From Halopiger xanaduensis SH-6 (GTDB taxonomy: Archaea > Halobacteriota > Halobacteria > Halobacteriales > Natrialbaceae): a stretch of DNA of 64,000 nucleotides. The stretch is from NCBI RefSeq assembly GCF_000217715.1, contig NC_015666.1, positions 694,270-758,269 of the forward strand, read 5' to 3'. The position numbers and the translations under genes were made by a program. The notes beneath the pieces are model-generated. The model saw only the letters and a program-made list of their open reading frames with translations. It was not told the origin of the DNA and did not search any database. This document shows, piece by piece, positions 1 to 64,000 of the stretch (position 1 is the stretch's first letter; each line of letters starts with the position of its first letter).

Positions 1-1218
1 TTTCTCGTTCGTTCGATCACCGGTTCCGAAACCTGCGTCGACGTCGTCATCGGTGTCGGCGTCGCCGACGTAGCCATCCGAAAGTATCGGTCCCGAAAGC
101 GCGAGTTGGCCCGTTCCCGCACCCTCGAGCGGGTCGCCGTCGCTTCCGTCGGCGACCAACTTGACGCGGCAGTCGGGGACCGGTTTACCGAGACTATCAG
201 CGTCGGTACCGGCAGATGCTGCTGTATCCGTTCCCGTCTGACTCAGGGCGATCGGACACTCGAGCCGGCCGTACGTCCGCGCGATCGGGATTTCGTGCGC
301 GCGGTAGGGCTCGAGGACGTCTGCAGGGACGGACGCGTCGGGGAACGCGCGCTCGAGCGAGTCGGCAGCCTCGGGGAATTTGGACTCGGCCGCGAGGTCG
401 CGAAACGCGGCCGTTCGACCCGCAAACAGAGTCGCCTCCTCGCTCTCGATGGCGGTCAGCGTATCGCCGGGGTCGAACGCCCGATCGAGTAGGAGCCGGC
501 CGCCGGCGTACAGCGTCGGGAGGGCGACGCGAACGAGCCCGTCGTGGGCCGATAACGGCGAGACGAGCGGGACGGTGTCCCGGGGGGAGAGCCCCCACGT
601 CACCAGCGTCGCGATGCAGTTCCACTCGAGGCTCCGCGCGGAGTACGCGGCTATCGGGCGGCCGCCGTCGCCGTGAAGGAGCAGCAGCGGTCGATCGGCG
701 TCGGTCTGATCGTCGCCGACTCGAGGGTCGACCCCATCGGACGACGCGGTCCTGCTCGAGCGGTCGGCGTCGGTCTCGACGTCGGCTACGGCTAGTTCGG
801 AGAGCGTCACCGTCCGATCGAACGGCATCGAGCGCACGAGATCACGCTGGGCGGACTCGGAAACGACGAGCGCCGGCTCGAGCACCTCGAACGGCCGCTC
901 GACCGTCACGGGCGTCAAGCGGTGCGAGACGGGAGCGAACGTCGCGCCGAGTCGGTGGCAGGCAAAGAAGAGTGCGAGCGAGGCCACCCGATTGCGGGTG
1001 ACGAGGCAGACGGTGTCGCCGGCGTCGATCCCAAGTTCGGCGAGGCGGTCGGCCGTCGCGTCGGCCAGCCTCGAGAGTTCGGCGTAGGAAACCCGGTCCT
1101 CGTGGATCGTCTCCGCGGGTGCGTAGAGTCGCTCCTCCGAGATGTCGACGACCGCCGTCCGATCGGGGAACCGATCCGCGCGCCGCGCCAGCGAGAGAGT
1201 CACGACCTCGGGTACCAC
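1..1218 (-). CDS. AMP-dependent acyl-CoA synthetase/ligase family protein, 3' end cut by window
   Basis: The first 406 codons are visible; the C-terminal subdomain lies off the window. After an N-terminus resembling acyl-CoA ligases (ARRADRFPDRTAVVD), the adenylation fold can be followed: LSPRDTVPLVSPLSAHDG, a GRLECPIALSQ segment in the place of the YGxTE motif, and GTGQLALSGPILSDGY for the GELxxxGPxxxxGY motif. The Ser/Thr/Gly-rich P-loop (usually YTSGTTGxPKG) is replaced by LLLHGDGGRPIAAY, so it is degenerate. The start is a GTG at 1218; another in-frame GTG lies at 1257. It follows the alpha/beta hydrolase on the same strand with about 20-60 bases between them and is probably cotranscribed. 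The substrate cannot be deduced; a fatty or aromatic acid, or loss of activity, are all possible. Confidence 0.72.
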   Translation of the reverse strand, partial: MVPEVVTLSLARRADRFPDRTAVVDISEERLYAPAETIHEDRVSYAELSRLADATADRLAELGIDAGDTVCLVTRNRVASLALFFACHRLGATFAPVSHRLTPVTVERPFEVLEPALVVSESAQRDLVRSMPFDRTVTLSELAVADVETDADRSSRTASSDGVDPRVGDDQTDADRPLLLLHGDGGRPIAAYSARSLEWNCIATLVTWGLSPRDTVPLVSPLSAHDGLVRVALPTLYAGGRLLLDRAFDPGDTLTAIESEEATLFAGRTAAFRDLAAESKFPEAADSLERAFPDASVPADVLEPYRAHEIPIARTYGRLECPIALSQTGTDTAASAGTDADSLGKPVPDCRVKLVADGSDGDPLEGAGTGQLALSGPILSDGYVGDADTDDDVDAGFGTGDRTNEK

Positions 1219-1275
1219 GCTCGAGTCCGTAATACGGCGGGGGTCACTCGCAAGCACGGCTTCTTGGACCGCCTC

Positions 1276-2061
1276 TCAGCGATCGTCGTCCGCTTGTTCC
1301 TCGAGAAAGCCCAGAAGCCGATCGTTGACCGTCCGCGACCGCTCGATCATCGCGAGGTGGCCCGCGCCCTCGAGGGCGACGAACTCGCCCCGCGGAAGCC
1401 CGCGCGCGAGGTCCTGACCGGTCTCCCCGGGAACGAGCCCGTCGTCGGTCCCGTGGAAAACTCGCGTCGGCTGGGTCACCTCGACCAGCCAGTCGCTCGC
1501 GTCGAACCCCTCGAGCGCGGCGACCTGCGCGTCCCAGCCCTCGCGGTCGGCGTCGCCGTCCGCGCGCCAGTCGACGATACCGTCGACGACGTCCGGTTGC
1601 TCGGCGATAAACTCGTCGGAGAGCCCCGCCGCGAGCGACTCCCGCAGTGCGTCGGGGTCGTCCGGCGAAGCAAAGAGCGGCTCGAGATCGAATTCGGACC
1701 CCTCGGCCGCAGTGCCGATCAGTGAGAGCGTTTCGACGCGACTCGAGGTCCGGGCTGCGGCGAGGGCGACCGCGCCGCCGAGGCCGCAGCCGACGAGGTG
1801 CGCGTTCCGAATCTCGCACTCGGCGAGGACGGCTTCGAGGTCGCCCGCGAGCGTCTCGAGATCGTAGGGACCGGGTGGTGCGTCGGAGCGGCCGGTTCCG
1901 CGCAGATCCCAGACGACGGCCTCGTAGGGGCCGGCGACGGCGGCGTGTTGCCAGCCCCACGACCAGCCGCCGAGGCCGGCTTCGGGGACGAAGACGACGG
2001 GGGCGCCGTCGCCCTCGCGGTCGTAGTACAGCGAGACGGAGCCGTTCGTAGCGGTGGGCAT
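1276..2061 (-). CDS. alpha/beta hydrolase with a cysteine at the nucleophile elbow
   Basis: This 261-residue protein has the alpha/beta-hydrolase order: oxyanion strand (GAPVVFVPEAGLGGWSW), a DLRGTGRSD segment, the nucleophile elbow VGCGLGG (about residue 105), an acid in FHGTDDGLVP and a histidine in EGAGHLAMIE. The usual GxSxG serine is a cysteine, giving a Cys-Asp-His triad like dienelactone hydrolases. It lies directly upstream of the AMP-binding enzyme on the same strand, so the two may act on one acid or ester. The family is clear; the substrate is not. Confidence 0.85.
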   Translation of the reverse strand: MPTATNGSVSLYYDREGDGAPVVFVPEAGLGGWSWGWQHAAVAGPYEAVVWDLRGTGRSDAPPGPYDLETLAGDLEAVLAECEIRNAHLVGCGLGGAVALAAARTSSRVETLSLIGTAAEGSEFDLEPLFASPDDPDALRESLAAGLSDEFIAEQPDVVDGIVDWRADGDADREGWDAQVAALEGFDASDWLVEVTQPTRVFHGTDDGLVPGETGQDLARGLPRGEFVALEGAGHLAMIERSRTVNDRLLGFLEEQADDDR

Positions 2062-2185
2062 ACTCGAGGGGAGCGGGCGGAGGAAGGCGACGGTTTCGGT
2101 TCCGAGTGTGCGTCTACTCGAGCAATGGAAGCAGACGAATCAGCGTCTCGAGCGAACGACGGAAAATCGGAGAACGACGAACCGG

Positions 2186-4963
2186 TTAGGCGTCCAGTAC
2201 CTGCCGCAGCACGTCCGGCGCGTCCTCGAGCGCCTCGTCTAGCTCGTCGACGTTGGGACCGCCGCCCTGCGCGAAGTCAGCCGGACCGCCCCCGCCGCCG
2301 CCGACCTTGGCGGCGAGTTCGCCGACGACTTCGCCGGCGTTGACGCCGACGCCGTCGGGCACCGAGACGACGAACTGGGCGCCGCTGGCACCGCTGCCGA
2401 GGACGGCGATCTTGCCCTCCTCGCTGATGGCGTTGGCCGTGGCGCGGAGTTCGTCCATGTCGGCGTCGAGGCGGTCGATCACGGCCGTCGCCTCGCCGAC
2501 GTCGACCTCTTCGGCGTCGCCACCGCCGCCGGCGCGGGCCTCGGCGAGCTGTTCCTTGAGGTCCTCGATCTGCTTGCCGCGGTCCTTCCACTCCTCGAAG
2601 AACCGCTCGGCGGTCTCGGGGACCTCCTCGGGCGAGACGTCGAGGACGTCGGCGGCCGCGTAGAGGGCGTCCTCTTTTTGCTGGGTCGCCTCGAGGGCGG
2701 CCTCGCCGGCGGCGAAGGTGATGCGTTCGACGCCGTCCTGGACGCGCTCGGTGTTTAAGATCTTGATCGAGCCGATGTCGCCGGTGCGGGCGACGTGGGT
2801 GCCGCCGCAGGCCTGGACGTCCGTGTCGACGTGGATCAGGCGGATCTGTTCGCCCGGCGGGATGCCGCCCTGGTAGAGGTCGAAGCCGTGCTCGGACTCG
2901 GCGTCGTGGCGGTCGGGCCACTCCTGGGTGACCTGGGTGTTGTCCATCACGATGTCGTTGGCGACGCGCTCGATCTCCTTGACGTCCTCGCGGGAGATGC
3001 GGTCGTAGTGGCGCAGGTCGATGCGCGAAGAGTCGACGCCCTTCTGGGCGCCGGCCTGGCGGATGTGCTCGCCGAGCACTTTGCGGGCGGAGTGGATGAC
3101 GATGTGGGTCGCCGTGTGGTGGCGCATCAACTGCCGGCGGCGGCCGCCGTCGACCTGGCCGTTGACGAACTCGCCCTTGCCGGGGTTCGCGTCGGTGCGG
3201 TGGAGGATGACGCCGTCCTCGATCTGAACGTCCTCGACCTCGACGGTCGTGTCGTCGGTCGAGAGCGTCCCGGTGTCGGCCGGCTGACCGCCGCCTTCGG
3301 GGTAGAACATCGTCTGGTCGAGCACGACGTCGTAGCCGTCCTCGCGTTCGAAGACGTCCAGCACGACGGCCTCGAACTGGGTGCGCTGCTGGTCGTCGTA
3401 GTAGAGCTTCTCCGTCTCGGGGAGGTCCGCGAAGCGCTCGTCGGACTCGCTCTCGGCGGCCGCCTCGACGCCCTCGGGGGTGTCGTGGCGCTGCGCGACG
3501 AGGCTGTAGAAGTCGTCGGGGACGTCGACCTCGGCGCCGGCGTCTTCGGCGATCTCGACGACCATGTCCGGCTGAATGCCGTGGGAGTCGTAGAGCTCGA
3601 TCAGTTCCTCGGTCGGGATCGGCTCGCCCTTCTTGGCGTACTCCTCGGCGAGGGTCTCGACCCGGCGACCGCCGCGCTCGAGCGTCTCGCGATATTTCTC
3701 GACCTCGGTGCGGACGATGTCGCGGATCGTGTCGCGGTTCTCGTAGTCCAGGCGCTCGGCCTGCATGTCGACGAGTTCGTCCAGCGGCGCGTCGACGCCG
3801 GCGTTGTCACAGAGGCGCTTGGTACGTCGGAGGACCATCCGCGCGAGGTAGCCCGTCCCGACGTTCGAGGGGACGATGCCGTCCCCGAGCATGTACGCGA
3901 GGGTGCGGCAGTGGTCGGCGATGGCGTAGATGTCCTCGAGCGGCTCGACGAGATCCCGTAGTTCGTCGACGGAGACGCCGATTTCGGCCGCGATGTCGCC
4001 GCGGGCGGCCTCGACGTCGTCGACGTCGTCGATGTCCAGTTGGCCGGAGAGGCGGGCCGCGCGGGAGACGATCTCGCTTTCCTCGTCGGTGTAGGAGAGT
4101 CCGGCGTTGTCCTTGAGGAAGTCGATCATCTCGGGGTAGATCGCCTCGTAGACCGTCGGCGTGCCCTGGCTCATCCAGGTCCAGCGCTCGAGGCCGTAGC
4201 CCGTGTCGACGATGTACGTGTCCATGAACGAGTAGGTGTTCCCGTCCTTGAGTTCGTACTCGCCGTCGGGGTCCTGCTCCATGCACATGAAGACCAGCGT
4301 GGCGACCTCGAGGCCGCGGTAGATGACCTCGATGGCGGGTCCGGCGTTGCCGCCGCCGACCCACGGGTCCTCGATGTAGGTGACGTCGGTGATGTCCGCC
4401 CCGAGTTCCTCGAGCAGCCCGTCGCAGAGTTCGACGGTGTGGTCCTTCCAGTAGACTTCGCCCTCGTAGGCGTAGTCGGCCTCGGCGTCCTCGCGGCTGT
4501 TGAACGCGTGGTGGGCCATCATCTCGAAGGCCATCGTGTGCCGGCCGGTCTTGCCGACGTTGTCGATGTCCTGCATCCGGATGCAGGGCTGGGACACCGT
4601 CAGCGGGTTGGCCGGCGGCGGGGTCTCGCCCGACGTGACAAGCGGCTGGAAGTCGTAGATCGACGCCTGGGTCAACAGGACGTCGTCGCGCCAGCGGTTG
4701 GCCGCGACGGGGTAGGGATCGATTCGTTCGTGGCCGTGGTCCTCGAAGTACGAAAGGAAGGCCTCGCGCATCTCCTCGAGGGTGAACTCCTCCTCGAAGC
4801 CGGGCGAGCCGATAAACTCGTAGTCGGCGCAGGGCGGTTCCCCGCAGGTCTCCCGGCTCTCGTCGCGCGTCCAGAAGTGCGACCCGCACTCGGGACACTC
4901 CTTTCGCACGAACCCTTCCTCCTCGAAGTACTCGAGGCGGTACTCGTCCGCCAGTTCGCTCAT
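2186..4963 (-). CDS. alaS: alanyl-tRNA synthetase
   Basis: This 925-residue enzyme charges tRNA-Ala with alanine in the cytoplasm. It has the archaeal N-terminal zinc-type segment (CPECGSHFW...CGEPPC), the class II catalytic core ([18 protein letters not shown], then [20 protein letters not shown]), the editing domain with HHTATH at about residues 613-618 and CGGTH at about 718, and a C-terminal C-Ala domain with a glycine-rich turn. The start at 4963 (MSELADEY) was chosen over an upstream in-frame ATG because it matches the usual archaeal N-terminus and the extra 14 residues do not look conserved. It is probably monocistronic; the neighbour upstream is divergent. Confidence 0.97.
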
Positions 4964-5222
4964 TATACCTCTGTTGGCCAGCCAGCGCCTAAAACAGTTC
5001 CGCAACGTTCACGCCGAGAGAACGGCAGAGAGACGAGTCTCCGGTCTTCGCGGGCCAGTTCAGTGATACCGGAGTGGCTCACTGCCAGTTTACTCGCTTC
5101 TCATCCCACAGGAATCGGTCGGCGGCTACGACTCACGGTTCGATTCGGCCAGCAGAATCTTTAACTAGGTCTTCCGGACTGTATGTATAGACGACCGATT
5201 CGGTTCGTCGGTACGATACACG

Positions 5223-7808
5223 ATGGCACACCCGTCACCCCGTCACCGATCGCGAACGATCCTCTACGCGGCCCCGACCGAGGACGCGGCCCGCGAGGGA
5301 GCCGCGGCACTCGAGCGCGCCGCGACGGCAGCGGATCCCGAGCGCGAGCCGACGGTCCACCCGCTCGAGTCGATCGATCGGCTCCGGGAACTGGCTCCCG
5401 ACGCCGACTGCGTCGTCGTCCGCGAGCGCGACGCGAACGGGACGGAACCGCGGCTCAGCCGGAGCCTGCTGGAGATCGCCTCGGCCTGCGGCGCGACGCC
5501 GCTGGTACTGTTTACCGACGCGTCGTACGCCTCGTCAGTCACGCGCTCGGCCGAGGGCATCGACGGCTACGTCCGCCAAGGAACCGAGGACGCCGTCGTC
5601 CACCTCGCGGACGAGATCGACAGGGTCTGCCACAGCGAGTCGATCGACGACGAGCCCGAACCCGAGGCGGACGACGCGTCGTCGGCCGACGGCTACGACG
5701 ACGACGCGGTCCAGGAATTACTCGAGGAGCACGGGCGGAATCGCGACGTCCTCGAGGCGGTCGACGAGGAACCACTCGCGACCGACGAAACCGGTAGCGA
5801 CGACGAGTCCGGCGAGACCGACGCCTCGTCGGCGGATTCGGAACCCGAGCGAGAACCCGAGCGAGACGAGGGCGAAGACGACGAACCTGTCGATGAAGCG
5901 GCGGAAACGGATCGAGAGACGGAGACGAAAACGGAGTCCGAACCGGAACCGGAAGCGGCAACCGAATCGGACTCGAACGCTGCTCGGAAAGCGAAAGCAG
6001 GGACGGACCCGAATACGGAGCCGAACTCGGAACCTGAGACGGGTTCGGATGGGGAGCAGAAAGCGGAAGCCGAGACGGATCCGGGTCCGGATCCGGCGGC
6101 GAAGCCACGGACGAAGGCGGACCCGAACCAGAAAGCGCAGACGGACTCGCGGTCGACTCCGACCGGGAACGACGCAACGGAAACGGCGACAGCGATCCTC
6201 GAGACGGCCGCCACCCTCGTCACCTGTCACGATCGGGAACGGCTGTTCGAACTGCTCGTCGACGGCGCCGTCGAGATCCTCGGGTACGAGTACTGCTGGC
6301 TCTCGACGGTCCACTTCGGCGAGCTCGTCCCGCGAGCTACCGCGCCGGCGGTTCCCGCCGACCGCCTCGAGTCGACGCCGGTCGACGGACCGCTCGGGGA
6401 GGCGTTCCGAACGGGTGCGTCGACGCGGATCGACGAGCTCGACGGCCGCGCGGAGATCGAGCCGCCGTTCGCGGGCGTTCGCTCGCTGTGTAGCGTCCCC
6501 GTCAGCGACTTCGGCGTGCTCCGCGTGGCCGCCGCCGAGGCGAACGCTTTCGACGAGAACGACGTCGTCCTCCTCGAGCGGCTCTGCCGGACCGCTGCGG
6601 CGGTCCTCGAGCGCAACTGGCACGAGATGGGCGTCGTCAACGATCGCAACCGACTCGAGCGCGAAGTCGATCGCCTCGAGCGCGAACGCGACCAGTACGC
6701 CGCCGGCACGGAGCGGCTGGCGAACGAGCGCGATCGGCTCGCGGCCGAGCGGGATCAACTGCTCGCGCTCGTCGAGGACGTCAACAAGCCGACGCTGCGC
6801 TACGAAATCGTCGACGGCGAGCCGGTCATCCGGGACGTCAACGCCGCCGTCAAGACGGTCTTCGGCGACGACCCGGCGGCGCTCGACGGCACGCCCGTCG
6901 ACGAGTACGTCGTCCCGCAGGGCCTCGAGGAGCGCGCGGCGACGCTCACCGAGGCGCTGCAGGCGGACGAGCAGCGCCAACTGCTGGACCGCCGCGAGAC
7001 CGTCGACGGCGTGCGGGATTTCATGCTGACCGTCGTCCCCCTCGAGCGGGCGGCCGCCGCCGACGGGGCCGCTCGCGACGGGTCGGACCACGCGGGACTG
7101 CTCGTCTACGAGGACATCACCGAGGACAAGCGCCGCGAACTCGAGCTCGCGGCCGCCACGGAACGGCTCGAGCGCGTCGCGAGCCTGCTCGACGAGGACG
7201 TCGAGAACCCGCTGCAGGTCGCACACAGCTACCTCGAGCTCGCCGCCAAGAGCGGGAAGAACGAGCACTTCGACGCGATCGCGGACGCTCACGGGAAACT
7301 CGACGACCGGCTCGCGGCCATCGAGGACGTCGCAACGTGGGACGACGCCGCCGACACCGAGCCCGTCGCCCTCCACGACGTCGCCAGACACGCCTGGACC
7401 GGTATCGAGACCGGCGAGGCGCGGCTGGTGACCGAGGACGACCTCATCCTCGAGGCGAACAGGGACCGCCTGCACGAACTGTTCGAGTTCGTGGTCCGGT
7501 CCGCGCTCGAGATCGATTCGGACGGCGACGACGCCGCCGCACCCGTAACCGTCACCGTCGGCGCGACCGACGACGGGTTCTACGTCGCCGGCGACAGGCC
7601 GGCAGCTAGCGGGACCGACGACGGCCGGCAGGAGGCGCCGACCCCCGGTCGGTTGACCGCCTCGGACGGCGCCGGGCTCCAACTCGAGTTGGTCGAGCAG
7701 GTCGCCGACGAGCACGGCTGGGACGTCGGGGTCGCCGAGGACGAGGACGGGACGGCCTTCGCGTTCCGCGGCGTCGACGCGATCAGCGTGAACCGGGACC
7801 GGGTCTGA
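5223..7808 (+). CDS. GAF-PAS sensor protein with degenerate histidine-kinase module
   Basis: This 861-residue soluble protein begins with a receiver-like alpha/beta segment (residues 1-140). A charged linker of Glu/Pro/Thr/Ser/Asp repeats follows (about 140-320), then a GAF domain (about 322-466), a coiled coil (about 467-517) and a PAS domain (about 519-629). The last 200 residues resemble a haloarchaeal histidine kinase, but the H-box reads DEDVENPLQVA (about 657-667) where active kinases have SHDLRNPL. The N-box Asn is Ser (RSALEI), and the glycine-rich ATP loop is only partly kept (DGAGLQLELV). It probably senses a ligand or redox state without autophosphorylating. No partner regulator is adjacent. 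Confidence 0.8.
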   Translation: MAHPSPRHRSRTILYAAPTEDAAREGAAALERAATAADPEREPTVHPLESIDRLRELAPDADCVVVRERDANGTEPRLSRSLLEIASACGATPLVLFTDASYASSVTRSAEGIDGYVRQGTEDAVVHLADEIDRVCHSESIDDEPEPEADDASSADGYDDDAVQELLEEHGRNRDVLEAVDEEPLATDETGSDDESGETDASSADSEPEREPERDEGEDDEPVDEAAETDRETETKTESEPEPEAATESDSNAARKAKAGTDPNTEPNSEPETGSDGEQKAEAETDPGPDPAAKPRTKADPNQKAQTDSRSTPTGNDATETATAILETAATLVTCHDRERLFELLVDGAVEILGYEYCWLSTVHFGELVPRATAPAVPADRLESTPVDGPLGEAFRTGASTRIDELDGRAEIEPPFAGVRSLCSVPVSDFGVLRVAAAEANAFDENDVVLLERLCRTAAAVLERNWHEMGVVNDRNRLEREVDRLERERDQYAAGTERLANERDRLAAERDQLLALVEDVNKPTLRYEIVDGEPVIRDVNAAVKTVFGDDPAALDGTPVDEYVVPQGLEERAATLTEALQADEQRQLLDRRETVDGVRDFMLTVVPLERAAAADGAARDGSDHAGLLVYEDITEDKRRELELAAATERLERVASLLDEDVENPLQVAHSYLELAAKSGKNEHFDAIADAHGKLDDRLAAIEDVATWDDAADTEPVALHDVARHAWTGIETGEARLVTEDDLILEANRDRLHELFEFVVRSALEIDSDGDDAAAPVTVTVGATDDGFYVAGDRPAASGTDDGRQEAPTPGRLTASDGAGLQLELVEQVADEHGWDVGVAEDEDGTAFAFRGVDAISVNRDRV

Positions 7809-7974
7809 ACGAAACTGGCGGCGGCGTCCGCTCGAGCGTCCCGGGACCGCAACATCCTATTCACCGAGATAAAATCCGCAGTTCGAGTAGCGCCGCCGCA
7901 GTCACGCGGCGCCGACAACGACCGATCGCAAGACGTCGAAAGAATCGAATGCGAACTCGTCCGCCGGTAGCCGC

Positions 7975-8985
7975 CTACGCCTGCTCCTCGAGCGCCAGCG
8001 ACGCCAGCATCGCCTCGAGTTGCAGGCGCTCGTTCGCGCCCTCCGTAATGCGATAGTCGACCTCGCCGAGTCGCTCGAGCAGTCGGACCGTCGCCTGCTC
8101 GGGGATGTCGAACTCCCACGCGGAGCGGTGGAGCTGGTCGATGACGTCGCCGCCGGCGAGGCCGCGGTCGGTCAGCAAGTCCTCGAGGGCCGCGCGAGCG
8201 GCGGTGAAGTCGCCGTCGATGGCGTGGCCGACCATCTCCTCGACTTCCTCGGGGCGGGCCGTCGCGGTGATCGCGAAGACGGTCTCCTCGTCGACAGTCT
8301 CGCCCATCACCGCGGCGGCCTGCAGGGCGTTGATCGCCTTGCGCATGTCGCCGTCCGCGGCGTAGACGAGGGCGTCGACGCCGTCGTCGGTGACTTCGAT
8401 GTCCTGATCGGCTGCGATTTCGCGGACCTGCGCCTCGATGGCGTTGTCCGTCAGTTCGGTAAACCGGAAGACTGCACAGCGAGACTGGATCGGGTCGATG
8501 ATCTGGCTCGAGTAGTTACACGAGAGGATGAAGCGGGTGTTGTTGGAGAACTGCTCCATCGTCCGGCGCAGCGCGGACTGGGCGTCGGAGGTCAGGGCGT
8601 CAGCCTCGTCCAAGAAGATGATGCGGTGGTCGTAGCCGCCGAAGGAGGAGCGCGCGAAGTCCTTGATCCGGTCGCGGACGACGTCGATTCCGCGCTGGTC
8701 GGAGGCGTTCAACTCGAGGAAGTTCTCCCGCCAGTCGTCGTCGTAGATCTCGCGGGCGATGGCCTGCGCGGCGGTCGTTTTGCCGGTGCCGGCCGGCCCT
8801 GCGAACATGAGGTGGGGGAGGTCGTCCTGCTCGACGTAGTTTTTGAGCCGCGGGATGATGTCCTCGTGGCCCTTGATCTCGTCGAGCCGCTCCGGACGGT
8901 ACTTCTCGATCCAGACTTCGGTCTTTCCGGGTGTTGGCTCCGCCGCCTCGGCGTCGGGGTCGGCGTCGGCCTCGGCCTCGCTCAT
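7975..8985 (-). CDS. rfcS: replication factor C small subunit
   Basis: This 336-residue AAA+ ATPase is the small subunit of the clamp loader that places PCNA on DNA. Walker [10 protein letters not shown] is at about residue 61, Walker B FLDEADAL at about 120 and the SRC arginine-finger box (QSRCAVFRF) at about 166, followed by the RFC collar domain. The start at 8985 (MSEAEAD) begins just before the conserved [15 protein letters not shown] segment. A TATA-like element centred about 26 bases upstream suggests a leaderless message. No inteins are present, unlike in some halophile rfc genes. Confidence 0.97.
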
Positions 8986-9005
8986 ACCGGTCCAAGGGAG
9001 CCACC

Positions 9006-9016
9006 GGAAATAAATC
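9006..9016 (-). promoter_or_regulatory. TATA box of rfcS
   Basis: On the minus strand the sequence reads GATTTATTTCC, centred about 26 bases before the rfcS ATG. That spacing fits archaeal TBP/TFB promoters and a transcript starting at or next to the start codon. Confidence 0.5.
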
Positions 9017-9156
9017 GACCGAAGGTGGTCGTCGAGGTCGTCGTCGTCCCCGTCGTCGGTCCGGCTCGGACCACCCGTTTCGAGTCGTTTCGCGCTCGGT
9101 AACCCCCTGTCGCCTTTTTGCCGCTGCTCGACGAACGTCGGTATATGGTGAGTGGA

Positions 9157-10254
9157 ATGACACGAACGCAACTGCGAACGAGCCTGTTCGCCGTACTAAT
9201 CGCCCTCGTGGTGTGCGTCGGGCTGGTGCCGGGGGCAGTCGCCGCACAGACGCAGGTACAGGACGCCCAGACCGGCGGTACGGTCGTCGTCGAGGAGGGC
9301 GAAACGGTCGACAACCTCGAGGCGTTCGCGGGGACCGTCGTCGTCGACGGCACCGTGACGGGGGACGTGGAAGCCGTCGCGGGCAGTATCCGCATCAACG
9401 GCGACGTCGGCGGGAACGTCGAGGCGACCGGCGGCAGCGTCACCATCGCGGGTACCGTCGACGGAAGCGTCGAGGCGGCGACCGGGAGCCTCGAGATCGC
9501 CGAGGGCGCGACGATCGGCGGCGATCTCTCGGGCGGCGCCGGCAGCGTCGCGATCGACGGGACGATCGACGGCAGCGCGGAACTCGGCGCCGACACGATC
9601 CGACTCGGCGACGAAGCCGCGATCGGGGGCGACCTGCGCTACGGCGGCGACCTCGAGGGCAACACCGACGCGGTCGCGGGGACGATCGAGCAGGACTCGT
9701 CGCTGGGAACGGGCGGCGACTTCGCGCCCTCGATCCCGTTCGGTTCGTGGCTGGTCGCGGGCTACACGCTCGCGCTGAATCTGGTGCTCGGCGCCGTGCT
9801 GCTCGGCCTGTTCCCGCGGTTCTCCGACGGCGTCGCGGATCGGGTCGGACGGACGCCGTTGCGCTCGGGGCTCGTCGGCCTCGGCGTCTTGGTCGGCTTC
9901 CCGGTCCTCCTGATCGCGCTCGCGATCACGATCGTCGGCATCCCGCTGTCGATCGTCGGCGCGTTCGCGTTCGCCTTCGTCCTCTGGATCGGCGTCGTCT
10001 ACGGCTGGTTCGCCGTCGCCGCGCAGGCACTCTCGGCGGCCGACGTCGAGAACCGGTGGCTCGCGCTCGTCGTCGGCCTGCTCGTCGGCACGCTCATCTC
10101 CCAGATTCCCTACGTCGGCGGGCTAATCAGCCTGCTCGTCTTCCTGCTCGGGCTGGGTGCGTTCGCCTACGGGCTGTACAGCCACCGGAAAGCGGTCGGC
10201 GGGGGGCGCCAGGAACCCCAGCGCGGGGTTCCGGAGGGACCGGCGGCGGACTGA
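9157..10254 (+). CDS. bactofilin-like (polymer-forming) repeat protein with C-terminal membrane domain
   Basis: This protein of about 365 residues opens with a signal peptide or membrane anchor ([22 protein letters not shown]). About 150 residues of short beta-helix repeats follow, each with a VxGxVxGxVEA-type pattern ([42 protein letters not shown]). That pattern is typical of bactofilin/polymer-forming proteins. The C-terminal half has four or five hydrophobic helices with GIPLSIVG and [12 protein letters not shown] turns. The repeat domain should face outside. The start is either ATG 9157 or ATG 9145; 9157 leaves a compact signal peptide. Its function is unknown and may be cell-envelope scaffolding. 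Confidence 0.75.
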
Positions 10255-10302
10255 GCGGCGACCGAACGACGCGCTCAAGGCCGCCCGCTCGTAAGGCCGA
10301 GT

Positions 10303-10536
10303 ATGCACGTCACCGTCGACGTCAAGGGCGAGGGCACCCACGAATTCGACCTCGAGGCGCTCGAGTCCGCCGGGGAGCCGGACGGGGACAGCGGGCCGAC
10401 GTACGCCGATCTGCTCCGGGAAGTCGGCCTGAGCCCCCACGAAGTGAGCGTCCTCGTCGACGGGCGACCGGTGCCCGAGGACCAGCCGGTCGAGAGCGAT
10501 TACGTGACGGTGTTGCGGTTGATCAAGGGCGGATAA
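10303..10536 (+). CDS. samp2: ubiquitin-like small archaeal modifier protein SAMP2
   Basis: This 77-residue beta-grasp protein ends in the di-glycine tail (VLRLIKGG) needed for E1-dependent activation. From memory it closely resembles Haloferax volcanii SAMP2 (LSPHEVxVLVDGRPVPEDQ). SAMP2 conjugates to protein lysines and donates sulfur for tRNA thiolation. A Glu/Asp/Gly-rich loop (residues about 17-30) is longer than in H. volcanii. No E1 (ubaA) gene is in the window. Confidence 0.92.
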   Translation: MHVTVDVKGEGTHEFDLEALESAGEPDGDSGPTYADLLREVGLSPHEVSVLVDGRPVPEDQPVESDYVTVLRLIKGG

Positions 10537-10548
10537 GGGAAAGGGCGA

Positions 10549-10929
10549 TCACGCCAGCGACGCGACGGCTTCGATCTCGAGGGCCGCACCTTTCGGCACG
10601 CGGCCGACTTCGACGGCGCTGCGGGCCGGCGGCTCGTCGTCGAAGTACGCCGCGTAGGCCTCGTTCATCGCGTCGAAATCGTCGATGTCATCGAGGTAGA
10701 TGGTGACTTTACAGACGTCCGCGAGCGTCGCGTCTTCCGCCGCGAGGATCGCGTCGACGTTCTCGAGACACTGCCGGGTCTGCTCGGCGACCGGTGCGTC
10801 CTCGAGCAACTCGCCGTTCGGCGTCAGCGGGAGCTGACCGGCGGTAAACAGGAGGTTGCCGGCGACGGTCGCCTGACTGTACGCGCCGACGGCCGCGGGC
10901 GCATCGTCGGTACTGATAACGCGTGGCAT
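10549..10929 (-). CDS. RidA/YjgF family enamine/imine deaminase
   Basis: This 126-residue single-domain protein of the YjgF/YER057c/UK114 family has the conserved TAGQLPLTP segment, the catalytic arginine in PPARSAVEV (about residue 104) and ALEIEAVA at the end. RidA hydrolyses reactive 2-aminoacrylate and related imines formed by PLP-dependent dehydratases. A threonine/serine dehydratase and SHMT lie within 5 kb, a plausible source of its substrate. It is convergent with samp2. Confidence 0.93.
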   Translation of the reverse strand: MPRVISTDDAPAAVGAYSQATVAGNLLFTAGQLPLTPNGELLEDAPVAEQTRQCLENVDAILAAEDATLADVCKVTIYLDDIDDFDAMNEAYAAYFDDEPPARSAVEVGRVPKGAALEIEAVASLA

Positions 10930-11098
10930 GGGACACGCCTCGAGGCGGACCGCCGTAACGTTCGATCTGTGCTAATTGGGACGCTTAAGTCGGTGGGAAC
11001 GACGAACTGCGACGGGTCGAAACGAGCGAGCGCGGGCTTTTGAACGGGTCGATCACCTGCGATCAAGATACTTGGAGACCGTTCTGGATGTCCGTGGT

Positions 11099-12343
11099 AT
11101 GTCGGACCACCTCAAAGATGTCGATCCGGCGGTCGCGGACGCCGTCGCCGGCGAGCGCGAGCGCCAGGAGTCGACGCTCGGCATGATCGCCTCGGAGAAC
11201 CACGCTTCGGAAGCCGTCCTGGCCGCCCAGGGAACCGCACTGACGAACAAGTACGCCGAGGGGTACCCCGGCGCGCGCTACTACGGCGGCTGCGAGCACG
11301 TCGACGAGATCGAACGGCTCGCGATCGAGCGCGCGAAGTCGCTGTGGGGCGCCGATCACGTCAACGTCCAGCCCCACTCGGGCACCCAGGCGAACATGGG
11401 CGTCTACTTCGCCGCCTTGGAGCCCGGCGAGACGATCCTGTCGCTCGACCTCACCCACGGCGGCCACCTCAGCCACGGCCACCACGTCAACTTCTCGGGG
11501 CAGCTCTACGAGGTCGAACAGTACGAGGTCGACCCCGAGACGGGCTACATCGACTACGACAAACTGGCCGAGCAGGCCCGCGAGGTCGACCCCGCGATGA
11601 TCGTCAGCGGCTCCTCGGCCTACCCCCGCGAGTTCGACTGGGAGCGCGTCGGCGAGATCGCCGAATCGGTCGACGCGTACCACCTCGCCGACATCGCCCA
11701 CATCACGGGACTCGTGGCGGCGGACGTCCACTCGAGTCCCGTCGACCACGCGGACTTCGTCACCGGCAGCACGCACAAGACGATCCGCGCGGGTCGCGGC
11801 GGGATCATCATGTGCGACGAGGAGCACGCCGACGACGTCGACAGCGCGGTCTTCCCCGGGAGTCAGGGCGGGCCGCTCATGCACAACATCGCGGGCAAGG
11901 CCGTCGGGTTCGGGGAGGCGTCGACGCCCGCCTTCGAGGAGTACGCCGAGCGAACCGTCGAGAACGCGGCCGTACTCGCGGACGTTTTCCGCGACCGCGG
12001 CCTGTCGCTGGTCTCCGGCGGCACCGACAAACACCTCGTACTCGTCGACCTGCGCGACTCGCATCCCGATCTCACCGGGAAGGACGCCGAGGAAGCGCTC
12101 GCCGAGGTCGGCGTCGTCGTCAACAAGAACACCGTCCCCGGGGAGACCAGATCCCCGTTCGTCACCAGCGGCGTCCGGATCGGCACGCCCGCGCTGACGA
12201 CCCGCGGGTTCGGCCCCGAGGAGATCGAACGGGTCGGCCGCTGCATCGCCGACGTGATCGACGCGCCCGACGACGACGCGACGCTCGAGCGCGTCTCGGA
12301 GACGGTCGACGAGCTCTGCGAGCAGTTCCCCGTGTACGGGTAG
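11099..12343 (+). CDS. glyA: serine hydroxymethyltransferase
   Basis: This 414-residue PLP enzyme interconverts glycine plus methylene-tetrahydrofolate with serine. Visible motifs are MIASENHASEAV, the quinoid-stacking histidine region (LTHGGHLSHGHH), the PLP lysine in TGSTHKTIRAGRGG (Lys about 227) and NKNTVPGE. The start at 11099 (MSDHLKDVD) was chosen because the upstream extension is not SHMT-like. In this setting it could take up the glycine and one-carbon units released by the neighbouring dimethylglycine and sarcosine oxidising enzymes. A T-run lies just after the stop. Confidence 0.96.
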   Translation: MSDHLKDVDPAVADAVAGERERQESTLGMIASENHASEAVLAAQGTALTNKYAEGYPGARYYGGCEHVDEIERLAIERAKSLWGADHVNVQPHSGTQANMGVYFAALEPGETILSLDLTHGGHLSHGHHVNFSGQLYEVEQYEVDPETGYIDYDKLAEQAREVDPAMIVSGSSAYPREFDWERVGEIAESVDAYHLADIAHITGLVAADVHSSPVDHADFVTGSTHKTIRAGRGGIIMCDEEHADDVDSAVFPGSQGGPLMHNIAGKAVGFGEASTPAFEEYAERTVENAAVLADVFRDRGLSLVSGGTDKHLVLVDLRDSHPDLTGKDAEEALAEVGVVVNKNTVPGETRSPFVTSGVRIGTPALTTRGFGPEEIERVGRCIADVIDAPDDDATLERVSETVDELCEQFPVYG

Positions 12344-12355
12344 TCGTCGCCTCCA

Positions 12356-12360
12356 TTTTT
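12356..12360 (+). terminator. T-run terminator after glyA
   Basis: A run of five Ts lies 13 bases past the glyA stop, in a convergent gap before the BCCT gene. Archaeal intrinsic termination depends mainly on U-tracts; no strong hairpin was seen here. Confidence 0.4.
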
Positions 12361-12526
12361 AGATCGTCTCACGGCTCGAGCGGAACGTCCCAAGAGCCGA
12401 CCGGACTGGCTCACCGCGTTGTAACTCGCGATTCGAGACCGCGCTGCTCGAGAGTGCTCGTTCGAGAGCGACGAAAACGGGGACCGGAAACGAAAACGGA
12501 CTGGCCGCCGGGTACCGGTTAGCGGG

Positions 12527-14164
12527 TCAGTCGTCCTCGGGCATCGCCTGGCCGGTCGGGGCTTCGGACCGATCCTCCTCGCGGAGGAACAGCGCCCGGC
12601 GGCTACCGAAGACCGAGATCATGACGCCGACCGCGACGAGCGTGATGACCGCGAAGGGGCCGCCGGCGATGATCGCCGCCTGCTGGAGCGCCGTGGTGCC
12701 GCCGGCGACCATCAGCAGCGAGGCCAGCGCGCCCATGAGGGCGCCCCAGATGACGCGGTTGATCGTCGAGGGCTTGCGTTTCCCGCCGGTGGTGAGCATC
12801 CCCAGCGCGAGCGTCGAGGAGTCGGCCGACGTCACGAAGAACGTCGTCACCAGCACCAGGAAGAGGACGGTGAGCAACTCGCCGGCCGGCAGCGCCTCGA
12901 ACAGCGGGTAGCCGGCGACGGCCTCGTTGAACCCCCAGGCCTCGAGCGTGCCGAGGATTTCCGCCTGGCCGCTCGACTCGAGGAAGATGGACGTCCCGCC
13001 CATCGTCGCGAACCAGGGGATGGTGACGGCCGTCGAGGCGACGACGCCGGTCGCGGCGACCTGTCGGACCGTCCGGCCCCGCGAGATCCGGGCGATGAAG
13101 AGGCCGACGAACGGCGCCCACGAGAACCACCAGGCCCAGTAGAAGACGGTCCAGGCGCCGACGAAGCCGGAGTCGGCCCCCTGGCCGCCGGTTTCGGACG
13201 CGCCCATGAAGAGGCTCATCGACACGAACTCGTTGATGTACGCGCCCAGCGCCTGGGTCCCGACGGTCATGATGTACACCGACGGGCCGAGCACGAACGC
13301 CGCGACCGTCAGGAGGCCGAACAGCCCCATGTTGAAGTACGATACCCGCCGGATCCCCTTCTCGACGCCGAGCGCGACCGAGATCGTGAAGGCGACGGTC
13401 AGCCCCGTGATCACGAGCACGGTCCCCGCGTCGCCGAACGAGACGCCGCCGGCGTACTCGAGCCCGACGAGGAACTGGTTCCCGACCAGCCCGAGCGTCG
13501 TCGCGATGCCGCCGATGGTCGCGAAGACGGCGAGGATGTCGACGAGCTTCGCCCAGGGCCCCTCGAGGTTGTCGAGGCCGACGATCGGCGCGATGATCGT
13601 CGAGATGCGCATCGGCGCGCCCTTCCGGTAGGCGAAGTACGCGATCGGAATACCGATGATCACGTACGCCGACCAGGCCGAGAGCCCCCAGTGGAAGAAC
13701 GTGTACTGGAGGGCGCTGACGGCGGCGCCCGTCGTTTCGGCCTCGACCCCGGAGAACGGGGACGGCGTCGAGTAGTGGAAGATCGCTTCGGCCGGCCCCC
13801 AGAAGACGATGCCCGCGGCGATCCCCGCCGAGTACAGCATGGCGAAGTACGCCAGAAAGCTGAACTCGGGGTCCTCGTCGGGGTCGCCCAGTTTGATGTT
13901 CCCCCACGGCCCGAAGATGAGGAACAGAACGAAGGCCACGAGGGCGAACATCGAAACGAGGTACGCCCAGCCGAAGCTCGTCCACAGGAACTCGTTGGTC
14001 CCCTCCATGAGCTCGAGCGTCCGCTCCTCTCGAAGGAGGAACGCGACGACGATCGACGCGGCGACGACGAAGCCGACGCCGAAGACGACGGGATCGAGTT
14101 CGGCGACGAACGTTCGCAGCGCCCCGTCGTCGTCGCTCGCCCCGTCGCGGTCGGCGGTACTCAT
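12527..14164 (-). CDS. BCCT family betaine/choline/carnitine transporter
   Basis: This 545-residue protein has 12 predicted membrane segments. It carries the BCCT signature (FYWAWWFSWAPFVGLFIARI, about residues 325-350) and the FFHWGLSAWSAYV helix. BCCT carriers import quaternary amines such as glycine betaine with Na+ or H+. It starts inside the stop codon of a 43-codon ORF (ATGA overlap), so the two are probably translationally coupled. Downstream of the betaine-type oxidation genes on the same strand, it likely supplies betaine as a solute and as a carbon and nitrogen source. The substrate is inferred from family and context. Confidence 0.93.
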   Translation of the reverse strand: MSTADRDGASDDDGALRTFVAELDPVVFGVGFVVAASIVVAFLLREERTLELMEGTNEFLWTSFGWAYLVSMFALVAFVLFLIFGPWGNIKLGDPDEDPEFSFLAYFAMLYSAGIAAGIVFWGPAEAIFHYSTPSPFSGVEAETTGAAVSALQYTFFHWGLSAWSAYVIIGIPIAYFAYRKGAPMRISTIIAPIVGLDNLEGPWAKLVDILAVFATIGGIATTLGLVGNQFLVGLEYAGGVSFGDAGTVLVITGLTVAFTISVALGVEKGIRRVSYFNMGLFGLLTVAAFVLGPSVYIMTVGTQALGAYINEFVSMSLFMGASETGGQGADSGFVGAWTVFYWAWWFSWAPFVGLFIARISRGRTVRQVAATGVVASTAVTIPWFATMGGTSIFLESSGQAEILGTLEAWGFNEAVAGYPLFEALPAGELLTVLFLVLVTTFFVTSADSSTLALGMLTTGGKRKPSTINRVIWGALMGALASLLMVAGGTTALQQAAIIAGGPFAVITLVAVGVMISVFGSRRALFLREEDRSEAPTGQAMPEDD

Positions 14165-14292
14165 CGCGGCTCACCCCCCGACGGTTCCCAGCGAGCCCTC
14201 AATCGGTCGTTCGATCCGTACGCGGTCTCGAGCGAACCGGCGGTCGCACTGCCGGTCCGAAGCGGCACGCGGTCGGTGCCCTGTCCCTCCAT
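14161..14292 (-). CDS. 43-residue leader ORF coupled to the BCCT transporter
   Basis: An ATG at 14292 opens a 43-codon frame (MEGQGTDRVPLRTG...WEPSGGEPR). Its TGA overlaps the ATG of the transporter as ATGA. The peptide is hydrophilic, basic-acidic mixed, with no domain I recognise. A palindrome directly precedes its ATG. It may be a true small protein or a leader ORF for translational coupling. Small size and lack of homology keep confidence moderate. Confidence 0.45.
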   Translation of the reverse strand: MEGQGTDRVPLRTGSATAGSLETAYGSNDRLRARWEPSGGEPR

Positions 14293-14320
14293 GGTATCAT
14301 ACACCGTGCGTATTGATACC
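14293..14320 (-). promoter_or_regulatory. palindromic operator candidate before the BCCT leader ORF
   Basis: Arms GGTATCA and TGATACC face each other across 14 bases, and the inner TAC/GTA extends the dyad. It ends exactly at the ATG of the 43-codon ORF, the position where repressors block leaderless archaeal transcripts. An AT-richer TTGATTTGA on the minus strand just upstream (14328-14336) could be the TATA element. Confidence 0.45.
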
Positions 14321-14438
14321 AACCCGTCAAATCAAGGTTCATCTTCATAACCGGAGCCGTTTTTGTACCCTGCCCGAACACGTCACCCTCGAGTTACGGT
14401 TCGGTGGTGATACTCGTATTGAATTGATAGAAAAGTGG

Positions 14439-15674
14439 TCACGCGTTGACCCGCCTGACCTCGTACCCGTGATCGCGGATCGAGCGGACGATCGCTCGCG
14501 ACTGGCCCGCGCCGCTCGTCTCGACCTGGAAGACGAGGTGGGCCTCGCCGACGTCCAGTTCGGGCGCCGAGCGGTCGTGCCGGACGGTCCGGATGTTGGC
14601 GCCGTGGTCGGCGATGAGCCCCGAGACCTCCTCCATCTTTCCGGGCCGGTCGTCGATCCGGACGCGCAGCTTGAGCAGTTGCTCGCGGTCGGTCAGCGCG
14701 TGGACGAGCACCGTCTGCAGCATCGTCATGTCGAGGTTGCCCCCGCTCAGGAGGGGCATCACCGTCTCGCCGCGCACGTCGAGTTCGTCGCTGACGATCG
14801 CCGCGACCGACGCCGCGCCGGCCCCTTCGACCACCTGCTTGGCCCGCTCGAGCAACAGCAACACCGCGCGGGCGATCTCGCCGTCGGTGACGGTGACCAC
14901 CTCGTCGACGTGCTCCTCGATCAGCGAGAGTGTTAACTCCGAGATGCCGCCGGTCGCGATGCCGTCGGCGATCGTGTCCACCGAGTCGAGCGAGACCGCC
15001 GCGCCCTTCCGGAGGCTCTCGGAGACGGTCGACGCGCCGGCCGCCTGCACGCCGACGATGCGCGTCTCCGGCGAGCGCTCGGCGAAGGCCGTCGCGATCC
15101 CCGAGATCAGCCCGCCGCCGCCGATCGGGACGACGACGGTGTCGACGTCGGGGAGGTCGTCGTACATCTCGAGGCCGAGGGTTCCCTGGCCGGCGACGAT
15201 CGCGGGGTCGTCGTAGGCGTGGACGAACTCGGTCGCGTCGTCGTCGACGAGCCCTTTCGCGTGGGCCATCGCGTCCCGGAAGTCGCTGCCGACGAGTTCG
15301 ACGTCGGCGCCGTAGCTCCGGGTGGCGTCGACCTTCGCCTGGGGCGCGCCGCGGGGCATGACGATCGTGGAGTCGACGCCGAGCTTCGTCGCCGCGAGCG
15401 CGACGCCCTGGGCGTGGTTGCCGGCGCTGGCCGCGACGACCCGGTCCACGCCGACGTCGGCGACGCACTGCGCGATCTTGTTGTACGCGCCGCGGGTCTT
15501 GAACGAGCCCGTCCACTGGAGGTGCTCCATCTTGAGGTGGACCTCGGCGCCGGTCATGTCGTCGAGGGACGTGCTCCGCTCGACCGGCGTGCGCTTGACG
15601 ACCGACTCGTCGTCGAGCCGGTCTCGAGCCGCCTCGACGTCGGCGATCTCGACGGTCTCGTACGCTCCGTTCAT
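14439..15674 (-). CDS. ilvA: threonine/serine ammonia-lyase with ACT domain
   Basis: This 411-residue PLP fold-type II enzyme makes 2-oxobutyrate from threonine or pyruvate from serine. The PLP lysine is in TGSFKTRGAY (Lys about 58), the phosphate loop is VPIGGGGLISG, and a C-terminal ACT domain starts at about residue 331 (LRVRIDDRPGKMEEV). The size fits the catabolic/IlvA1-type enzyme. It starts 3 bases after the stop of the dimethylglycine dehydrogenase-like gene, hence the same operon. That suggests a role in turning glycine-derived serine into pyruvate rather than, or besides, isoleucine synthesis. Confidence 0.93.
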   Translation of the reverse strand: MNGAYETVEIADVEAARDRLDDESVVKRTPVERSTSLDDMTGAEVHLKMEHLQWTGSFKTRGAYNKIAQCVADVGVDRVVAASAGNHAQGVALAATKLGVDSTIVMPRGAPQAKVDATRSYGADVELVGSDFRDAMAHAKGLVDDDATEFVHAYDDPAIVAGQGTLGLEMYDDLPDVDTVVVPIGGGGLISGIATAFAERSPETRIVGVQAAGASTVSESLRKGAAVSLDSVDTIADGIATGGISELTLSLIEEHVDEVVTVTDGEIARAVLLLLERAKQVVEGAGAASVAAIVSDELDVRGETVMPLLSGGNLDMTMLQTVLVHALTDREQLLKLRVRIDDRPGKMEEVSGLIADHGANIRTVRHDRSAPELDVGEAHLVFQVETSGAGQSRAIVRSIRDHGYEVRRVNA

Positions 15675-15677
15675 GGT

Positions 15678-18194
15678 TCAGCGGAGCATCTTCTCGCGGT
15701 CGGGATCGAACAGCGGCTCGTCCCGGACCGTCCCGGCGTACCGGTCGTTCTCGTAGCTGATCTCGACGTCCCGGCCCGCCTCGGCGGCCGCCGCCGGCAG
15801 GTAGGCGTAGGCGATCCCGGCGTCGATCGAGTAGCCGTAGTCCGCCCGGGTGACGTAGCCGAGCGCGTCGTCGCCGTCGGGCTCGAGCACCGGGTAGCCA
15901 GTATCGACGACCGCGCCCGGCTCGTCGAGCGTGATCGGGACGAGCTTGCGGTCGATCCCGTTCTCTCGAGCCTCCACGAGCGCGTCCTTCCCGATGAAGT
16001 CCGTCTCGAGGTCGACCGCGAAGCCGATCCCGGCCTCGTAGGGGTCGTACTCGGGCGTGACGTCGGTCCCCCACAGCCGGAATCCCTTCTCCATGCTCGT
16101 CGAATCGAGGGCCGCCCAGCCCATCGGGACGATGCCGTACTCGTCGCCGGCGTCCTCGATCAGCTCCCAGAGCCGCGCGCCGTACTCCATCGGCGCGTAC
16201 AGCTCCCAGCCCAGTTCCCCGGCGTAGGAGAGCCGGAGCATCGTGACCGGGACGCTCTCGAGGTAGGTCTCCTGAGCGGTGTAGAACGGGAACGCGTCGT
16301 TCGAGAGGTCCGCCTCAACGAGCGACGAGAGGACCGCGCGGGAGTCGGGCCCGAAGACGCCGATCCCGCACATGTCGGAGTCGCGGGTCCGCACCGACAC
16401 CGAGCCGTCGTCGGGCGCGTGCTCGCGGAGCCACCGCGAGTGTAGCGTCGCGGAGTTCCCGCCGCCCGTGAACACCGTGTAGCGGTCCTCGGCGAGCCGC
16501 GCGACCGTCACGTCCGCGAGGATGCCCCCGTCCTCGTTGCACATCGCCGCGTAGCGGATCCGGCCCGGCGAGACGTCGACGTCGTTCGTCAGGAGCCGCT
16601 GGAGGAACGCCGTCGCGCCGTCGCCGGTCACCTCGATGCCGGTGTAGGTGGTCATGTCGACCATCGCGACGCGGTCGCGGACCGCCCGGTGCTCGACGCC
16701 CTGGGCCTTCGACCAGCCGCGGTCGAGCCAGTCCGGCCGGTCGGGAACGTCGTACTCCTCGAGCAGGGCCTCGTTGGTCTCGTACCACTGCGGGGTCTCC
16801 CAGCCGCCCGAATCGTAGAACTCCGCACCGAGTTCCTCCTGCCGACGGTAGAACGGACTCCGGCGGAGCCCGCGCTGGTCCTGAGGCTGCTCGCGCGGGT
16901 GGATCAGCTGGTAGACTTCCTGGTACTGTTGGGCGCCCCGGCCCCGCGTGTACTCCCGCGAGCCCGCGTGGGGCTGGAACCGCGAGATGTGCGCGCCCGT
17001 GGCGTCGACGCGCTCGCCGTCGAGGCGGGGCACGCCGTCTTCCATCCAGTGAGCGACGATGCTCCCGGCGCCGCCCGACTGGGTGACCCAGATCGCGAGC
17101 GCCCACCAGAGCCCGTCGATCTCCTCCGTCGGCCCGAGGATCGGCATCCCGTCGGGGGTGAAACAGAACATCCCGTTGATCGCGGACTCGAACTCGGCGT
17201 CCCGCAGGGAGGGGACGAGCTCGCAGGCCGCGTCGTAGGCCGCCTGGTCGTGATCGGGGTGGGTGTTCTCGTAGAAGTGCTCGGACGTGAACTCCCGCAG
17301 CGAGGGGTACTCCAGGCCCAGGTCCTCGAGCTTCTCGGGCCCGTAGATGTCTTCGGGATCGACCAGCAGCGACTCGTGGTTGTACGAGCCGATGCCGTAG
17401 CGCTCGCCGTGCTGGCGGAAGTACAGCGACCGGTCCTGGTGGCGGAGCAGCGGCTGCTCGATCTCGCGGTCCGCGCCGGCCAGTTCCGGGAGTTCGTCCG
17501 AGACCAGGTACTGGTGGGCGCAGGGGACTAAGGGGATGTCGACGCCGACCATGTCGCCGAACAGCGGCCCCCAGATGTTCGTCGCGACCAGCACCTCGTC
17601 GGCGTCGATGGTTCCGCGGTCGGTGACGACCGTCTGAATTTCGCCGTCCTCGACCTCGAGGTCCGTGACGGTCGTATCGCCGTAGAACTCGGCGCCGGCC
17701 GACCGGGCCTGCTCGGCCATCGCCGCGGAGGCGTCGACGGCGTGGGCCTTGCCGTCCGTCGGAACGTAGTAGCCCCCGCGGATGACCTCGGGGTCGATCT
17801 GCGGGACGCGGTCGGCGACCGCGTCGGGCGAGAGCAGTTCGCCGCCCTCGATCCCGTAGGACTGCCCTCGTTCGCGCTTTCGCTTGAGGAAGTCCCAGCG
17901 GTCCTCGGTGTACGCCACCTCGATCCCGCCGCAGGTCCGGAAGCCGTCCAGGTCCTCGTACAGCCGGCGCGTGTACGACGCCATCCGGGTCATCAGCTTG
18001 TTTCCGCCCGTCTGGAAGACCAGCCCCGGCGCGTGCGAGGTGGAGCCGCCGGTCTCGAACAGCGGCCCCTGATCGACGACGACGACGTCTTCGCGCCCGA
18101 GGCGGGTGAGGTGGTAGGCGGCGCTGCAGCCGACGCAGCCCGCGCCGACGACGACGGTTCCCGCGCTGTCGGGAAGCGTGTTCCCTGTACTCAT
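15678..18194 (-). CDS. dimethylglycine/sarcosine dehydrogenase-like flavoprotein with GcvT domain
   Basis: This 838-residue fusion has an N-terminal DAO-type FAD domain (GAGCVG at about residues 18-23) with GGSTSHAPGL. In this family the His of that motif (here His54) binds FAD covalently. A GcvT folate-binding domain (about 455-720; LLTNDVDVSPGRIRY) and a GcvT C-terminal barrel (about 735-830; GYVTRADYGYSIDAGIAYAYLP) follow. Such enzymes demethylate dimethylglycine or sarcosine and pass the carbon to tetrahydrofolate. It heads the operon with ilvA. A Rieske oxygenase and a sarcosine oxidase nearby favour dimethylglycine as substrate. A weak dyad, TATCC-4-GGATA, lies at 18229-18242 upstream. 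Confidence 0.88.
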   Translation of the reverse strand: MSTGNTLPDSAGTVVVGAGCVGCSAAYHLTRLGREDVVVVDQGPLFETGGSTSHAPGLVFQTGGNKLMTRMASYTRRLYEDLDGFRTCGGIEVAYTEDRWDFLKRKRERGQSYGIEGGELLSPDAVADRVPQIDPEVIRGGYYVPTDGKAHAVDASAAMAEQARSAGAEFYGDTTVTDLEVEDGEIQTVVTDRGTIDADEVLVATNIWGPLFGDMVGVDIPLVPCAHQYLVSDELPELAGADREIEQPLLRHQDRSLYFRQHGERYGIGSYNHESLLVDPEDIYGPEKLEDLGLEYPSLREFTSEHFYENTHPDHDQAAYDAACELVPSLRDAEFESAINGMFCFTPDGMPILGPTEEIDGLWWALAIWVTQSGGAGSIVAHWMEDGVPRLDGERVDATGAHISRFQPHAGSREYTRGRGAQQYQEVYQLIHPREQPQDQRGLRRSPFYRRQEELGAEFYDSGGWETPQWYETNEALLEEYDVPDRPDWLDRGWSKAQGVEHRAVRDRVAMVDMTTYTGIEVTGDGATAFLQRLLTNDVDVSPGRIRYAAMCNEDGGILADVTVARLAEDRYTVFTGGGNSATLHSRWLREHAPDDGSVSVRTRDSDMCGIGVFGPDSRAVLSSLVEADLSNDAFPFYTAQETYLESVPVTMLRLSYAGELGWELYAPMEYGARLWELIEDAGDEYGIVPMGWAALDSTSMEKGFRLWGTDVTPEYDPYEAGIGFAVDLETDFIGKDALVEARENGIDRKLVPITLDEPGAVVDTGYPVLEPDGDDALGYVTRADYGYSIDAGIAYAYLPAAAAEAGRDVEISYENDRYAGTVRDEPLFDPDREKMLR

Positions 18195-18393
18195 ATGTCA
18201 CAGGCAGTGCCACGGGACCGAGCATAGCTATCCGGGTGGATAACCTGTGGCGTATAACAGTCGCGGGAGTGGGGCCGCGCGCCGGACCGCGACTCGGTGC
18301 AACCCGATCGCTTGGCTCAAGAAGGGCGAGGGGCGGGTCATCGTCCTCTTTTCGGTGGGACTGTTCCACGCCCAACGATTACGGCGGGCGGAT

Positions 18394-18819
18394 CTATCGG
18401 GTGACCAGGACGACTCCGAGAACCGCGAAGGCTATCCCGACGAGTCTCGTTACCGTCACGTCGTCTCCGAGGACGACCATCCCGATGAGGGCCGCGACGA
18501 CGAAGTACATCGCACCGAGCGTCGAGACGATCGTCGTCGACCCGCCGGAGAGGCCGACGTACATCGAAATCAGGCCGATTCCGGTGAACAATCCGGCCGT
18601 ACCGGCGAGCAGGCCGCCTCTCGCGGTGATGGCGAGCGACGCGTCTGAAACGATGATGAACCCGAGCGCAAGGGGCCCCGCAACGAGATAGGAGATCGCG
18701 GCGGCCGTCCTCGGGTCGATGGACTCCGACGCAGCGTTGCCCAAGACGACCCAGATTCCCCACGTGACCATCGTAATCGACCCGAAGAACACGGCCGAAT
18801 CTATCTCGGGGAGCCCCAT
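18394..18819 (-). CDS. half-size EamA/DMT-type transporter
   Basis: This 141-residue protein has about five hydrophobic helices and the EamA repeat pattern (ISYLVAGPLALGF, TAGLFTGIGLISMYVGLSGG, GMVVLGDDVTVTRLVGIAFAVLGVVLV). Full DMT exporters have two such repeats, so this one-repeat protein must dimerise, as SMR-like and YvaE/EamA singlets do. It sits between the sarcosine oxidase and dimethylglycine dehydrogenase-like genes on the same strand, so it may move a methylamine or amino-acid intermediate. The substrate is inference only. Confidence 0.8.
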   Translation of the reverse strand: MGLPEIDSAVFFGSITMVTWGIWVVLGNAASESIDPRTAAAISYLVAGPLALGFIIVSDASLAITARGGLLAGTAGLFTGIGLISMYVGLSGGSTTIVSTLGAMYFVVAALIGMVVLGDDVTVTRLVGIAFAVLGVVLVTR

Positions 18820-18961
18820 CGGTGGAGGACTCTATTGCCACTGGAAAACACCTCACCCTTCATTACCTGCGATTCTTAAGTAGCCGCCGTTCGAGCGTCG
18901 AGCGCGCTACGTCGCCGTACGTGCAGTGACCAGCACTGACCGATCGCGCCGCTATCGACCG

Positions 18962-20110
18962 CTACGCGTCGTCGAACCGATCGAGGCCGAACATCTCGAT
19001 CGGGTGGTCGGTCTCCCCGTCGGCCGCGAGGTCGGCGAGGATCTCGCCGATGACGCTGGCGAACTTGAAGCCGTGGCCCGAAAAGCCCGCGCCGACGGCG
19101 ACCTGCGGATGGTCGGGCAGGGTGTCCAGGATGAAGTGCTCGTCCGGGGAGTTGGTGAACATGCAGGTCGCGAGCCGCATCGTCGGCCCGGCGGCCTCGG
19201 GGAAGTAGTTCTCGACGACCTCGCGGAGGAGCCGCTCGTCCTCGCGGTTCGGTTCCCGGTCGTACTCGTCCGGGTCGACGTCCTCGTCGAAGTGGTGGTA
19301 CTTCCCGAGTTTCATCCCCGGGACGTCGTAGATCGGCAGCCCGTAGAACCGGCCCTCGGGGACCTTCAGGTTCCAGACCGGGAAGCTGTCGGGTTCGAAC
19401 GTCGCCGGCCGCTCGGGCTGGAACCAGCCAAGCACCTGCCGTTCGGGTACCGCGAGCCCCTCGAGCGCATCTGTAAACTTGTAGTTCCAGGCGCCGGCGG
19501 CGAGCACCATGGCGTCGGCTTCGTAGGTGTCCCGGTCGGTCTCGACGCGGACGCCCTCGTCCGGGGTGGGCTCCCAGTCGAGGACGCGCTCGCGGGCCCG
19601 CACCTCGGCGCCCGCGGCCTGGGCCGCCTCGGCGTGGCCGACGATCGCCTGTTCGGGGACGACGAAGCCGCCGTCAGGCTGGTACAGGGCCTTGTGGCCC
19701 TCCGGGAGGTCGTACCCGGGGAACCGCTCGGAGACCTCGGCGCTCGTCAGGACCTCGTGGGGGATGTCGTGTTCCTCGCACGAGCGCAGCGACCCCTCGA
19801 AGACGACGTTGTCCTCGGGGCCGGCGTCGATCGATCCCGTCCGGTGGAGCACGTCGCGGCCGGTCTCCTCGGCCAGGTCGTCCCAGAGGTCGTAGGCCCG
19901 TTCGATGAGCGGGATGTAATCGGGATGTTCGTAGTAGGCTCGGCGGATGATCCGCGTGATGCCGTGCGACGACCCCATCGTGTGGGGGATATCGTACCGC
20001 TCGAGGCCCACCACGTCGAGGCCGCGCTCGGCGAGGTGGTAGGTCGTCGCGCTGCCCATGCCGCCGACACCGATCACGACGACGTCGTACCGGTCGTCCG
20101 TCTCGTGCAT
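18962..20110 (-). CDS. monomeric sarcosine oxidase / N-methyl amino acid oxidase family
   Basis: This 382-residue FAD enzyme of the MSOX/SolA family has GVGGMGSATTYHLAERG for FAD binding at the N-terminus. Near residue 314 is CMFTNSPDEHFILD, the motif whose cysteine binds FAD covalently in monomeric sarcosine oxidase (Cys315 in the Bacillus enzyme). GAGFSGHGFKFA completes the signature. It oxidises sarcosine or another N-methyl amine to glycine, formaldehyde and hydrogen peroxide. It is divergent from the Rieske oxygenase across about 200 bases, and the cluster points to sarcosine from betaine. Confidence 0.92.
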   Translation of the reverse strand: MHETDDRYDVVVIGVGGMGSATTYHLAERGLDVVGLERYDIPHTMGSSHGITRIIRRAYYEHPDYIPLIERAYDLWDDLAEETGRDVLHRTGSIDAGPEDNVVFEGSLRSCEEHDIPHEVLTSAEVSERFPGYDLPEGHKALYQPDGGFVVPEQAIVGHAEAAQAAGAEVRARERVLDWEPTPDEGVRVETDRDTYEADAMVLAAGAWNYKFTDALEGLAVPERQVLGWFQPERPATFEPDSFPVWNLKVPEGRFYGLPIYDVPGMKLGKYHHFDEDVDPDEYDREPNREDERLLREVVENYFPEAAGPTMRLATCMFTNSPDEHFILDTLPDHPQVAVGAGFSGHGFKFASVIGEILADLAADGETDHPIEMFGLDRFDDA

Positions 20111-20260
20111 ACTGCCGACCGGTTCGACGACGATCCCCTTGACTGTTAATCCGTCTCACATCGGACCTTTTTGACGCGTCCCGGGGATCGGCCGGTATCG
20201 GTCGCTCGGACCGATCGACCGGCTCCGCCGCGCCGCAGCGGAGCGCGGCGTCGGACGCCA

Positions 20261-20280
20261 CTTATAGGTACGAACTACCT
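20261..20280 (+). promoter_or_regulatory. TATA element and small dyad before the Rieske gene
   Basis: CTTATAGGTA is followed by the dyad AGGTA-5-TACCT (20266-20280), about 45 bases before the ATG. A second AT-rich CTTATT at 20291-20296 could instead serve a leaderless start. Which one is used cannot be told from sequence. Confidence 0.35.
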
Positions 20281-20313
20281 GCGATCAACCCTTATTGAGC
20301 GTTACGCCATGGC

Positions 20314-21465
20314 ATGGCACACAGTATGACCCGGTGGAACAACGGTCGAGACGCGGTGGAACCGGTCAGCCCCGACATTACCGACGAAACCAACGCCCTA
20401 CCGGCGCGGTACTTCACCGACCCGGCGGTCCACGAGATGGAGAAGGAGAAGGTGTTCGGTCGGTACTGGGTGTACGCGGGCCACGCGAACTGCATTCCCG
20501 ACGCGGGAGACTACTTCACGCGCAACATCGGCGATCGGGAGATCATCGTCGTCCGGACCCACGACGGCGACATCGAGGCGTTCTACAACGTCTGCGCGCA
20601 CCGCGGGTCGGCCATGGTCGAGGAGACGCCGATGACCGACCCCGGCAACGCGGGCCGGATCAAGTGTCCGTACCACCTCTGGACGTACGACCTCGACGGG
20701 TCGCTCGCGAGCACGCCCAAGAGCTTCGAGGACGCGCGCCTGAACCCCGACCTCGAGGACGAGGACGTCTCCGAACCGGACGCCGAGGAGAACGCCCTCA
20801 TGTCGGTCCACACCGACCGCATCGGCCCGTTCGTCTTCGTCAACTTCGCCGACGATCCGATGCCCCTCGAGGAACAGGCGGGCTCGATGAAGACCGAACT
20901 CGAGTCGCTTCCGCTGGAGGAGTACCACCTCGCCAGACGCATCGTCTCCGAAGTCGAGTGCAACTGGAAGGTCTTCGGCGGCAACTACTCCGAGTGCGAC
21001 CACTGCCAGGCCAACCACCAGGACTGGGTGCGGGACCTCGAGCTCCTCGACTCCGAACTCGAGGTCAACGACTACCACTGGATCCTCCACTACCAGCACA
21101 AGGAGGACGTCGACGACGAGATGCGCATCCACGACGAGCACGAGGCGAAGTTCTACTACTTCTGGCCGAACTTCACGGTCAACATGTACGGGACCGCCGA
21201 CGGCTACGGCACCTACATCATCGATCCGATCGACGAAGGGCGGTTCCAGCTCGTTGCGGACTACTACTTCGCGGACGCCGACCTGTCCGAGGAGGAAGCG
21301 GAGTTCGTCCGGACGAGCCGGCAGCTCCAGGAGGAGGACTTCGAACTGGTCGAGCGCCAGCAGCGCGGCCTCGAGTCGGGGGCGATCGCGCAGGCGCAAC
21401 TCGGGCCGAACGAACACACCGTCCACAAGCTCCACCGCCTCGCGCAGGAGGCCTACGAGGCGTAG
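20314..21465 (+). CDS. Rieske non-heme iron oxygenase, glycine betaine monooxygenase-like
   Basis: This 383-residue oxygenase alpha subunit has Rieske ligands Cys94-x-His96 (NVCAHRGSAM) and Cys118-x2-His121 (CPYHLWTY). The catalytic iron site is GNYSECDHCQANH, with His230 and His235; EEDFELVERQQRGL near the C-terminus carries the third ligand region. The family includes choline, carnitine and glycine-betaine oxygenases (GbcA), which remove an N-methyl group as formaldehyde. Neighbours for dimethylglycine and sarcosine oxidation and a BCCT carrier make betaine the best guess. No reductase partner (GbcB) is in the window. ATG 20314 or 20326 are both possible starts. Confidence 0.88.
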   Translation: MAHSMTRWNNGRDAVEPVSPDITDETNALPARYFTDPAVHEMEKEKVFGRYWVYAGHANCIPDAGDYFTRNIGDREIIVVRTHDGDIEAFYNVCAHRGSAMVEETPMTDPGNAGRIKCPYHLWTYDLDGSLASTPKSFEDARLNPDLEDEDVSEPDAEENALMSVHTDRIGPFVFVNFADDPMPLEEQAGSMKTELESLPLEEYHLARRIVSEVECNWKVFGGNYSECDHCQANHQDWVRDLELLDSELEVNDYHWILHYQHKEDVDDEMRIHDEHEAKFYYFWPNFTVNMYGTADGYGTYIIDPIDEGRFQLVADYYFADADLSEEEAEFVRTSRQLQEEDFELVERQQRGLESGAIAQAQLGPNEHTVHKLHRLAQEAYEA

Positions 21466-21477
21466 CTCGTCGCGAAC

Positions 21478-21846
21478 ATGACCGCGAGTGATCCACGACA
21501 ACGGCAAGCACCGTTCGCGGCCGCGTGCCGGGAGTGCGAGGTCGAACAGGGCGTCGATTCCGCGAACGAACTCGTCGCGTTCTACCGTCGCCACAGTCGA
21601 CAGACCGGACACGACGTCGTCGTCACGCGGACCGACTTTGCGTTCGATCTGCCGACGGCGACCGATATCGAGACCGTCGTCGCCGAACTCGAGGCCCACT
21701 ACGAGAACGGCGTCCCACTGGGCGCCGTCGTCGCGGCGACGAGCGAGCAGGGGGTCCCCGTCGGGGAGACCCTCGACGAACTGCACGACGTGCGGTTGAC
21801 CGGCGCGCTCTACGAACCGCGCGACGATCACGTCGCCGTCGTCTGA
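21478..21846 (+). CDS. small protein with C-terminal MCM-like winged helix
   Basis: This 122-residue protein is 12 bases downstream of the Rieske oxygenase and so probably cotranscribed. The N-terminus has a Cys-x2-Cys pair and RRHSRQTGHDVVVTR, a pattern seen in short haloarchaeal proteins. The C-terminal 55 residues (VVAELEAHYENG...LHDVRLTGALYEPR) resemble the winged helix at the C-terminus of archaeal MCM, which ends in GxxYEPR. A DNA-binding or protein-interaction role is possible; I do not recognise a named family. Confidence 0.7.
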   Translation: MTASDPRQRQAPFAAACRECEVEQGVDSANELVAFYRRHSRQTGHDVVVTRTDFAFDLPTATDIETVVAELEAHYENGVPLGAVVAATSEQGVPVGETLDELHDVRLTGALYEPRDDHVAVV

Positions 21847-21912
21847 CTCCGAGCGGCGGCGGACGGCGAGCGGCCGGCCGTCGGTTGTCCCGTACACCGT
21901 GCTCCTCGCACC

Positions 21913-22557
21913 TCACTCCTCGAGCAGCGTCGTCTCCACGAGCGTGCCGGTCCCGCGGCGGATGCGGCCGCCGACCGCGGTCGGCGAGATGCCCAGCGAG
22001 TCGGCGAGCTCCTCGAGCGACGTTTCCCGCGGTTCCTCGAAGTACCCCTCCTCGTAGGCGGCGACCAGGGCGGCGCGTTGCTCGTCGGTCACCTCCGGCG
22101 CCACCCCGTCGGTCCACTCGTCCCGCCGGAACATGCGGTGCAGTTCGAACGAGATGTCGCAGTCCTGGCACCGCTCCCAGAGCTCGGCGAGCGCCTCCCG
22201 GTCGGGAAGGTGAAGGCGGACGGTCCACCCCCGGTCGTTGCTCTCGGCCCGCAGCAGGAGGCCGCCGAGTTCGGTCGCCATCGGCGAGATGAGCTTCGTC
22301 CCCTCGGTGTGCTCGAGGCGGTAGAGACGCGTCGAGCCGAGGTCGTCGACCAGCAGCCAGTCGGCGACCGTGTGATCCGCCTCGAGCGTCGGCTCGAACG
22401 TCTCGTCCGCGTTCCGGACGAGGAAGAAGAACAGGCCGGTCTCCGGGTCGGTGGTCGAGTGGGAAACGACCTCGACGGACGCCTCCGGACAGTCCCGGAT
22501 CGTCGGCGTCAACGCGAGATCAGGGTGGGCGACGTCGAGTATCGCGATCAGGCTCAC
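21913..22557 (-). CDS. Bat-type (bacterio-opsin activator-like) HTH regulator
   Basis: This 214-residue protein has a sensor-like N-terminal half and a C-terminal HTH_10 domain (LVAAYEEGYFEEPRETSLEE, then LADSLGISPTAVGGRIRRGT), as in haloarchaeal bacterio-opsin activator homologs. Such proteins activate nearby metabolic genes. It is convergent with the Rieske operon and is the only regulator near the betaine-type genes, so it may control them. An intergenic stretch of 234 bases separates it from the divergent redoxin gene. Confidence 0.88.
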   Translation of the reverse strand: MSLIAILDVAHPDLALTPTIRDCPEASVEVVSHSTTDPETGLFFFLVRNADETFEPTLEADHTVADWLLVDDLGSTRLYRLEHTEGTKLISPMATELGGLLLRAESNDRGWTVRLHLPDREALAELWERCQDCDISFELHRMFRRDEWTDGVAPEVTDEQRAALVAAYEEGYFEEPRETSLEELADSLGISPTAVGGRIRRGTGTLVETTLLEE

Positions 22558-22791
22558 GGCTTCTCACACCCTCGTTCGGTCCGGAGTTGCGTTGTCCGAC
22601 GTCTATACACCGGTCGTCGGAATTCCCGTTGATCCGTTGACGATACGACCGTGTTTGTCATTGTCTTGCCACCATGTACCACACATCGCTACTTAACCGT
22701 TCCCTCGTATGGGGGGTTTCGAGCGGCGGAACGTGAGGGACTGGACCGTTGAAAGCCGAGTCGTTTTCGGGGCCGGCACGGTACTGCGGCT

Positions 22792-23331
22792 ATGATCGAT
22801 GCCGCCGTCGAGGTTCCGTTGCCCAACGTCGGCCCGGGTCCCGACCAGCTCGCGATCGCCGACCTCGCCGAACCGGTCGCGCCGGCGGATCCGACGACGA
22901 CCGACGGGGGCGATCCCGCCTACGAGACCGTCCTCCTGTTGCTCCACCGCGACCACCACGCCGGCCAGTGTCGCCGGCAGGTCCGGGCCGTCGCGGACCG
23001 CTACGAGGAGTTTCAGGAGCGGGGCTGTCAGGTCGTCTCCGTCGTCCCCGAACCCCGCGAGCGCGTTCGCGAGTGGCAGGAACGGTACGACCTACCCTAC
23101 CCGCTCTGTGCGGACCCGGACGCGACCGTCGGCGAAGCGTTCGAACAGCCCGTCCGGTTCGGTCCGCTCGGCAGGCACGTCGACCTCGTCGGTCGCATGC
23201 CCGCGGCGGTCGTCCTCGACGTCCAGGATGACGGCGACGAAATCACCGTCGCCGCCAGCCACCGCGGCCACACGAACATGGACCGTCCGGAAATCGACGA
23301 GTTGTTGGCGACGATCGACCGAGAGACGTGA
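22792..23331 (+). CDS. peroxiredoxin-like (AhpC/TSA/redoxin) protein
   Basis: This 179-residue thioredoxin-fold protein reads LLLLHRDHHAGQCRRQVRAV after strand beta-3, with a cysteine near the peroxidatic position. VVSVVPEPRERVREWQERY and a PYPLCADPDATVGEAF segment typical of the AhpC/TSA family follow. The canonical PxxxTxxC context is absent, so true peroxidase activity is uncertain. The acetyltransferase gene follows with a GTGA overlap or an 11-base gap, suggesting an operon. Confidence 0.78.
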   Translation: MIDAAVEVPLPNVGPGPDQLAIADLAEPVAPADPTTTDGGDPAYETVLLLLHRDHHAGQCRRQVRAVADRYEEFQERGCQVVSVVPEPRERVREWQERYDLPYPLCADPDATVGEAFEQPVRFGPLGRHVDLVGRMPAAVVLDVQDDGDEITVAASHRGHTNMDRPEIDELLATIDRET

Positions 23332-23342
23332 CACGAGAGACG

Positions 23343-23795
23343 ATGTCCGGCTCCGGTCCCGATTTCGACGGTCGTTCGGACGTCGCGTTCGTCCGCTCCG
23401 CAACCGCCGACGACGCCCTCGAGGTCCGGCGTATCTTAGACGCCGCCATGCTCGAGCCGGGCGACGTCGAGGCACGGATCGACGCCGGCGACGTGCTCGT
23501 GGCCGGCGACCGCCGGGGTCGCGGCGACGGGTCGGCGGCCGCCCGCATCCTCGGCACGCTCGTCCTCGAGAGGCTCGAGGACGAACGGGGCGCCCACATC
23601 GCGGCGATCGGCGTTCGCCGCCGCCACCGGGGTCGCGGACTCGGCCGCGCGCTGGTCGAGCGCGGCCTCGAGCGCGAGGGGCGGCTGACGGCGCGGTTCG
23701 ACGAGGGCGTCCGACCGTTCTACGAGCGGCTCGGGTTTTCGATCGAGCCGATCGACGGCCGGCGACACCAGGGCGTCGTCGTAGCGGAGGACTGA
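23343..23795 (+). CDS. GNAT family N-acetyltransferase
   Basis: This protein of about 150 residues has the acetyl-CoA-binding motif A, IGVRRRHRGRGLGRALVERG, then FYERLGFSIEPID at motif B. A GTG at 23328, overlapping the upstream stop as GTGA, is an alternative start; ATG 23343 (MSGSGPDF) is used here. The acceptor substrate is unknown. Confidence 0.88.
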   Translation: MSGSGPDFDGRSDVAFVRSATADDALEVRRILDAAMLEPGDVEARIDAGDVLVAGDRRGRGDGSAAARILGTLVLERLEDERGAHIAAIGVRRRHRGRGLGRALVERGLEREGRLTARFDEGVRPFYERLGFSIEPIDGRRHQGVVVAED

Positions 23796-24033
23796 GGCGG
23801 CTTCCGGGACAGCCGAACATATTCTCCGTATTCTACCCGCGTGGGAACACCGGCGGGACTCAAGGGGGTCGATCGCGCACGCTCGGATAGAAACGACTAC
23901 GGCCGATGGGACGCAGGATCCATCCAGTGCTCGGACGTGCCGACGATCGACCGATTCGCGCCGACCGCCACCCGACGGGAACCAGAACTGAGACCGAGAT
24001 CGGGACCGGCCGGCGCCGTCGTTACGAGAACCC

Positions 24034-24342
24034 ATGACCGACTACGCGCTCTTCATCGCGGCGAGTAACGCGGCGACGCTCGTAACGGGTGGTGCCGTCG
24101 CGACGCTCGCCTACCGGGCGTTCCGCCGCACCGGGTCGCCGGCGCTGCGGGCCGTCGCCGCCGGCTTCGCCATCATCGTGGCGGGCTCCGTCCTCGGCGG
24201 CGTGGCGCACCTGCTGCGCAGCGTCGCGCTCGGCGTCGCGATCCAGAGTTCGTTCACGGCCGGCGGCTTCGCCGTCCTGCTGTACTCGCTGTACACGGAG
24301 ACGAGCGCGACGACGACCATCACCGTGGGGTGGTCCGAGTGA
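24034..24342 (+). CDS. small membrane protein, DUF7521-like
   Basis: This 102-residue protein has three hydrophobic helices and the pattern [26 protein letters not shown] associate that pattern with the haloarchaeal DUF7521 family, often found beside small regulators. Here its stop overlaps the GTG start of the FAD synthase gene, so it is probably cotranscribed with it. The function is unknown. Confidence 0.72.
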
Positions 24343-24821
24343 CGGAGGATTCGACGCCGGACGAAACGGCAGCCGACGAGCCCACTCGAGTCGTCGCCCA
24401 GGGAACCTTCGACATCCTCCACCCTGGCCACGTCCACTACCTCGAGGAAGCCGCCGCCGCGGGCGACGAACTCCACGTCATCGTCGCCCGCGCGGACAAC
24501 ATCGCGCACAAACCCGATCCCGTCATGCCGGACGCGCAGCGCCGGGACACCGTCGCCGCGCTCGAGGCCGTCGATTACGCTCGACTCGGCCATCCCGAGG
24601 ACTTCTCAGTTCCGATCGAGGCGATCGACCCCGACGTGCTCGTGCTGGGCCACGATCAGCACCACGACGAGCGCGACGTTTCGGCCATGCTCGCCGAGTG
24701 GGGAATCGACTGCCGCGTCGAGCGGGCGAGCGGGCTCGACCCGGACGGGGAGACGCTGGTGTCGAGCAGCGAGATCAAAGCCCGCGTCCGCGAGCGCCAC
24801 ACGGTCGAACCCTCCCGGTAG
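24339..24821 (+). CDS. ribL: FAD synthase / cytidylyltransferase-like nucleotidyltransferase
   Basis: This protein of about 160 residues has the nucleotidyltransferase signature [17 protein letters not shown] (HxGH motif) and SSSEIKARV near the end. Archaeal RibL adenylylates FMN to FAD; the size and the [10 protein letters not shown] segment match. The start is GTG 24339, overlapping the stop of the membrane protein gene as GTGA; an upstream GTG at 24330 is also in frame. Confidence 0.88.
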
Positions 24822-24896
24822 CACCGCGGCCGGAACCGCTGGGCCGGAGCGGATAGGTAACGCTACGATTATGTATTGTGTACCCTAGCTAACAGT

Positions 24897-25514
24897 ATGG
24901 GCAACCCTCGACCGTCCGGCTCGTCGTCGCTGAGCAGTCGGGTACACGCGCTCGTCGAACGGTACACGCCAGACGGCGCGCTGGGCCGGTTCCTCCTCGG
25001 CGGGACCATCGGGCCGTTCGGGCTCTGGCTGCTGGCGCTCGGCGTATTCGCCGCCCCGACGTGGGGGCTCGCCGCGCTGTTCTGGATGCCCGTGTTACTC
25101 GGCTTCGGACTCCCGATGGTGCTCCTGTCGATTCTCACCCTCTGGCCGATCTACCTCTCGCTCATCGGGAACATCGACTCGGCGGCCGAGTATCCGGTCG
25201 GCGGCGCAAGCAGTTCGCGAACGACGAAGTCGGTTTCTACCACACCCACCACTACCGACACCATCTCTCGAGCCGGTATCGACCGAGACACCGGCGACTC
25301 ACCGGCCGGAGCCGACGAGAGAGATCCGTTCGGCGATCTGAAAGCGAAGTACGAAAACGGCGAACTCTCGGAGGACGAGTTCGAGCGGCGACTCGAAGAG
25401 CGACTGGCGAACGGGGAGTACACGGTTCAGACCGACGCGACGAAGGGCCGATCGTCTCCGAACCGCGACGAGCCGACCCGCGAACGCCGAGAGCGGAGTT
25501 CGGAGCGCGGGTGA
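24897..25514 (+). CDS. membrane protein with C-terminal SHOCT domain
   Basis: This 205-residue protein has two strong hydrophobic segments (about residues 30-55 and 60-95) and a Ser/Thr-rich linker. The SHOCT helix-turn motif DPFGDLKAKYENGELSEDEFE is followed by a basic/acidic disordered tail. SHOCT domains mediate oligomerisation; the molecular role is unknown. Confidence 0.82.
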   Translation: MGNPRPSGSSSLSSRVHALVERYTPDGALGRFLLGGTIGPFGLWLLALGVFAAPTWGLAALFWMPVLLGFGLPMVLLSILTLWPIYLSLIGNIDSAAEYPVGGASSSRTTKSVSTTPTTTDTISRAGIDRDTGDSPAGADERDPFGDLKAKYENGELSEDEFERRLEERLANGEYTVQTDATKGRSSPNRDEPTRERRERSSERG

Positions 25515-25572
25515 GGGAGCACCGAGCTACTGCAACTGACTCGGCCGCCGTGATGTGTTTTCAGCGGTGCTA

Positions 25573-27960
25573 TCAGGAGGAATCCGACTCGAGGCGCGAC
25601 CAGAACCGCTCGAGGCCGACGTCGAGCATGTCGAGACTGACCGGCTGGAACTCACTGTTCTCGGGCAGGAACTCCCGCACCGAATCCCAGCTATCGCGAG
25701 CGTAGCGCTCGTCCAGCAGGACGCGCACGCCGACGTCCTCGGGCGAGCGGATCACGCGGCCGATCGCCTGCCGGGCCTTCCGCACGGCGGGAATGGTGAG
25801 CGCGTAGGTGAAGCCGTCGCCGAACGCGTCGTCGTAGGCCCGGCGGACGGCCTCGGTGCGGGGACTCGAGGTGTTGACGATCGGGACGCCACAGACCACC
25901 GCCGCGGCGAGGCGGTCGCCGCTGTAGTCGACGCCCTCGGTCAGCGTCCCCCGGAGGCTGGTCACGAGCACCTTCCCCTCACCGGCGAAGAACTCGCTTT
26001 TGAGCGACTCGGTCGCCTCGTCGTCGGTCGAGGCGTCGAGCAGGATCGGTTTCCCGTCGACGCGGTCCTCGAGCACGCCGGCGGCCCACTCCGCTTCGGC
26101 GTAGCTGGGCATCCCGACGAGGACGTTGCCCGGAACCCGGGCGATCTTCGCGACGGCATCGGCGTACTGCCTGCGCGTGGGATTTTCTTCCCCCGCCCGG
26201 CCCCGGTTGTCGTAGGTGAACTTCGGCGCGGCGACCGCGAAGCTCTCGCGGTTCTCCGCGGGGAAGTGCAGCCCGTAGCGGCGCTCGACGACCGGCCGAT
26301 CCTCCTCGCGCTCTATGTACTGCAGGCCAGTGACTTCGGTGAAGGCGTCCATCGGCTCGAGGGTCGCGCTCATGAGGATGCCGCCGCCGAACTTCGCGAG
26401 GCGGTCTCCGATGGCGTCGCTGGGGACGCAGTTGTGCAGGGCGATCCGGGCGGTGTAGGCCCGGCGCCACGAGTCGGCGGGTTCGGTCTCGTTCCAGGTG
26501 CGCTCGAGTTCGATCTCGCGGAAGTAGTCGGTGTGGTCGCGGCGGTACCACTCCCCGAGCACGCGGCCGACGGCGGGCGCGGCGCGGGTGCGGTCCTCGT
26601 CCTCGGCCTCGTTCAGGATGCGCGCGACGACGGCGCCGACGGCCTCGGCGCGGACCCAGTCGGCGTCGCCGTAGCCGGCCTCGCGCGCCCACGCGGAGAG
26701 TTCGTCCTCGGCGGGTTCGCCCGGGTCGCGCAGCGGGATCTCGTCGTCCTCGAGGTCGGTGAGGTTCGACTGCCACCCCCTGTGTTTCCGGTCGAGGTGA
26801 GCCGTGACCCGTCGGTCGAGTTCGGCGCGGAGGTCCCGGATGAACTCGAGGGTTCGGTTCAGTTCGTCGTAGGTGACGTCGCTGTCGTTGAGTTCGCCCC
26901 GCACGAGGTCGGCGTCGGCGGTCTTCGAGCCGCCCTCGGCGGTGCGGCCCTCGCGCTCGAACTTGATCGGCTGGATGACCCGCGAGAGTTCGGTTTCGGC
27001 GTCGCGCAGGGTCGCGTCGGCCACCCCGTCGCTGACCAGATCGCGCACGCGGGGCTCTAACATGTGGGCCTCGTCGCAGACGACGAACGTCGAGTCGTCC
27101 AGCAGGGCGCCGGTGAAGGAGCCGGTCGTCGTCGGATCGAACGCGTGGTAGTAGTTCCCGATGACGACCTCGACGTGGCCCAGCGCGGCGCCCATCACGG
27201 AGTGCGGGCAGGTGCCGTGCTTGACGGAGCGTGCGACGAGGTCCTCGGGCGTGATCATCCCTGCCGTCGTGAAGTCGTACGGCACCGCTTCGGCGGCGTC
27301 GCCCTCGCTGTCCTCCTCCGGGAGATCCTCGAGGTACTGCGCGTAGAACGGGCAGTACTCGGTTTCGGCGCCGACGGGACCGCCCTCGCCGTACTCGGGC
27401 AGGTCCGGCGGGTACGGCGTCGGCTCGCCGGCGGTCTCGAGGTAGTTCGCGGTCCCGCCTTGACTGCCGCTGTCGGCTAACCCGATCTGCTGGCTGCGGG
27501 CGCGGGCCGCGAGGTTCTGCGCCGTGGTGTCGCCGCCCTCGCCGACGAGGTCGCGAGTGCGATCCCGCAGCGTCTCGCAGCGGTCGTAGACGTTCCCGTC
27601 GTCGAACCCCGCCGTTTTCTCGCGGTTGTACGGGCAGACGTCGGCCTTCCCGACCAGCGTGAGGCCCGAGACCGGGCACCAGTCGTCGGGCAGATTTTCG
27701 TTGATCGTCTCTAAGTCCTCCTCGAACTGGCGCAGCTGTTGCTTGACGCTCGTGAGGACGAACACGCGCTCGTAGTCCGTATCGGGGTCGCGAACGAGGT
27801 CGATTCCCGCCGTGAGCGCGATCATCGTCTTCCCGGTGCCGCAGGCGCCCTCGACGACCGTGTAGCCGCCGTCTCGAGCGGCCTCGATCGCGGTCTCGAT
27901 GCCGTCGACCTGTGGCTCGTAGGGTTGGGCGTGCCCGAAGATCGAGCGCCAGTCCGTCAT
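25573..27960 (-). CDS. XPD/DinG-type superfamily 2 DNA helicase with iron-sulfur cysteines
   Basis: This 795-residue helicase has Walker A EGACGTGKTMIAL at about residue 36 and the DEAH box VVCDEAHMLEPR at about 290. Four cysteines in the Fe-S domain region are placed as CPYNRE (about 107), DRC (about 127), EYCPFY (about 203) and GTCPHS (about 249). Motifs IV-VI include TSLRGTLTEGVDYSGDRL and QAIGRVIRSPEDVG. The family acts in 5'-3' unwinding for repair or replication. The start at 27960 (MTDWRSIFG) was chosen because the sequence before it is unlike a helicase. Confidence 0.93.
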   Translation of the reverse strand: MTDWRSIFGHAQPYEPQVDGIETAIEAARDGGYTVVEGACGTGKTMIALTAGIDLVRDPDTDYERVFVLTSVKQQLRQFEEDLETINENLPDDWCPVSGLTLVGKADVCPYNREKTAGFDDGNVYDRCETLRDRTRDLVGEGGDTTAQNLAARARSQQIGLADSGSQGGTANYLETAGEPTPYPPDLPEYGEGGPVGAETEYCPFYAQYLEDLPEEDSEGDAAEAVPYDFTTAGMITPEDLVARSVKHGTCPHSVMGAALGHVEVVIGNYYHAFDPTTTGSFTGALLDDSTFVVCDEAHMLEPRVRDLVSDGVADATLRDAETELSRVIQPIKFEREGRTAEGGSKTADADLVRGELNDSDVTYDELNRTLEFIRDLRAELDRRVTAHLDRKHRGWQSNLTDLEDDEIPLRDPGEPAEDELSAWAREAGYGDADWVRAEAVGAVVARILNEAEDEDRTRAAPAVGRVLGEWYRRDHTDYFREIELERTWNETEPADSWRRAYTARIALHNCVPSDAIGDRLAKFGGGILMSATLEPMDAFTEVTGLQYIEREEDRPVVERRYGLHFPAENRESFAVAAPKFTYDNRGRAGEENPTRRQYADAVAKIARVPGNVLVGMPSYAEAEWAAGVLEDRVDGKPILLDASTDDEATESLKSEFFAGEGKVLVTSLRGTLTEGVDYSGDRLAAAVVCGVPIVNTSSPRTEAVRRAYDDAFGDGFTYALTIPAVRKARQAIGRVIRSPEDVGVRVLLDERYARDSWDSVREFLPENSEFQPVSLDMLDVGLERFWSRLESDSS

Positions 27961-28078
27961 GCGGTGTCTTCGCTTACTCGGGAGCGGTCGGCCATAGGGT
28001 TGACGGACCGCATTCGACGCGCCTTCGGTGATAAAGTGACGGTCGCTCGTCGGTAGAACGATCGATAGAACCAGCGCG

Positions 28079-29044
28079 CTACCGCTCGTCTCCGCCGACG
28101 GCGTCGGAAACCGGGGACTCGGCGTCTCGAGCCGGCGACTCTCCGGTCGCCCCAGCGTCGGCCGGAAGCGCCCAGTCGGGCTCGAGCGGCGGCGTCCCGG
28201 CGACGGCAATCGCGACCGCGGCGAGCCCGAACACGAGGATGCCGATTCCGCCGACGGGGTTGACGACCAGTTCGGAGCCGCCCTGCGCGAACGCGAGCAT
28301 CGTCGCGGCGAAGGCGTTGAACGTGCCGTGGAAGACCGCCGGCGCCAGGACCGACCGGGCGGCCAGCGTGACGTAGGTGTAGACCGGCGCCATCGCGATG
28401 CAGGCGACGGTCATCACGCCGACGCCGACGACCGGCTCGTTCGGGAAGTTGTACCCCTCGATGACGATCGGTGCGTGCCACACTCCCCAGAAAAAGCCGA
28501 CGACGGCCGACGCCCGCCAGAAGCCGAGCGGCGCGAGCGCGGTCTGGAGGACGCCGCGCCAGCCGAACTCCTCGCCGAACGCGAAGACGGCGTTGATCGT
28601 CGCGCCGGCGACGACCGCGACGACGAGCATGATGAGGAGGTTCGCCGGCCACCCGGGAAGCGACGGGCCAGCGTCCGTCGTTTCGGGCTGTTCGAACGAC
28701 GTCCCCGCCCCGGTGATCGGATTCACGTCGGGAACGAACTCGGTCCCCGGAAGGGCGACGGCGACGGCCGTGCCAACCAGTATGAGCACGAGCGGGACGA
28801 CCGCGGCGATTGCGAGCCAGCGGAGCCGTCCGCGCGGCAGTCGCAACCCCGCGCGCTCGAACGACAGCGCGCCGGAGACGCAGGTCACGATACCGGCCAG
28901 CAGCGGCGTGAACATGTAGGCCGGCGCGAGGAGGATCATGCTCACGCCGGCGAGCCGCGAGACGAGCACGAACCCGCTCGCGAGCGCCGCGAGCGCGACG
29001 AGGAAGACGACGAGCGGCCGACGGTCGATGACTTCCGAGGACAT
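28079..29044 (-). CDS. CPBP family intramembrane metalloprotease
   Basis: This 321-residue protein has about eight membrane helices and the Abi/CPBP catalytic motifs GEEFGWRGVLQ (EExxxR), FWGVWHAP (FxxxH) and HGTFNAFAA. The family includes CAAX prenyl proteases of the Rce1 type; in archaea the substrates are mostly unknown. The last 40 residues are hydrophilic and probably cytoplasmic. It lies upstream of the helicase on the same strand, but the 118-base gap makes an operon uncertain. Confidence 0.92.
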   Translation of the reverse strand: MSSEVIDRRPLVVFLVALAALASGFVLVSRLAGVSMILLAPAYMFTPLLAGIVTCVSGALSFERAGLRLPRGRLRWLAIAAVVPLVLILVGTAVAVALPGTEFVPDVNPITGAGTSFEQPETTDAGPSLPGWPANLLIMLVVAVVAGATINAVFAFGEEFGWRGVLQTALAPLGFWRASAVVGFFWGVWHAPIVIEGYNFPNEPVVGVGVMTVACIAMAPVYTYVTLAARSVLAPAVFHGTFNAFAATMLAFAQGGSELVVNPVGGIGILVFGLAAVAIAVAGTPPLEPDWALPADAGATGESPARDAESPVSDAVGGDER

Positions 29045-29208
29045 TCCTAGTCGTATCGATGTGTTGTTACAGCATCAATACTGTGACGATGACCGAGGCC
29101 GGCCGGAACGCTGTCGATTTGAACGGGGTGTACTGGCGTGTTCGACCGAATAGACCGAGATCTCGAGGCGACTGACGCGCCGAATCGGGTAGCCACTGCC
29201 GGCGCGCC

Positions 29209-29216
29209 CCTTATAA
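29209..29216 (+). promoter_or_regulatory. TATA box for the small Hsp20-like gene
   Basis: CTTATAAG lies 24-30 bases before the GTG start at 29239, consistent with a leaderless message and supporting that start. Confidence 0.55.
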
Positions 29217-29238
29217 GTTCGAGGCCCCAACGACGGGT

Positions 29239-29478
29239 GTGAACGTTCCCGAATCACTCCGAAACGCCGACCGCCACGGTGCGATCGTCCGTACCGTCGA
29301 GTACGACGACACGAGCGTCATCGCGGTGGATTTCGGAAGCGAGGCCGGCGACGCGTCGATCGACATCGTCGGTGACACTGCAATTATCGTGACGGACGGC
29401 GAGCAGTTCGAGTTCGAACTCCCGCCGGAAGCGAGCGACGTCTCCGCGAACAACGGCGTCCTGACGATTACCGAGTAA
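29239..29478 (+). CDS. small Hsp20-like beta protein (DUF7127-like)
   Basis: This acidic 79-residue protein, starting with GTG, is almost entirely beta strand and ends in ANNGVLTITE, the closing strand pattern of Hsp20 alpha-crystallin domains. It resembles short haloarchaeal DUF7127 proteins. It may be a minimal chaperone-fold protein; its partner is unknown. A TATA box at the right spacing supports expression. Confidence 0.78.
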   Translation: MNVPESLRNADRHGAIVRTVEYDDTSVIAVDFGSEAGDASIDIVGDTAIIVTDGEQFEFELPPEASDVSANNGVLTITE

Positions 29479-29590
29479 CCCTCGTTCTTCCGATTCCGAC
29501 GGCGCCTCGTTTTCACCCGCAGTTCACGACGACGCGACAGCGCGCCGATCGAAACGCAACCCATTCCCGTTCCGGGCGGCTACGGAGCGT

Positions 29591-36406: not shown

Positions 36407-38101
36407 ATGTCAGATGACGATACTGAATTCACGGGCTCGAACGACGTCGAGGGAGACGATACGCACGGGTTTTCCACGGACTTCGGCGACACCGAGCTCG
36501 GCGACGACGAGCCCAAACAGGGGTTGTTCGACGACCTGCTGAGCGGCGAACCGATCTTCGAGAACAAGGAGGTCCTTCGACCGTCTTACACGCCCCACGA
36601 ACTCCCGCACCGGAGCGACCAGATCAACAAGATGGCGACGATCCTGGTCGCCGCACTTCGCGGCGAGACGCCGTCGAACATCCTCATCTACGGCAAAACA
36701 GGGACCGGCAAGACCGCCAGCGCGAAGTTCGTCAGCAAGGAACTCGAGAGCACCTCCCAGAAGTACAGCGTCCCCTGCGACGTCGAGTACATCAACTGCG
36801 AGGTGACGGACACGCAGTACCGCGTGCTCGCGCAACTCGCGAACAAGTTCATCGAGAAGAACAAGGAGCGCATCGACGATCGGATCGACTCCCTCGAGGA
36901 TCTTCTCGGGGCCATCGAGGAATACGAAGCGGGGAACGATCCGTCCGCCGATGAATCGGAACTCTTCGACTATCCCGACGAGTTAGCCGACGCACCGGAC
37001 GATCCTAATGTTTCAACTGGAGCGGACAATCCGGATACGCCGAACGAATCTCCAGTTGAAACGGAGGGGTATGAAGACGGTGACACCGCGGGAGATTCCG
37101 GTGCTACGGCCGATGGCGCCGCCGAACCGTCTCACCCCCTCGCGTCGACTCCGTTCGACTCGGTAGCCGAGATCGAAGCGCGGATCGAGTCCCTCGAGGA
37201 GGACAAGGATTCGTTCGAAGACGTTCCGATGACCGGCTGGCCGACCGACCGCGTCTACAACGTCTTCTTCGACGCCGTCGACTACGACGAGCGGGTCGTC
37301 GTCATCATGTTAGACGAGATCGACAAACTCGTCGAGAAGAGCGGCGACGACACGCTCTACAACCTCTCGCGGATGAACTCCGAACTCGAGAACTCCCGGG
37401 TGTCGATCATCGGCATCTCGAACGACCTCAAGTTCACCGACTTCCTCGACCCGCGGGTCAAATCCTCGCTCGGGGAGGAGGAGATCGTCTTTCCGCCGTA
37501 CGACGCGAACCAGTTGCGGGACATCCTCGAGCATCGGTCCGACGTGGCGTTCAAGGGCGGCGCGCTCTCCGAGGACGTGATCCCCCTCTGCGCCGCGTTC
37601 GCCGCCCAGGAGCACGGGGACGCACGACGCGCGCTCGATCTCCTCCGAACGGCGGGCGAGCTCGCCGAGCGCTCCCAGGCCGAGACGATCGTCGAGGAAC
37701 ACGTCCGGCAGGCCCAGGACAAGATCGAACTCGATCGCGTCGTCGAGGTCGTCCGCACCCTCCCGACGCAGTCGAAACTCGTCCTCTTCGCGATCATCCT
37801 GCTCGAGAAGAACGGCGTCCACAGCATCAACACGGGCGAGGTGTTCAACATCTACAAGCGCCTCTGCGAGGAGATCGACGCCGACGTCCTCACCCAGCGG
37901 CGGGTGACGGACCTCATCAGCGAACTCGACATGCTGGGGATCGTCAACGCCGTCGTCGTCTCGAAGGGACGCTACGGCCGCACGAAGGAGATCAGCCTCT
38001 CGGTGCCGCTCGAGGAGACGGAAGCAGTGCTGCTCTCCGACTCCCGGCTTTCCGACATCGACGACATCCAGCCGTTCGTGCAGGCGCGGTTCGAGAACTG
38101 A
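36407..38101 (+). CDS. orc1: Orc1/Cdc6 replication initiator
   Basis: This 564-residue AAA+ initiator binds ORBs and loads the replicative helicase. Walker A GKTGTGKT is at residues 95-102, Walker B VIMLDEIDKL at about 300-308, and the sensor-1/2 regions and a C-terminal winged helix (VLTQRRVTDLISELDMLGIV, about 485-515) follow. An acidic insertion (about 170-255) separates the Walker motifs and carries the origin-box-like DNA at 37011-37070. The ATG at 36407 (MSDDDTEF) is preferred over an upstream GTG at 36392 that overlaps ORB copy 4. Position next to oriC marks it as the cognate initiator. Confidence 0.96.
   Translation: MSDDDTEFTGSNDVEGDDTHGFSTDFGDTELGDDEPKQGLFDDLLSGEPIFENKEVLRPSYTPHELPHRSDQINKMATILVAALRGETPSNILIYGKTGTGKTASAKFVSKELESTSQKYSVPCDVEYINCEVTDTQYRVLAQLANKFIEKNKERIDDRIDSLEDLLGAIEEYEAGNDPSADESELFDYPDELADAPDDPNVSTGADNPDTPNESPVETEGYEDGDTAGDSGATADGAAEPSHPLASTPFDSVAEIEARIESLEEDKDSFEDVPMTGWPTDRVYNVFFDAVDYDERVVVIMLDEIDKLVEKSGDDTLYNLSRMNSELENSRVSIIGISNDLKFTDFLDPRVKSSLGEEEIVFPPYDANQLRDILEHRSDVAFKGGALSEDVIPLCAAFAAQEHGDARRALDLLRTAGELAERSQAETIVEEHVRQAQDKIELDRVVEVVRTLPTQSKLVLFAIILLEKNGVHSINTGEVFNIYKRLCEEIDADVLTQRRVTDLISELDMLGIVNAVVVSKGRYGRTKEISLSVPLEETEAVLLSDSRLSDIDDIQPFVQARFEN
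37011..37070. repeat. origin-box-like inverted pair inside orc1
   Basis: TTTCAACTGG at 37011-37020 faces CCAGTTGAAACGGAGGGGT at 37052-37070. The right half, with one more C and T on its left, is identical over 21 bases to the one inside the DP1 gene and shares 13 bases with ORB copy 1. It encodes VSTG and PVETEG in the disordered insertion of Orc1. Confidence 0.8.
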
Positions 38102-38238
38102 TACTGAACTGATTCTCCGCCCCTTGCACGCGTCGTTTCGAGTCGAACGCCCGCTTCCGTTCGCGAATTCGCACAGCCCGGTTTTCATCGACGCAGCGCC
38201 AGCGAAGGACCGATATACGAGGCGTGGCTTCGTCCGGT

Positions 38239-38706
38239 ATGAACCGACGTACGGTCCTCGCCGCGACCGGGGCGGTCGGCCTCGGCTCGCTCGCCGGCTG
38301 TCTGTCCGACGTGATCGGCTCCCAGGGTCACGACTACGAGCGCGGCACCATCGACGTCACCGTCAACGGCGAGCCGATCGATCTCGAGGCCCCGCGGTTT
38401 CAGGCCGAGAACGCCGACAACTCCTCCATGGATTTTCACCTCCACGAGGGCCACGAACACTGGTACATGGAGGGGGACCGGGTGACGTTCGCGGAAGGGA
38501 TCGATCTCCTCCCCCACTTCGCCTACGAACAGATGGACGGGGCCCACGTCGTCACGATCGACGGGACGGTCTACGACGGACGCGACGACGAGACCGACAT
38601 CGCGTTCACCGTTAACGGCGATGAGGTCGACCCAACCGAAACCGAGATCCACGACGGCGATTCCTTACAACTCGAGGTGACGACGGACGAGGCGAGCGAC
38701 GACTGA
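38239..38706 (+). CDS. predicted Tat/lipoprotein of unknown function
   Basis: This 155-residue exported protein has a twin-arginine start (MNRRTVLAATGAVG) and a lipobox LAGC, so it is a probable lipid-anchored surface protein. The mature part repeats VNGEPIDLEAP and VNGDEVDPTETEI, two related beta units separated by a His/Glu-rich HLHEGHEHWYMEG that could bind metal. GATATACG 25 bases before the ATG supports a leaderless start at 38239. The function is unknown. Confidence 0.82.
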   Translation: MNRRTVLAATGAVGLGSLAGCLSDVIGSQGHDYERGTIDVTVNGEPIDLEAPRFQAENADNSSMDFHLHEGHEHWYMEGDRVTFAEGIDLLPHFAYEQMDGAHVVTIDGTVYDGRDDETDIAFTVNGDEVDPTETEIHDGDSLQLEVTTDEASDD

Positions 38707-38821
38707 CCGGATCTGTCGATCTCTCGAGAGAGCCGCCTGTTTCTCGAGCCGCGATTTCTCGCGCGAGCCGTTCGAGTAGAAGGAGAGTAACCAGGCGCGA
38801 ACGCGAGGGGCCCGACGAGAG

Positions 38822-39775
38822 TTACCGACGAGACCGACCGATCGCGGCCGCAGCGGTCCCGGCAGCGATTCCGGTTCCCGTTCCGATGCCGGCGCTGGCT
38901 CCGACTCCGTCGACGGCAGCCGGTCCGTCCGGGCCGCCGGTGAGCTGCGGCGAGGCGGAGTCCAGTCCCGCGTCCCAGACCGCCGGAGACGGCGCAATTG
39001 TCCCGCTGAACAGCTGATCGAACGCCAGCCGGATGTGGCCGAGCCACGGGATACGGAACGTCGCCTTCCCGGTGACCCACTCCGGCTTGACGACGGTGCT
39101 GACGCTGTTGCCGAACTGGTCGTAGCCGTTGTTGTTGTCGCCCTTCGTGACGAAGCCGTCGTGGGGCGCGGGACAGGTTCGGACCTGTTCGCAGGTTACG
39201 GCGCCGGTGATCTCCTCGTCGGCCTTGGTGTCGACCCAGTTTTCGCCCTCCTCGACCCAGAAGTGCGCGCGGTGTATCACCGGCGTCTCGTACTCGCTGC
39301 CGTCAGGCCGGAAGATGATGACGTCGCCCGGTCGGTTGAACTTCTCGTAGCCGGTCTCCCGCGCCGTTGCGAGGGTGACGACGCCGGTTCCCTCGACGGG
39401 GTCGTCGCCGACGAACCGGTCGGAGTCGGTGATGAAGATCAGGTCGCCCTTCTGCATGTTTGGCACCATACTCTCGCTCTCGACGGCGACCAGCGGCGGC
39501 CAGATGCCGCTGACCGCGAACAGCAGGAGTCCGACGACGGCGACGATGGCGACGCTGCTCACCACGTCCCGTGCGAGGACGACCGTCTCCTCGTCGGTTC
39601 GCAGAAACCAGCGGACGATGCCGTCGTCCTCGATGGTGACGTCGGCGCCGGACTCGTCCCGGCCTGCGGTCGGTGCGTCGGGCGACCGACCGTCCTGGTC
39701 GCTCGAGCCGCGGCGGGGATCGGCGCCGCCGTCGGTTCGCTCGTCGTCGGAACTACCCGGGTCGGGACCGCTCAT
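38822..39775 (-). CDS. sec11: signal peptidase I (S26B type)
   Basis: This 317-residue protein has an acidic N-terminal tail, one membrane helix (about residues 70-92), the catalytic Ser in VESESMVPNM and the His in VIHRAHFWVEEG. A conserved CPAPHDGFVTKGDNN carries acidic active-site residues. It cuts Sec and perhaps Tat signal peptides outside the membrane. The last 60 residues are Ala/Gly-rich and disordered. A close paralog lies at 56615-57412, differing mainly in both tails. Confidence 0.93.
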   Translation of the reverse strand: MSGPDPGSSDDERTDGGADPRRGSSDQDGRSPDAPTAGRDESGADVTIEDDGIVRWFLRTDEETVVLARDVVSSVAIVAVVGLLLFAVSGIWPPLVAVESESMVPNMQKGDLIFITDSDRFVGDDPVEGTGVVTLATARETGYEKFNRPGDVIIFRPDGSEYETPVIHRAHFWVEEGENWVDTKADEEITGAVTCEQVRTCPAPHDGFVTKGDNNNGYDQFGNSVSTVVKPEWVTGKATFRIPWLGHIRLAFDQLFSGTIAPSPAVWDAGLDSASPQLTGGPDGPAAVDGVGASAGIGTGTGIAAGTAAAAIGRSRR

Positions 39776-39964
39776 TGCTCGGGGTTTTGCCGGGGTCAGA
39801 AATCAACCTTCTGCTCGAGTTGGCTCGTTGCGAGTCGATCGTCACCGTCCGCGACTGTGGGCGGTCGTACTGCTGTCGGTGCCGTACTGCGTGTGACTGT
39901 GAGTGACTCGACCGCCGCGGGGCGTTCCGCTATCCTTTTTGTCTCCGTCGCGAATGCGAGGTGT

Positions 39965-41527
39965 GTGCCGCTCGAGGGCCACGCCCGGATCGTCAGCGAA
40001 CTCACCAGTCGCGGCTACAACGCCGAGCGCGAGGCGGTCACGCAACTGGCGGCCGCGGACGATCCCGACGCGGCGCTCGAGCACCTTCTCGACGAAATCC
40101 CCGACGACGCCCTGGTCGTTCGCAGCGAGCACGTCGAGGCGGCGTTGAACGCGGTCTCGAGTTCTGGGTCATCCCCGCCGACCGAATCGGCCGCCGATCG
40201 CGGGGATCCGACCCCCTCCGTTTCAACTGGAACCGACGCACCCGTGTCGGGCGATTCGGCAACCCACGCTCCAGTTGAAACGGAGGGGTCGGAACCTATC
40301 GAGCGGACCGTCGACGCCGACCTCCGCTCCCTCGAGATCGAGGGCGACATGACCGGCCAGAGCACCGGCACGGGCGAGTACGAGGACTTCGTTTCCGTTT
40401 TCCGGGACCGCCTCGAGCGCCTCGGCTCGAAGCTCCGCGGGCGCGTCAACCACCGCCCGGCGTCGGCCATTCAGGACATGCCCGGCGGCAGCGAGGTCGC
40501 GATGGTCGGGCTGGTCAACGACATTCGGTCGACCGCCAGCGGCCACTGGCTGATCGAACTCGAGGACGCCACCGGGACCTTCCCGTGGCTGGTGATGAAG
40601 GATCGCGACTACGTCGATCTGGTCGACGAACTGCTCTGTGACGAGGCGCTGGCGATGGAGGGAACCCTGGCCGACGACTCGGGGATCGCCTTCGTCGACT
40701 CGATGTACTTCCCGGACGTGCCCCGGACCTACGAGCCGTCGACGGCCGACCGCCACGTCCAGGCGGCGCTGATCAGCGACGTCCACGTCGGCAGCGAGGA
40801 GTTCATGGAAGACGCCTGGAACCGCTTCGCCGACTGGCTCCACACCGAGCAGGCCCGGAACGTCGAGTACCTCCTGCTCGCCGGCGACATGGTCGAGGGC
40901 GTCGGCGTCTACCCCGACCAGGACGAGGAACTCGACATCATCGACATCTACGAGCAGTACGAGGCCTTCAGCGAACATCTGAAGAAGGTGCCGGGCGACC
41001 TCGAGATCGTCATGATCCCGGGCAACCACGACGCGGTTCGCCTCGCGGAACCCCAGCCCGGCTTCGACGAGGAACTGCGGGAGATCATGTCGGCCCACGA
41101 TCCGGAGATCGTGAGCAACCCGTCGACGGTGACCGTCGAGGGCGTCTCCGTGCTGATGTACCACGGCGTCTCGCTGGACGAAGTCATCGCGGAACTCCCC
41201 GAGGAGAAAGCCAGCTACGACGACCCGCACAAGGCGATGTACCAACTGCTGAAGAAGCGCCACGTCGCGCCGCAGTTCGGGGGCCACACCCGGCTCGCGC
41301 CCGAGGAGAAGGACTACCTGGTCATCGACGAGGTGCCCGACATCTTCCACACCGGCCACGTCCACAAGCTCGGCTTCGGCAAGTACCACAACGTGCTCGC
41401 GATCAACTCCGGCTGCTGGCAGGCCCAGACCGACTTCCAAAAGAGCGTCAACATCGATCCCGACGCGGGGTACGCGCCGATCGTCGACCTCGACACGCTC
41501 GACGTCACGGTCCAGAAGTTCAGCTGA
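39965..41527 (+). CDS. polB: DNA polymerase II (family D) small subunit DP1
   Basis: This 520-residue proofreading subunit of the archaeal replicative PolD has an N-terminal helical domain (residues 1-60), a disordered linker (about 65-130) and an OB-fold (about 165-250). The Mre11-like phosphoesterase motifs are LISDVHVGS, LLAGDMVEGVG, PGNHDAVR, YHGVS and TGHVHKLG. The GTG start at 39965 gives MPLEGHARIVSELTSRGYNAERE, the usual haloarchaeal N-terminus; a T-rich TATA-like CTTTTTG sits about 27 bases upstream. The linker DNA holds an inverted pair of origin-box-like sequences. It lies 3.5 kb from oriC. Confidence 0.95.
   Translation: MPLEGHARIVSELTSRGYNAEREAVTQLAAADDPDAALEHLLDEIPDDALVVRSEHVEAALNAVSSSGSSPPTESAADRGDPTPSVSTGTDAPVSGDSATHAPVETEGSEPIERTVDADLRSLEIEGDMTGQSTGTGEYEDFVSVFRDRLERLGSKLRGRVNHRPASAIQDMPGGSEVAMVGLVNDIRSTASGHWLIELEDATGTFPWLVMKDRDYVDLVDELLCDEALAMEGTLADDSGIAFVDSMYFPDVPRTYEPSTADRHVQAALISDVHVGSEEFMEDAWNRFADWLHTEQARNVEYLLLAGDMVEGVGVYPDQDEELDIIDIYEQYEAFSEHLKKVPGDLEIVMIPGNHDAVRLAEPQPGFDEELREIMSAHDPEIVSNPSTVTVEGVSVLMYHGVSLDEVIAELPEEKASYDDPHKAMYQLLKKRHVAPQFGGHTRLAPEEKDYLVIDEVPDIFHTGHVHKLGFGKYHNVLAINSGCWQAQTDFQKSVNIDPDAGYAPIVDLDTLDVTVQKFS
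40211..40290. repeat. origin-box-like inverted pair inside DP1
   Basis: ACCCCCTCCGTTTCAACTGG (40211-40230) and CCAGTTGAAACGGAGGGGT (40271-40289) are near-perfect reverse complements 40 bases apart, G-runs outward. The right copy is identical to that in orc1. They encode SVSTG and PVETEG, in the linker before the OB-fold. Confidence 0.85.
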
Positions 41528-41542
41528 TTACTCCTCCTCTTC

Positions 41543-41881
41543 TTACTCCTCGTCCGACGGCCGCAGTTCCGACTCGAACCCGTCCTCGGTGATCGAGACG
41601 GTGATCTTCTCGACCGCGAGCCGGTACCGCTCGCAGTGGTTCCCGTCGCTGCGGATGCGGATCTCGGTCTCGACGAGGCCCGCGTCCTCGAGGCGGTTCA
41701 GCCGCCGGTAGATCGTCACGCGCGAGCCGGGACACCGCTCGGTGAGTTCCTTCGCCGTCGCGGGGTTTTCGATGAGGACCGCGAGGATCTCCTGGGCGTA
41801 GTCGTCCCCCAGCAGCGCGAGCGCCGCGTCGATTTCGAGTCCGTGCTCGTTCTCCCGTCGGCGCTGTTGTCGCTGTGACAT
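41543..41881 (-). CDS. winged-helix transcriptional regulator
   Basis: This 112-residue protein has an ArsR/HTH_20-type winged helix: LALLGDDYAQEILAVLIENP, ATAKELTERCPGSRVTIYRR, LNRLEDAGLVETEIRI. Small haloarchaeal regulators of this type usually act on their own or divergent promoters. It is divergent from the DUF6293 regulator over 96 AT-rich bases holding a palindrome. GAATATACC on its strand about 25 bases before the ATG is a likely TATA box. Confidence 0.9.
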   Translation of the reverse strand: MSQRQQRRRENEHGLEIDAALALLGDDYAQEILAVLIENPATAKELTERCPGSRVTIYRRLNRLEDAGLVETEIRIRSDGNHCERYRLAVEKITVSITEDGFESELRPSDEE

Positions 41882-41938
41882 ATCTACCACTATACGGCGG
41901 GGTATATTCAGATCTATCCTGTTACTACACATACAACC

Positions 41939-41955
41939 GATACTACTATAGTATC
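41939..41955. promoter_or_regulatory. palindrome overlapping the DUF6293-regulator promoter
   Basis: GATACTA-CTA-TAGTATC is a perfect 7-3-7 dyad whose centre (TATAG) also serves as a TATA element 26 bases before the ATG at 41978. A repressor binding here would exclude TBP. Confidence 0.5.
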
Positions 41956-41977
41956 CCTACTAACAATACTATCTACA

Positions 41978-42730
41978 ATGACAGGAGAGACGGAACTCCG
42001 ATCGATCGTCGAGGTCCACATCGCGCCGCTCGGGTTCGAGTTCGATCGGATCAAAGCGCCCGTCCTCGAGTACGACGCCGATATCCTCTACCTGCTCGCC
42101 GACGACGAGGCCGCCGAAGCGTCCTACCACGACCGGCTCGTCGAGGACCTCTCCGACCACGGCATCACCGTCCACACCCGGGAAATCGACTTCGGCGACA
42201 TGTACGACGTGCTCGGGGAGATCACGACGATCGTCGACGACTACCGGGACGATATCGTCCGGGTCAACGTCTCGAGCGGCCCGAAACTGGCCGACATCGG
42301 CGCGGCGCTGGCCTGCATGGCAACCGATGCGAGCGGCTACTACGTCCATCCGAAATCCCGCGCGCACCCGGTCGACGAGACGCCCCGTACCGAGGGGATG
42401 GCGATGGCCGAACAGCTCCCCTCCTACCCCCTCGAGACGCCGTCGACGGATCAGGTCAGGATTCTGAACTACATCGACGGCGCCGATACGGCGGCCTACA
42501 CGCCGAAAAAGAGCGACCTGATCGAGTTCGCCGAGCGGGAGCCCCTCGAGTTCATGACCAAATCCGATCCCGCGAACGAGAAGGCGAAGTTCGCCCTGCT
42601 GAACAACCGGATCGTCGAGCCGCTGCTCGAGGTCGGCTACATCGAGGTCGAGTCCGTCGGCCGAACGAAGCAGGTTTCGCTGACCGAGACGGGGGAGAAC
42701 GCGTTACGGGCGTTTCGGCACAAGCTCTGA
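41978..42730 (+). CDS. HFX_2341-type (DUF6293) regulator, CARF-like domain plus winged helix
   Basis: This 250-residue protein has an N-terminal Rossmann-like domain with RVNVSSGPKLADIGAALACMA, close in form to the nucleotide loop of CARF domains. The C-terminal winged helix includes FALLNNRIVEPLLEVGYIEVESVGRTKQVSLTETG. DUF6293 proteins are haloarchaeal regulators thought to sense a nucleotide ligand. No CRISPR genes are near. It is divergent from the wHTH regulator and probably shares its control region. Confidence 0.88.
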   Translation: MTGETELRSIVEVHIAPLGFEFDRIKAPVLEYDADILYLLADDEAAEASYHDRLVEDLSDHGITVHTREIDFGDMYDVLGEITTIVDDYRDDIVRVNVSSGPKLADIGAALACMATDASGYYVHPKSRAHPVDETPRTEGMAMAEQLPSYPLETPSTDQVRILNYIDGADTAAYTPKKSDLIEFAEREPLEFMTKSDPANEKAKFALLNNRIVEPLLEVGYIEVESVGRTKQVSLTETGENALRAFRHKL

Positions 42731-42759
42731 GTCGCCGGTCACCCGCGGCAGCCGGCTAC

Positions 42760-43374
42760 CTATTCGTCGGCGACCAGCCGCGTCCGGACGTACGCCTCGA
42801 GCTCTTGGCGTGCGGCACGAACCGGGTCGTCCGTGTCGGCGGTCACCCGCTGGTTGCGTGCGCCGTGGACGGTCGTCACGATGAACGCGGCCGCCCGCTC
42901 GGGATCGACGTCGCGGAAGACGCCCTGTTCGATCCCGTCGCGGATGACCTCGGCGGTGAGGCGCCGGTAGAACTCGTCGGCCGCAGCGAACTGCTCCTGA
43001 TAGGTCTCGTCGTGGGGTGCCTGCCCGCGCAGCGCCTCGATTGCGCCCGCGAAATCGAGGTGGTCGTCGTCGAACTCGTCCGGCAGGGCGTACTCGATGA
43101 GCGTCTCGAGGTGCTCCTGCGCGTCGTCGAACTCAGCATCGATCGGCAGGTCCGCCTCGAACTGCTCGAGCAGGTACTCGAGGAAGGCGACGAGGAGCTC
43201 GTCTTTGCTGTCGTAGTGTTGGTAAATCAGCGACTTGCTCTTGGGAAACTCGTCGCCGATACGCTGGATCGTCAGCTCGGAGTAGCCGTGTTTTCGCAGC
43301 GCTTCGTAGGTCGCTTCCATCATCTGTGCGTGCGTGTCGTCGCCTGCGGACGCGAAGAGATCCGTGTCACTCAT
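42760..43374 (-). CDS. TetR/AcrR family regulator
   Basis: This 204-residue protein has an N-terminal TetR HTH (YEALRKHGYSELTIQRIGDE, KSKSLIYQHYDSKDELLVAFLEY) and a helical ligand-binding C-terminus (DPERAAAFIVTTVHGARNQR). These repress efflux or fatty-acid genes; no obvious target gene is adjacent. The promoter region holds a perfect palindrome between a TATATA element and the ATG, so autorepression is likely. Confidence 0.93.
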   Translation of the reverse strand: MSDTDLFASAGDDTHAQMMEATYEALRKHGYSELTIQRIGDEFPKSKSLIYQHYDSKDELLVAFLEYLLEQFEADLPIDAEFDDAQEHLETLIEYALPDEFDDDHLDFAGAIEALRGQAPHDETYQEQFAAADEFYRRLTAEVIRDGIEQGVFRDVDPERAAAFIVTTVHGARNQRVTADTDDPVRAARQELEAYVRTRLVADE

Positions 43375-43376
43375 TA

Positions 43377-43394
43377 TGAATGAATGGTCATTCA
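43377..43394 (-). promoter_or_regulatory. TetR-type operator and promoter
   Basis: TGAATGA-4-TCATTCA is a perfect 18-base dyad ending 3 bases before the TetR ATG. A TATATA (43398-43404) lies just upstream of it on the gene's strand. TGAATGA/TCATTCA is a common TetR/AcrR (QacR-like) half-site. Confidence 0.72.
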
Positions 43395-43445
43395 GGTCGT
43401 ATATAGCTGTCTCGGTTCGGCCGTGCGTCGAGGATACCGCGGTCG

Positions 43446-43883
43446 CTACGGCTCCAGTCGAAACCGAACGGTCCGCGAGCCGTCGAACCGCGGGCCGGTC
43501 CCGCGCCGTTCGAAGCCCAGCTCCTCCGCGGCGTCGACGATCACGTCCGTATCCGGCGGGGCCAGCACCTCGACGGCCATCGACTCGCGCTCGGCGAACC
43601 GGACCGGCTCGGCCAGGAGTCGCTTGCAGGCCTCGGTCGTCCCGTCGAGTTGCGTGACGTGGACGGTATCCTCGCGTGCGTCGAAGCTGATGAACCCAAG
43701 TAGATCTTCCGGATCGGAGCCGTCGTATTGGGAACTCGAGACGTCCGCGTTCGGATCGGTGGTCCCGTCCTCCGCGACGCGGACCGTCCGGTCGTGGACG
43801 AGATTGCGCATCACGTCGGTCGGGGAGTCGGCGATCGACGCGAGCGCGTCGGCGTCGGCCTCGAGGGCGTCCCGTACGTTCAT
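43446..43883 (-). CDS. GNAT-like acetyltransferase family protein
   Basis: This 145-residue protein starts MNVRDALEADADALASIADSP, typical of haloarchaeal GNAT proteins, with LLGFISFDAREDTVHVTQLDGT and AAEELGFERRG (the FExxG end motif). The acetyl-CoA loop is poorly kept (EACKRLLAEPVRFAE), so activity is uncertain. A TTTATGG about 26 bases before the ATG suggests a leaderless start at 43883. Confidence 0.75.
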   Translation of the reverse strand: MNVRDALEADADALASIADSPTDVMRNLVHDRTVRVAEDGTTDPNADVSSSQYDGSDPEDLLGFISFDAREDTVHVTQLDGTTEACKRLLAEPVRFAERESMAVEVLAPPDTDVIVDAAEELGFERRGTGPRFDGSRTVRFRLEP

Positions 43884-44092
43884 TAGCGTGTGGTATTGAT
43901 ACGCACGACCATAAATCCCGCCCGCGAGGACGCGGGTGGCTGTGAGTCGACCGACAGGTCGAGACCGGCGGAGGAGGGGTATCGCCGGTAAAAATGCGGC
44001 CAATGGGACACAGTTATCTGCTCGGTCTGGTAACGACGGTGTATGAGCCACGCCACCGGTACGCGAACACAGGACAATTGCGAGGTGTCGGC

Positions 44093-45271
44093 ATGCGAGT
44101 CGTAGCCAAGTTCGGCGGCACCAGCCTCGGCAGCGGCGAGCGAATCGACCGCGCCGCGGACTCGATCGCCGCCGCCGTCGAGGACGGCCACGAGATCGCC
44201 GTCGTCGCATCGGCGATGGGATCGACGACGGACGACCTGCTCGACGACATCACCTTCGAGACCGACGAAGCCGACCGCGCCCAGATCGTCAGCATGGGCG
44301 AGCGCACGTCCGTGCGGATGCTCAAGGCCGCGCTGGCCTCGCGGGGCATCGACGCGGTCTTCTTGGAGCCCGGCAGCGAGAACTGGCCGGTCATCACCGA
44401 CGAGTACGGCGAGGTCGACGTCGAGGCGACCCAGCAGCGAGCCCGGGAAGTCGCCGCGGAGATGGACGAGGTCGTCCCGGTCATCACCGGCTTCCTCGCC
44501 GAGGGACCGGACGGCTCGATCACGACGCTGGGTCGCGGGGGCAGCGACACCACCGCCGTGATGATGGGCAAGTACATGGACGCCGACGAGGTCGTCATCG
44601 TGACCGACGTCGAGGGCGTCATGACCGGCGACCCGAACGTCGTCGAGGGCGCCCGCAACGTCGGCGAGATTTCGGTCGACGAACTGCGGAACCTCTCGTT
44701 CCGCGGCGCCGAGGTCGTCGCACCCTCCGCGCTGTCGTACAAGGACGGGAAACTCGACGTCCGCGTCGTCCACTACCAGCACGGCGACCTGCTCTCGGGC
44801 GGCACCAGCATCGAGGGCGAGTTCAAGAACCTCGTCGACCTGCGCGAGCGGCCGCTTGCCTGCCTGACCGTCGCCGGCCGGGCGATCCGCAACGAGTCCG
44901 GCGTCTTCAACCACCTCTCGGAGGCGCTGGCCGAGAGCGACGTCAACATCGACGCCGTCGCCAGCGGGATGGACACGGTCACCTTCTACATCGACGAGGC
45001 CGAGGCCGAGCGCGCCGAGAACATCCTCCACCGCGAGGTCATCGCCCGCGACGAACTCTCCTCCGTCACCGTCGACTCGCCGATCGCGGTCGTCCGCGTG
45101 ACCGGCGGCGAACTCCCCAACCAGCCGGGGATCGTCAGCGACATCGTCACGCCGCTGGCCGAGGAGCGAATCCACCTGCAGGACGTCATCACGAGCGCGA
45201 CCAGCGTCGCGCTGTTCGTCGAGTGGGAGGACCGCGAGAAGACCCTCGAGATCACGCAGGAACTCTTCTGA
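44093..45271 (+). CDS. lysC: aspartate kinase
   Basis: This 392-residue enzyme makes aspartyl phosphate, the first step to lysine, threonine and methionine. The start is MRVVAKFGGTSLGSG, followed by the amino-acid kinase loop GRGGSDTTAVMMGKYM and DVEGVMTGDPNVV. Two ACT domains (about residues 260-392; LACLTVAGRAIRNESGVFN, VVRVTGGELPNQPGIVSDI) should bind the feedback inhibitor. ATG 44093 was chosen as it opens the conserved KFGGTS segment. Confidence 0.96.
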   Translation: MRVVAKFGGTSLGSGERIDRAADSIAAAVEDGHEIAVVASAMGSTTDDLLDDITFETDEADRAQIVSMGERTSVRMLKAALASRGIDAVFLEPGSENWPVITDEYGEVDVEATQQRAREVAAEMDEVVPVITGFLAEGPDGSITTLGRGGSDTTAVMMGKYMDADEVVIVTDVEGVMTGDPNVVEGARNVGEISVDELRNLSFRGAEVVAPSALSYKDGKLDVRVVHYQHGDLLSGGTSIEGEFKNLVDLRERPLACLTVAGRAIRNESGVFNHLSEALAESDVNIDAVASGMDTVTFYIDEAEAERAENILHREVIARDELSSVTVDSPIAVVRVTGGELPNQPGIVSDIVTPLAEERIHLQDVITSATSVALFVEWEDREKTLEITQELF

Positions 45272-45389
45272 ACGCCGAACGCGCGGAGCGCGGTACTCCG
45301 CACTCCGCGTCCCGCGCCACTCGCGCGATTCGTGCACCGCTTTTCGCCGGATGAAAACGCGTTTTTGACCGCTTGCCGTCGTGTCGGGT

Positions 45390-45536
45390 ATGCGCGATCG
45401 CCTCCGCTCGCTGTGCCGACGGCTGGGCGTGCAGTGTCCCCACTGCGCGTCGGCGCGGACGGTCGGTATCCCCGCAACGCCGGGGCTGCGGCGCTGTCTC
45501 GCCTGCGGCGAGTCGTTCAACGAATCCGATATTTAG
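45390..45536 (+). CDS. 48-residue zinc-ribbon protein
   Basis: The ORF encodes MRDRLRSLCRRLGVQCPHC, then ASARTVGIPATPGLRRCLAC and a short acidic end. Two Cys-x2-Cys pairs 21 residues apart form a likely zinc ribbon. A basic N-terminus suggests nucleic-acid contact. It is 120 bases after lysC on the same strand. The zinc pattern and stop position make chance unlikely, but the function is unknown. The 232 bases after it show nothing clear. Confidence 0.65.
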   Translation: MRDRLRSLCRRLGVQCPHCASARTVGIPATPGLRRCLACGESFNESDI

Positions 45537-45768
45537 TCGGCAGCCGACGGTACGCGTCCATCTCCTTCCGAGACGGTCCCGGCCAGCACCGCATCCCGAC
45601 AGATCCTGCATCCCGACTGGCCCCGAACCGACGCGCCCACCGACGCGATCACCCTCGAGAACAACACCGTTCGTTACCGCTCGGTCCTGTTCGCCGACCC
45701 GCGGGTTCCGTCGTCGCTCGCCACCTTTCGTCGCTCGAATTGAACTATCGGGGCGTGAGTGTGTGGGT

Positions 45769-47130
45769 ATGGCCGGATACAAGTCCAAGATGGTCGAGCC
45801 GATCTCGCTCCCCGCCCGGGAGCGACGCGAACGCAACTTAGAGCGGGCCCGGTACAACGTCTTCAACCTCCCCGCCGACGAGGTCTTCATCGATCTGTTG
45901 ACCGACAGCGGCACGGGCGCGATGAGCGACGCGCAGTGGGCCGCGCTGCTGCGCGGCGACGAGGCCTACGCCGGCTCGCGGAGCTTCGATCGCCTCGAGT
46001 CGGCCGTCCGGGACGTGATGGGCGTCGAGCACGTCGTGCCGACCCACCAGGGCCGCGGCGCGGAGAACGTCCTCTACGGCACCCTCCTCTCGGACGCCGA
46101 GGACGCGGTCGTCCCGAACAATACCCACTTCGATACGACCCGCGCCCACGTCGCGAACCAGGGTGCGGAGCCGGTCGACTGTCCCGTCGACGGCGCACAC
46201 GATCCCGATCTCGAGGCGCCGTTCAAGGGGAATTTCTCGCTCGAGCGGGCCCGGGCGCTGGTCGACGAGGTCGGCGCGGACCGGATCCCGCTGGTGATCC
46301 AGACGATCACGAACAACTCGGCGGCGGGCCAGCCGGTCAGCGTCGCGAACACGCGGCGGGTTCGGGACTTCGCCGACGAGATCGACGCGACGTTCGTCAT
46401 CGACGCCTGCCGGTTCGCGGAGAACGCGTACTTCGTGCAGCAACGTGAGGACGAGTTCGCCGCCGAGACCGAGATCGCCGAGATCGCCCGCGAGCAGCTC
46501 GGCTACGCCGACGCCGTCGTGATGAGCGGCAAGAAGGACGGACTCGTCAACACGGGCGGCTTCGTCGCAACCGACGACGAGGAGCTCTTCGAGCGGTGCA
46601 AACAGCGCGCCATCCTCTACGAGGGATTTCCGACGTACGGCGGGATGGCCGGCCGCGACCTCGAGGCGATGGCCGTCGGCCTCCGGGAGGCCGTCGAGCG
46701 GTCGTACGTCGCGGATCGAGTCGAACAGGTCCGAACGCTCGGCTCGCTGCTGCGGGATGCGGGCGTCCCGATCTACGAACCGGTCGGCGGCCACGCGGTC
46801 TACCTCGACGCCGCCGCGGCGCTGCCCCACCTCGAGGCCGATGCGTTCCCCGGACAGGCGCTGGTCTGCGAGCTCTACCGGGAAGGCGGCGTCCGCGGGG
46901 TCGAACTCGGAAGCTTTGCCTTCCCGGACGCCGAGCGCCCGGAGCTCGTTCGACTCGCCGTGCCGCGCCGAACCTACCACCGAGAACACTTCGACCACGT
47001 CGCCGAGACCGCCGCAACCGTACTCGAGAAGGGGCGCGACGTCGACGGGCTCGAAATTGCGACCGAACCCGAGATGCCGGAGTTACGTCACTTCACGGCC
47101 GGACTCGAGCCGCGGTCCGAAGAACGGTGA
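45769..47130 (+). CDS. tnaA: tryptophanase / tyrosine phenol-lyase family beta-eliminating lyase
   Basis: This 453-residue PLP enzyme splits tryptophan to indole, pyruvate and ammonia. The N-terminus (YKSKMVEPISLPARERRERNL), the PLP lysine in VMSGKKDGLVN (Lys256), THQGRGAENVLYG and FIDACRFAENAYFV are typical of TnaA; tyrosine phenol-lyase is the alternative. ATG 45769 is preceded by no clear strong promoter. No Trp permease or TnaC-like leader is next to it. Confidence 0.93.
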   Translation: MAGYKSKMVEPISLPARERRERNLERARYNVFNLPADEVFIDLLTDSGTGAMSDAQWAALLRGDEAYAGSRSFDRLESAVRDVMGVEHVVPTHQGRGAENVLYGTLLSDAEDAVVPNNTHFDTTRAHVANQGAEPVDCPVDGAHDPDLEAPFKGNFSLERARALVDEVGADRIPLVIQTITNNSAAGQPVSVANTRRVRDFADEIDATFVIDACRFAENAYFVQQREDEFAAETEIAEIAREQLGYADAVVMSGKKDGLVNTGGFVATDDEELFERCKQRAILYEGFPTYGGMAGRDLEAMAVGLREAVERSYVADRVEQVRTLGSLLRDAGVPIYEPVGGHAVYLDAAAALPHLEADAFPGQALVCELYREGGVRGVELGSFAFPDAERPELVRLAVPRRTYHREHFDHVAETAATVLEKGRDVDGLEIATEPEMPELRHFTAGLEPRSEER

Positions 47131-47141
47131 GCGGGATCGCC

Positions 47142-47507
47142 TTACTGACTCGAGACGAAGCCGAGCGCTCGATCGCGAAGCGTCGGTTCGGGTTCGGGCT
47201 CCGACCGGTTCTGGAGCCGATTTGCGGCCGCGCGGATCCCCTGTTTCGCCGATTCGGACTCCGCGATGCCGACCGCCCAGTCGGGGATCTGCGACTCGAT
47301 CTCTTTCCGTTTCTGTTCTTTGAGCTGGCTGTACTGCCGCAGGAGGAGGCCGGCGCCGATGAACATCCCGGCGTCGACCAGCTCCCGGCGGAACCGCTCG
47401 CGATCGTTGCGGACTGCGATCGCTTTCACGAGCGAGAGGCCGCCGATCGCGAGGTAGAGTTTCGCGTTTCTCGACGGGTTGCCGCTGAGTAGCCGTTGGA
47501 GCGCCAT
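47142..47507 (-). CDS. haloarchaeal membrane-associated hypothetical protein
   Basis: This 121-residue protein has one or two hydrophobic stretches (LYLAIGGLSLVKAIAV; ELVDAGMFIGAGLLLRQY), then a basic coiled-coil-like segment (QLKEQKRKEIESQIPDW) and an acidic Pro/Glu repeat (EPEPEPT). TTTTAAGG about 28 bases before the ATG is a good TATA candidate. It overlaps no other gene. I do not recognise the family. Confidence 0.7.
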   Translation of the reverse strand: MALQRLLSGNPSRNAKLYLAIGGLSLVKAIAVRNDRERFRRELVDAGMFIGAGLLLRQYSQLKEQKRKEIESQIPDWAVGIAESESAKQGIRAAANRLQNRSEPEPEPTLRDRALGFVSSQ

Positions 47508-47569
47508 GCGCCGCGACGTACCACGTACCCGTCCTTAAAACTGCGCTGGGCGCTTGAGCGCCGTTCGGG

Positions 47570-48700
47570 TTAACCGTCGCTTTCACCGGTCCAGACGGCT
47601 TCCCACTCCGAAAGCCAGTCGCCGAGGGAGCCCCGCAGGTCGTCGTAGGTCATCGTTACCGTCCGCTCCGGTTCGCGGGCGCGGTCGGCGAACGACGACT
47701 CGAGATCGACGGACGCGTCCGCGACGGCCGGGAACTGCACGTTACGCGCCGCGATCTCGGCCTGCGCCGTCGACGAGAGCAGGAAGTCGAGGAACTCGTA
47801 AGCCAGTTCCTTCCGGGCACCGTCGGCGAAGACGGCGGCGAACTCGGTGTTGCGGTAGCCCGCGTCCTCGAGCATCGCGACCTGATGGAGGGCGAGGGGA
47901 CGCTCGGCCGCGGCCGCGCCGACCCGATCCGTCGAGTAGGAGACGACCATCGATCCCTCCCCCTCGAGGTACCGGTTCCGGTACGCGTCGGTCCAGCTCC
48001 CGGCGAGGCGAAGCCCGTTATCCCGCAGGGCCCGCCAGTACTCGCGGTAGCCGTCCTCGCCGGCGGCTGCGATCGTCCACAGCAGGAAGGCCAACCCCGG
48101 ATCCGACGAGCGAGGATCCTGCGCGAGCAGCGCCCGCTCGTACTCGGACTCGAGCAGACCGTCGAACGAGTCGGGCGGCCCGCTCTCGAGGTCGCGCTCG
48201 TCGTAGACCAGCGAGAGGTAGCCCGTATCGAACGGGAGGACCCTGCCGCCGGGGTCGTCGACCGTCAGCTCGTCGCGGAGCCGCCCGACGCGGTCGAGCC
48301 GATCCCGCTCGAGCGATTCGAAGAGTTCGCTGCCGCCGCCGAGAGCCTCGTCGACGCGGACGAGTTCACCGAGCGTCAGTCCAAGGTAGACGTCCGCGCC
48401 CGGATCGGCGTCGATCTCGCCGCGCCGGATGAAGTGTTCGATGCCGGCTTCGGGCACCCGCCAGTCGAGTTCGGCGTCCGGGCGCTCCTCGAGGAACGCC
48501 TCCTCGAGCCACCGGCCGGCGGGCCGCTCGCCGGTTACCATCGAGGTGTACGTCGCGATCCGCAGCGCGCTGTTGTCGAGTTCTTCGCCGCCGTCGTCCT
48601 GTCCGTCTTCCTCGGCGTCACGCGTGAGACACCCCGCGAGTCCCGTCAACGCGGCTCCGGTTCCCGCCCCGACACCGCGGACGAGCGTCCGCCGTCTCAT
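47570..48700 (-). CDS. thiamine-type ABC substrate-binding lipoprotein
   Basis: This 376-residue protein has a twin-arginine start (MRRRTLVRGVGAG) and lipobox LAGC. The solute-binding fold has ATYTSMVTGERPAGRWLEEAF, DVYLGLTLGELVRVDEAL, LPFDTGYLSLVYDERD and EGEGSMVVSYSTDRV. This pattern is close to thiamine-binding TbpA/ThiB. The permease and ATPase genes are absent here, so it must work with a transporter encoded elsewhere or be an orphan. A CTTAAGC 26 bases upstream fits a leaderless start at 48700. Confidence 0.85.
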   Translation of the reverse strand: MRRRTLVRGVGAGTGAALTGLAGCLTRDAEEDGQDDGGEELDNSALRIATYTSMVTGERPAGRWLEEAFLEERPDAELDWRVPEAGIEHFIRRGEIDADPGADVYLGLTLGELVRVDEALGGGSELFESLERDRLDRVGRLRDELTVDDPGGRVLPFDTGYLSLVYDERDLESGPPDSFDGLLESEYERALLAQDPRSSDPGLAFLLWTIAAAGEDGYREYWRALRDNGLRLAGSWTDAYRNRYLEGEGSMVVSYSTDRVGAAAAERPLALHQVAMLEDAGYRNTEFAAVFADGARKELAYEFLDFLLSSTAQAEIAARNVQFPAVADASVDLESSFADRAREPERTVTMTYDDLRGSLGDWLSEWEAVWTGESDG

Positions 48701-48787
48701 ATGCGGATCATCGCCCCGTGAGGGCTTAAGACCGCTGCCGCGTCGGTCGGTGGGAAAGATTTTATCCCCGCGGTGACAGTCACGACT

Positions 48788-49912
48788 GTGTCGACGAACA
48801 CGAAATCGAACGGACCGCCGCGCTCCGGCAGCCGACGGCGTCGGTACGTCCTCGCCGGCGTCGTCGCGCTCCTCGGGATCGTCACCGGGGCGATCCTCCT
48901 CGAGGTGCTCGGGACGATCCTGTTCGCGCTGACGGTCGCCTACGTCCTGTTGCCGCTGCAGGGGTGGCTCGTCAGGCGCGGACTCACGGAGTGGGTCGCG
49001 GCCGCCGCCGCGACGGTGATCGGCTTCGTCGGAGCGGTCGCCGTCTTCTCCCCGATCGCGGTGACCCTGTACTTCCGGGTCGACGAGATCACTTCGATCA
49101 TCGAAGGACTGCCGGAAGCGGTGCCGATTACGGCCTTCAATATCACGTACACGATCGAAGCGTCGGAGGTACAGGCGTTCGTCGTCGACTACCTCAGCAG
49201 CATCGCCGCCACCTTCGCGCTGTCGCTGCCGGTGCTCGCGATCAAGTTCGCGCTGTTTCTCACGCTCCTGTTCGCGCTCCTGCTCGAGGCCGACTCGGCC
49301 GGCCGGGCCGCGATCGCCCCGATTCCCCGCGAGTACCGCGACGTCGTCTACGCGCTCGCGACTCGAGCCCGCGAGACGCTGTACGCGATTTACGTCCTCC
49401 AGCTGGCGACGTCCGTGGCGACGCTGCTCATCGCCTACCCCGTCTTCTGGCTGCTCGACTACGAGATGTCGCTGACGCTCGCGATCATCGCCGCGATCTT
49501 GCAGTTCGTGCCGATCGTCGGTCCGAGCGTCCTGGTCGGACTGATCGCGGTCTACCACGTCACCGCCGGCGAGATCGCCGCGGCGGTGCTGATCGCCGTC
49601 TTCGGACTCGTCCTTATCGGCTGGCTTCCGGATATCGCCGTCCGGCCCCGGCTCGCCCGCCGCTCCGCCGGCCTGCCCGGGAGCCTCTACTTCATCGGCT
49701 TCACCGGCGGGCTCTTCACGCTCGGCCCGATCGGCATCGTCGTCGGCCCGCTGATCGTCGCCGTCTTCGTCGAAGCGGTCGACCTGCTCTCCGAGGAGGT
49801 CAACAGCGAAATCACGTTCTCCGAACTCGCCGCGGCCGAATCCGACGCCGGCGGTGACTCGGGCACCGAGCCGCGCCCTGACGAACCCGACTCGCCGATC
49901 GCCGACGACTGA
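48788..49912 (+). CDS. AI-2E family transporter (UPF0118)
   Basis: This 374-residue membrane protein has about eight helices, with the family repeats LLGIVTGAILLEVLGTILFALTVAYVLLPL and AIIAAILQFVPIVGPSVLVGL, and GWLPDIAVRPRLA and LGPIGIVVGPLIVAVFVE at the end. Members export quorum molecules or act as Na+/H+ antiporters. The GTG at 48788 lies 26 bases after TTTTATC; GTG 48773 is an alternative. The C-terminal tail is acidic and disordered. Confidence 0.9.
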   Translation: MSTNTKSNGPPRSGSRRRRYVLAGVVALLGIVTGAILLEVLGTILFALTVAYVLLPLQGWLVRRGLTEWVAAAAATVIGFVGAVAVFSPIAVTLYFRVDEITSIIEGLPEAVPITAFNITYTIEASEVQAFVVDYLSSIAATFALSLPVLAIKFALFLTLLFALLLEADSAGRAAIAPIPREYRDVVYALATRARETLYAIYVLQLATSVATLLIAYPVFWLLDYEMSLTLAIIAAILQFVPIVGPSVLVGLIAVYHVTAGEIAAAVLIAVFGLVLIGWLPDIAVRPRLARRSAGLPGSLYFIGFTGGLFTLGPIGIVVGPLIVAVFVEAVDLLSEEVNSEITFSELAAAESDAGGDSGTEPRPDEPDSPIADD

Positions 49913-49988
49913 TCCGTCGAGATGTAGCCCGTCCGCCGACTCCCATTCGACCACCGACACTTTTCACCGCGCTCGTGGACGGACCACT

Positions 49989-50672
49989 ATGGCGAGCGAC
50001 CGAACCATCATCCACGCGGTTATCGGTGCCGTCGTCGGTATCGTCCTCTCGTTCATCCCGTTTTCTACCGTCATCGGCGGGGCCGTCGCCGGCTTTCTCG
50101 AGGGACCCGACAGCCGGGCGGGCGCGATCGCCGGCGCGGTCGCCGGCGTCATCGCGTTCGTCCCGGTCGCCGCGGTCGCCGTCTTGCTGCTCGGCTTCCT
50201 CGGGTTCGGAATGGGGGTCGCAGCCGCGCCGTTCGAGGGGTTCGCCGTCGCCGCGTTCGCCGTCCTCGTTTTCGCGCTGATCGTCCTCCTCTACACCGTC
50301 GGCCTCTCGCTGCTCGGCGGGTATCTCGGCGCGTACCTCGCACGGGAGTACCCCGGGAAACACCGGGAGACGCGGCGGTCGCTCGGGATGGCCGTCGACT
50401 CACCGTCGGATCGTGTGGGGTCGCCGTCGTATCCCGACTCGAGGGGACGATCGGCCGAGCGCTATCCGCCGGCCGATCGATCGGCCGGCCGCGCTTCGGA
50501 CCTCGAGGGGTTCGACGACCGACGTCGAGACCAACACTGGGACCGGGAGCGAGAACCCGATCGAGAGTCGGATCGAGACCGGGAGCCGTTCGATACCGAC
50601 TCGAGGGGCGCCGAGGCGGATCGATACCGCGAGGATCGCGAGCGTGAACGCGAACGCGATCGAGACGAGTAG
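49989..50672 (+). CDS. DUF5518-type membrane protein with charged tail
   Basis: This 227-residue protein has four hydrophobic segments within residues 1-125, with glycine-rich turns (GGAVAGFLEGPDSRAGAIAG) typical of haloarchaeal DUF5518. A long hydrophilic tail of Arg/Asp/Glu repeats (DREREPDRESDRDREPF, EDRERERERDRDE) follows. The function is unknown; the tail may interact with nucleic acid or protein partners. The start is the ATG 49989 (MASDRTIIHAV). Confidence 0.8.
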   Translation: MASDRTIIHAVIGAVVGIVLSFIPFSTVIGGAVAGFLEGPDSRAGAIAGAVAGVIAFVPVAAVAVLLLGFLGFGMGVAAAPFEGFAVAAFAVLVFALIVLLYTVGLSLLGGYLGAYLAREYPGKHRETRRSLGMAVDSPSDRVGSPSYPDSRGRSAERYPPADRSAGRASDLEGFDDRRRDQHWDREREPDRESDRDREPFDTDSRGAEADRYREDRERERERDRDE

Positions 50673-50791
50673 TTCCGTCTCACGCGGCTGTCGACGCCGA
50701 TCGCCGCCTTCCCTACCTTTTTGACAGTCGGCCGCGGTGTCTCCGATCAGGGTCGTTCTTTAGGCTCGCCAAAATCGAAGCACATTTATTG

Positions 50792-50809
50792 TTTTAGGCT
50801 AGCCTAAAA
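50792..50809 (+). promoter_or_regulatory. DtxR-type iron box of the siderophore operon
   Basis: TTTTAGGCTAGCCTAAAA is a perfect 18-base palindrome between the TATA element CATTTATT (50783-50790) and the leader ATG at 50814. A worse copy (TTTAGGCTCGCC) lies at about 50759. This is the classic place for DtxR/SirR-family repression by iron. Confidence 0.82.
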
Positions 50810-50813
50810 ACAC

Positions 50814-50933
50814 ATGAAACGAGACGCGACCGCGTACTGGCGACTCCCGGCTAGATCGGCGGCTGTCCGGCAGGACACCGGACGACGACGGGTCGTCGGT
50901 CGGACGCGAAACGGAGGGGTCCTCCGTGCCTGA
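50814..50933 (+). CDS. 39-residue Arg-rich leader ORF before the iron permease
   Basis: The ATG 4 bases after the iron box opens a 39-codon frame (MKRDATAYWRLPARSAAVRQ...RTRNGGVLRA). It ends at a TGA 5 bases inside the permease gene (GTG at 50926), in another frame. The overlap and the leaderless position suggest its translation opens the hairpin at 50913-50925 and couples to the permease. A free peptide function is possible but unsupported. Confidence 0.5.
   Translation: MKRDATAYWRLPARSAAVRQDTGRRRVVGRTRNGGVLRA
50913..50925 (+). promoter_or_regulatory. Shine-Dalgarno sequence within a hairpin
   Basis: GGAGG-GGT-CCTCC can fold into a 5-bp stem with the SD as one arm and the GTG start of the permease directly after it. 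The SD-to-start distance (8 bases) is ideal, but the stem would block it until a ribosome on the leader ORF melts it. Confidence 0.65.
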
Positions 50934-52083
50934 GACGGCGCCAGAGGGGGTTTCCTCGTCGAGAACGGAGACGGACCGAGATCGCTTTTCGCTGGTTGAT
51001 TCGAAGCTGCTTTCGGTCTGTCTCGGCGGCTCGCTGATCGTCTTTATAAGCGGCTTCGTCCAGATCAGTTTCGGCGCGTACTCGATGTCCTTCGGCGAGG
51101 CCTGGCGGGCGCTGTTCGATACGACGGTGCTGTTCGACTACCGCTGGCTGCTCAACTTCCTGCTCGGCGAGGGACTGCTCGAGACGCTGACGGGGTATCG
51201 GGCCGGCGAACTGCCCGAGCTGTCGACGGCGACCCACATCGTCTGGAACATCCGGCTCCCGCGGGTTCTCACGGCGATTATCGTCGGGGTCAACCTCTCG
51301 GTCTCCGGGGCGATCTTCCAGGCGGTCACCCGGAACGAACTCGCGAGCCCGTTCATTCTCGGCGTCTCCTCGGGAGCCGGACTGATGATCCTGCTCGTGC
51401 TGACGGTGTTTAGCGGCCTGACGACGATCCTGCCGCTGATCGCGGCCATCGGCGGCGCGATCGCCTTCCTGCTCGTCTACGTCATCGCGTGGAACCACGG
51501 AACGAGCCCCGTTCGACTGGTGCTGGCCGGCGTCATCGTCAGCACCGTCTTCGGCTCCTTCCAGACCGCGATGTTCGTCTTCACCGACGACATCGCCGTC
51601 GTCCAGCAGGCGATCTCGTGGCTGAACGGATCGCTCACCGGCGTCAACTGGCAGCACGTCCGGATCGCGCTCCCGTGGTCGGCCGTCTCGGTCGGGCTGG
51701 CGTACCTGAGTTCGCGACAACTGAACGTCCTCCTGCTCGGCGAACAGACGGCCTCGTCGCTCGGGATGTCCGTCGAACGGGTCCGGTTCGGGCTGTCCGG
51801 GATCGCGGTCCTCGCGGCGGCTGCGAGCATCGCGGTCGCCGGCATCGTGAGCTTCGTCGGGCTCATCGTCCCGCACGTGGTGCGCAACGTCGTCGGGAGC
51901 GACTACCGGAAGCTGATGATCGGCTGCGTCTTCGTCGGCCCGGCGCTGATGATCGTCGCCGACGTCGGCGCACGGCTCGCGCTCAGCCCCGTCCAACTCC
52001 CGGTCGGGATCGTCACCGGGCTGATCGGCGGCCCGTACTTCCTCTACCTGATGCGCCGGAAGGAGAACCTGGGTGAGGTCTGA
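50926..52083 (+). CDS. iron(III)-siderophore ABC transporter permease (FecCD)
   Basis: This 385-residue permease has the FecCD/BtuC pattern: about ten helices, IRLPRVLTAIIVGVNLSVSGAIFQAVTRN, LASPFILGVSSGAGL, GIVSFVGLIVPHVVRNVVGSDYRKLM and LPVGIVTGLIGGPYFLYLM. It starts with GTG and ends in an ATG overlap with the ATPase gene. It forms the membrane channel of the importer with the next two gene products. Confidence 0.94.
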   Translation: MPETAPEGVSSSRTETDRDRFSLVDSKLLSVCLGGSLIVFISGFVQISFGAYSMSFGEAWRALFDTTVLFDYRWLLNFLLGEGLLETLTGYRAGELPELSTATHIVWNIRLPRVLTAIIVGVNLSVSGAIFQAVTRNELASPFILGVSSGAGLMILLVLTVFSGLTTILPLIAAIGGAIAFLLVYVIAWNHGTSPVRLVLAGVIVSTVFGSFQTAMFVFTDDIAVVQQAISWLNGSLTGVNWQHVRIALPWSAVSVGLAYLSSRQLNVLLLGEQTASSLGMSVERVRFGLSGIAVLAAAASIAVAGIVSFVGLIVPHVVRNVVGSDYRKLMIGCVFVGPALMIVADVGARLALSPVQLPVGIVTGLIGGPYFLYLMRRKENLGEV

Positions 52084-52991
52084 TGAGTGGGACACACACA
52101 TCTCCTGAGACGGACGCCGACCGCAATCGCGCAACGGACGCCGAGGAGCCGACCGACGAGAATCCACACCTGACCGGCACCGACCTACGGATCGGCTATC
52201 CGGAGGCCGACGAACTGGTCATTGACGGCGAGTCGCTGAGCGTACCCGAGGGGCAGGTGACGGCGCTGATCGGCCCCAACGGCAGCGGCAAGAGCACGCT
52301 GCTGAAGGGGATCGCCCGACAGGTTTCCCTCGAGTCGGGCTCGGTGCTGCTCGACGGATCGGATATCCACGAGCTCGAGAAGAAGGAGTTCGCCCGGAAG
52401 CTGGGGCTGCTCTCCCAGGAGAACGTCTCGCCGGGCTCGCTGACCGTCGAGGAACTCGTCTTCCACGGCCGGTACCCCCACCGGGGCTTCTTCGAGTCCA
52501 CAACTGACGAGGACGAGGCCGCCGTCGATCGCGCGATCGCGCTGGCCGGCGTCGACCACCTGCGGGAAACCGAACTCGACAGCCTCAGCGGCGGCCAGAA
52601 GCAACTCGTCTGGATCGCGATGGTGCTGGCCCAGGAGACCGACGTGCTGTTGCTCGATGAGCCGACCACCTTCCTCGACGTCCACCACCAGCTCGAGGTC
52701 ATGGAGATCGTCGAGGCGCTGCGCGATTACAGCGACGTGACGATCGTCCTCGTGCTCCACGACATCGAGCAGGCGGCCCGCTACGCCGACTACCTGCTGG
52801 CGCTGGACGGCGGCTCGATCTACGCCCGCGGCCCGCCCGAGGAAGTTATCACCGAGGAACTGCTCGCGGACGTCTTCGAGATCGAAGCGGCGGTCGAATA
52901 CGGCGGCGAGACCGGCCCCGACATCACGCCGCTCGGGCCGCTTCACGACGAGTCGACCGACGACGTGCGGCGGGAGATCCTGCGTCGCTGA
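52083..52991 (+). CDS. iron-siderophore ABC transporter ATP-binding protein
   Basis: This 302-residue ATPase has Walker A GPNGSGKSTLLKG, the Q-loop LSQENVSPGS, the signature LSGGQKQLVWIAMVL, Walker B VLLLDEPTTFLD and the H-loop LVLHDIEQA. It overlaps the permease stop by one base, so it is translationally coupled. The organisation matches FepC/BtuD-type importers. Confidence 0.95.
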   Translation: MSGTHTSPETDADRNRATDAEEPTDENPHLTGTDLRIGYPEADELVIDGESLSVPEGQVTALIGPNGSGKSTLLKGIARQVSLESGSVLLDGSDIHELEKKEFARKLGLLSQENVSPGSLTVEELVFHGRYPHRGFFESTTDEDEAAVDRAIALAGVDHLRETELDSLSGGQKQLVWIAMVLAQETDVLLLDEPTTFLDVHHQLEVMEIVEALRDYSDVTIVLVLHDIEQAARYADYLLALDGGSIYARGPPEEVITEELLADVFEIEAAVEYGGETGPDITPLGPLHDESTDDVRREILRR

Positions 52992-53044
52992 CTCGGATGT
53001 GTCCCTCTAGTCGGCGCCTGCCGTTCCGTCTCGACGCTCGAATA

Positions 53045-53060
53045 TTTAGGCAAACCTAAA
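53045..53060 (+). promoter_or_regulatory. upstream iron box of the binding-protein gene
   Basis: TTTAGGCAAACCTAAA has exact arms TTTAGG/CCTAAA and lies just before the TATA element TACTTTTAATG (53067-53076). With the box at 53079 it brackets the promoter. Confidence 0.72.
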
Positions 53061-53078
53061 TGAATATACTTTTAATGT

Positions 53079-53094
53079 TTTAGGCTTGCCTAAA
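53079..53094 (+). promoter_or_regulatory. downstream iron box of the binding-protein gene
   Basis: TTTAGGCTTGCCTAAA has 7-base arms around TT and ends 4 bases before the ATG at 53099. It is the same spacing as the operon's first box, so both transcripts should respond to the same regulator. Confidence 0.78.
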
Positions 53095-53098
53095 CTAC

Positions 53099-54301
53099 AT
53101 GGTCCAACGACGACGGATACTCGCATCGAGCGCAACGCTCCTCGGCGTCGGTACGGCCGGCTGTCTCGGTGGAGACGACTCGGGGAACGGCAACGGCAAC
53201 AGTAACGGGAACGGAACCGGCAACGACGACTCGAGCGACACCGGAAACGGCGAGGAATCGTCGGCGCAATCGGTCGACGACTCCTACGAGGTGTGTCTCG
53301 AACCCGCGGGCTGTCACACCTTCGAGGAGGTCCCGGAGACGGTCTTTACCATCCCCGGTGCGGCCGAGGACATGGCGATGTCGCTCGGCATTCAGGTCGA
53401 CGCCCACGCCTATCCCGAGCGCAAGCCGTACAAGTTCTACGACCAGCTGCCGGGCGTCGAGCACGATCCGGACGAGATCCTCCAGTACGGCGAGGGCGAG
53501 TCCGCCCGCAACTACGACAAGGAAATCTTCTACGAGGTCGACCCGGACGTCGTCCTCGCGGACCCGCGAATGCTCCAGTTCTACTCCAACTGGAGCGACG
53601 AGGACATGGCGGAGATCGAGGAGAACGTCGCGCCGATCCTCGGGTCGTACATCCGCTTCGATTACGAGGGTGAGGAGCCCTACTACACGATGTACGAACT
53701 GTTCGAGCGGATCGCCACGATATTCCAGCGACGGGCGCAGTACGAGGCCTGGGTCGACCTCCACGACGAGTTCATCGACGGGATCGAGTCGGACCTTCCG
53801 GACGGCGAAGGGCCGACCGTCGCCGTCTTCTGGCGCGGCATCGACGCCGAGGCCGGCGAGTTCCAGCCGGCGCCGATCCACGAGAAGCGCAACGACGCCC
53901 GGAGCTTCCGCGATCTGGGTTTCCGCGACGCCTTCGCCGAGGCCGGCCTTGACCCCGACGGCGCGGTCGGCTACGAGACGCTGCTCGATCTCGACCCCGA
54001 CTACATCGCCGCCTACAACCTCTCATCGATGACCGGCGACGAGTGGCGGTCGCAGGTCGTCGAACCGCTCGAGGACCACTCGACCGCGAGCCGGCTCTCG
54101 GCCGTCCAGAACGGCAACGTCGTCCGCTCCGCCGGTCAGTTCATGGGGCCGATCACGCACCTGTTCTCGACCGAGGCGCTGGCGAAACAGGTCTATCCCG
54201 ATCGATTCGGCGAGTGGACCGGCGACTCGGAGGCTGTTCCCGAGGACGAACGGCTGTTCGACCGCGAACGCGTCGCCGAGATCGTCACCAACGATCTCTA
54301 A
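53099..54301 (+). CDS. iron-siderophore ABC substrate-binding lipoprotein
   Basis: This 400-residue protein has a twin-arginine signal (VQRRRILASSATLLG) and lipobox TAGC. A Gly/Asn/Asp-rich linker precedes a FepB/BtuF-type domain (TFEEVPETVFTIPGAAEDMAMSLG... EVDPDVVLADPRML... TVAVFWRGIDAEAGEF). It delivers the ferric chelate to the permease encoded just upstream. It has its own promoter with two iron boxes, allowing extra binding protein. Confidence 0.94.
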   Translation: MVQRRRILASSATLLGVGTAGCLGGDDSGNGNGNSNGNGTGNDDSSDTGNGEESSAQSVDDSYEVCLEPAGCHTFEEVPETVFTIPGAAEDMAMSLGIQVDAHAYPERKPYKFYDQLPGVEHDPDEILQYGEGESARNYDKEIFYEVDPDVVLADPRMLQFYSNWSDEDMAEIEENVAPILGSYIRFDYEGEEPYYTMYELFERIATIFQRRAQYEAWVDLHDEFIDGIESDLPDGEGPTVAVFWRGIDAEAGEFQPAPIHEKRNDARSFRDLGFRDAFAEAGLDPDGAVGYETLLDLDPDYIAAYNLSSMTGDEWRSQVVEPLEDHSTASRLSAVQNGNVVRSAGQFMGPITHLFSTEALAKQVYPDRFGEWTGDSEAVPEDERLFDRERVAEIVTNDL

Positions 54302-54386
54302 CTGGCGTCCCATTTCCGGGACTGCGAGTTTACGACCCGTCACCGCCGCCGGCCGCATCGCCCGCACACCACCCGCGTTCTCTCAC

Positions 54387-55727
54387 TCACTCGTACCTGA
54401 GCGCGTCGATCGGATCCGTCCGCGCCGCCCGCCAGGCCGGATACAGTCCCGCGACGACGCCAACGAGGATGCCGACCGCGACCGCCAGCGCGACGTACTC
54501 GTAGGGGTAGACCAGCGGGAGGTCGATGTACCACACGCCGAGATACCCCGCCGCGAGTCCGAGCGCGGTGCCCAGAATCGCCCCGATCACCCCCAGGACG
54601 ACCGCCTCGGTGAGAAAGAGCCCCAGCACGTCCCGGTTCTGTGCGCCGACCGCCTTCATGATCCCGATCTCGCGGGTCCGCTCGGCGACCGAGACCAGCA
54701 TGATGTTCGCGATGCCGATCGAGCCGACCACCAGCGAGATGGCCGCGATCCCGACGATGAAGTTTTGGAGCAGTTCGAGGATGTCCTCGAGTTGCGAGAG
54801 CAGTTCCGTGCTCGTCTGGAAGGTCACCGCGAGGTCGTCGCCGAGGAACTCGCCGGCGTCGGCGTCGTCGCTCTCGAGGTAGGCGACGGCGCTCTCGCGG
54901 GCGGCGTCGACGTCGCTCTCGGCGGCGGATTGGGCCTCGACGACGATGGCGAGGTAGCGGGGCTGGCCGCCCTGTGCGGTGCCGGATTCGTTTCCGTTTC
55001 CACCACCGCCGTCACCGCCGTCACCGCCGTTGGCACCGTTGTCGCTGCCGCCGCCCGTCCCGATCCCCAGTCCGGCCGCCTGCTCCGTGTAGTAGGGCTC
55101 GGTCGGCACGTAGATCCGCGGCGCAGCTTCGAATCCTTCGAACGGGCTCAACCCTTCGGAGGTGTCGGTGATCCCGACTACCTCAACAGTCGCCTGTTGG
55201 CCGCCCAGGAACGTGACCGTCAGTTCGTCGCCGACGCTCACGTTGTCCTCGAACTGGCCCGCAGCGGCCGGGTTGAGCACCGCTTCCGACTCGCCCATCT
55301 CGAACTGCCGTCCCTCTGCGAGTCGGCCTTCCCGGATGTACGACGGCCCCGACGCGACGAACCCGTCCCCCTGTGCGACCTGCTCGTCGCCATTTGAGAC
55401 CGCCTGCGTCTGGATCGTTGCATAGCCGTAGGCCGCTTCGATCTCATCGCGTCCCTCGAGTTCCTCGAGATCGTCCTGACTGAAGACGGGTTGGGCCCCG
55501 GCGAGCGGCCCGCCCTCGGTATCGGGCTCGGCGGCCCAGCCGTAGAGGTTGCGGCGGTCGTCGGGGCTGATGTCGCCGATGACGCCCGCCTGGAGGCTCG
55601 CGCCGAGCGTGACGAACGCGATGACGGCCGCGATGCCGATCACGACGCCCAGCGTCGTCAGCGCAGAGCGGAGTTTGTGGCCGCGGATCGAGCGCCACGC
55701 GAGTCGCAGGTGCTCGAGCGGGCGCAT
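54387..55727 (-). CDS. MacB-like ABC transporter permease
   Basis: This 446-residue protein has an N-terminal helix (RSALTTLGVVIGIAAVIAFV), a large outside domain with a glycine-rich loop (GIGTGGGSDNGANGGDGG) and three C-terminal helices (FxxGIAAISLVVGSIGIANI, EAVVLGVIGAILG). This is FtsX/MacB topology. The partner ATPase precedes it by 3 bases. Such pairs export lipoproteins, peptides or macrolides; the substrate is unknown. Confidence 0.92.
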   Translation of the reverse strand: MRPLEHLRLAWRSIRGHKLRSALTTLGVVIGIAAVIAFVTLGASLQAGVIGDISPDDRRNLYGWAAEPDTEGGPLAGAQPVFSQDDLEELEGRDEIEAAYGYATIQTQAVSNGDEQVAQGDGFVASGPSYIREGRLAEGRQFEMGESEAVLNPAAAGQFEDNVSVGDELTVTFLGGQQATVEVVGITDTSEGLSPFEGFEAAPRIYVPTEPYYTEQAAGLGIGTGGGSDNGANGGDGGDGGGGNGNESGTAQGGQPRYLAIVVEAQSAAESDVDAARESAVAYLESDDADAGEFLGDDLAVTFQTSTELLSQLEDILELLQNFIVGIAAISLVVGSIGIANIMLVSVAERTREIGIMKAVGAQNRDVLGLFLTEAVVLGVIGAILGTALGLAAGYLGVWYIDLPLVYPYEYVALAVAVGILVGVVAGLYPAWRAARTDPIDALRYE

Positions 55728-55730
55728 TCG

Positions 55731-56513
55731 TTAGCGCCGCTCCGCCGGGTCGTCGGCGTCGGTTCCGTCCGCTGCCCGGCCCTCGAGCGGTTCGATGCGT
55801 TCGATCTTCCCGTCGAGCAGGTGGACGATCCGCTCGGCGCGCTCGGCGACGTGGCGCTCGTGGGTGACGACGATCATCGTCGTGCCCGCGTCGTGGAACT
55901 CGGCGAAGAGATCGAGGACGTCGGCCTCGGTGTCGGTGTCCAAGTTGCCGGAGGGTTCGTCGGCCAGCACGATCGCCGGATCGTTCACCAGCGCCCGCGC
56001 CAGCGCGACCCGCTGGCGCTGGCCGCCCGACAGTTCGTTCGGCAGGTGGTCCGCCCGGTCGCCGAGCCCGACCCGCTCGAGGAGGTCCCGCGCCCGGTCG
56101 CGCCGCGTTTCCCGGTCGACGCCCCGAAACAACTGCGGCAGCGCGACGTTCTCGAGGGCGTTCAGCCGCGGCATCAGGTTGAACGTCTGGAAGACGAACC
56201 CGACCGTCGTCCCCCGCAGTCGAGTCCGCTCGCGGTCCCCCAGTTGCGCGACGTCCGCGCCGTCGACCACGACGGTCCCCTCGGTCGGCGTGTCAAGACA
56301 GCCGACGAGGTTCATCAGCGTCGACTTCCCCGAACCGCTCGGCCCCATGATCGCGGTGTAGGAGCCCCGCGGCACGTCCAGCGAGACGCCGTCGAGCGCG
56401 TGGACCGGCTCTCCGAGTTGGTAGGTCTTGCGGACGTTCTCGAGGCGGACTGCGCTCCCCGTTCCCGGCGTCGACGCCGACTCAGTACTCGCTCCCGATC
56501 CCGATGTCGCCAT
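55731..56513 (-). CDS. LolD/MacB-type ABC transporter ATP-binding protein
   Basis: This 260-residue ATPase has Walker A GPSGSGKSTLMNLVG, the Q-loop VFQTFNLMPRLNALENVALP, the signature LSGGQRQRVALARAL, Walker B IVLADEPSGNLD and H-loop MIVVTHER. The family feature TGxxSGDLD-like D-loop is kept. It is the first gene of the two-gene operon with the FtsX-type permease. Confidence 0.95.
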   Translation of the reverse strand: MATSGSGASTESASTPGTGSAVRLENVRKTYQLGEPVHALDGVSLDVPRGSYTAIMGPSGSGKSTLMNLVGCLDTPTEGTVVVDGADVAQLGDRERTRLRGTTVGFVFQTFNLMPRLNALENVALPQLFRGVDRETRRDRARDLLERVGLGDRADHLPNELSGGQRQRVALARALVNDPAIVLADEPSGNLDTDTEADVLDLFAEFHDAGTTMIVVTHERHVAERAERIVHLLDGKIERIEPLEGRAADGTDADDPAERR

Positions 56514-56614
56514 GGGCGTTCGACCACGAACGCCGCCAAAAAGGTTCGCCGGACGGCGCGGCGCTCGTTTTATGTTGATAACATTGATTATTTGACGTGT
56601 CGCACTCGAGGATG

Positions 56615-57412
56615 ATGTCCGACCGTCCCCCTGACGAGTCCTCCACTGACGCTGCTACCGATGTCGACCCCACCGATGCCGATACCGGTGCCGACAGCGA
56701 TGAGACGGCAGCCGATTCGAGTTCCGTCACTGCCGATAGATTCCTACGGTGGCTCCGCCGCAGCGATGACCCACGCAGCGCTGTCGTACGGGATGTCCTG
56801 AGCGCAGTCGCTATCGTCAGCCTCGTCGGCCTCGTGCTGTTCGCCGTCAGCGGGGTTTGGCCGCCGCTGGTCGCCATCGAAAGCGGGAGCATGGAACCGA
56901 ATATGAACACCGGCGACCTCGTCTTCGTCGTCGCTACCGACCGATTCGTCGGCGACGAGTCGGTCGCTGACACCGGCGTCGTCACGCTCGAGAATGGTCG
57001 AGAAAGCGGCTACGAGACGTTCGATCGATCCGGCGACGTCGTCGTTTTCCGGCCCGACGGAAACGACTCCCGAACGCCGGTGATCCACCGCGCGCACTTC
57101 TGGGTGGAGGCGGGCGAAAACTGGGTCGACACCGAGGCCGAGTCGGCGAACCTCCGCGGGACGACCTGCGACGCCGTCGCCGCTTGCCCGGCGCCCCACG
57201 ACGGGTTCGTCACGAAAGGCGACAACAACGGGATGTACGATCAAGTCACGAACGCCGGTGCCGAGACGACCGTCGTCCGACCGGACTGGGTCGTCGGCAA
57301 AGCGGCGTTCCGGATTCCGTGGCTCGGTCGGCTCCGGCTCGTCCTCGAGTCGCTCCTGTCGCAGTCGATCGATATCGGCGTCCACCGACTGACGGGTCCA
57401 TCGCCTCGCTGA
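56615..57412 (+). CDS. second signal peptidase I paralog
   Basis: This protein of about 265 residues closely parallels the signal peptidase at 38822-39775: the same helix segment (VLFAVSGVWPPLVAIESGSMEPNM), HRAHFWVEAGENWVD and CPAPHDGFVTKGDNN, with different acidic N-terminus and no Ala/Gly tail. The catalytic Ser and His are present. An ATTATTT box about 25 bases upstream supports ATG 56615; 56612 and a GTG at 56597 are alternatives. It converges with a Tat-exported repeat protein, a possible client. Confidence 0.9.
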   Translation: MSDRPPDESSTDAATDVDPTDADTGADSDETAADSSSVTADRFLRWLRRSDDPRSAVVRDVLSAVAIVSLVGLVLFAVSGVWPPLVAIESGSMEPNMNTGDLVFVVATDRFVGDESVADTGVVTLENGRESGYETFDRSGDVVVFRPDGNDSRTPVIHRAHFWVEAGENWVDTEAESANLRGTTCDAVAACPAPHDGFVTKGDNNGMYDQVTNAGAETTVVRPDWVVGKAAFRIPWLGRLRLVLESLLSQSIDIGVHRLTGPSPR

Positions 57413-57454
57413 ATGAAAGCGTCCTCGCCGTAGTCGACGAGGATTTGAGATCGA

Positions 57455-58123
<669 letters not shown>

Positions 58124-58588
58124 GGTTGTCGGTGGCACCTCGGTTAGCGTTGCGAGATGCTCGGATGGGACTCTATCCGATATCGATCTTAAATTCCGTT
58201 CCCTGTTTCCAGATATACGCGTTATTTCTCGCAGAAATTGGATAATTGAGGCGAGGTGTTGACGGATGGGTAATCTACACCGGAACGCGTGACAGTGTAC
58301 GTTTGGAAAACCAGCCGGCAGTCGCAGGCACGCCAGTCTGTACGGTTCCGTTTCTGCCCCGGCGACGGGCGTTCTTTCGTTCGGTAATCGGCTATAATTC
58401 CCCTCCAACGATCTGTTTCTCCGGACAACGATCCCGAAGGCTGACCGAAATCGATCGACCTTGCTCGTAGTGCAATCGCGTCCGTCGCCGATCGGGAATC
58501 GACTGAACGGGCGCATCCGCGCAGCGGAGTTCCATCGCCCTCGAGCCGGAGGTCAACGCTTTTCCCGTTGCCGGACGCCCGACGTAGT
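58124..58588. other. intergenic region between the Asp-Gly protein and rpiA
   Basis: These 465 bases contain a probable minus-strand TATA (TTTAAG near 58190) for the Tat protein and AT-rich sequence at 58200-58260. The promoter of rpiA must lie near 58560. Short frames on both strands lack coding character and I see no RNA gene. Confidence 0.5.
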
Positions 58589-59296
58589 ATGAAGACGGCA
58601 GGCGGCACCGACGCAGCGAAGCGCCGCGCGGGGGAACGCGCGGCCGAAGAAGTCGAAGACGGCGACGTCGTCGCCCTCGGAACCGGCTCGACGACCGCCT
58701 ACGCGATCGAGGCCATCGGCGAGGCCGTCGGCGACGGCCTCGAGGTCCAAGGAATCCCGACTTCCTTCCAGTCCCGGCAACTGGCGCTCGAGGTGGGCAT
58801 CCCGCTGACCGACCTCGACGCGGTCGAGACGGTCGACCTCGCGATCGACGGCGCGGATCAGGTCGTCGACGATGCGGACTCGCCGGCCCACGGCGCGCTC
58901 GTCAAGGGCGGCGGCGCCGCGCACGCGCGAGAGAAACTGGTCGATGCGGCGGCCGAGCGGTTCGTCGTCGTCGCCGATCCGACGAAGCTCGCCGACGCCC
59001 TCGAGCGGTCGGTCCCGATCGAAGTGCTTCCGGACGCTCACTCGGTCGTCGCCGACCGACTCAGCGAACTGGGCGGCGACCCGACGCTGCGGGACGCCGA
59101 GCGCAAGGACGGGCCGGTCGTCACGGACAACGGCAATCTGGTGCTCGACTGCGAGTTCGGCCGGATCGACAACCCCGACGCGCTTGCGGCGCGACTCTCG
59201 CGGCTCCCCGGCGTCGTCGAACACGGGCTGTTCGTCGACCTCGCCGACGCGACCTACGTGGGTCTCGAGGACGGCGTCGAGGTTCGGGAGTACTGA
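58589..59296 (+). CDS. rpiA: ribose-5-phosphate isomerase A
   Basis: This 235-residue enzyme interconverts ribose 5-phosphate and ribulose 5-phosphate. The RpiA motifs are present: LGTGSTTAYAIEAIG, AIDGADQVVDDA, VKGGGAAHAREKLVD and GVVEHGLFVDLADATYVG. ATG 58589 (MKTAGGTDAAKR) matches family starts. No operon partner is evident. Confidence 0.95.
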   Translation: MKTAGGTDAAKRRAGERAAEEVEDGDVVALGTGSTTAYAIEAIGEAVGDGLEVQGIPTSFQSRQLALEVGIPLTDLDAVETVDLAIDGADQVVDDADSPAHGALVKGGGAAHAREKLVDAAAERFVVVADPTKLADALERSVPIEVLPDAHSVVADRLSELGGDPTLRDAERKDGPVVTDNGNLVLDCEFGRIDNPDALAARLSRLPGVVEHGLFVDLADATYVGLEDGVEVREY

Positions 59297-59331
59297 GTAG
59301 AAAGCGACCTCGAGGTCGCGTCGGCGACCGG

Positions 59332-60228
59332 CTACGACTTCGACGAGCCGGCGGGGCGGCGTCTGCTTCCGCGACGATGGCTATTCGCGAGGTAGGCGAT
59401 CGTCGCGAGCCACAGCGCGATAGAAAAACTGTACTGTCCGTATCCGGGCGGGTATCCCCAGCCTTGGACAGTAGCGATCAGGTAGCCGAGCACGCCCGCG
59501 ACGATCGGGCCGCCCGCGTACAGCCACACGTTCGGCAGCCAGCCGGTCCGCACCGCTCGCGGTTCGGTCGCGTCGATGAACAGGATACCTAGCGCCGCGA
59601 ACGAGAAGACGGTGACCACGATTACCGCCAGCGTGCTGATGACGATTCCGGCGCCGCTCGCGGACTGAATCACCAGGTAGCCGAGCGCGATCGGCGTCAG
59701 CACCGCGTATCCGGCGAGCACGAGCCGCCGCTTCGGCGAACCATCCGTCCGCTCGGTGCCGTCTTTCGCATCCGACGCTGCCAGTCGTCGGCTTCGATCG
59801 AGTCGCGTCACCACCCAGTCCGTTCCGACTGCGGTGAGCATCGTCACCAAGACGGTGAACACGATGATGAGTCCGATGACGACGGGCGACAAGATGACGG
59901 CAATCGCTGCCCCCAGCCCGCCGTCGGAGACGATCGCCGCCACCACGCTGGCGCAGAACACGAGGACCAGTCCGATCGAGCCGGCGCGTCCGGTCCAGAT
60001 GCCGGCATAGCGCGTTTCGGTGGGCCGGCTGCTGTAGTAGTAGCCCGTGAGTACCCCGGCCAGCAGTAAGGCGCCGTCCGAAACGGAATCGCCGACGGTG
60101 CCGAGGCTGTCTGCGACTGGTCCCCAGGCGGACGCGACGGTAACCGGAACCGTCGCGAGGCCGATGAGAATCGCGACCCGAAGCGATTCGTCGGCGAGTC
60201 CGTCGCGGAGGGAGCGAGGTGAGACCAC
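59332..60228 (-). CDS. multi-pass membrane protein of unknown function
   Basis: This 298-residue protein starting with GTG has about eight hydrophobic helices and a charged loop (DRSRRLAASDAKDGTERTDG, about residues 148-167). YLIATVQGWGYPPGYGQYSF near the end is distinctive. It recalls haloarchaeal DUF5518-like membrane proteins, without a secure match. It is followed by two related small membrane genes on the same strand. Confidence 0.7.
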   Translation of the reverse strand: MVSPRSLRDGLADESLRVAILIGLATVPVTVASAWGPVADSLGTVGDSVSDGALLLAGVLTGYYYSSRPTETRYAGIWTGRAGSIGLVLVFCASVVAAIVSDGGLGAAIAVILSPVVIGLIIVFTVLVTMLTAVGTDWVVTRLDRSRRLAASDAKDGTERTDGSPKRRLVLAGYAVLTPIALGYLVIQSASGAGIVISTLAVIVVTVFSFAALGILFIDATEPRAVRTGWLPNVWLYAGGPIVAGVLGYLIATVQGWGYPPGYGQYSFSIALWLATIAYLANSHRRGSRRRPAGSSKS

Positions 60229-60287
60229 GATGCGTACGAACTCGGTACCGACCGATCGGTATTCAACGTGTCGTCTTACTAAGTTGT

Positions 60288-60701
60288 TTATCGCCCGCGC
60301 CCGTTCGACGGATAATCGGCTCGAGCGCGTCCGGCGAACAGTCCGGCGGCCAGATACCCCGCCCCGAGCAGCCGGGTCACCGGGACCACCCAGGATCTCA
60401 ACTCGAGGTCGGCGGCGTTTTCGTAGGCGAGCGCGAGTCTCGACTCGACGGCTGTCCGCGGAACCAACGCCATGGCGGTGCCGAGCGCGACCAGCGCGGC
60501 GCGGAGCGGCCGCGACAGCCCACGCTCTCGGAGAAGGAGCCAGGCGAACAGCAGCCCCTCGAGTCGAGCGATCGGCACCGTCGACGGCCGCAATCGTCCC
60601 GTCTCCGGATTGCGGAACGCGAGCCGTTCGGCCGGGGTGACGATGCGCCGCGGCGCAATGATCTCGAGCAGTGCGAACCCGAGTGCGAGCGCTCGTTTCA
60701 T
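60288..60701 (-). CDS. small haloarchaeal membrane protein, paralog A
   Basis: This 137-residue protein has two or three weak helices and ALGFALLEIIAPRRIVTPAER, RNPETGRLRPSTVPIARLEGLLFAWLLLRE. It aligns along its length with the next gene upstream (60766-61203), notably ARLEGxLFxWLLxR and ENxxDLExxxWVxPxxRLLGAxYL. The pair looks like a tandem duplication. The function is unknown. Confidence 0.72.
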   Translation of the reverse strand: MKRALALGFALLEIIAPRRIVTPAERLAFRNPETGRLRPSTVPIARLEGLLFAWLLLRERGLSRPLRAALVALGTAMALVPRTAVESRLALAYENAADLELRSWVVPVTRLLGAGYLAAGLFAGRARADYPSNGRGR

Positions 60702-60765
60702 GCGGAATGTTCGCACGGGTTGGATAAAAGGGACTCGGGGTGCGAGCCGCGGTCGCGCGTCGCGG

Positions 60766-61203
60766 TCAGTCGCTCACAACTGCTTCCAATTTGGTTTCAG
60801 TCGACCGTTCGTCGCCGCCTTCGCTGCCAGTCGTCGACAGGTAAACCACGGTCAGATAGAGGGCGCCGAGCAGTCGTGCCGCCGGTTTCACCCACGGCTT
60901 CACCTCGAGGTCGTCGGTGTTCTCGTAGACGAGGGTCTGACTGAGTTCGATGACCGGCTGGGGGAGGACGACGAGGACGGTTCCGGCGATTGCGAGCAGG
61001 TTGTTGGCGATTCGCGAGCCCGATTCCCGACGGGCGAGCAGCCAGACGAACAGCATCCCCTCGAGTCTGGCGCCCCACAGCGCCCGCGGCCGCAGTTGCG
61101 CTTCGTCGGGGTTCTCGAGGCCGATCCGCTCGCAGGCGTCGATGACCGGCTGTGGCATGCCGATCTCGAAGATGCCGAACGCGATCAACAGTTTCCGGAG
61201 CAT
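60766..61203 (-). CDS. small haloarchaeal membrane protein, paralog B
   Basis: This 145-residue paralog has the same plan: IAFGIFEIGMPQPVIDACER, NPDEAQLRPRALWGARLEGM, ENTDDLEVKPWVKPAARLLGALYL. About 65 bases separate it from paralog A. The C-terminus is acidic instead of basic, so the two copies have diverged outside the core. The function is unknown. Confidence 0.75.
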   Translation of the reverse strand: MLRKLLIAFGIFEIGMPQPVIDACERIGLENPDEAQLRPRALWGARLEGMLFVWLLARRESGSRIANNLLAIAGTVLVVLPQPVIELSQTLVYENTDDLEVKPWVKPAARLLGALYLTVVYLSTTGSEGGDERSTETKLEAVVSD

Positions 61204-61352
61204 GCGTGACCGCGGTGGTCTACACCGACGAGCGCCAAAAACGCTCCACCGGCGGTTCCGTGCCGATTATGCGTACTCGTCCCTTGACGACAGAACCCCG
61301 TCACTACGCGACGTACTGACTGCCAAAAAATGAAACCAATCGACTTCGCGCC

Positions 61353-61520
61353 TTACAGGTCGCGGGGCTGGACCGTCTTCCGGTCGTTAGCCTCCGCACG
61401 ACGGGCGGCGTCCTCGAGCAACTCGTCGACTTCCTCGTCGAGAGCGTCGTAGAAATCCGAGGCGACGTTCTTGTCATCGAGCGCTTCCTTCACGGCGGCT
61501 TTGACGATAAGGTCTGCCAT
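61353..61520 (-). CDS. small histone-fold protein (DUF1931-like)
   Basis: This 55-residue protein (MADLIVKAAVKEALDDKNVA, DEEVDELLEDAARRAEANDR, KTVQPRDL) has the two-helix start and RKTVxPRDL ending of archaeal histone folds and DUF1931. It is acidic, unlike DNA-compacting histones of methanogens. CGTTTATACC about 26 bases before the ATG is a good TATA box for a leaderless start. Confidence 0.85.
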   Translation of the reverse strand: MADLIVKAAVKEALDDKNVASDFYDALDEEVDELLEDAARRAEANDRKTVQPRDL

Positions 61521-61806
61521 ACGGTGTATCCGTTTCCCCTTCCATGGTATAAACGTTCTGGTTGAGAGTCGAAATACCCGCCCCTCAGGGGTTGATTCGT
61601 CCGTTTCGGCGGTTGTATCCACCGGAAAGTATATGACTGATGAGTCGCCGGCGTCGCGTTCCGCCCGTCTGGAGCGTAGAATGCGGCTCGCGCGCGGTTC
61701 GACCCCTCTCGCGCGCTTTCGCGATCCGGGGGGTTGCGGACCGGGTGGCTCACCCCGTTCGTTCCGGGTCGACGGATTCGAGTACGGTCGCCGCGGAGAA
61801 CCCGAT

Positions 61807-62586
61807 ATGCGCGAACTTCTCGATGCCGTCGCCGACGGCTCCCTCTCGCCAGCACAGGCCGAAGCCAAACTCAAGGGGTACGTCACCGGCGAAGCGGGAC
61901 GGTTCGACGCCGCTCGACAACAGCGACGGGGCATTCCTGAAGCCATCCTCGCCGAGGGGAAGACGCCCGCGCAGGTCGTCGCGCTCGCCGAGACGGCCCT
62001 CGAGACGACCGACCGGGCGCTGCTGACGCGCCTCTCCGACGAGCAGTTCGCGGCCCTTGAGGAGGCGATCCCGGAGACGGTCCCCGACGCGACGTTCGAT
62101 CGGTGGAGCTCGTCCCTGTTGATTCGGACGCCCGACTACGAGCGCCCGTCGCTCGAGGCGACGGTCGGACTGGTGACGGCGGGCACCGTCGACCAGCCGG
62201 TCGCCGACGAGGCCGAAGCCGTCTGCGTCGACGCCGGCGCGACCGTCGATCGAGTCGACGACATCGGCGTCGCGGCGCTCGACCGCACGCTCGATCAGGT
62301 CGATCGGCTTCGCGAGGCGGACATGCTGATCGTCGCCGCCGGCCGCGAGGGCGCGCTCCCGACGGTTATCGCCGGGCTCGTCGACACGCCGGTCATCGGC
62401 GTGCCCGTCTCGAGCGGCTACGGCTACGGCGGGGACGGCGAGGCGGCGCTTTCGGGGATGCTCCAGTCCTGTACCGTCATGTCGGTCGTTAACATCGACG
62501 CCGGTTTCGTCGCCGGCGCGCAGGCGACGCTGATCGCCCGCACGATCGACGCGGCGCGAGCCGACGGATCCGGAGACGGAAAATAA
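61807..62586 (+). CDS. larB: LarB, nickel-pincer cofactor biosynthesis carboxylase
   Basis: This 259-residue protein is related to PurE. Its conserved parts are AARQQRRGIPEAILAEGKTPAQV, VGLVTAGTVDQPVADEAEAV, VAAGREGALPTVIAGLVDTPVIGVPVSSGYGYG and SCTVMSVVNIDAGFVAG. LarB carboxylates nicotinate adenine dinucleotide, the first step to the nickel-pincer cofactor. larC and larE are not in the window. ATG 61807 starts the usual MRELLDAVADGSLSP; an in-frame ATG at 61633 would add an unlikely tail. Confidence 0.93.
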   Translation: MRELLDAVADGSLSPAQAEAKLKGYVTGEAGRFDAARQQRRGIPEAILAEGKTPAQVVALAETALETTDRALLTRLSDEQFAALEEAIPETVPDATFDRWSSSLLIRTPDYERPSLEATVGLVTAGTVDQPVADEAEAVCVDAGATVDRVDDIGVAALDRTLDQVDRLREADMLIVAAGREGALPTVIAGLVDTPVIGVPVSSGYGYGGDGEAALSGMLQSCTVMSVVNIDAGFVAGAQATLIARTIDAARADGSGDGK

Positions 62587-62659
62587 TATTTTGTCATACG
62601 GAAAGACAAGACGTCGTTTGGCAAAGTCTTTTTATATCCGTGTGCAGTATCCTTAGGTG

Positions 62660-62673
62660 CCGGCTTCGGCCGG
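62660..62673 (+). promoter_or_regulatory. UUCG-tetraloop hairpin in the 5' leader
   Basis: CCGGC-TTCG-GCCGG forms a perfect 5-bp stem with the very stable UUCG loop, 8 bases before the ATG of the small zinc-finger gene. It lies just after a TTTATATCC TATA box at 62631-62638, so it would be at the 5' end of the message. Confidence 0.65.
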
Positions 62674-62681
62674 TGTGACCA

Positions 62682-62831
62682 ATGCCCAAGTGTAACCACT
62701 GCGGCGCGCACGTGTCCGAGCGTTTCGCGCGGGTCTTCGCCGACGAACGCGGCGAAATCCACGCGTGCGTGAGTTGTTCGGCGAACGCGGGTATCGCCGA
62801 GGCAGCCCGAGAACGCGCTCGCGGCACCTGA
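62682..62831 (+). CDS. 49-residue zinc-finger protein (DUF7563-like)
   Basis: The ORF encodes [19 protein letters not shown] and, after a short turn, [21 protein letters not shown]. The four Cys (CxxC at both ends) should bind zinc. I link the pattern to short haloarchaeal DUF7563 proteins. A TATA box at 62631-62638 gives a 5' leader of about 22 bases holding a UUCG hairpin. The function is unknown. Confidence 0.75.
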
Positions 62832-62923
62832 TCCGATCCCACCTGAGCATCGCGACGGACGAGCACCCGGTGGACTCCTACGGACGCGACGCTTTTTACC
62901 GTCGTTCTCCTACGCCCGATTCG

Positions 62924-63175
62924 ATGGCCGACGAGCACGTCGTCTACGTCCTCGAGTGTGCCGACGGAACCCTCTATACGGGCTACACGACCGACCTCGA
63001 GCGACGCGTCGCCGAGCACGACGCGGGGGAGGGCGCCAAGTACACGCGCGGGCGCACGCCGGTGGAACTACAGTATCACGAGCGGTTCGCCTCGCGGTCG
63101 GCGGCGATGTCCCGCGAGTACGAGATCAAACAGCTGAGTCGTACCGAGAAGGAGCAGTTGATCGGCCTCGAGTAG
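62924..63175 (+). CDS. GIY-YIG nuclease superfamily protein
   Basis: This 83-residue protein has the UvrC-like GIY-YIG core: [40 protein letters not shown] and [17 protein letters not shown]. It belongs to the small YhbQ/UPF0213 group. The GIY-YIG pair reads VYV and YTG, and the conserved Arg and Glu are present. It may cut branched or damaged DNA. Confidence 0.93.
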
Positions 63176-63218
63176 CGGCTCGCCCGTCGCCGAACCGGCG
63201 GTTCGGACAGGGAGGTCG

Positions 63219-63836
63219 TCAGTCGTCCGCATCCGCATCCGCATCCGCGTCCGTCGTCCGCGGTGACGTCACGTTCGGGTCGATGAAGGCGTACTCGACG
63301 AGCATCCGGCCGAGTTTCTCGACGCGCTCCCGCAGGTCGTCCTCGCGGAATGCGCGGCCGTCGATCGCGTCCGGATCGGCCCGGAAGCGACTCGAGGCGT
63401 TGCGGATGCCGACCTGGTGAGGGAGGACCCAGCCGTGGACGCCCCGCACGGTGATCCGGAGGTGATCGAGCGTCGAGCCGTAGCTGCCGCCGCCGGCACT
63501 GGCGAGGAGGCCGACGGTCGTGTCCTCGTACTCGTCGAAGCCGCAGTAGTCGTGGAAGTTCTTCAGTGCACCCGAGTACGAGCCGTGGTAGACGGGCGTG
63601 CCGAGCGCGACGGCGTCGGCCTCGCGGACGAGTCGCTTGACCTCGCGAGCGTCGCCCTGCTCCCGGTCGTCGACGTCGGGATCGTAGACGGGCAGATCGT
63701 ACTCCCGCAGGTCCAGCAGGGTCGTTTCGGCGCCGCGGTCCTCGGCGGCGCGGAGGACGTACCGGAGCGCCGTTCGGGTGTAGCTTTCCGCCCGGAGGCT
63801 GCCGTTGACGGCGAGGACGGAGGGCGTCGGAGCCAT
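63219..63836 (-). CDS. NADPH-dependent FMN reductase
   Basis: This 205-residue flavodoxin-like protein has NGSLRAESYTRTALRYVLRA (flavin phosphate loop), GTPVYHGSYSGALKNFHDY and LASAGGGSYGSTLDHLR. The family reduces FMN, quinones or chromate. The C-terminus ends in an Asp-Ala repeat (DADADADADD) from a GCATCC hexanucleotide tract. Confidence 0.92.
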   Translation of the reverse strand: MAPTPSVLAVNGSLRAESYTRTALRYVLRAAEDRGAETTLLDLREYDLPVYDPDVDDREQGDAREVKRLVREADAVALGTPVYHGSYSGALKNFHDYCGFDEYEDTTVGLLASAGGGSYGSTLDHLRITVRGVHGWVLPHQVGIRNASSRFRADPDAIDGRAFREDDLRERVEKLGRMLVEYAFIDPNVTSPRTTDADADADADD

Positions 63837-64000
63837 ATTTTCACTAGTATACCATGACGTAAAGATCCGCGGTCTTCAGTAATTTCGTCCTACGAAAACG
63901 GCCGGTCGGCAACCGCGGTCGCGCTCGAGCGCGAGCGCGGGGTCCGTTCTCGAGCCGAGGGCGTCGCTTTTTTTGAGCGGGCCGGTGATGGGAAGATATG
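63837..64000. other. intergenic end of window with possible gene start
   Basis: A TTTTTTT stretch at about 63968-63974 precedes an ATG at 63998-64000 by about 26 bases, so a leaderless plus-strand gene may begin at the window edge. Nothing else was recognised. Confidence 0.3.

Follow-up and report, generated by a model that had tools for sequence, protein, structure and literature searches.

Why does a 21-nucleotide sequence occur with the same letters in two genes of Halopiger xanaduensis, one encoding an oriC1-type initiator (Orc1) and the other the small subunit of DNA polymerase D (DP1)? A first-pass annotation of the 64,000-nucleotide stretch that we analyzed (the window) had pointed out the identity, and we confirmed it at both places: CTCCAGTTGAAACGGAGGGGT lies at 37050–37070 within orc1 (36407–38101, + strand; an ORF with Pfam Cdc6_C, Cdc6_lid and AAA domains) and at 40269–40289 within the DP1 gene (39965–41527, + strand; an ORF with Pfam DNA_pol_E_B and Metallophos domains and an inferred GTG start). 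By its letters the shared 21-mer belongs to the origin recognition boxes (ORBs) of Orc1. The annotation had counted 13 bases in common with one ORB copy, copy 1, but the likeness is larger, with every invariant position of the oriC boxes (TCCA..YGAAAC..RGGGG) matched, and the 19-mer, at up to three mismatches, has six matches in the window compared with 0.02 expected by chance.

Pattern searches of the whole 4.36-Mb genome with the exact 15-base ORB pattern TCCANNTGAAACNNAGGGG returned six occurrences, all inside 39 kb around oriC, and none for the reversed control. Two are boxes of oriC itself, the left at 35645–35663 (− strand) and the right at 35953–35971 (+ strand), both with an extended G-string; one is in the orc1 linker (37051–37069, + strand); two are in the DP1 gene (40213–40231, − strand, and 40270–40288, + strand); and the sixth lies 38 kb downstream. 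With one mismatch allowed, a further box appeared at 36374–36392 (+ strand), 14 bp before the orc1 ATG, as did two more at +116 kb. The placement of the box before the ATG suggests a possible autoregulatory site of the initiator gene, and similar boxes occupy the same place before orc1 in several relatives.

The DP1 arms and the orc1-linker box all carry the core consensus of the same genome's oriC boxes as an exact pattern, and an inverted partner had been claimed for both copies of the 21-mer. The claim holds for DP1, where the left arm (CCCCTCCGTTTCAACTGGA as read on the + strand) is a perfect inverted copy, over 19 nt, of the right arm (TCCAGTTGAAACGGAGGGG), 38 nt away across an unconserved spacer (40232–40269). 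In orc1 it holds only in part: the partner (GTTTCAACTGGA, 37010–37021, − strand) fits the core-pair pattern, and its 48-bp start-to-start spacing recurs in relatives, but it is a 12-nt core 29 nt away, and the terminal GGGG that closes the orc1 right arm and each of the DP1 arms is missing from it. The two pairs are therefore not equivalent.

To what extent the DP1 pair is conserved was assessed in a set of 79 haloarchaeal loci, comprising the window and its relatives, with one species represented twice. At a threshold of 7 or fewer mismatches over 30 bases, 72 of the 79 loci contained the pair, always in the same reading frame, with start-to-start spacings of 57 bp (n = 66, a gap of 38), 54 bp (n = 3) or 69 bp (n = 3); more 69-bp pairs were met in other genera. 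A strict form of the 57-bp pair (30 bases, three or fewer mismatches) was found in 166 of 394 Halobacteria genomes, which cover 45 of 85 genera; the control gave no match. Among 30 additional genomes, drawn mostly from families without a strict match, most had same-frame pairs in DP1, often with one weak arm. Not every lineage needs both arms, since some keep only a single good one. Searching 231 genomes from the rest of the phylum for the core-pair pattern gave no match, and this absence, together with the wide presence within the class, points to an element that was probably ancestral to the haloarchaeal class and decayed in some lineages. In Natronorubrum texcoconense the DP1 locus appeared on two contigs of one assembly (L055 and L056), probably as overlapping contig ends, and it was counted once in the codon tests.

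The annotation had placed both copies in linkers, in a frame reading VSTG...PVETEG, and at both sites we confirmed this frame and, by Pfam, the location between domains of Orc1 and DP1. Shared peptides of this kind could in principle reflect selection on the linker peptide PSVSTG...PVETEG itself, and it is true that the linkers of the two proteins carry the same peptides. The codons say otherwise. Although the genomes are related, such that the counts are not independent trials, the left arm of the DP1 pair used GTT in 54 of 54 cases (7% expected) and GGA in 70 of 70 (9%), the ACT codon was invariant (66/66; 4%), and the right arm used CCA in 66 of 67 cases (7%), GAA in 71 of 71 (28%) and GGG in 65 of 68 (24%). 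The fixed codons, including GTT, ACT and GGA of the left arm, are mostly rare in these GC-rich genomes. When sites were located by peptide alone, the bias persisted (GGA 63/63, ACT 60/62, GTT 48/48, CCA 62/64 and GAA 66/67). Moreover, where the amino acid had changed the third base had not: valine-to-alanine replacements used GCT (8/8) and threonine-to-serine replacements used AGT (3/3), which is hard to explain other than by selection on the DNA. When the DP1 peptides as they stand were recoded synonymously, the ORB match was destroyed, with a mean of 12.2 mismatches compared with 4.35 observed.

What is free to vary in the box is also what varies in the gene. Base 7 (T or C) varies synonymously in DP1 as it does in oriC boxes, and the residue at the valine position changes (to A, P, L, G, H or D) where the ORB is unconstrained. 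With rare codons frozen, third bases kept despite residue changes and a variable valine, selection at the level of the linker peptide can scarcely be the explanation, and codon use strongly supports the conclusion that the DP1 pair is maintained by selection on DNA. The first-pass annotation had likewise favored a DNA-level element over a shared peptide, and the synonymous drift that it had named as evidence against itself was not seen in the DNA of the DP1 pair. The common frame in orc1 and DP1 is explained by what the other frames give on sequence inspection, one of them reading TGA and another a basic QLKRR.

Selection on DNA might instead preserve a hairpin, in RNA or in DNA, in which the arms pair with each other; in the window they would make a perfect 19-bp stem. 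Full complementarity was found in only 4 of 71 pairs, however, and variable positions showed no covariation except at position 7 (overall p = 0.067, ignoring kinship). With only one arm retained in some lineages, and with single boxes at the tRNA-Gln sites described below, a hairpin is highly improbable. We consider it very probable that the pair is truly a binding element of Orc1 type on whose DNA selection acts.

The orc1-linker box, located by its peptide, was present in 42 of 47 Natrialbaceae-type loci and showed a constraint like that on the DP1 pair, with CCA in 36 of 36, GAA in 42 of 42 and GGG in 42 of 42 cases. Outside the Natrialbaceae-type loci the orc1 linker was short and no box was seen; this box is lineage-specific. 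The two elements had been treated as alike, and their frame is indeed the same, but they are unlike in range and completeness: DP1 has a complete pair throughout the class, whereas the orc1 element is confined to Natrialbaceae-type loci and has a partial left arm. These differing distributions led us to reject a recent event in which one gene acquired the box from the other by duplication or conversion; convergence of both boxes on the ORB consensus would account better for their identity in this genome.

Where do such boxes lie on the chromosome? Exact boxes clustered near oriC and at orthologous places, which speaks against random scatter, the pattern of copies that the annotation had named as counting against its reading; in six chromosomes every exact chromosomal ORB was within 284 kb of oriC. 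A "dispersed chromosomal marker", as the annotation had put it, is not supported in that form: the copies are not numerous, they occupy particular orthologous positions, and in the chromosomes checked none is more than about 290 kb from oriC. DP1 is usually about 4–6 kb from oriC1, and when the gene is displaced, by ~12–13, 25, 37 or 155 kb and to either side of oriC, the pair is still inside it. This persistence from 12 to 155 kb away, on either side, makes improbable an architectural role in which Orc1 would connect oriC with ORB pairs close by and so fold the origin region or tether it, despite the proximity of the sites to oriC and the recurrence of inverted-pair spacings. Across sites those spacings fell at 46–48, 54–57 and 65–71, which is only suggestive of helical phasing.

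Several boxes elsewhere recurred beside particular genes. Many Natrialbaceae have a conserved single ORB, some 20–60 kb from oriC, between tRNA-Gln(CTG) and, mostly, a gene for a rhodanese-like lipoprotein (L006:1501–1519, which is G000:C3:768903 and outside the window; L094–L096, L098–L110, L151 and L152); it has no second G-run. Several genera have one or two direct ORBs in the gap between divergent nmd3-like and htpX-like genes, about 93–246 kb from oriC (L008:1501 and 1609; L112 and L147–L150). In one genus an inverted ORB core pair spaced by 46 bp lies beside a gene that by eye resembles that for the KEOPS subunit Cgi121 (L154:2005–2055, L155:2000–2050 and L156:1970–2020), and in two genomes of another family inverted core pairs (46 and 65 bp) adjoin a upp-like gene (L157:2012–2062 and L162:1971–2040). 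A constant polarity of single boxes with respect to fork direction was considered and rejected, as the nmd3–htpX boxes were inconsistent with it when judged by eye.

Because inverted boxes with outward G-strings are also the arrangement at oriC, the DP1 pair could be read as an accessory origin or helicase-loading site. The ends of the boxes argue against this reading. All 128 oriC boxes of relatives that we collected end in GGGGTGGGG, the extended halophile G-string. In the DP1 arms the terminal GGGGT mostly has a C after it and there is no second G-run; this run is likewise missing from the orc1-linker box, the orc1-start box and nearly all distal boxes; with an ending of GGGGT plus a non-G base, the DP1 arms and the orc1-linker box are not origin-type ORBs. 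ORBs are thus split by their G-string end into origin and non-origin classes. In H. hispanica oriC1, mutating the G-string at either end abolished function (PMC3936714). Nor did we find an AT-rich unwinding element between the inverted DP1 boxes, the 38-bp spacer having an AT fraction of 0.35 compared with 0.32 in the flanks (71 pairs) and the region around 40140–40319 of the window a GC fraction of 0.67–0.68. With neither a second G-run nor an AT-rich spacer, the DP1 pair is probably not an origin; we rejected a second origin at DP1 on these grounds and regard an accessory origin or loading site as very unlikely.

What, then, might Orc1 do at DP1? The best explanation overall, to which we give about an even chance, is that the intragenic pair of Orc1-type ORBs would hold or sense the initiator. 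Orc1 probably binds both boxes, and it would not be expected to open an origin there, since the halophile G-string of the boxes is without its second half and the spacer has no richness in AT. The pair, together with a few other non-origin ORBs near oriC1, would be duplicated soon after oriC1 fires, and the duplicated ORBs would thereby reduce free Orc1 and limit re-initiation; the orc1-start and orc1-linker boxes would add autoregulation. Such control of the initiator pool could well be the main role of the DP1 pair, though we put it somewhat short of even likelihood. The G-strings point outward as at oriC, and initiator boxes cluster outside yet near the origin as at a titration locus, although they are few compared with the 11 of H. 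hispanica oriC2D. With only two to six extra sites, titration of Orc1 may be out of reach, and some lineages have one good arm only. In addition, DP1 retains the pair even at a distance of 155 kb from oriC, so a role linked to DP1 would also fit. The annotation's "titration or relay sites for Orc1" is accordingly plausible but unproven.

The main rival to initiator-pool control is transcriptional control of DP1 and orc1, in which Orc1 would act as a repressor or roadblock from its sites at the start of orc1, in that gene's linker and near the beginning of the DP1 gene, so that the initiator level sets expression of both Orc1 and polymerase D. The box 14 bp upstream of the orc1 ATG, the conserved boxes in promoter-sized gaps, both upstream of the rhodanese-like gene and in the interval separating nmd3 from htpX, and the fact that the pair follows DP1 to each new location are all consistent with it, and Sulfolobus Orc1-2 is known to regulate promoters (PMC9738581). 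However, whereas the orc1-start and distal boxes are placed as in promoters, the DP1 pair is intragenic and at a variable distance from the start region and the catalytic domain of DP1, lying 0–273 nt from the N-terminal domain; moreover, a roadblock needs no fixed inverted geometry, and the proximity to oriC would be left unexplained. We regard transcriptional control as less likely than not; control of DP1 transcription is nevertheless nearly as plausible as initiator-pool control, and both may hold. A broader proposal, to which we give slightly less than an even chance, is that a class-wide, probably ancestral intragenic element would link the availability of Orc1 to the expression of DP1 and the firing of oriC1, and that this element belongs to a small group of Orc1 sites close to oriC that have a consensus of their own (the GGGGTC end).

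ORBs and ORB-based negative control are already known, and the main ORB survey covered only intergenic regions adjoining orc genes (PMC3528665). In the open-licence literature we came across no account of ORBs within DP1 or any other coding sequence, nor of ORBs conserved class-wide inside a polymerase gene. The DP1 pair indicates that surveys limited to intergenic regions next to orc genes overlooked boxes that are strongly conserved in coding DNA, and its preservation as DNA suggests a previously undescribed control site for chromosome replication. How re-initiation is limited in archaea with eukaryote-like initiators is a largely open question, and the pair offers for it a precise site that most haloarchaea conserve: because it can be destroyed by synonymous mutation with the protein unchanged, models of initiator titration and of the initiator as a regulator become directly testable.

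Compared with known systems, the pair resembles in form the haloarchaeal oriC1 ORBs, which have the same TCCA..YGAAAC..RGGGG core and are likewise inverted with G-strings outward. It differs from them in lying inside coding sequence, in having a spacer of 38 bp rather than about 290 bp with a DUE, and in boxes that lack the second G-run and end in GGGGTC. In E. coli, initiator boxes outside the origin restrict initiation, both at datA and through DnaA-box autoregulation; datA, alike in concept and unrelated in protein and sequence, is the closest conceptual parallel to the proposed role. The closest tested precedent for it is oriC2D of Haloarcula hispanica, an ORB-rich region that negatively controls oriC2, likely by titrating Cdc6E (PMC3936714). 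There, as at DP1, an origin and the orc gene that goes with it have extra non-origin ORBs in their neighborhood, but oriC2D consists of 11 intergenic ORBs beside cdc6E and oriC2 (PMC3936714) whereas DP1 has a single intragenic pair, and the DP1 boxes are of oriC1 type and conserved class-wide. Finally, Sulfolobus Orc1-2 is an Orc1-family transcription regulator bound outside origins, at DDRE sites (PMC9738581). A DDRE is a hexamer, ANTTTC, at promoters, whereas the DP1 and orc1 sites are full ORBs, and where Orc1-2 is a non-initiator paralogue, the full ORBs here are probably sites of the initiator itself.

Follow-up and report, generated by a model that had tools for sequence, protein, structure and literature searches.

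Why is a haloarchaeal siderophore permease gene set apart from its iron-type promoter box by a reading frame of only 39 codons? The question arises at a locus of Halopiger xanaduensis lying within a 64-kb stretch of DNA, the whole of which was analysed and is referred to here as the window. A preliminary description held that ribosomes on this leader melt a hairpin around the SD motif of the permease, so that permease translation follows leader translation, and that stalling for charged tRNA-Arg could tune the process. The elements on which that proposal was built, namely the palindrome, the 39-codon frame, GGAGG-GGT-CCTCC and an 8-nt overlap of leader stop and permease GTG, are all in place:

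50760-50773: weaker iron box TTAGGCTCGCCAAA, 34 bp 5′ of the main box, two mismatches to the core
50785-50790, + strand: TATA-like TTTATT between both boxes, centre about 26.5 nt 5′ of the leader ATG
50792-50809: main iron box TTTTAGGCTAGCCTAAAA, a perfect 18-base DtxR/FerR-type palindrome
50814-50933, + strand: leader ORF (candidate starter cistron), 39 aa, probably leaderless
50913-50917, + strand: SD motif GGAGG, putatively assigned to reinitiation at the permease
50921-50925, + strand: CCTCC arm after GGT, possible local hairpin with the SD motif, unconserved (1 of 53 loci)
50926-52083, + strand: FecCD-family siderophore permease, GTG at 50926, 8-nt overlap with the leader stop
52083-52991, + strand: ABC transporter ATPase, ATG overlapping the permease TGA
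53046-53093: box pair 34 bp apart (53046, 53080) with a TATA-like element between, preceding the binding protein
53099-54301, + strand: periplasmic binding protein (Peripla_BP_2), ATG 5 nt past its box core

The leader begins with ATG at 50814, four bases past the box, and runs for 39 codons, ten of them Arg, to a TGA at 50931-50933. The permease (385 aa; Pfam PF01032, E 1e-90) is read in a different frame, and its closest named relative among the compared matches is from Natrialba hulunbeirensis (78% identical).

The iron box and its regulon

The box is one of a recurrent set of sites. Its 14-base core, at three mismatches or fewer, has five matches in the window against 0.19 expected; at one mismatch or fewer it occurs at 15 sites in the 4.36-Mb genome, where a reversed control pattern finds none. 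An ATG follows 4-10 nt behind 13 of these 15 sites, and the long genes opened by such box-proximal ATGs are mostly binding proteins, judged by their signal sequences. Among ten other genomes, 41 of 64 box-plus-ATG sites open a frame of at least 150 codons. Many boxes of the window's genome have a partner box 34-36 bp upstream, as have boxes before other leaders.

The palindrome thus recurs at iron genes and sits at promoters, as is characteristic of a DtxR/FerR regulon, and a DtxR-family regulator gene (next to L213; PF01325, E 3.9e-13) itself lies behind a box in this genome. The recurrence of the core at iron genes and the presence of this regulator gene support the earlier reading of the site as an iron-type box at a promoter. 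The published DtxR consensus shows a TTAGG half-site in common with the window box (PMC1382209). A FerR regulon of haloarchaea, with a regulatory signal before fhu siderophore-transport genes that resembles the present arrangement, is named in PMC11349517, citing Leyn and Rodionov 2015; the relevant part of that account mentions no leader ORF, whereas one is present at our locus. We regard the box as a putative FerR signal, an identity that comes through this citation. Elsewhere in the window, at 31235-31248, an iron-type box with two mismatches is followed after 6 nt by a 58-aa ORF whose stop falls on no gene start, an atypical arrangement.

The leader layout is found at five boxes of this genome in all. 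Besides the 39-aa leader of the permease, the instances are:

L204, C3 of the same genome, 1377993-1378018: 26-aa leader before an FAD/GMC oxidoreductase, SD motif GGAGGGG, ending on GTG
at an iron box of the same genome: 10-aa leader before a glycosyltransferase
at an iron box of the same genome: 39-aa leader before another binding protein
L213, C3 of the same genome, about 2919293-2919350: 56-aa leader before the DtxR-family regulator, ATGA junction, two facing box pairs

The DtxR-family regulator may control itself through the same leader layout. Genes similar to it are preceded by 43-aa leaders in two other genomes (L340, L352). Two further short ORFs behind boxes of the same genome (L194 and L210) have no stop/start junction. 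The ten other genomes have 23 short ORFs behind boxes, and in 13 of these the stop falls on the start of a further ORF with at least 100 codons, a raw count without a shuffled control; some of the non-matching short ORFs are the palindrome read in the opposite direction.

Leaders before the permeases of relatives

We classified 193 distinct permease loci, four duplicates (L127, L188, L280, L247) having been removed beforehand. The sample is non-random: the best-scoring relatives came first, and 20 and 80 places picked by hand from the same lists were then added. From one list of 80 relatives, 58 loci were discarded as bacteria plus one Thermoplasmata archaeon. Directly 5′ of the permease stands a flavoprotein gene in 62 loci and a short ORF directly behind the box in 59, while the permease ATG itself follows the box in 25 and a binding protein is upstream in 16. 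The remainder comprises four loci with a SnoaL-like gene (called by eye), two in which a binding protein is followed by a short ORF, and 25 others. The leader's place is therefore filled elsewhere by whole genes or left empty, and the 25 permeases directly behind a box indicate that such permeases can dispense with a leader.

Leaders were defined as starting 2-13 nt behind a box (at most four mismatches) and ending before +60, a rule that leaves outside L182, L237 (GTG starts), L239, L246, L250, L258 (ATG about 42 nt behind the box), L253, L263 and L279. L139 was removed from the set of 59 because its 'box' sits inside a binding-protein gene; at this locus an ORF of 24 aa separates binding protein and permease. 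For the permease start, the 5′-most ATG in the region from -75 to +12 nt around the beginning of the match was taken, or in its absence the 5′-most GTG or, lastly, TTG.

On these definitions, the leader stop lies -5 to +8 nt from the permease start in 53 of the 59 loci against 9.9 (sd 2.7) expected from shuffled leader interiors with random frame, an excess somewhat flattered because the shuffles ignore descent and leaders running past +60 go uncounted. Weighting over the 33 dissimilar sequence clusters into which the leaders fall leaves 27.0 overlaps against 5.2 expected. Stops are at +1 in 27 loci, +5 in ten, -5 in six, +8 in five, +7 in three and -3 in two; the six misfits are L007, L058, L131, L192, L218 and L230. 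In the window's own clade, leader and overlap are present in all nine full-length loci, with leader lengths of 28 to 66 aa. The stop/start proximity typical of termination-reinitiation pairs is thus seen both in the window and in these 53 relatives. The window junction GTGCCTGA (+5) overlaps by 8 nt, whereas the commoner overlaps in relatives are of 4 or 1 nt; it lacks the RTGA tetramer of the mycobacterial type, and longer overlaps are said to couple less well in a review passage (PMC12548453).

Two shifts of frame were noticed among these loci. L137 and L132 are close leaders that differ by a one-base indel and have different stops (+5 and +1), each of which overlaps the start of the permease; this amounts to a frameshift with coupling kept. 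At L007, the leader frame ends 46 nt 5′ of the permease ATG and a second frame reaches that ATG through a perfect ATGA; this may reflect a recent frameshift within a leader.

Evolution of the leader and start of the message

The leader peptide evolves nearly neutrally. Between the window and its sister species, leader and permease have the same dS of 0.19, whereas dN is 0.135 for the leader (dN/dS 0.71) and 0.02 for the permease (dN/dS 0.10). Leader dN/dS falls at 0.4-2 in most other pairs (25 pairs, mutually related, with just some 70-80 permease codons at hand for loci L147 onwards). Searches of the leader ORF against NCBIfam and Pfam returned no match. The best reading of these comparisons is that the start and stop of the leader matter and its peptide sequence does not. 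In-frame indels were also considered as evidence of constraint (multiples of three make up 38 of 99 gaps in the leaders and 57 of 226 in the upstream sequence), and were discarded because all compared loci keep the overlap, so that net lengths are forced; indel alignments below 80% identity are in any case unreliable.

The A+T profile 5′ of the ATG peaks at -29 to -26 both in the 59 leaders and in 49 long genes behind boxes, and is near-identical between the two groups. From this shared profile and the position of TTTATT, we infer a leaderless message: the transcript probably begins at or next to the leader ATG. Leaderless transcripts are the common form in Haloferax volcanii, where they make up 72% of protein-coding transcripts (PMC4983044).

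Decayed first genes as a source of leaders

Where do such leaders come from? Sequence comparison demonstrably identifies several leaders of relatives as internally deleted first genes, either of binding proteins or of flavoproteins, with their ends kept. L262 and L267 (177 aa) join a binding-protein Tat/lipoprotein signal to the second half of a flavoprotein (118 and 128 bits). L263 is a flavoprotein with its middle deleted (166 bits in two pieces), and L054 (111 aa) matches two separate flavoprotein parts across an internal deletion (48 bits). L320, a 52-aa ORF that precedes a flavoprotein and overlaps it at +1, retains the two ends of a binding protein, scoring 34 bits against the N-terminal and 15 bits against the C-terminal profile, with none of 200 shuffles as good in either case. 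L253 (57 aa, after a binding protein) has a weak flavoprotein match of 7 bits that none of 200 shuffles equals. Of the 62 short ORFs tested, nine score better against the binding-protein N-terminal profile than all 200 shuffles (L320, L230, L262, L267, L216, L130, L138, L137 and L015).

Most short leaders match neither profile, and the window's own leader is among them: 70 of 200 shuffles score as well against the binding-protein profile and 22 of 200 against the flavoprotein profile, so a fossil origin for it is unsupported by these two profiles. Flavoprotein likeness of L002 and L216 (about 2 bits, equalled by 2-3 of 200 shuffles) was not used as evidence.

The distribution of leaders on the permease tree speaks for repeated origin. 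The short-leader label needs 12 changes on a tree of 94 rows built by a quick method, at least three of them forced by well-supported branches. Holding all 33 leader rows together on an 88-row tree, from which long-branch or awkward rows (L059, L047, L058, L184, L030, L007) were left out, is rejected with p-AU 4e-53. Judged by these trees, a single origin is rejected, and leaders arose repeatedly in haloarchaeal iron operons. L133 has an intact flavoprotein gene within an otherwise short-leader permease clade, a pattern that may reflect either a late loss of the gene from neighbouring lineages or gene exchange.

A probable starter cistron and its alternatives

We consider it probable that the 39-codon ORF is a leaderless starter cistron under iron control, from which ribosomes pass to the permease by termination-reinitiation. 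Transcription would start at or next to the leader ATG and be repressed at the box by a DtxR-family regulator. With the transcript beginning at that ATG, ribosomes would load on the leaderless mRNA, translate a leader peptide of irrelevant sequence, terminate at the TGA overlapping the permease GTG, and reinitiate there with help from the SD motif. In several relatives, the leader is the remnant of a former first gene and would be kept for its start at the promoter and its stop on the next start.

Several published observations accord with this scheme. Haloarchaea are reported to employ the SD motif when they reinitiate but not when they initiate de novo; translation of the downstream gene is lost once the upstream gene carries a premature stop, and is not eliminated by removal of the SD motif (PMC6728339). 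In agreement with the reported use in reinitiation, an SD motif of at least 4 nt precedes the permease start in 34 of 53 loci, against a mean of 18.7 and a maximum of 30 in 200 shufflings. Haloarchaeal coupling is nearly abolished at a distance of about 20 nt, and 15 nt of upstream gene suffice for coupling, as demonstrated in E. coli (PMC10666635). Termination-reinitiation coupling explains the data without hairpin or Arg stalling.

That the permease is translated in the wake of its leader, as first proposed, remains probable given the excess of overlaps; melting of the hairpin as the means is not supported by comparison with the siderophore operons of related genomes, in which the overlap is kept and the hairpin is not. 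The window leader does carry a hairpin and Arg at 10 of 39 codons, yet the perfect hairpin is confined to the window among the 53 loci, and the sister species already has CGTCC for CCTCC. Relative to shuffled sequence, folding energy around the permease start (-40 to +25) is unremarkable, with a mean z of 0.07 and 4 of the 53 loci below -1.5; the alternative RNA structures of an attenuator are unsupported in that region of the 53 loci. The Arg count of the window leader has P 0.07 against stop-free base shuffles, off-frame readings of the window permease are equally rich (20 and 26% Arg), and leaders of at least 20 aa range from 5 to 33% Arg, as base composition explains, with no conserved run of regulatory codons such as an attenuator would have. 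Haloarchaea are, moreover, reported not to rely on SD motifs to initiate de novo. A leader that melts the SD hairpin under the control of charged tRNA-Arg is highly improbable. We also think it very unlikely that the leader is an ordinary operon gene with a functional small protein as its product: its frame has been maintained over long times, but near-neutral dN/dS in most pairs, the lack of NCBIfam or Pfam matches and the unlikeness of the 33 clusters argue against a selected product.

Leaders might instead be passing debris, functionless remnants whose overlap was inherited from an ancestral gene junction. Intact flavoprotein genes do have like junctions, 27 of 62 at +1 and 18 of 62 at -5. 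However, frame and overlap persist throughout the window's clade despite sequence turnover beyond recognition, and the cluster-weighted overlap far exceeds expectation, which makes this account unlikely. We give next to no credence to a frameshift at the overlap that yields a leader-permease fusion; the two frames do overlap at the junction, but leaders occur in both frames other than that of the permease (+1 in 27 loci, +5 in ten), and the permeases that start directly behind a box have no leader to be fused with.

Relation to known systems

The kind of arrangement proposed here is known from bacteria; the setting is new, and comes with evidence for repeated origin from decaying first genes. 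There is a close likeness to coupled leaderless small ORFs of mycobacteria, whose stops overlap the start of the next gene, which have been proposed to deliver ribosomes, and whose peptide has been called possibly irrelevant, as we propose for the window leader (PMC4633059). Those are bacterial and have a strict RTGA overlap, in contrast to the 8 nt of the window leader, and the relevant part of that study describes neither a tie to one regulon nor an origin as gene fossils (PMC4633059). A review passage likewise suggests that bringing in ribosomes may be all that a short ORF does (PMC12548453).

Within the same organism group, overlapping gene pairs of Haloferax volcanii have the same kind of junction, with an SD motif that is helpful and inessential; these pairs are full-size, whereas here the first cistron has 10-66 codons in most loci (PMC6728339, PMC10666635). 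Sixteen uORFs are reported in H. volcanii, among them a 31-aa one upstream of HVO_B0198, which is an ABC transport protein (PMC4983044). Like our leaders, they are short ORFs, in their case behind a mapped start site; unlike our leaders, they lie in long 5′-UTRs and encode acidic peptides of 15-31 aa, and stop/start coupling does not feature in the part of that source concerned (PMC4983044). In Corynebacterium glutamicum, a leaderless promoter, a fore-cistron and an SD motif likewise drive a second gene, but that bicistronic design is engineered (PMC10367133), whereas the window arrangement is natural and putatively iron-controlled. Searching the open-licence literature, we found no account of starter cistrons in the haloarchaeal iron regulon or as gene remnants.

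Implications for haloarchaeal operons

We lean towards a broader reading, in which worn-down first genes of leaderless haloarchaeal operons act as ribosome loaders whose ends are selected, and which serve as a general substitute for a 5′-UTR. The start and stop would stay under selection because they provide the sole ribosome entry for the next gene. If so, a considerable fraction of iron-box genes would make use of starter cistrons, as might genes outside that regulon. They would represent a natural, repeatedly evolved cistron whose value lies in its translation and not in what it encodes, with the intermediates of decay still visible. On this reading, it becomes testable how translation is achieved for haloarchaeal genes with a start codon away from the transcript 5′ end. 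It also carries a warning: where a promoter is regulated, an unannotated leader may be an indispensable part of the gene that follows.
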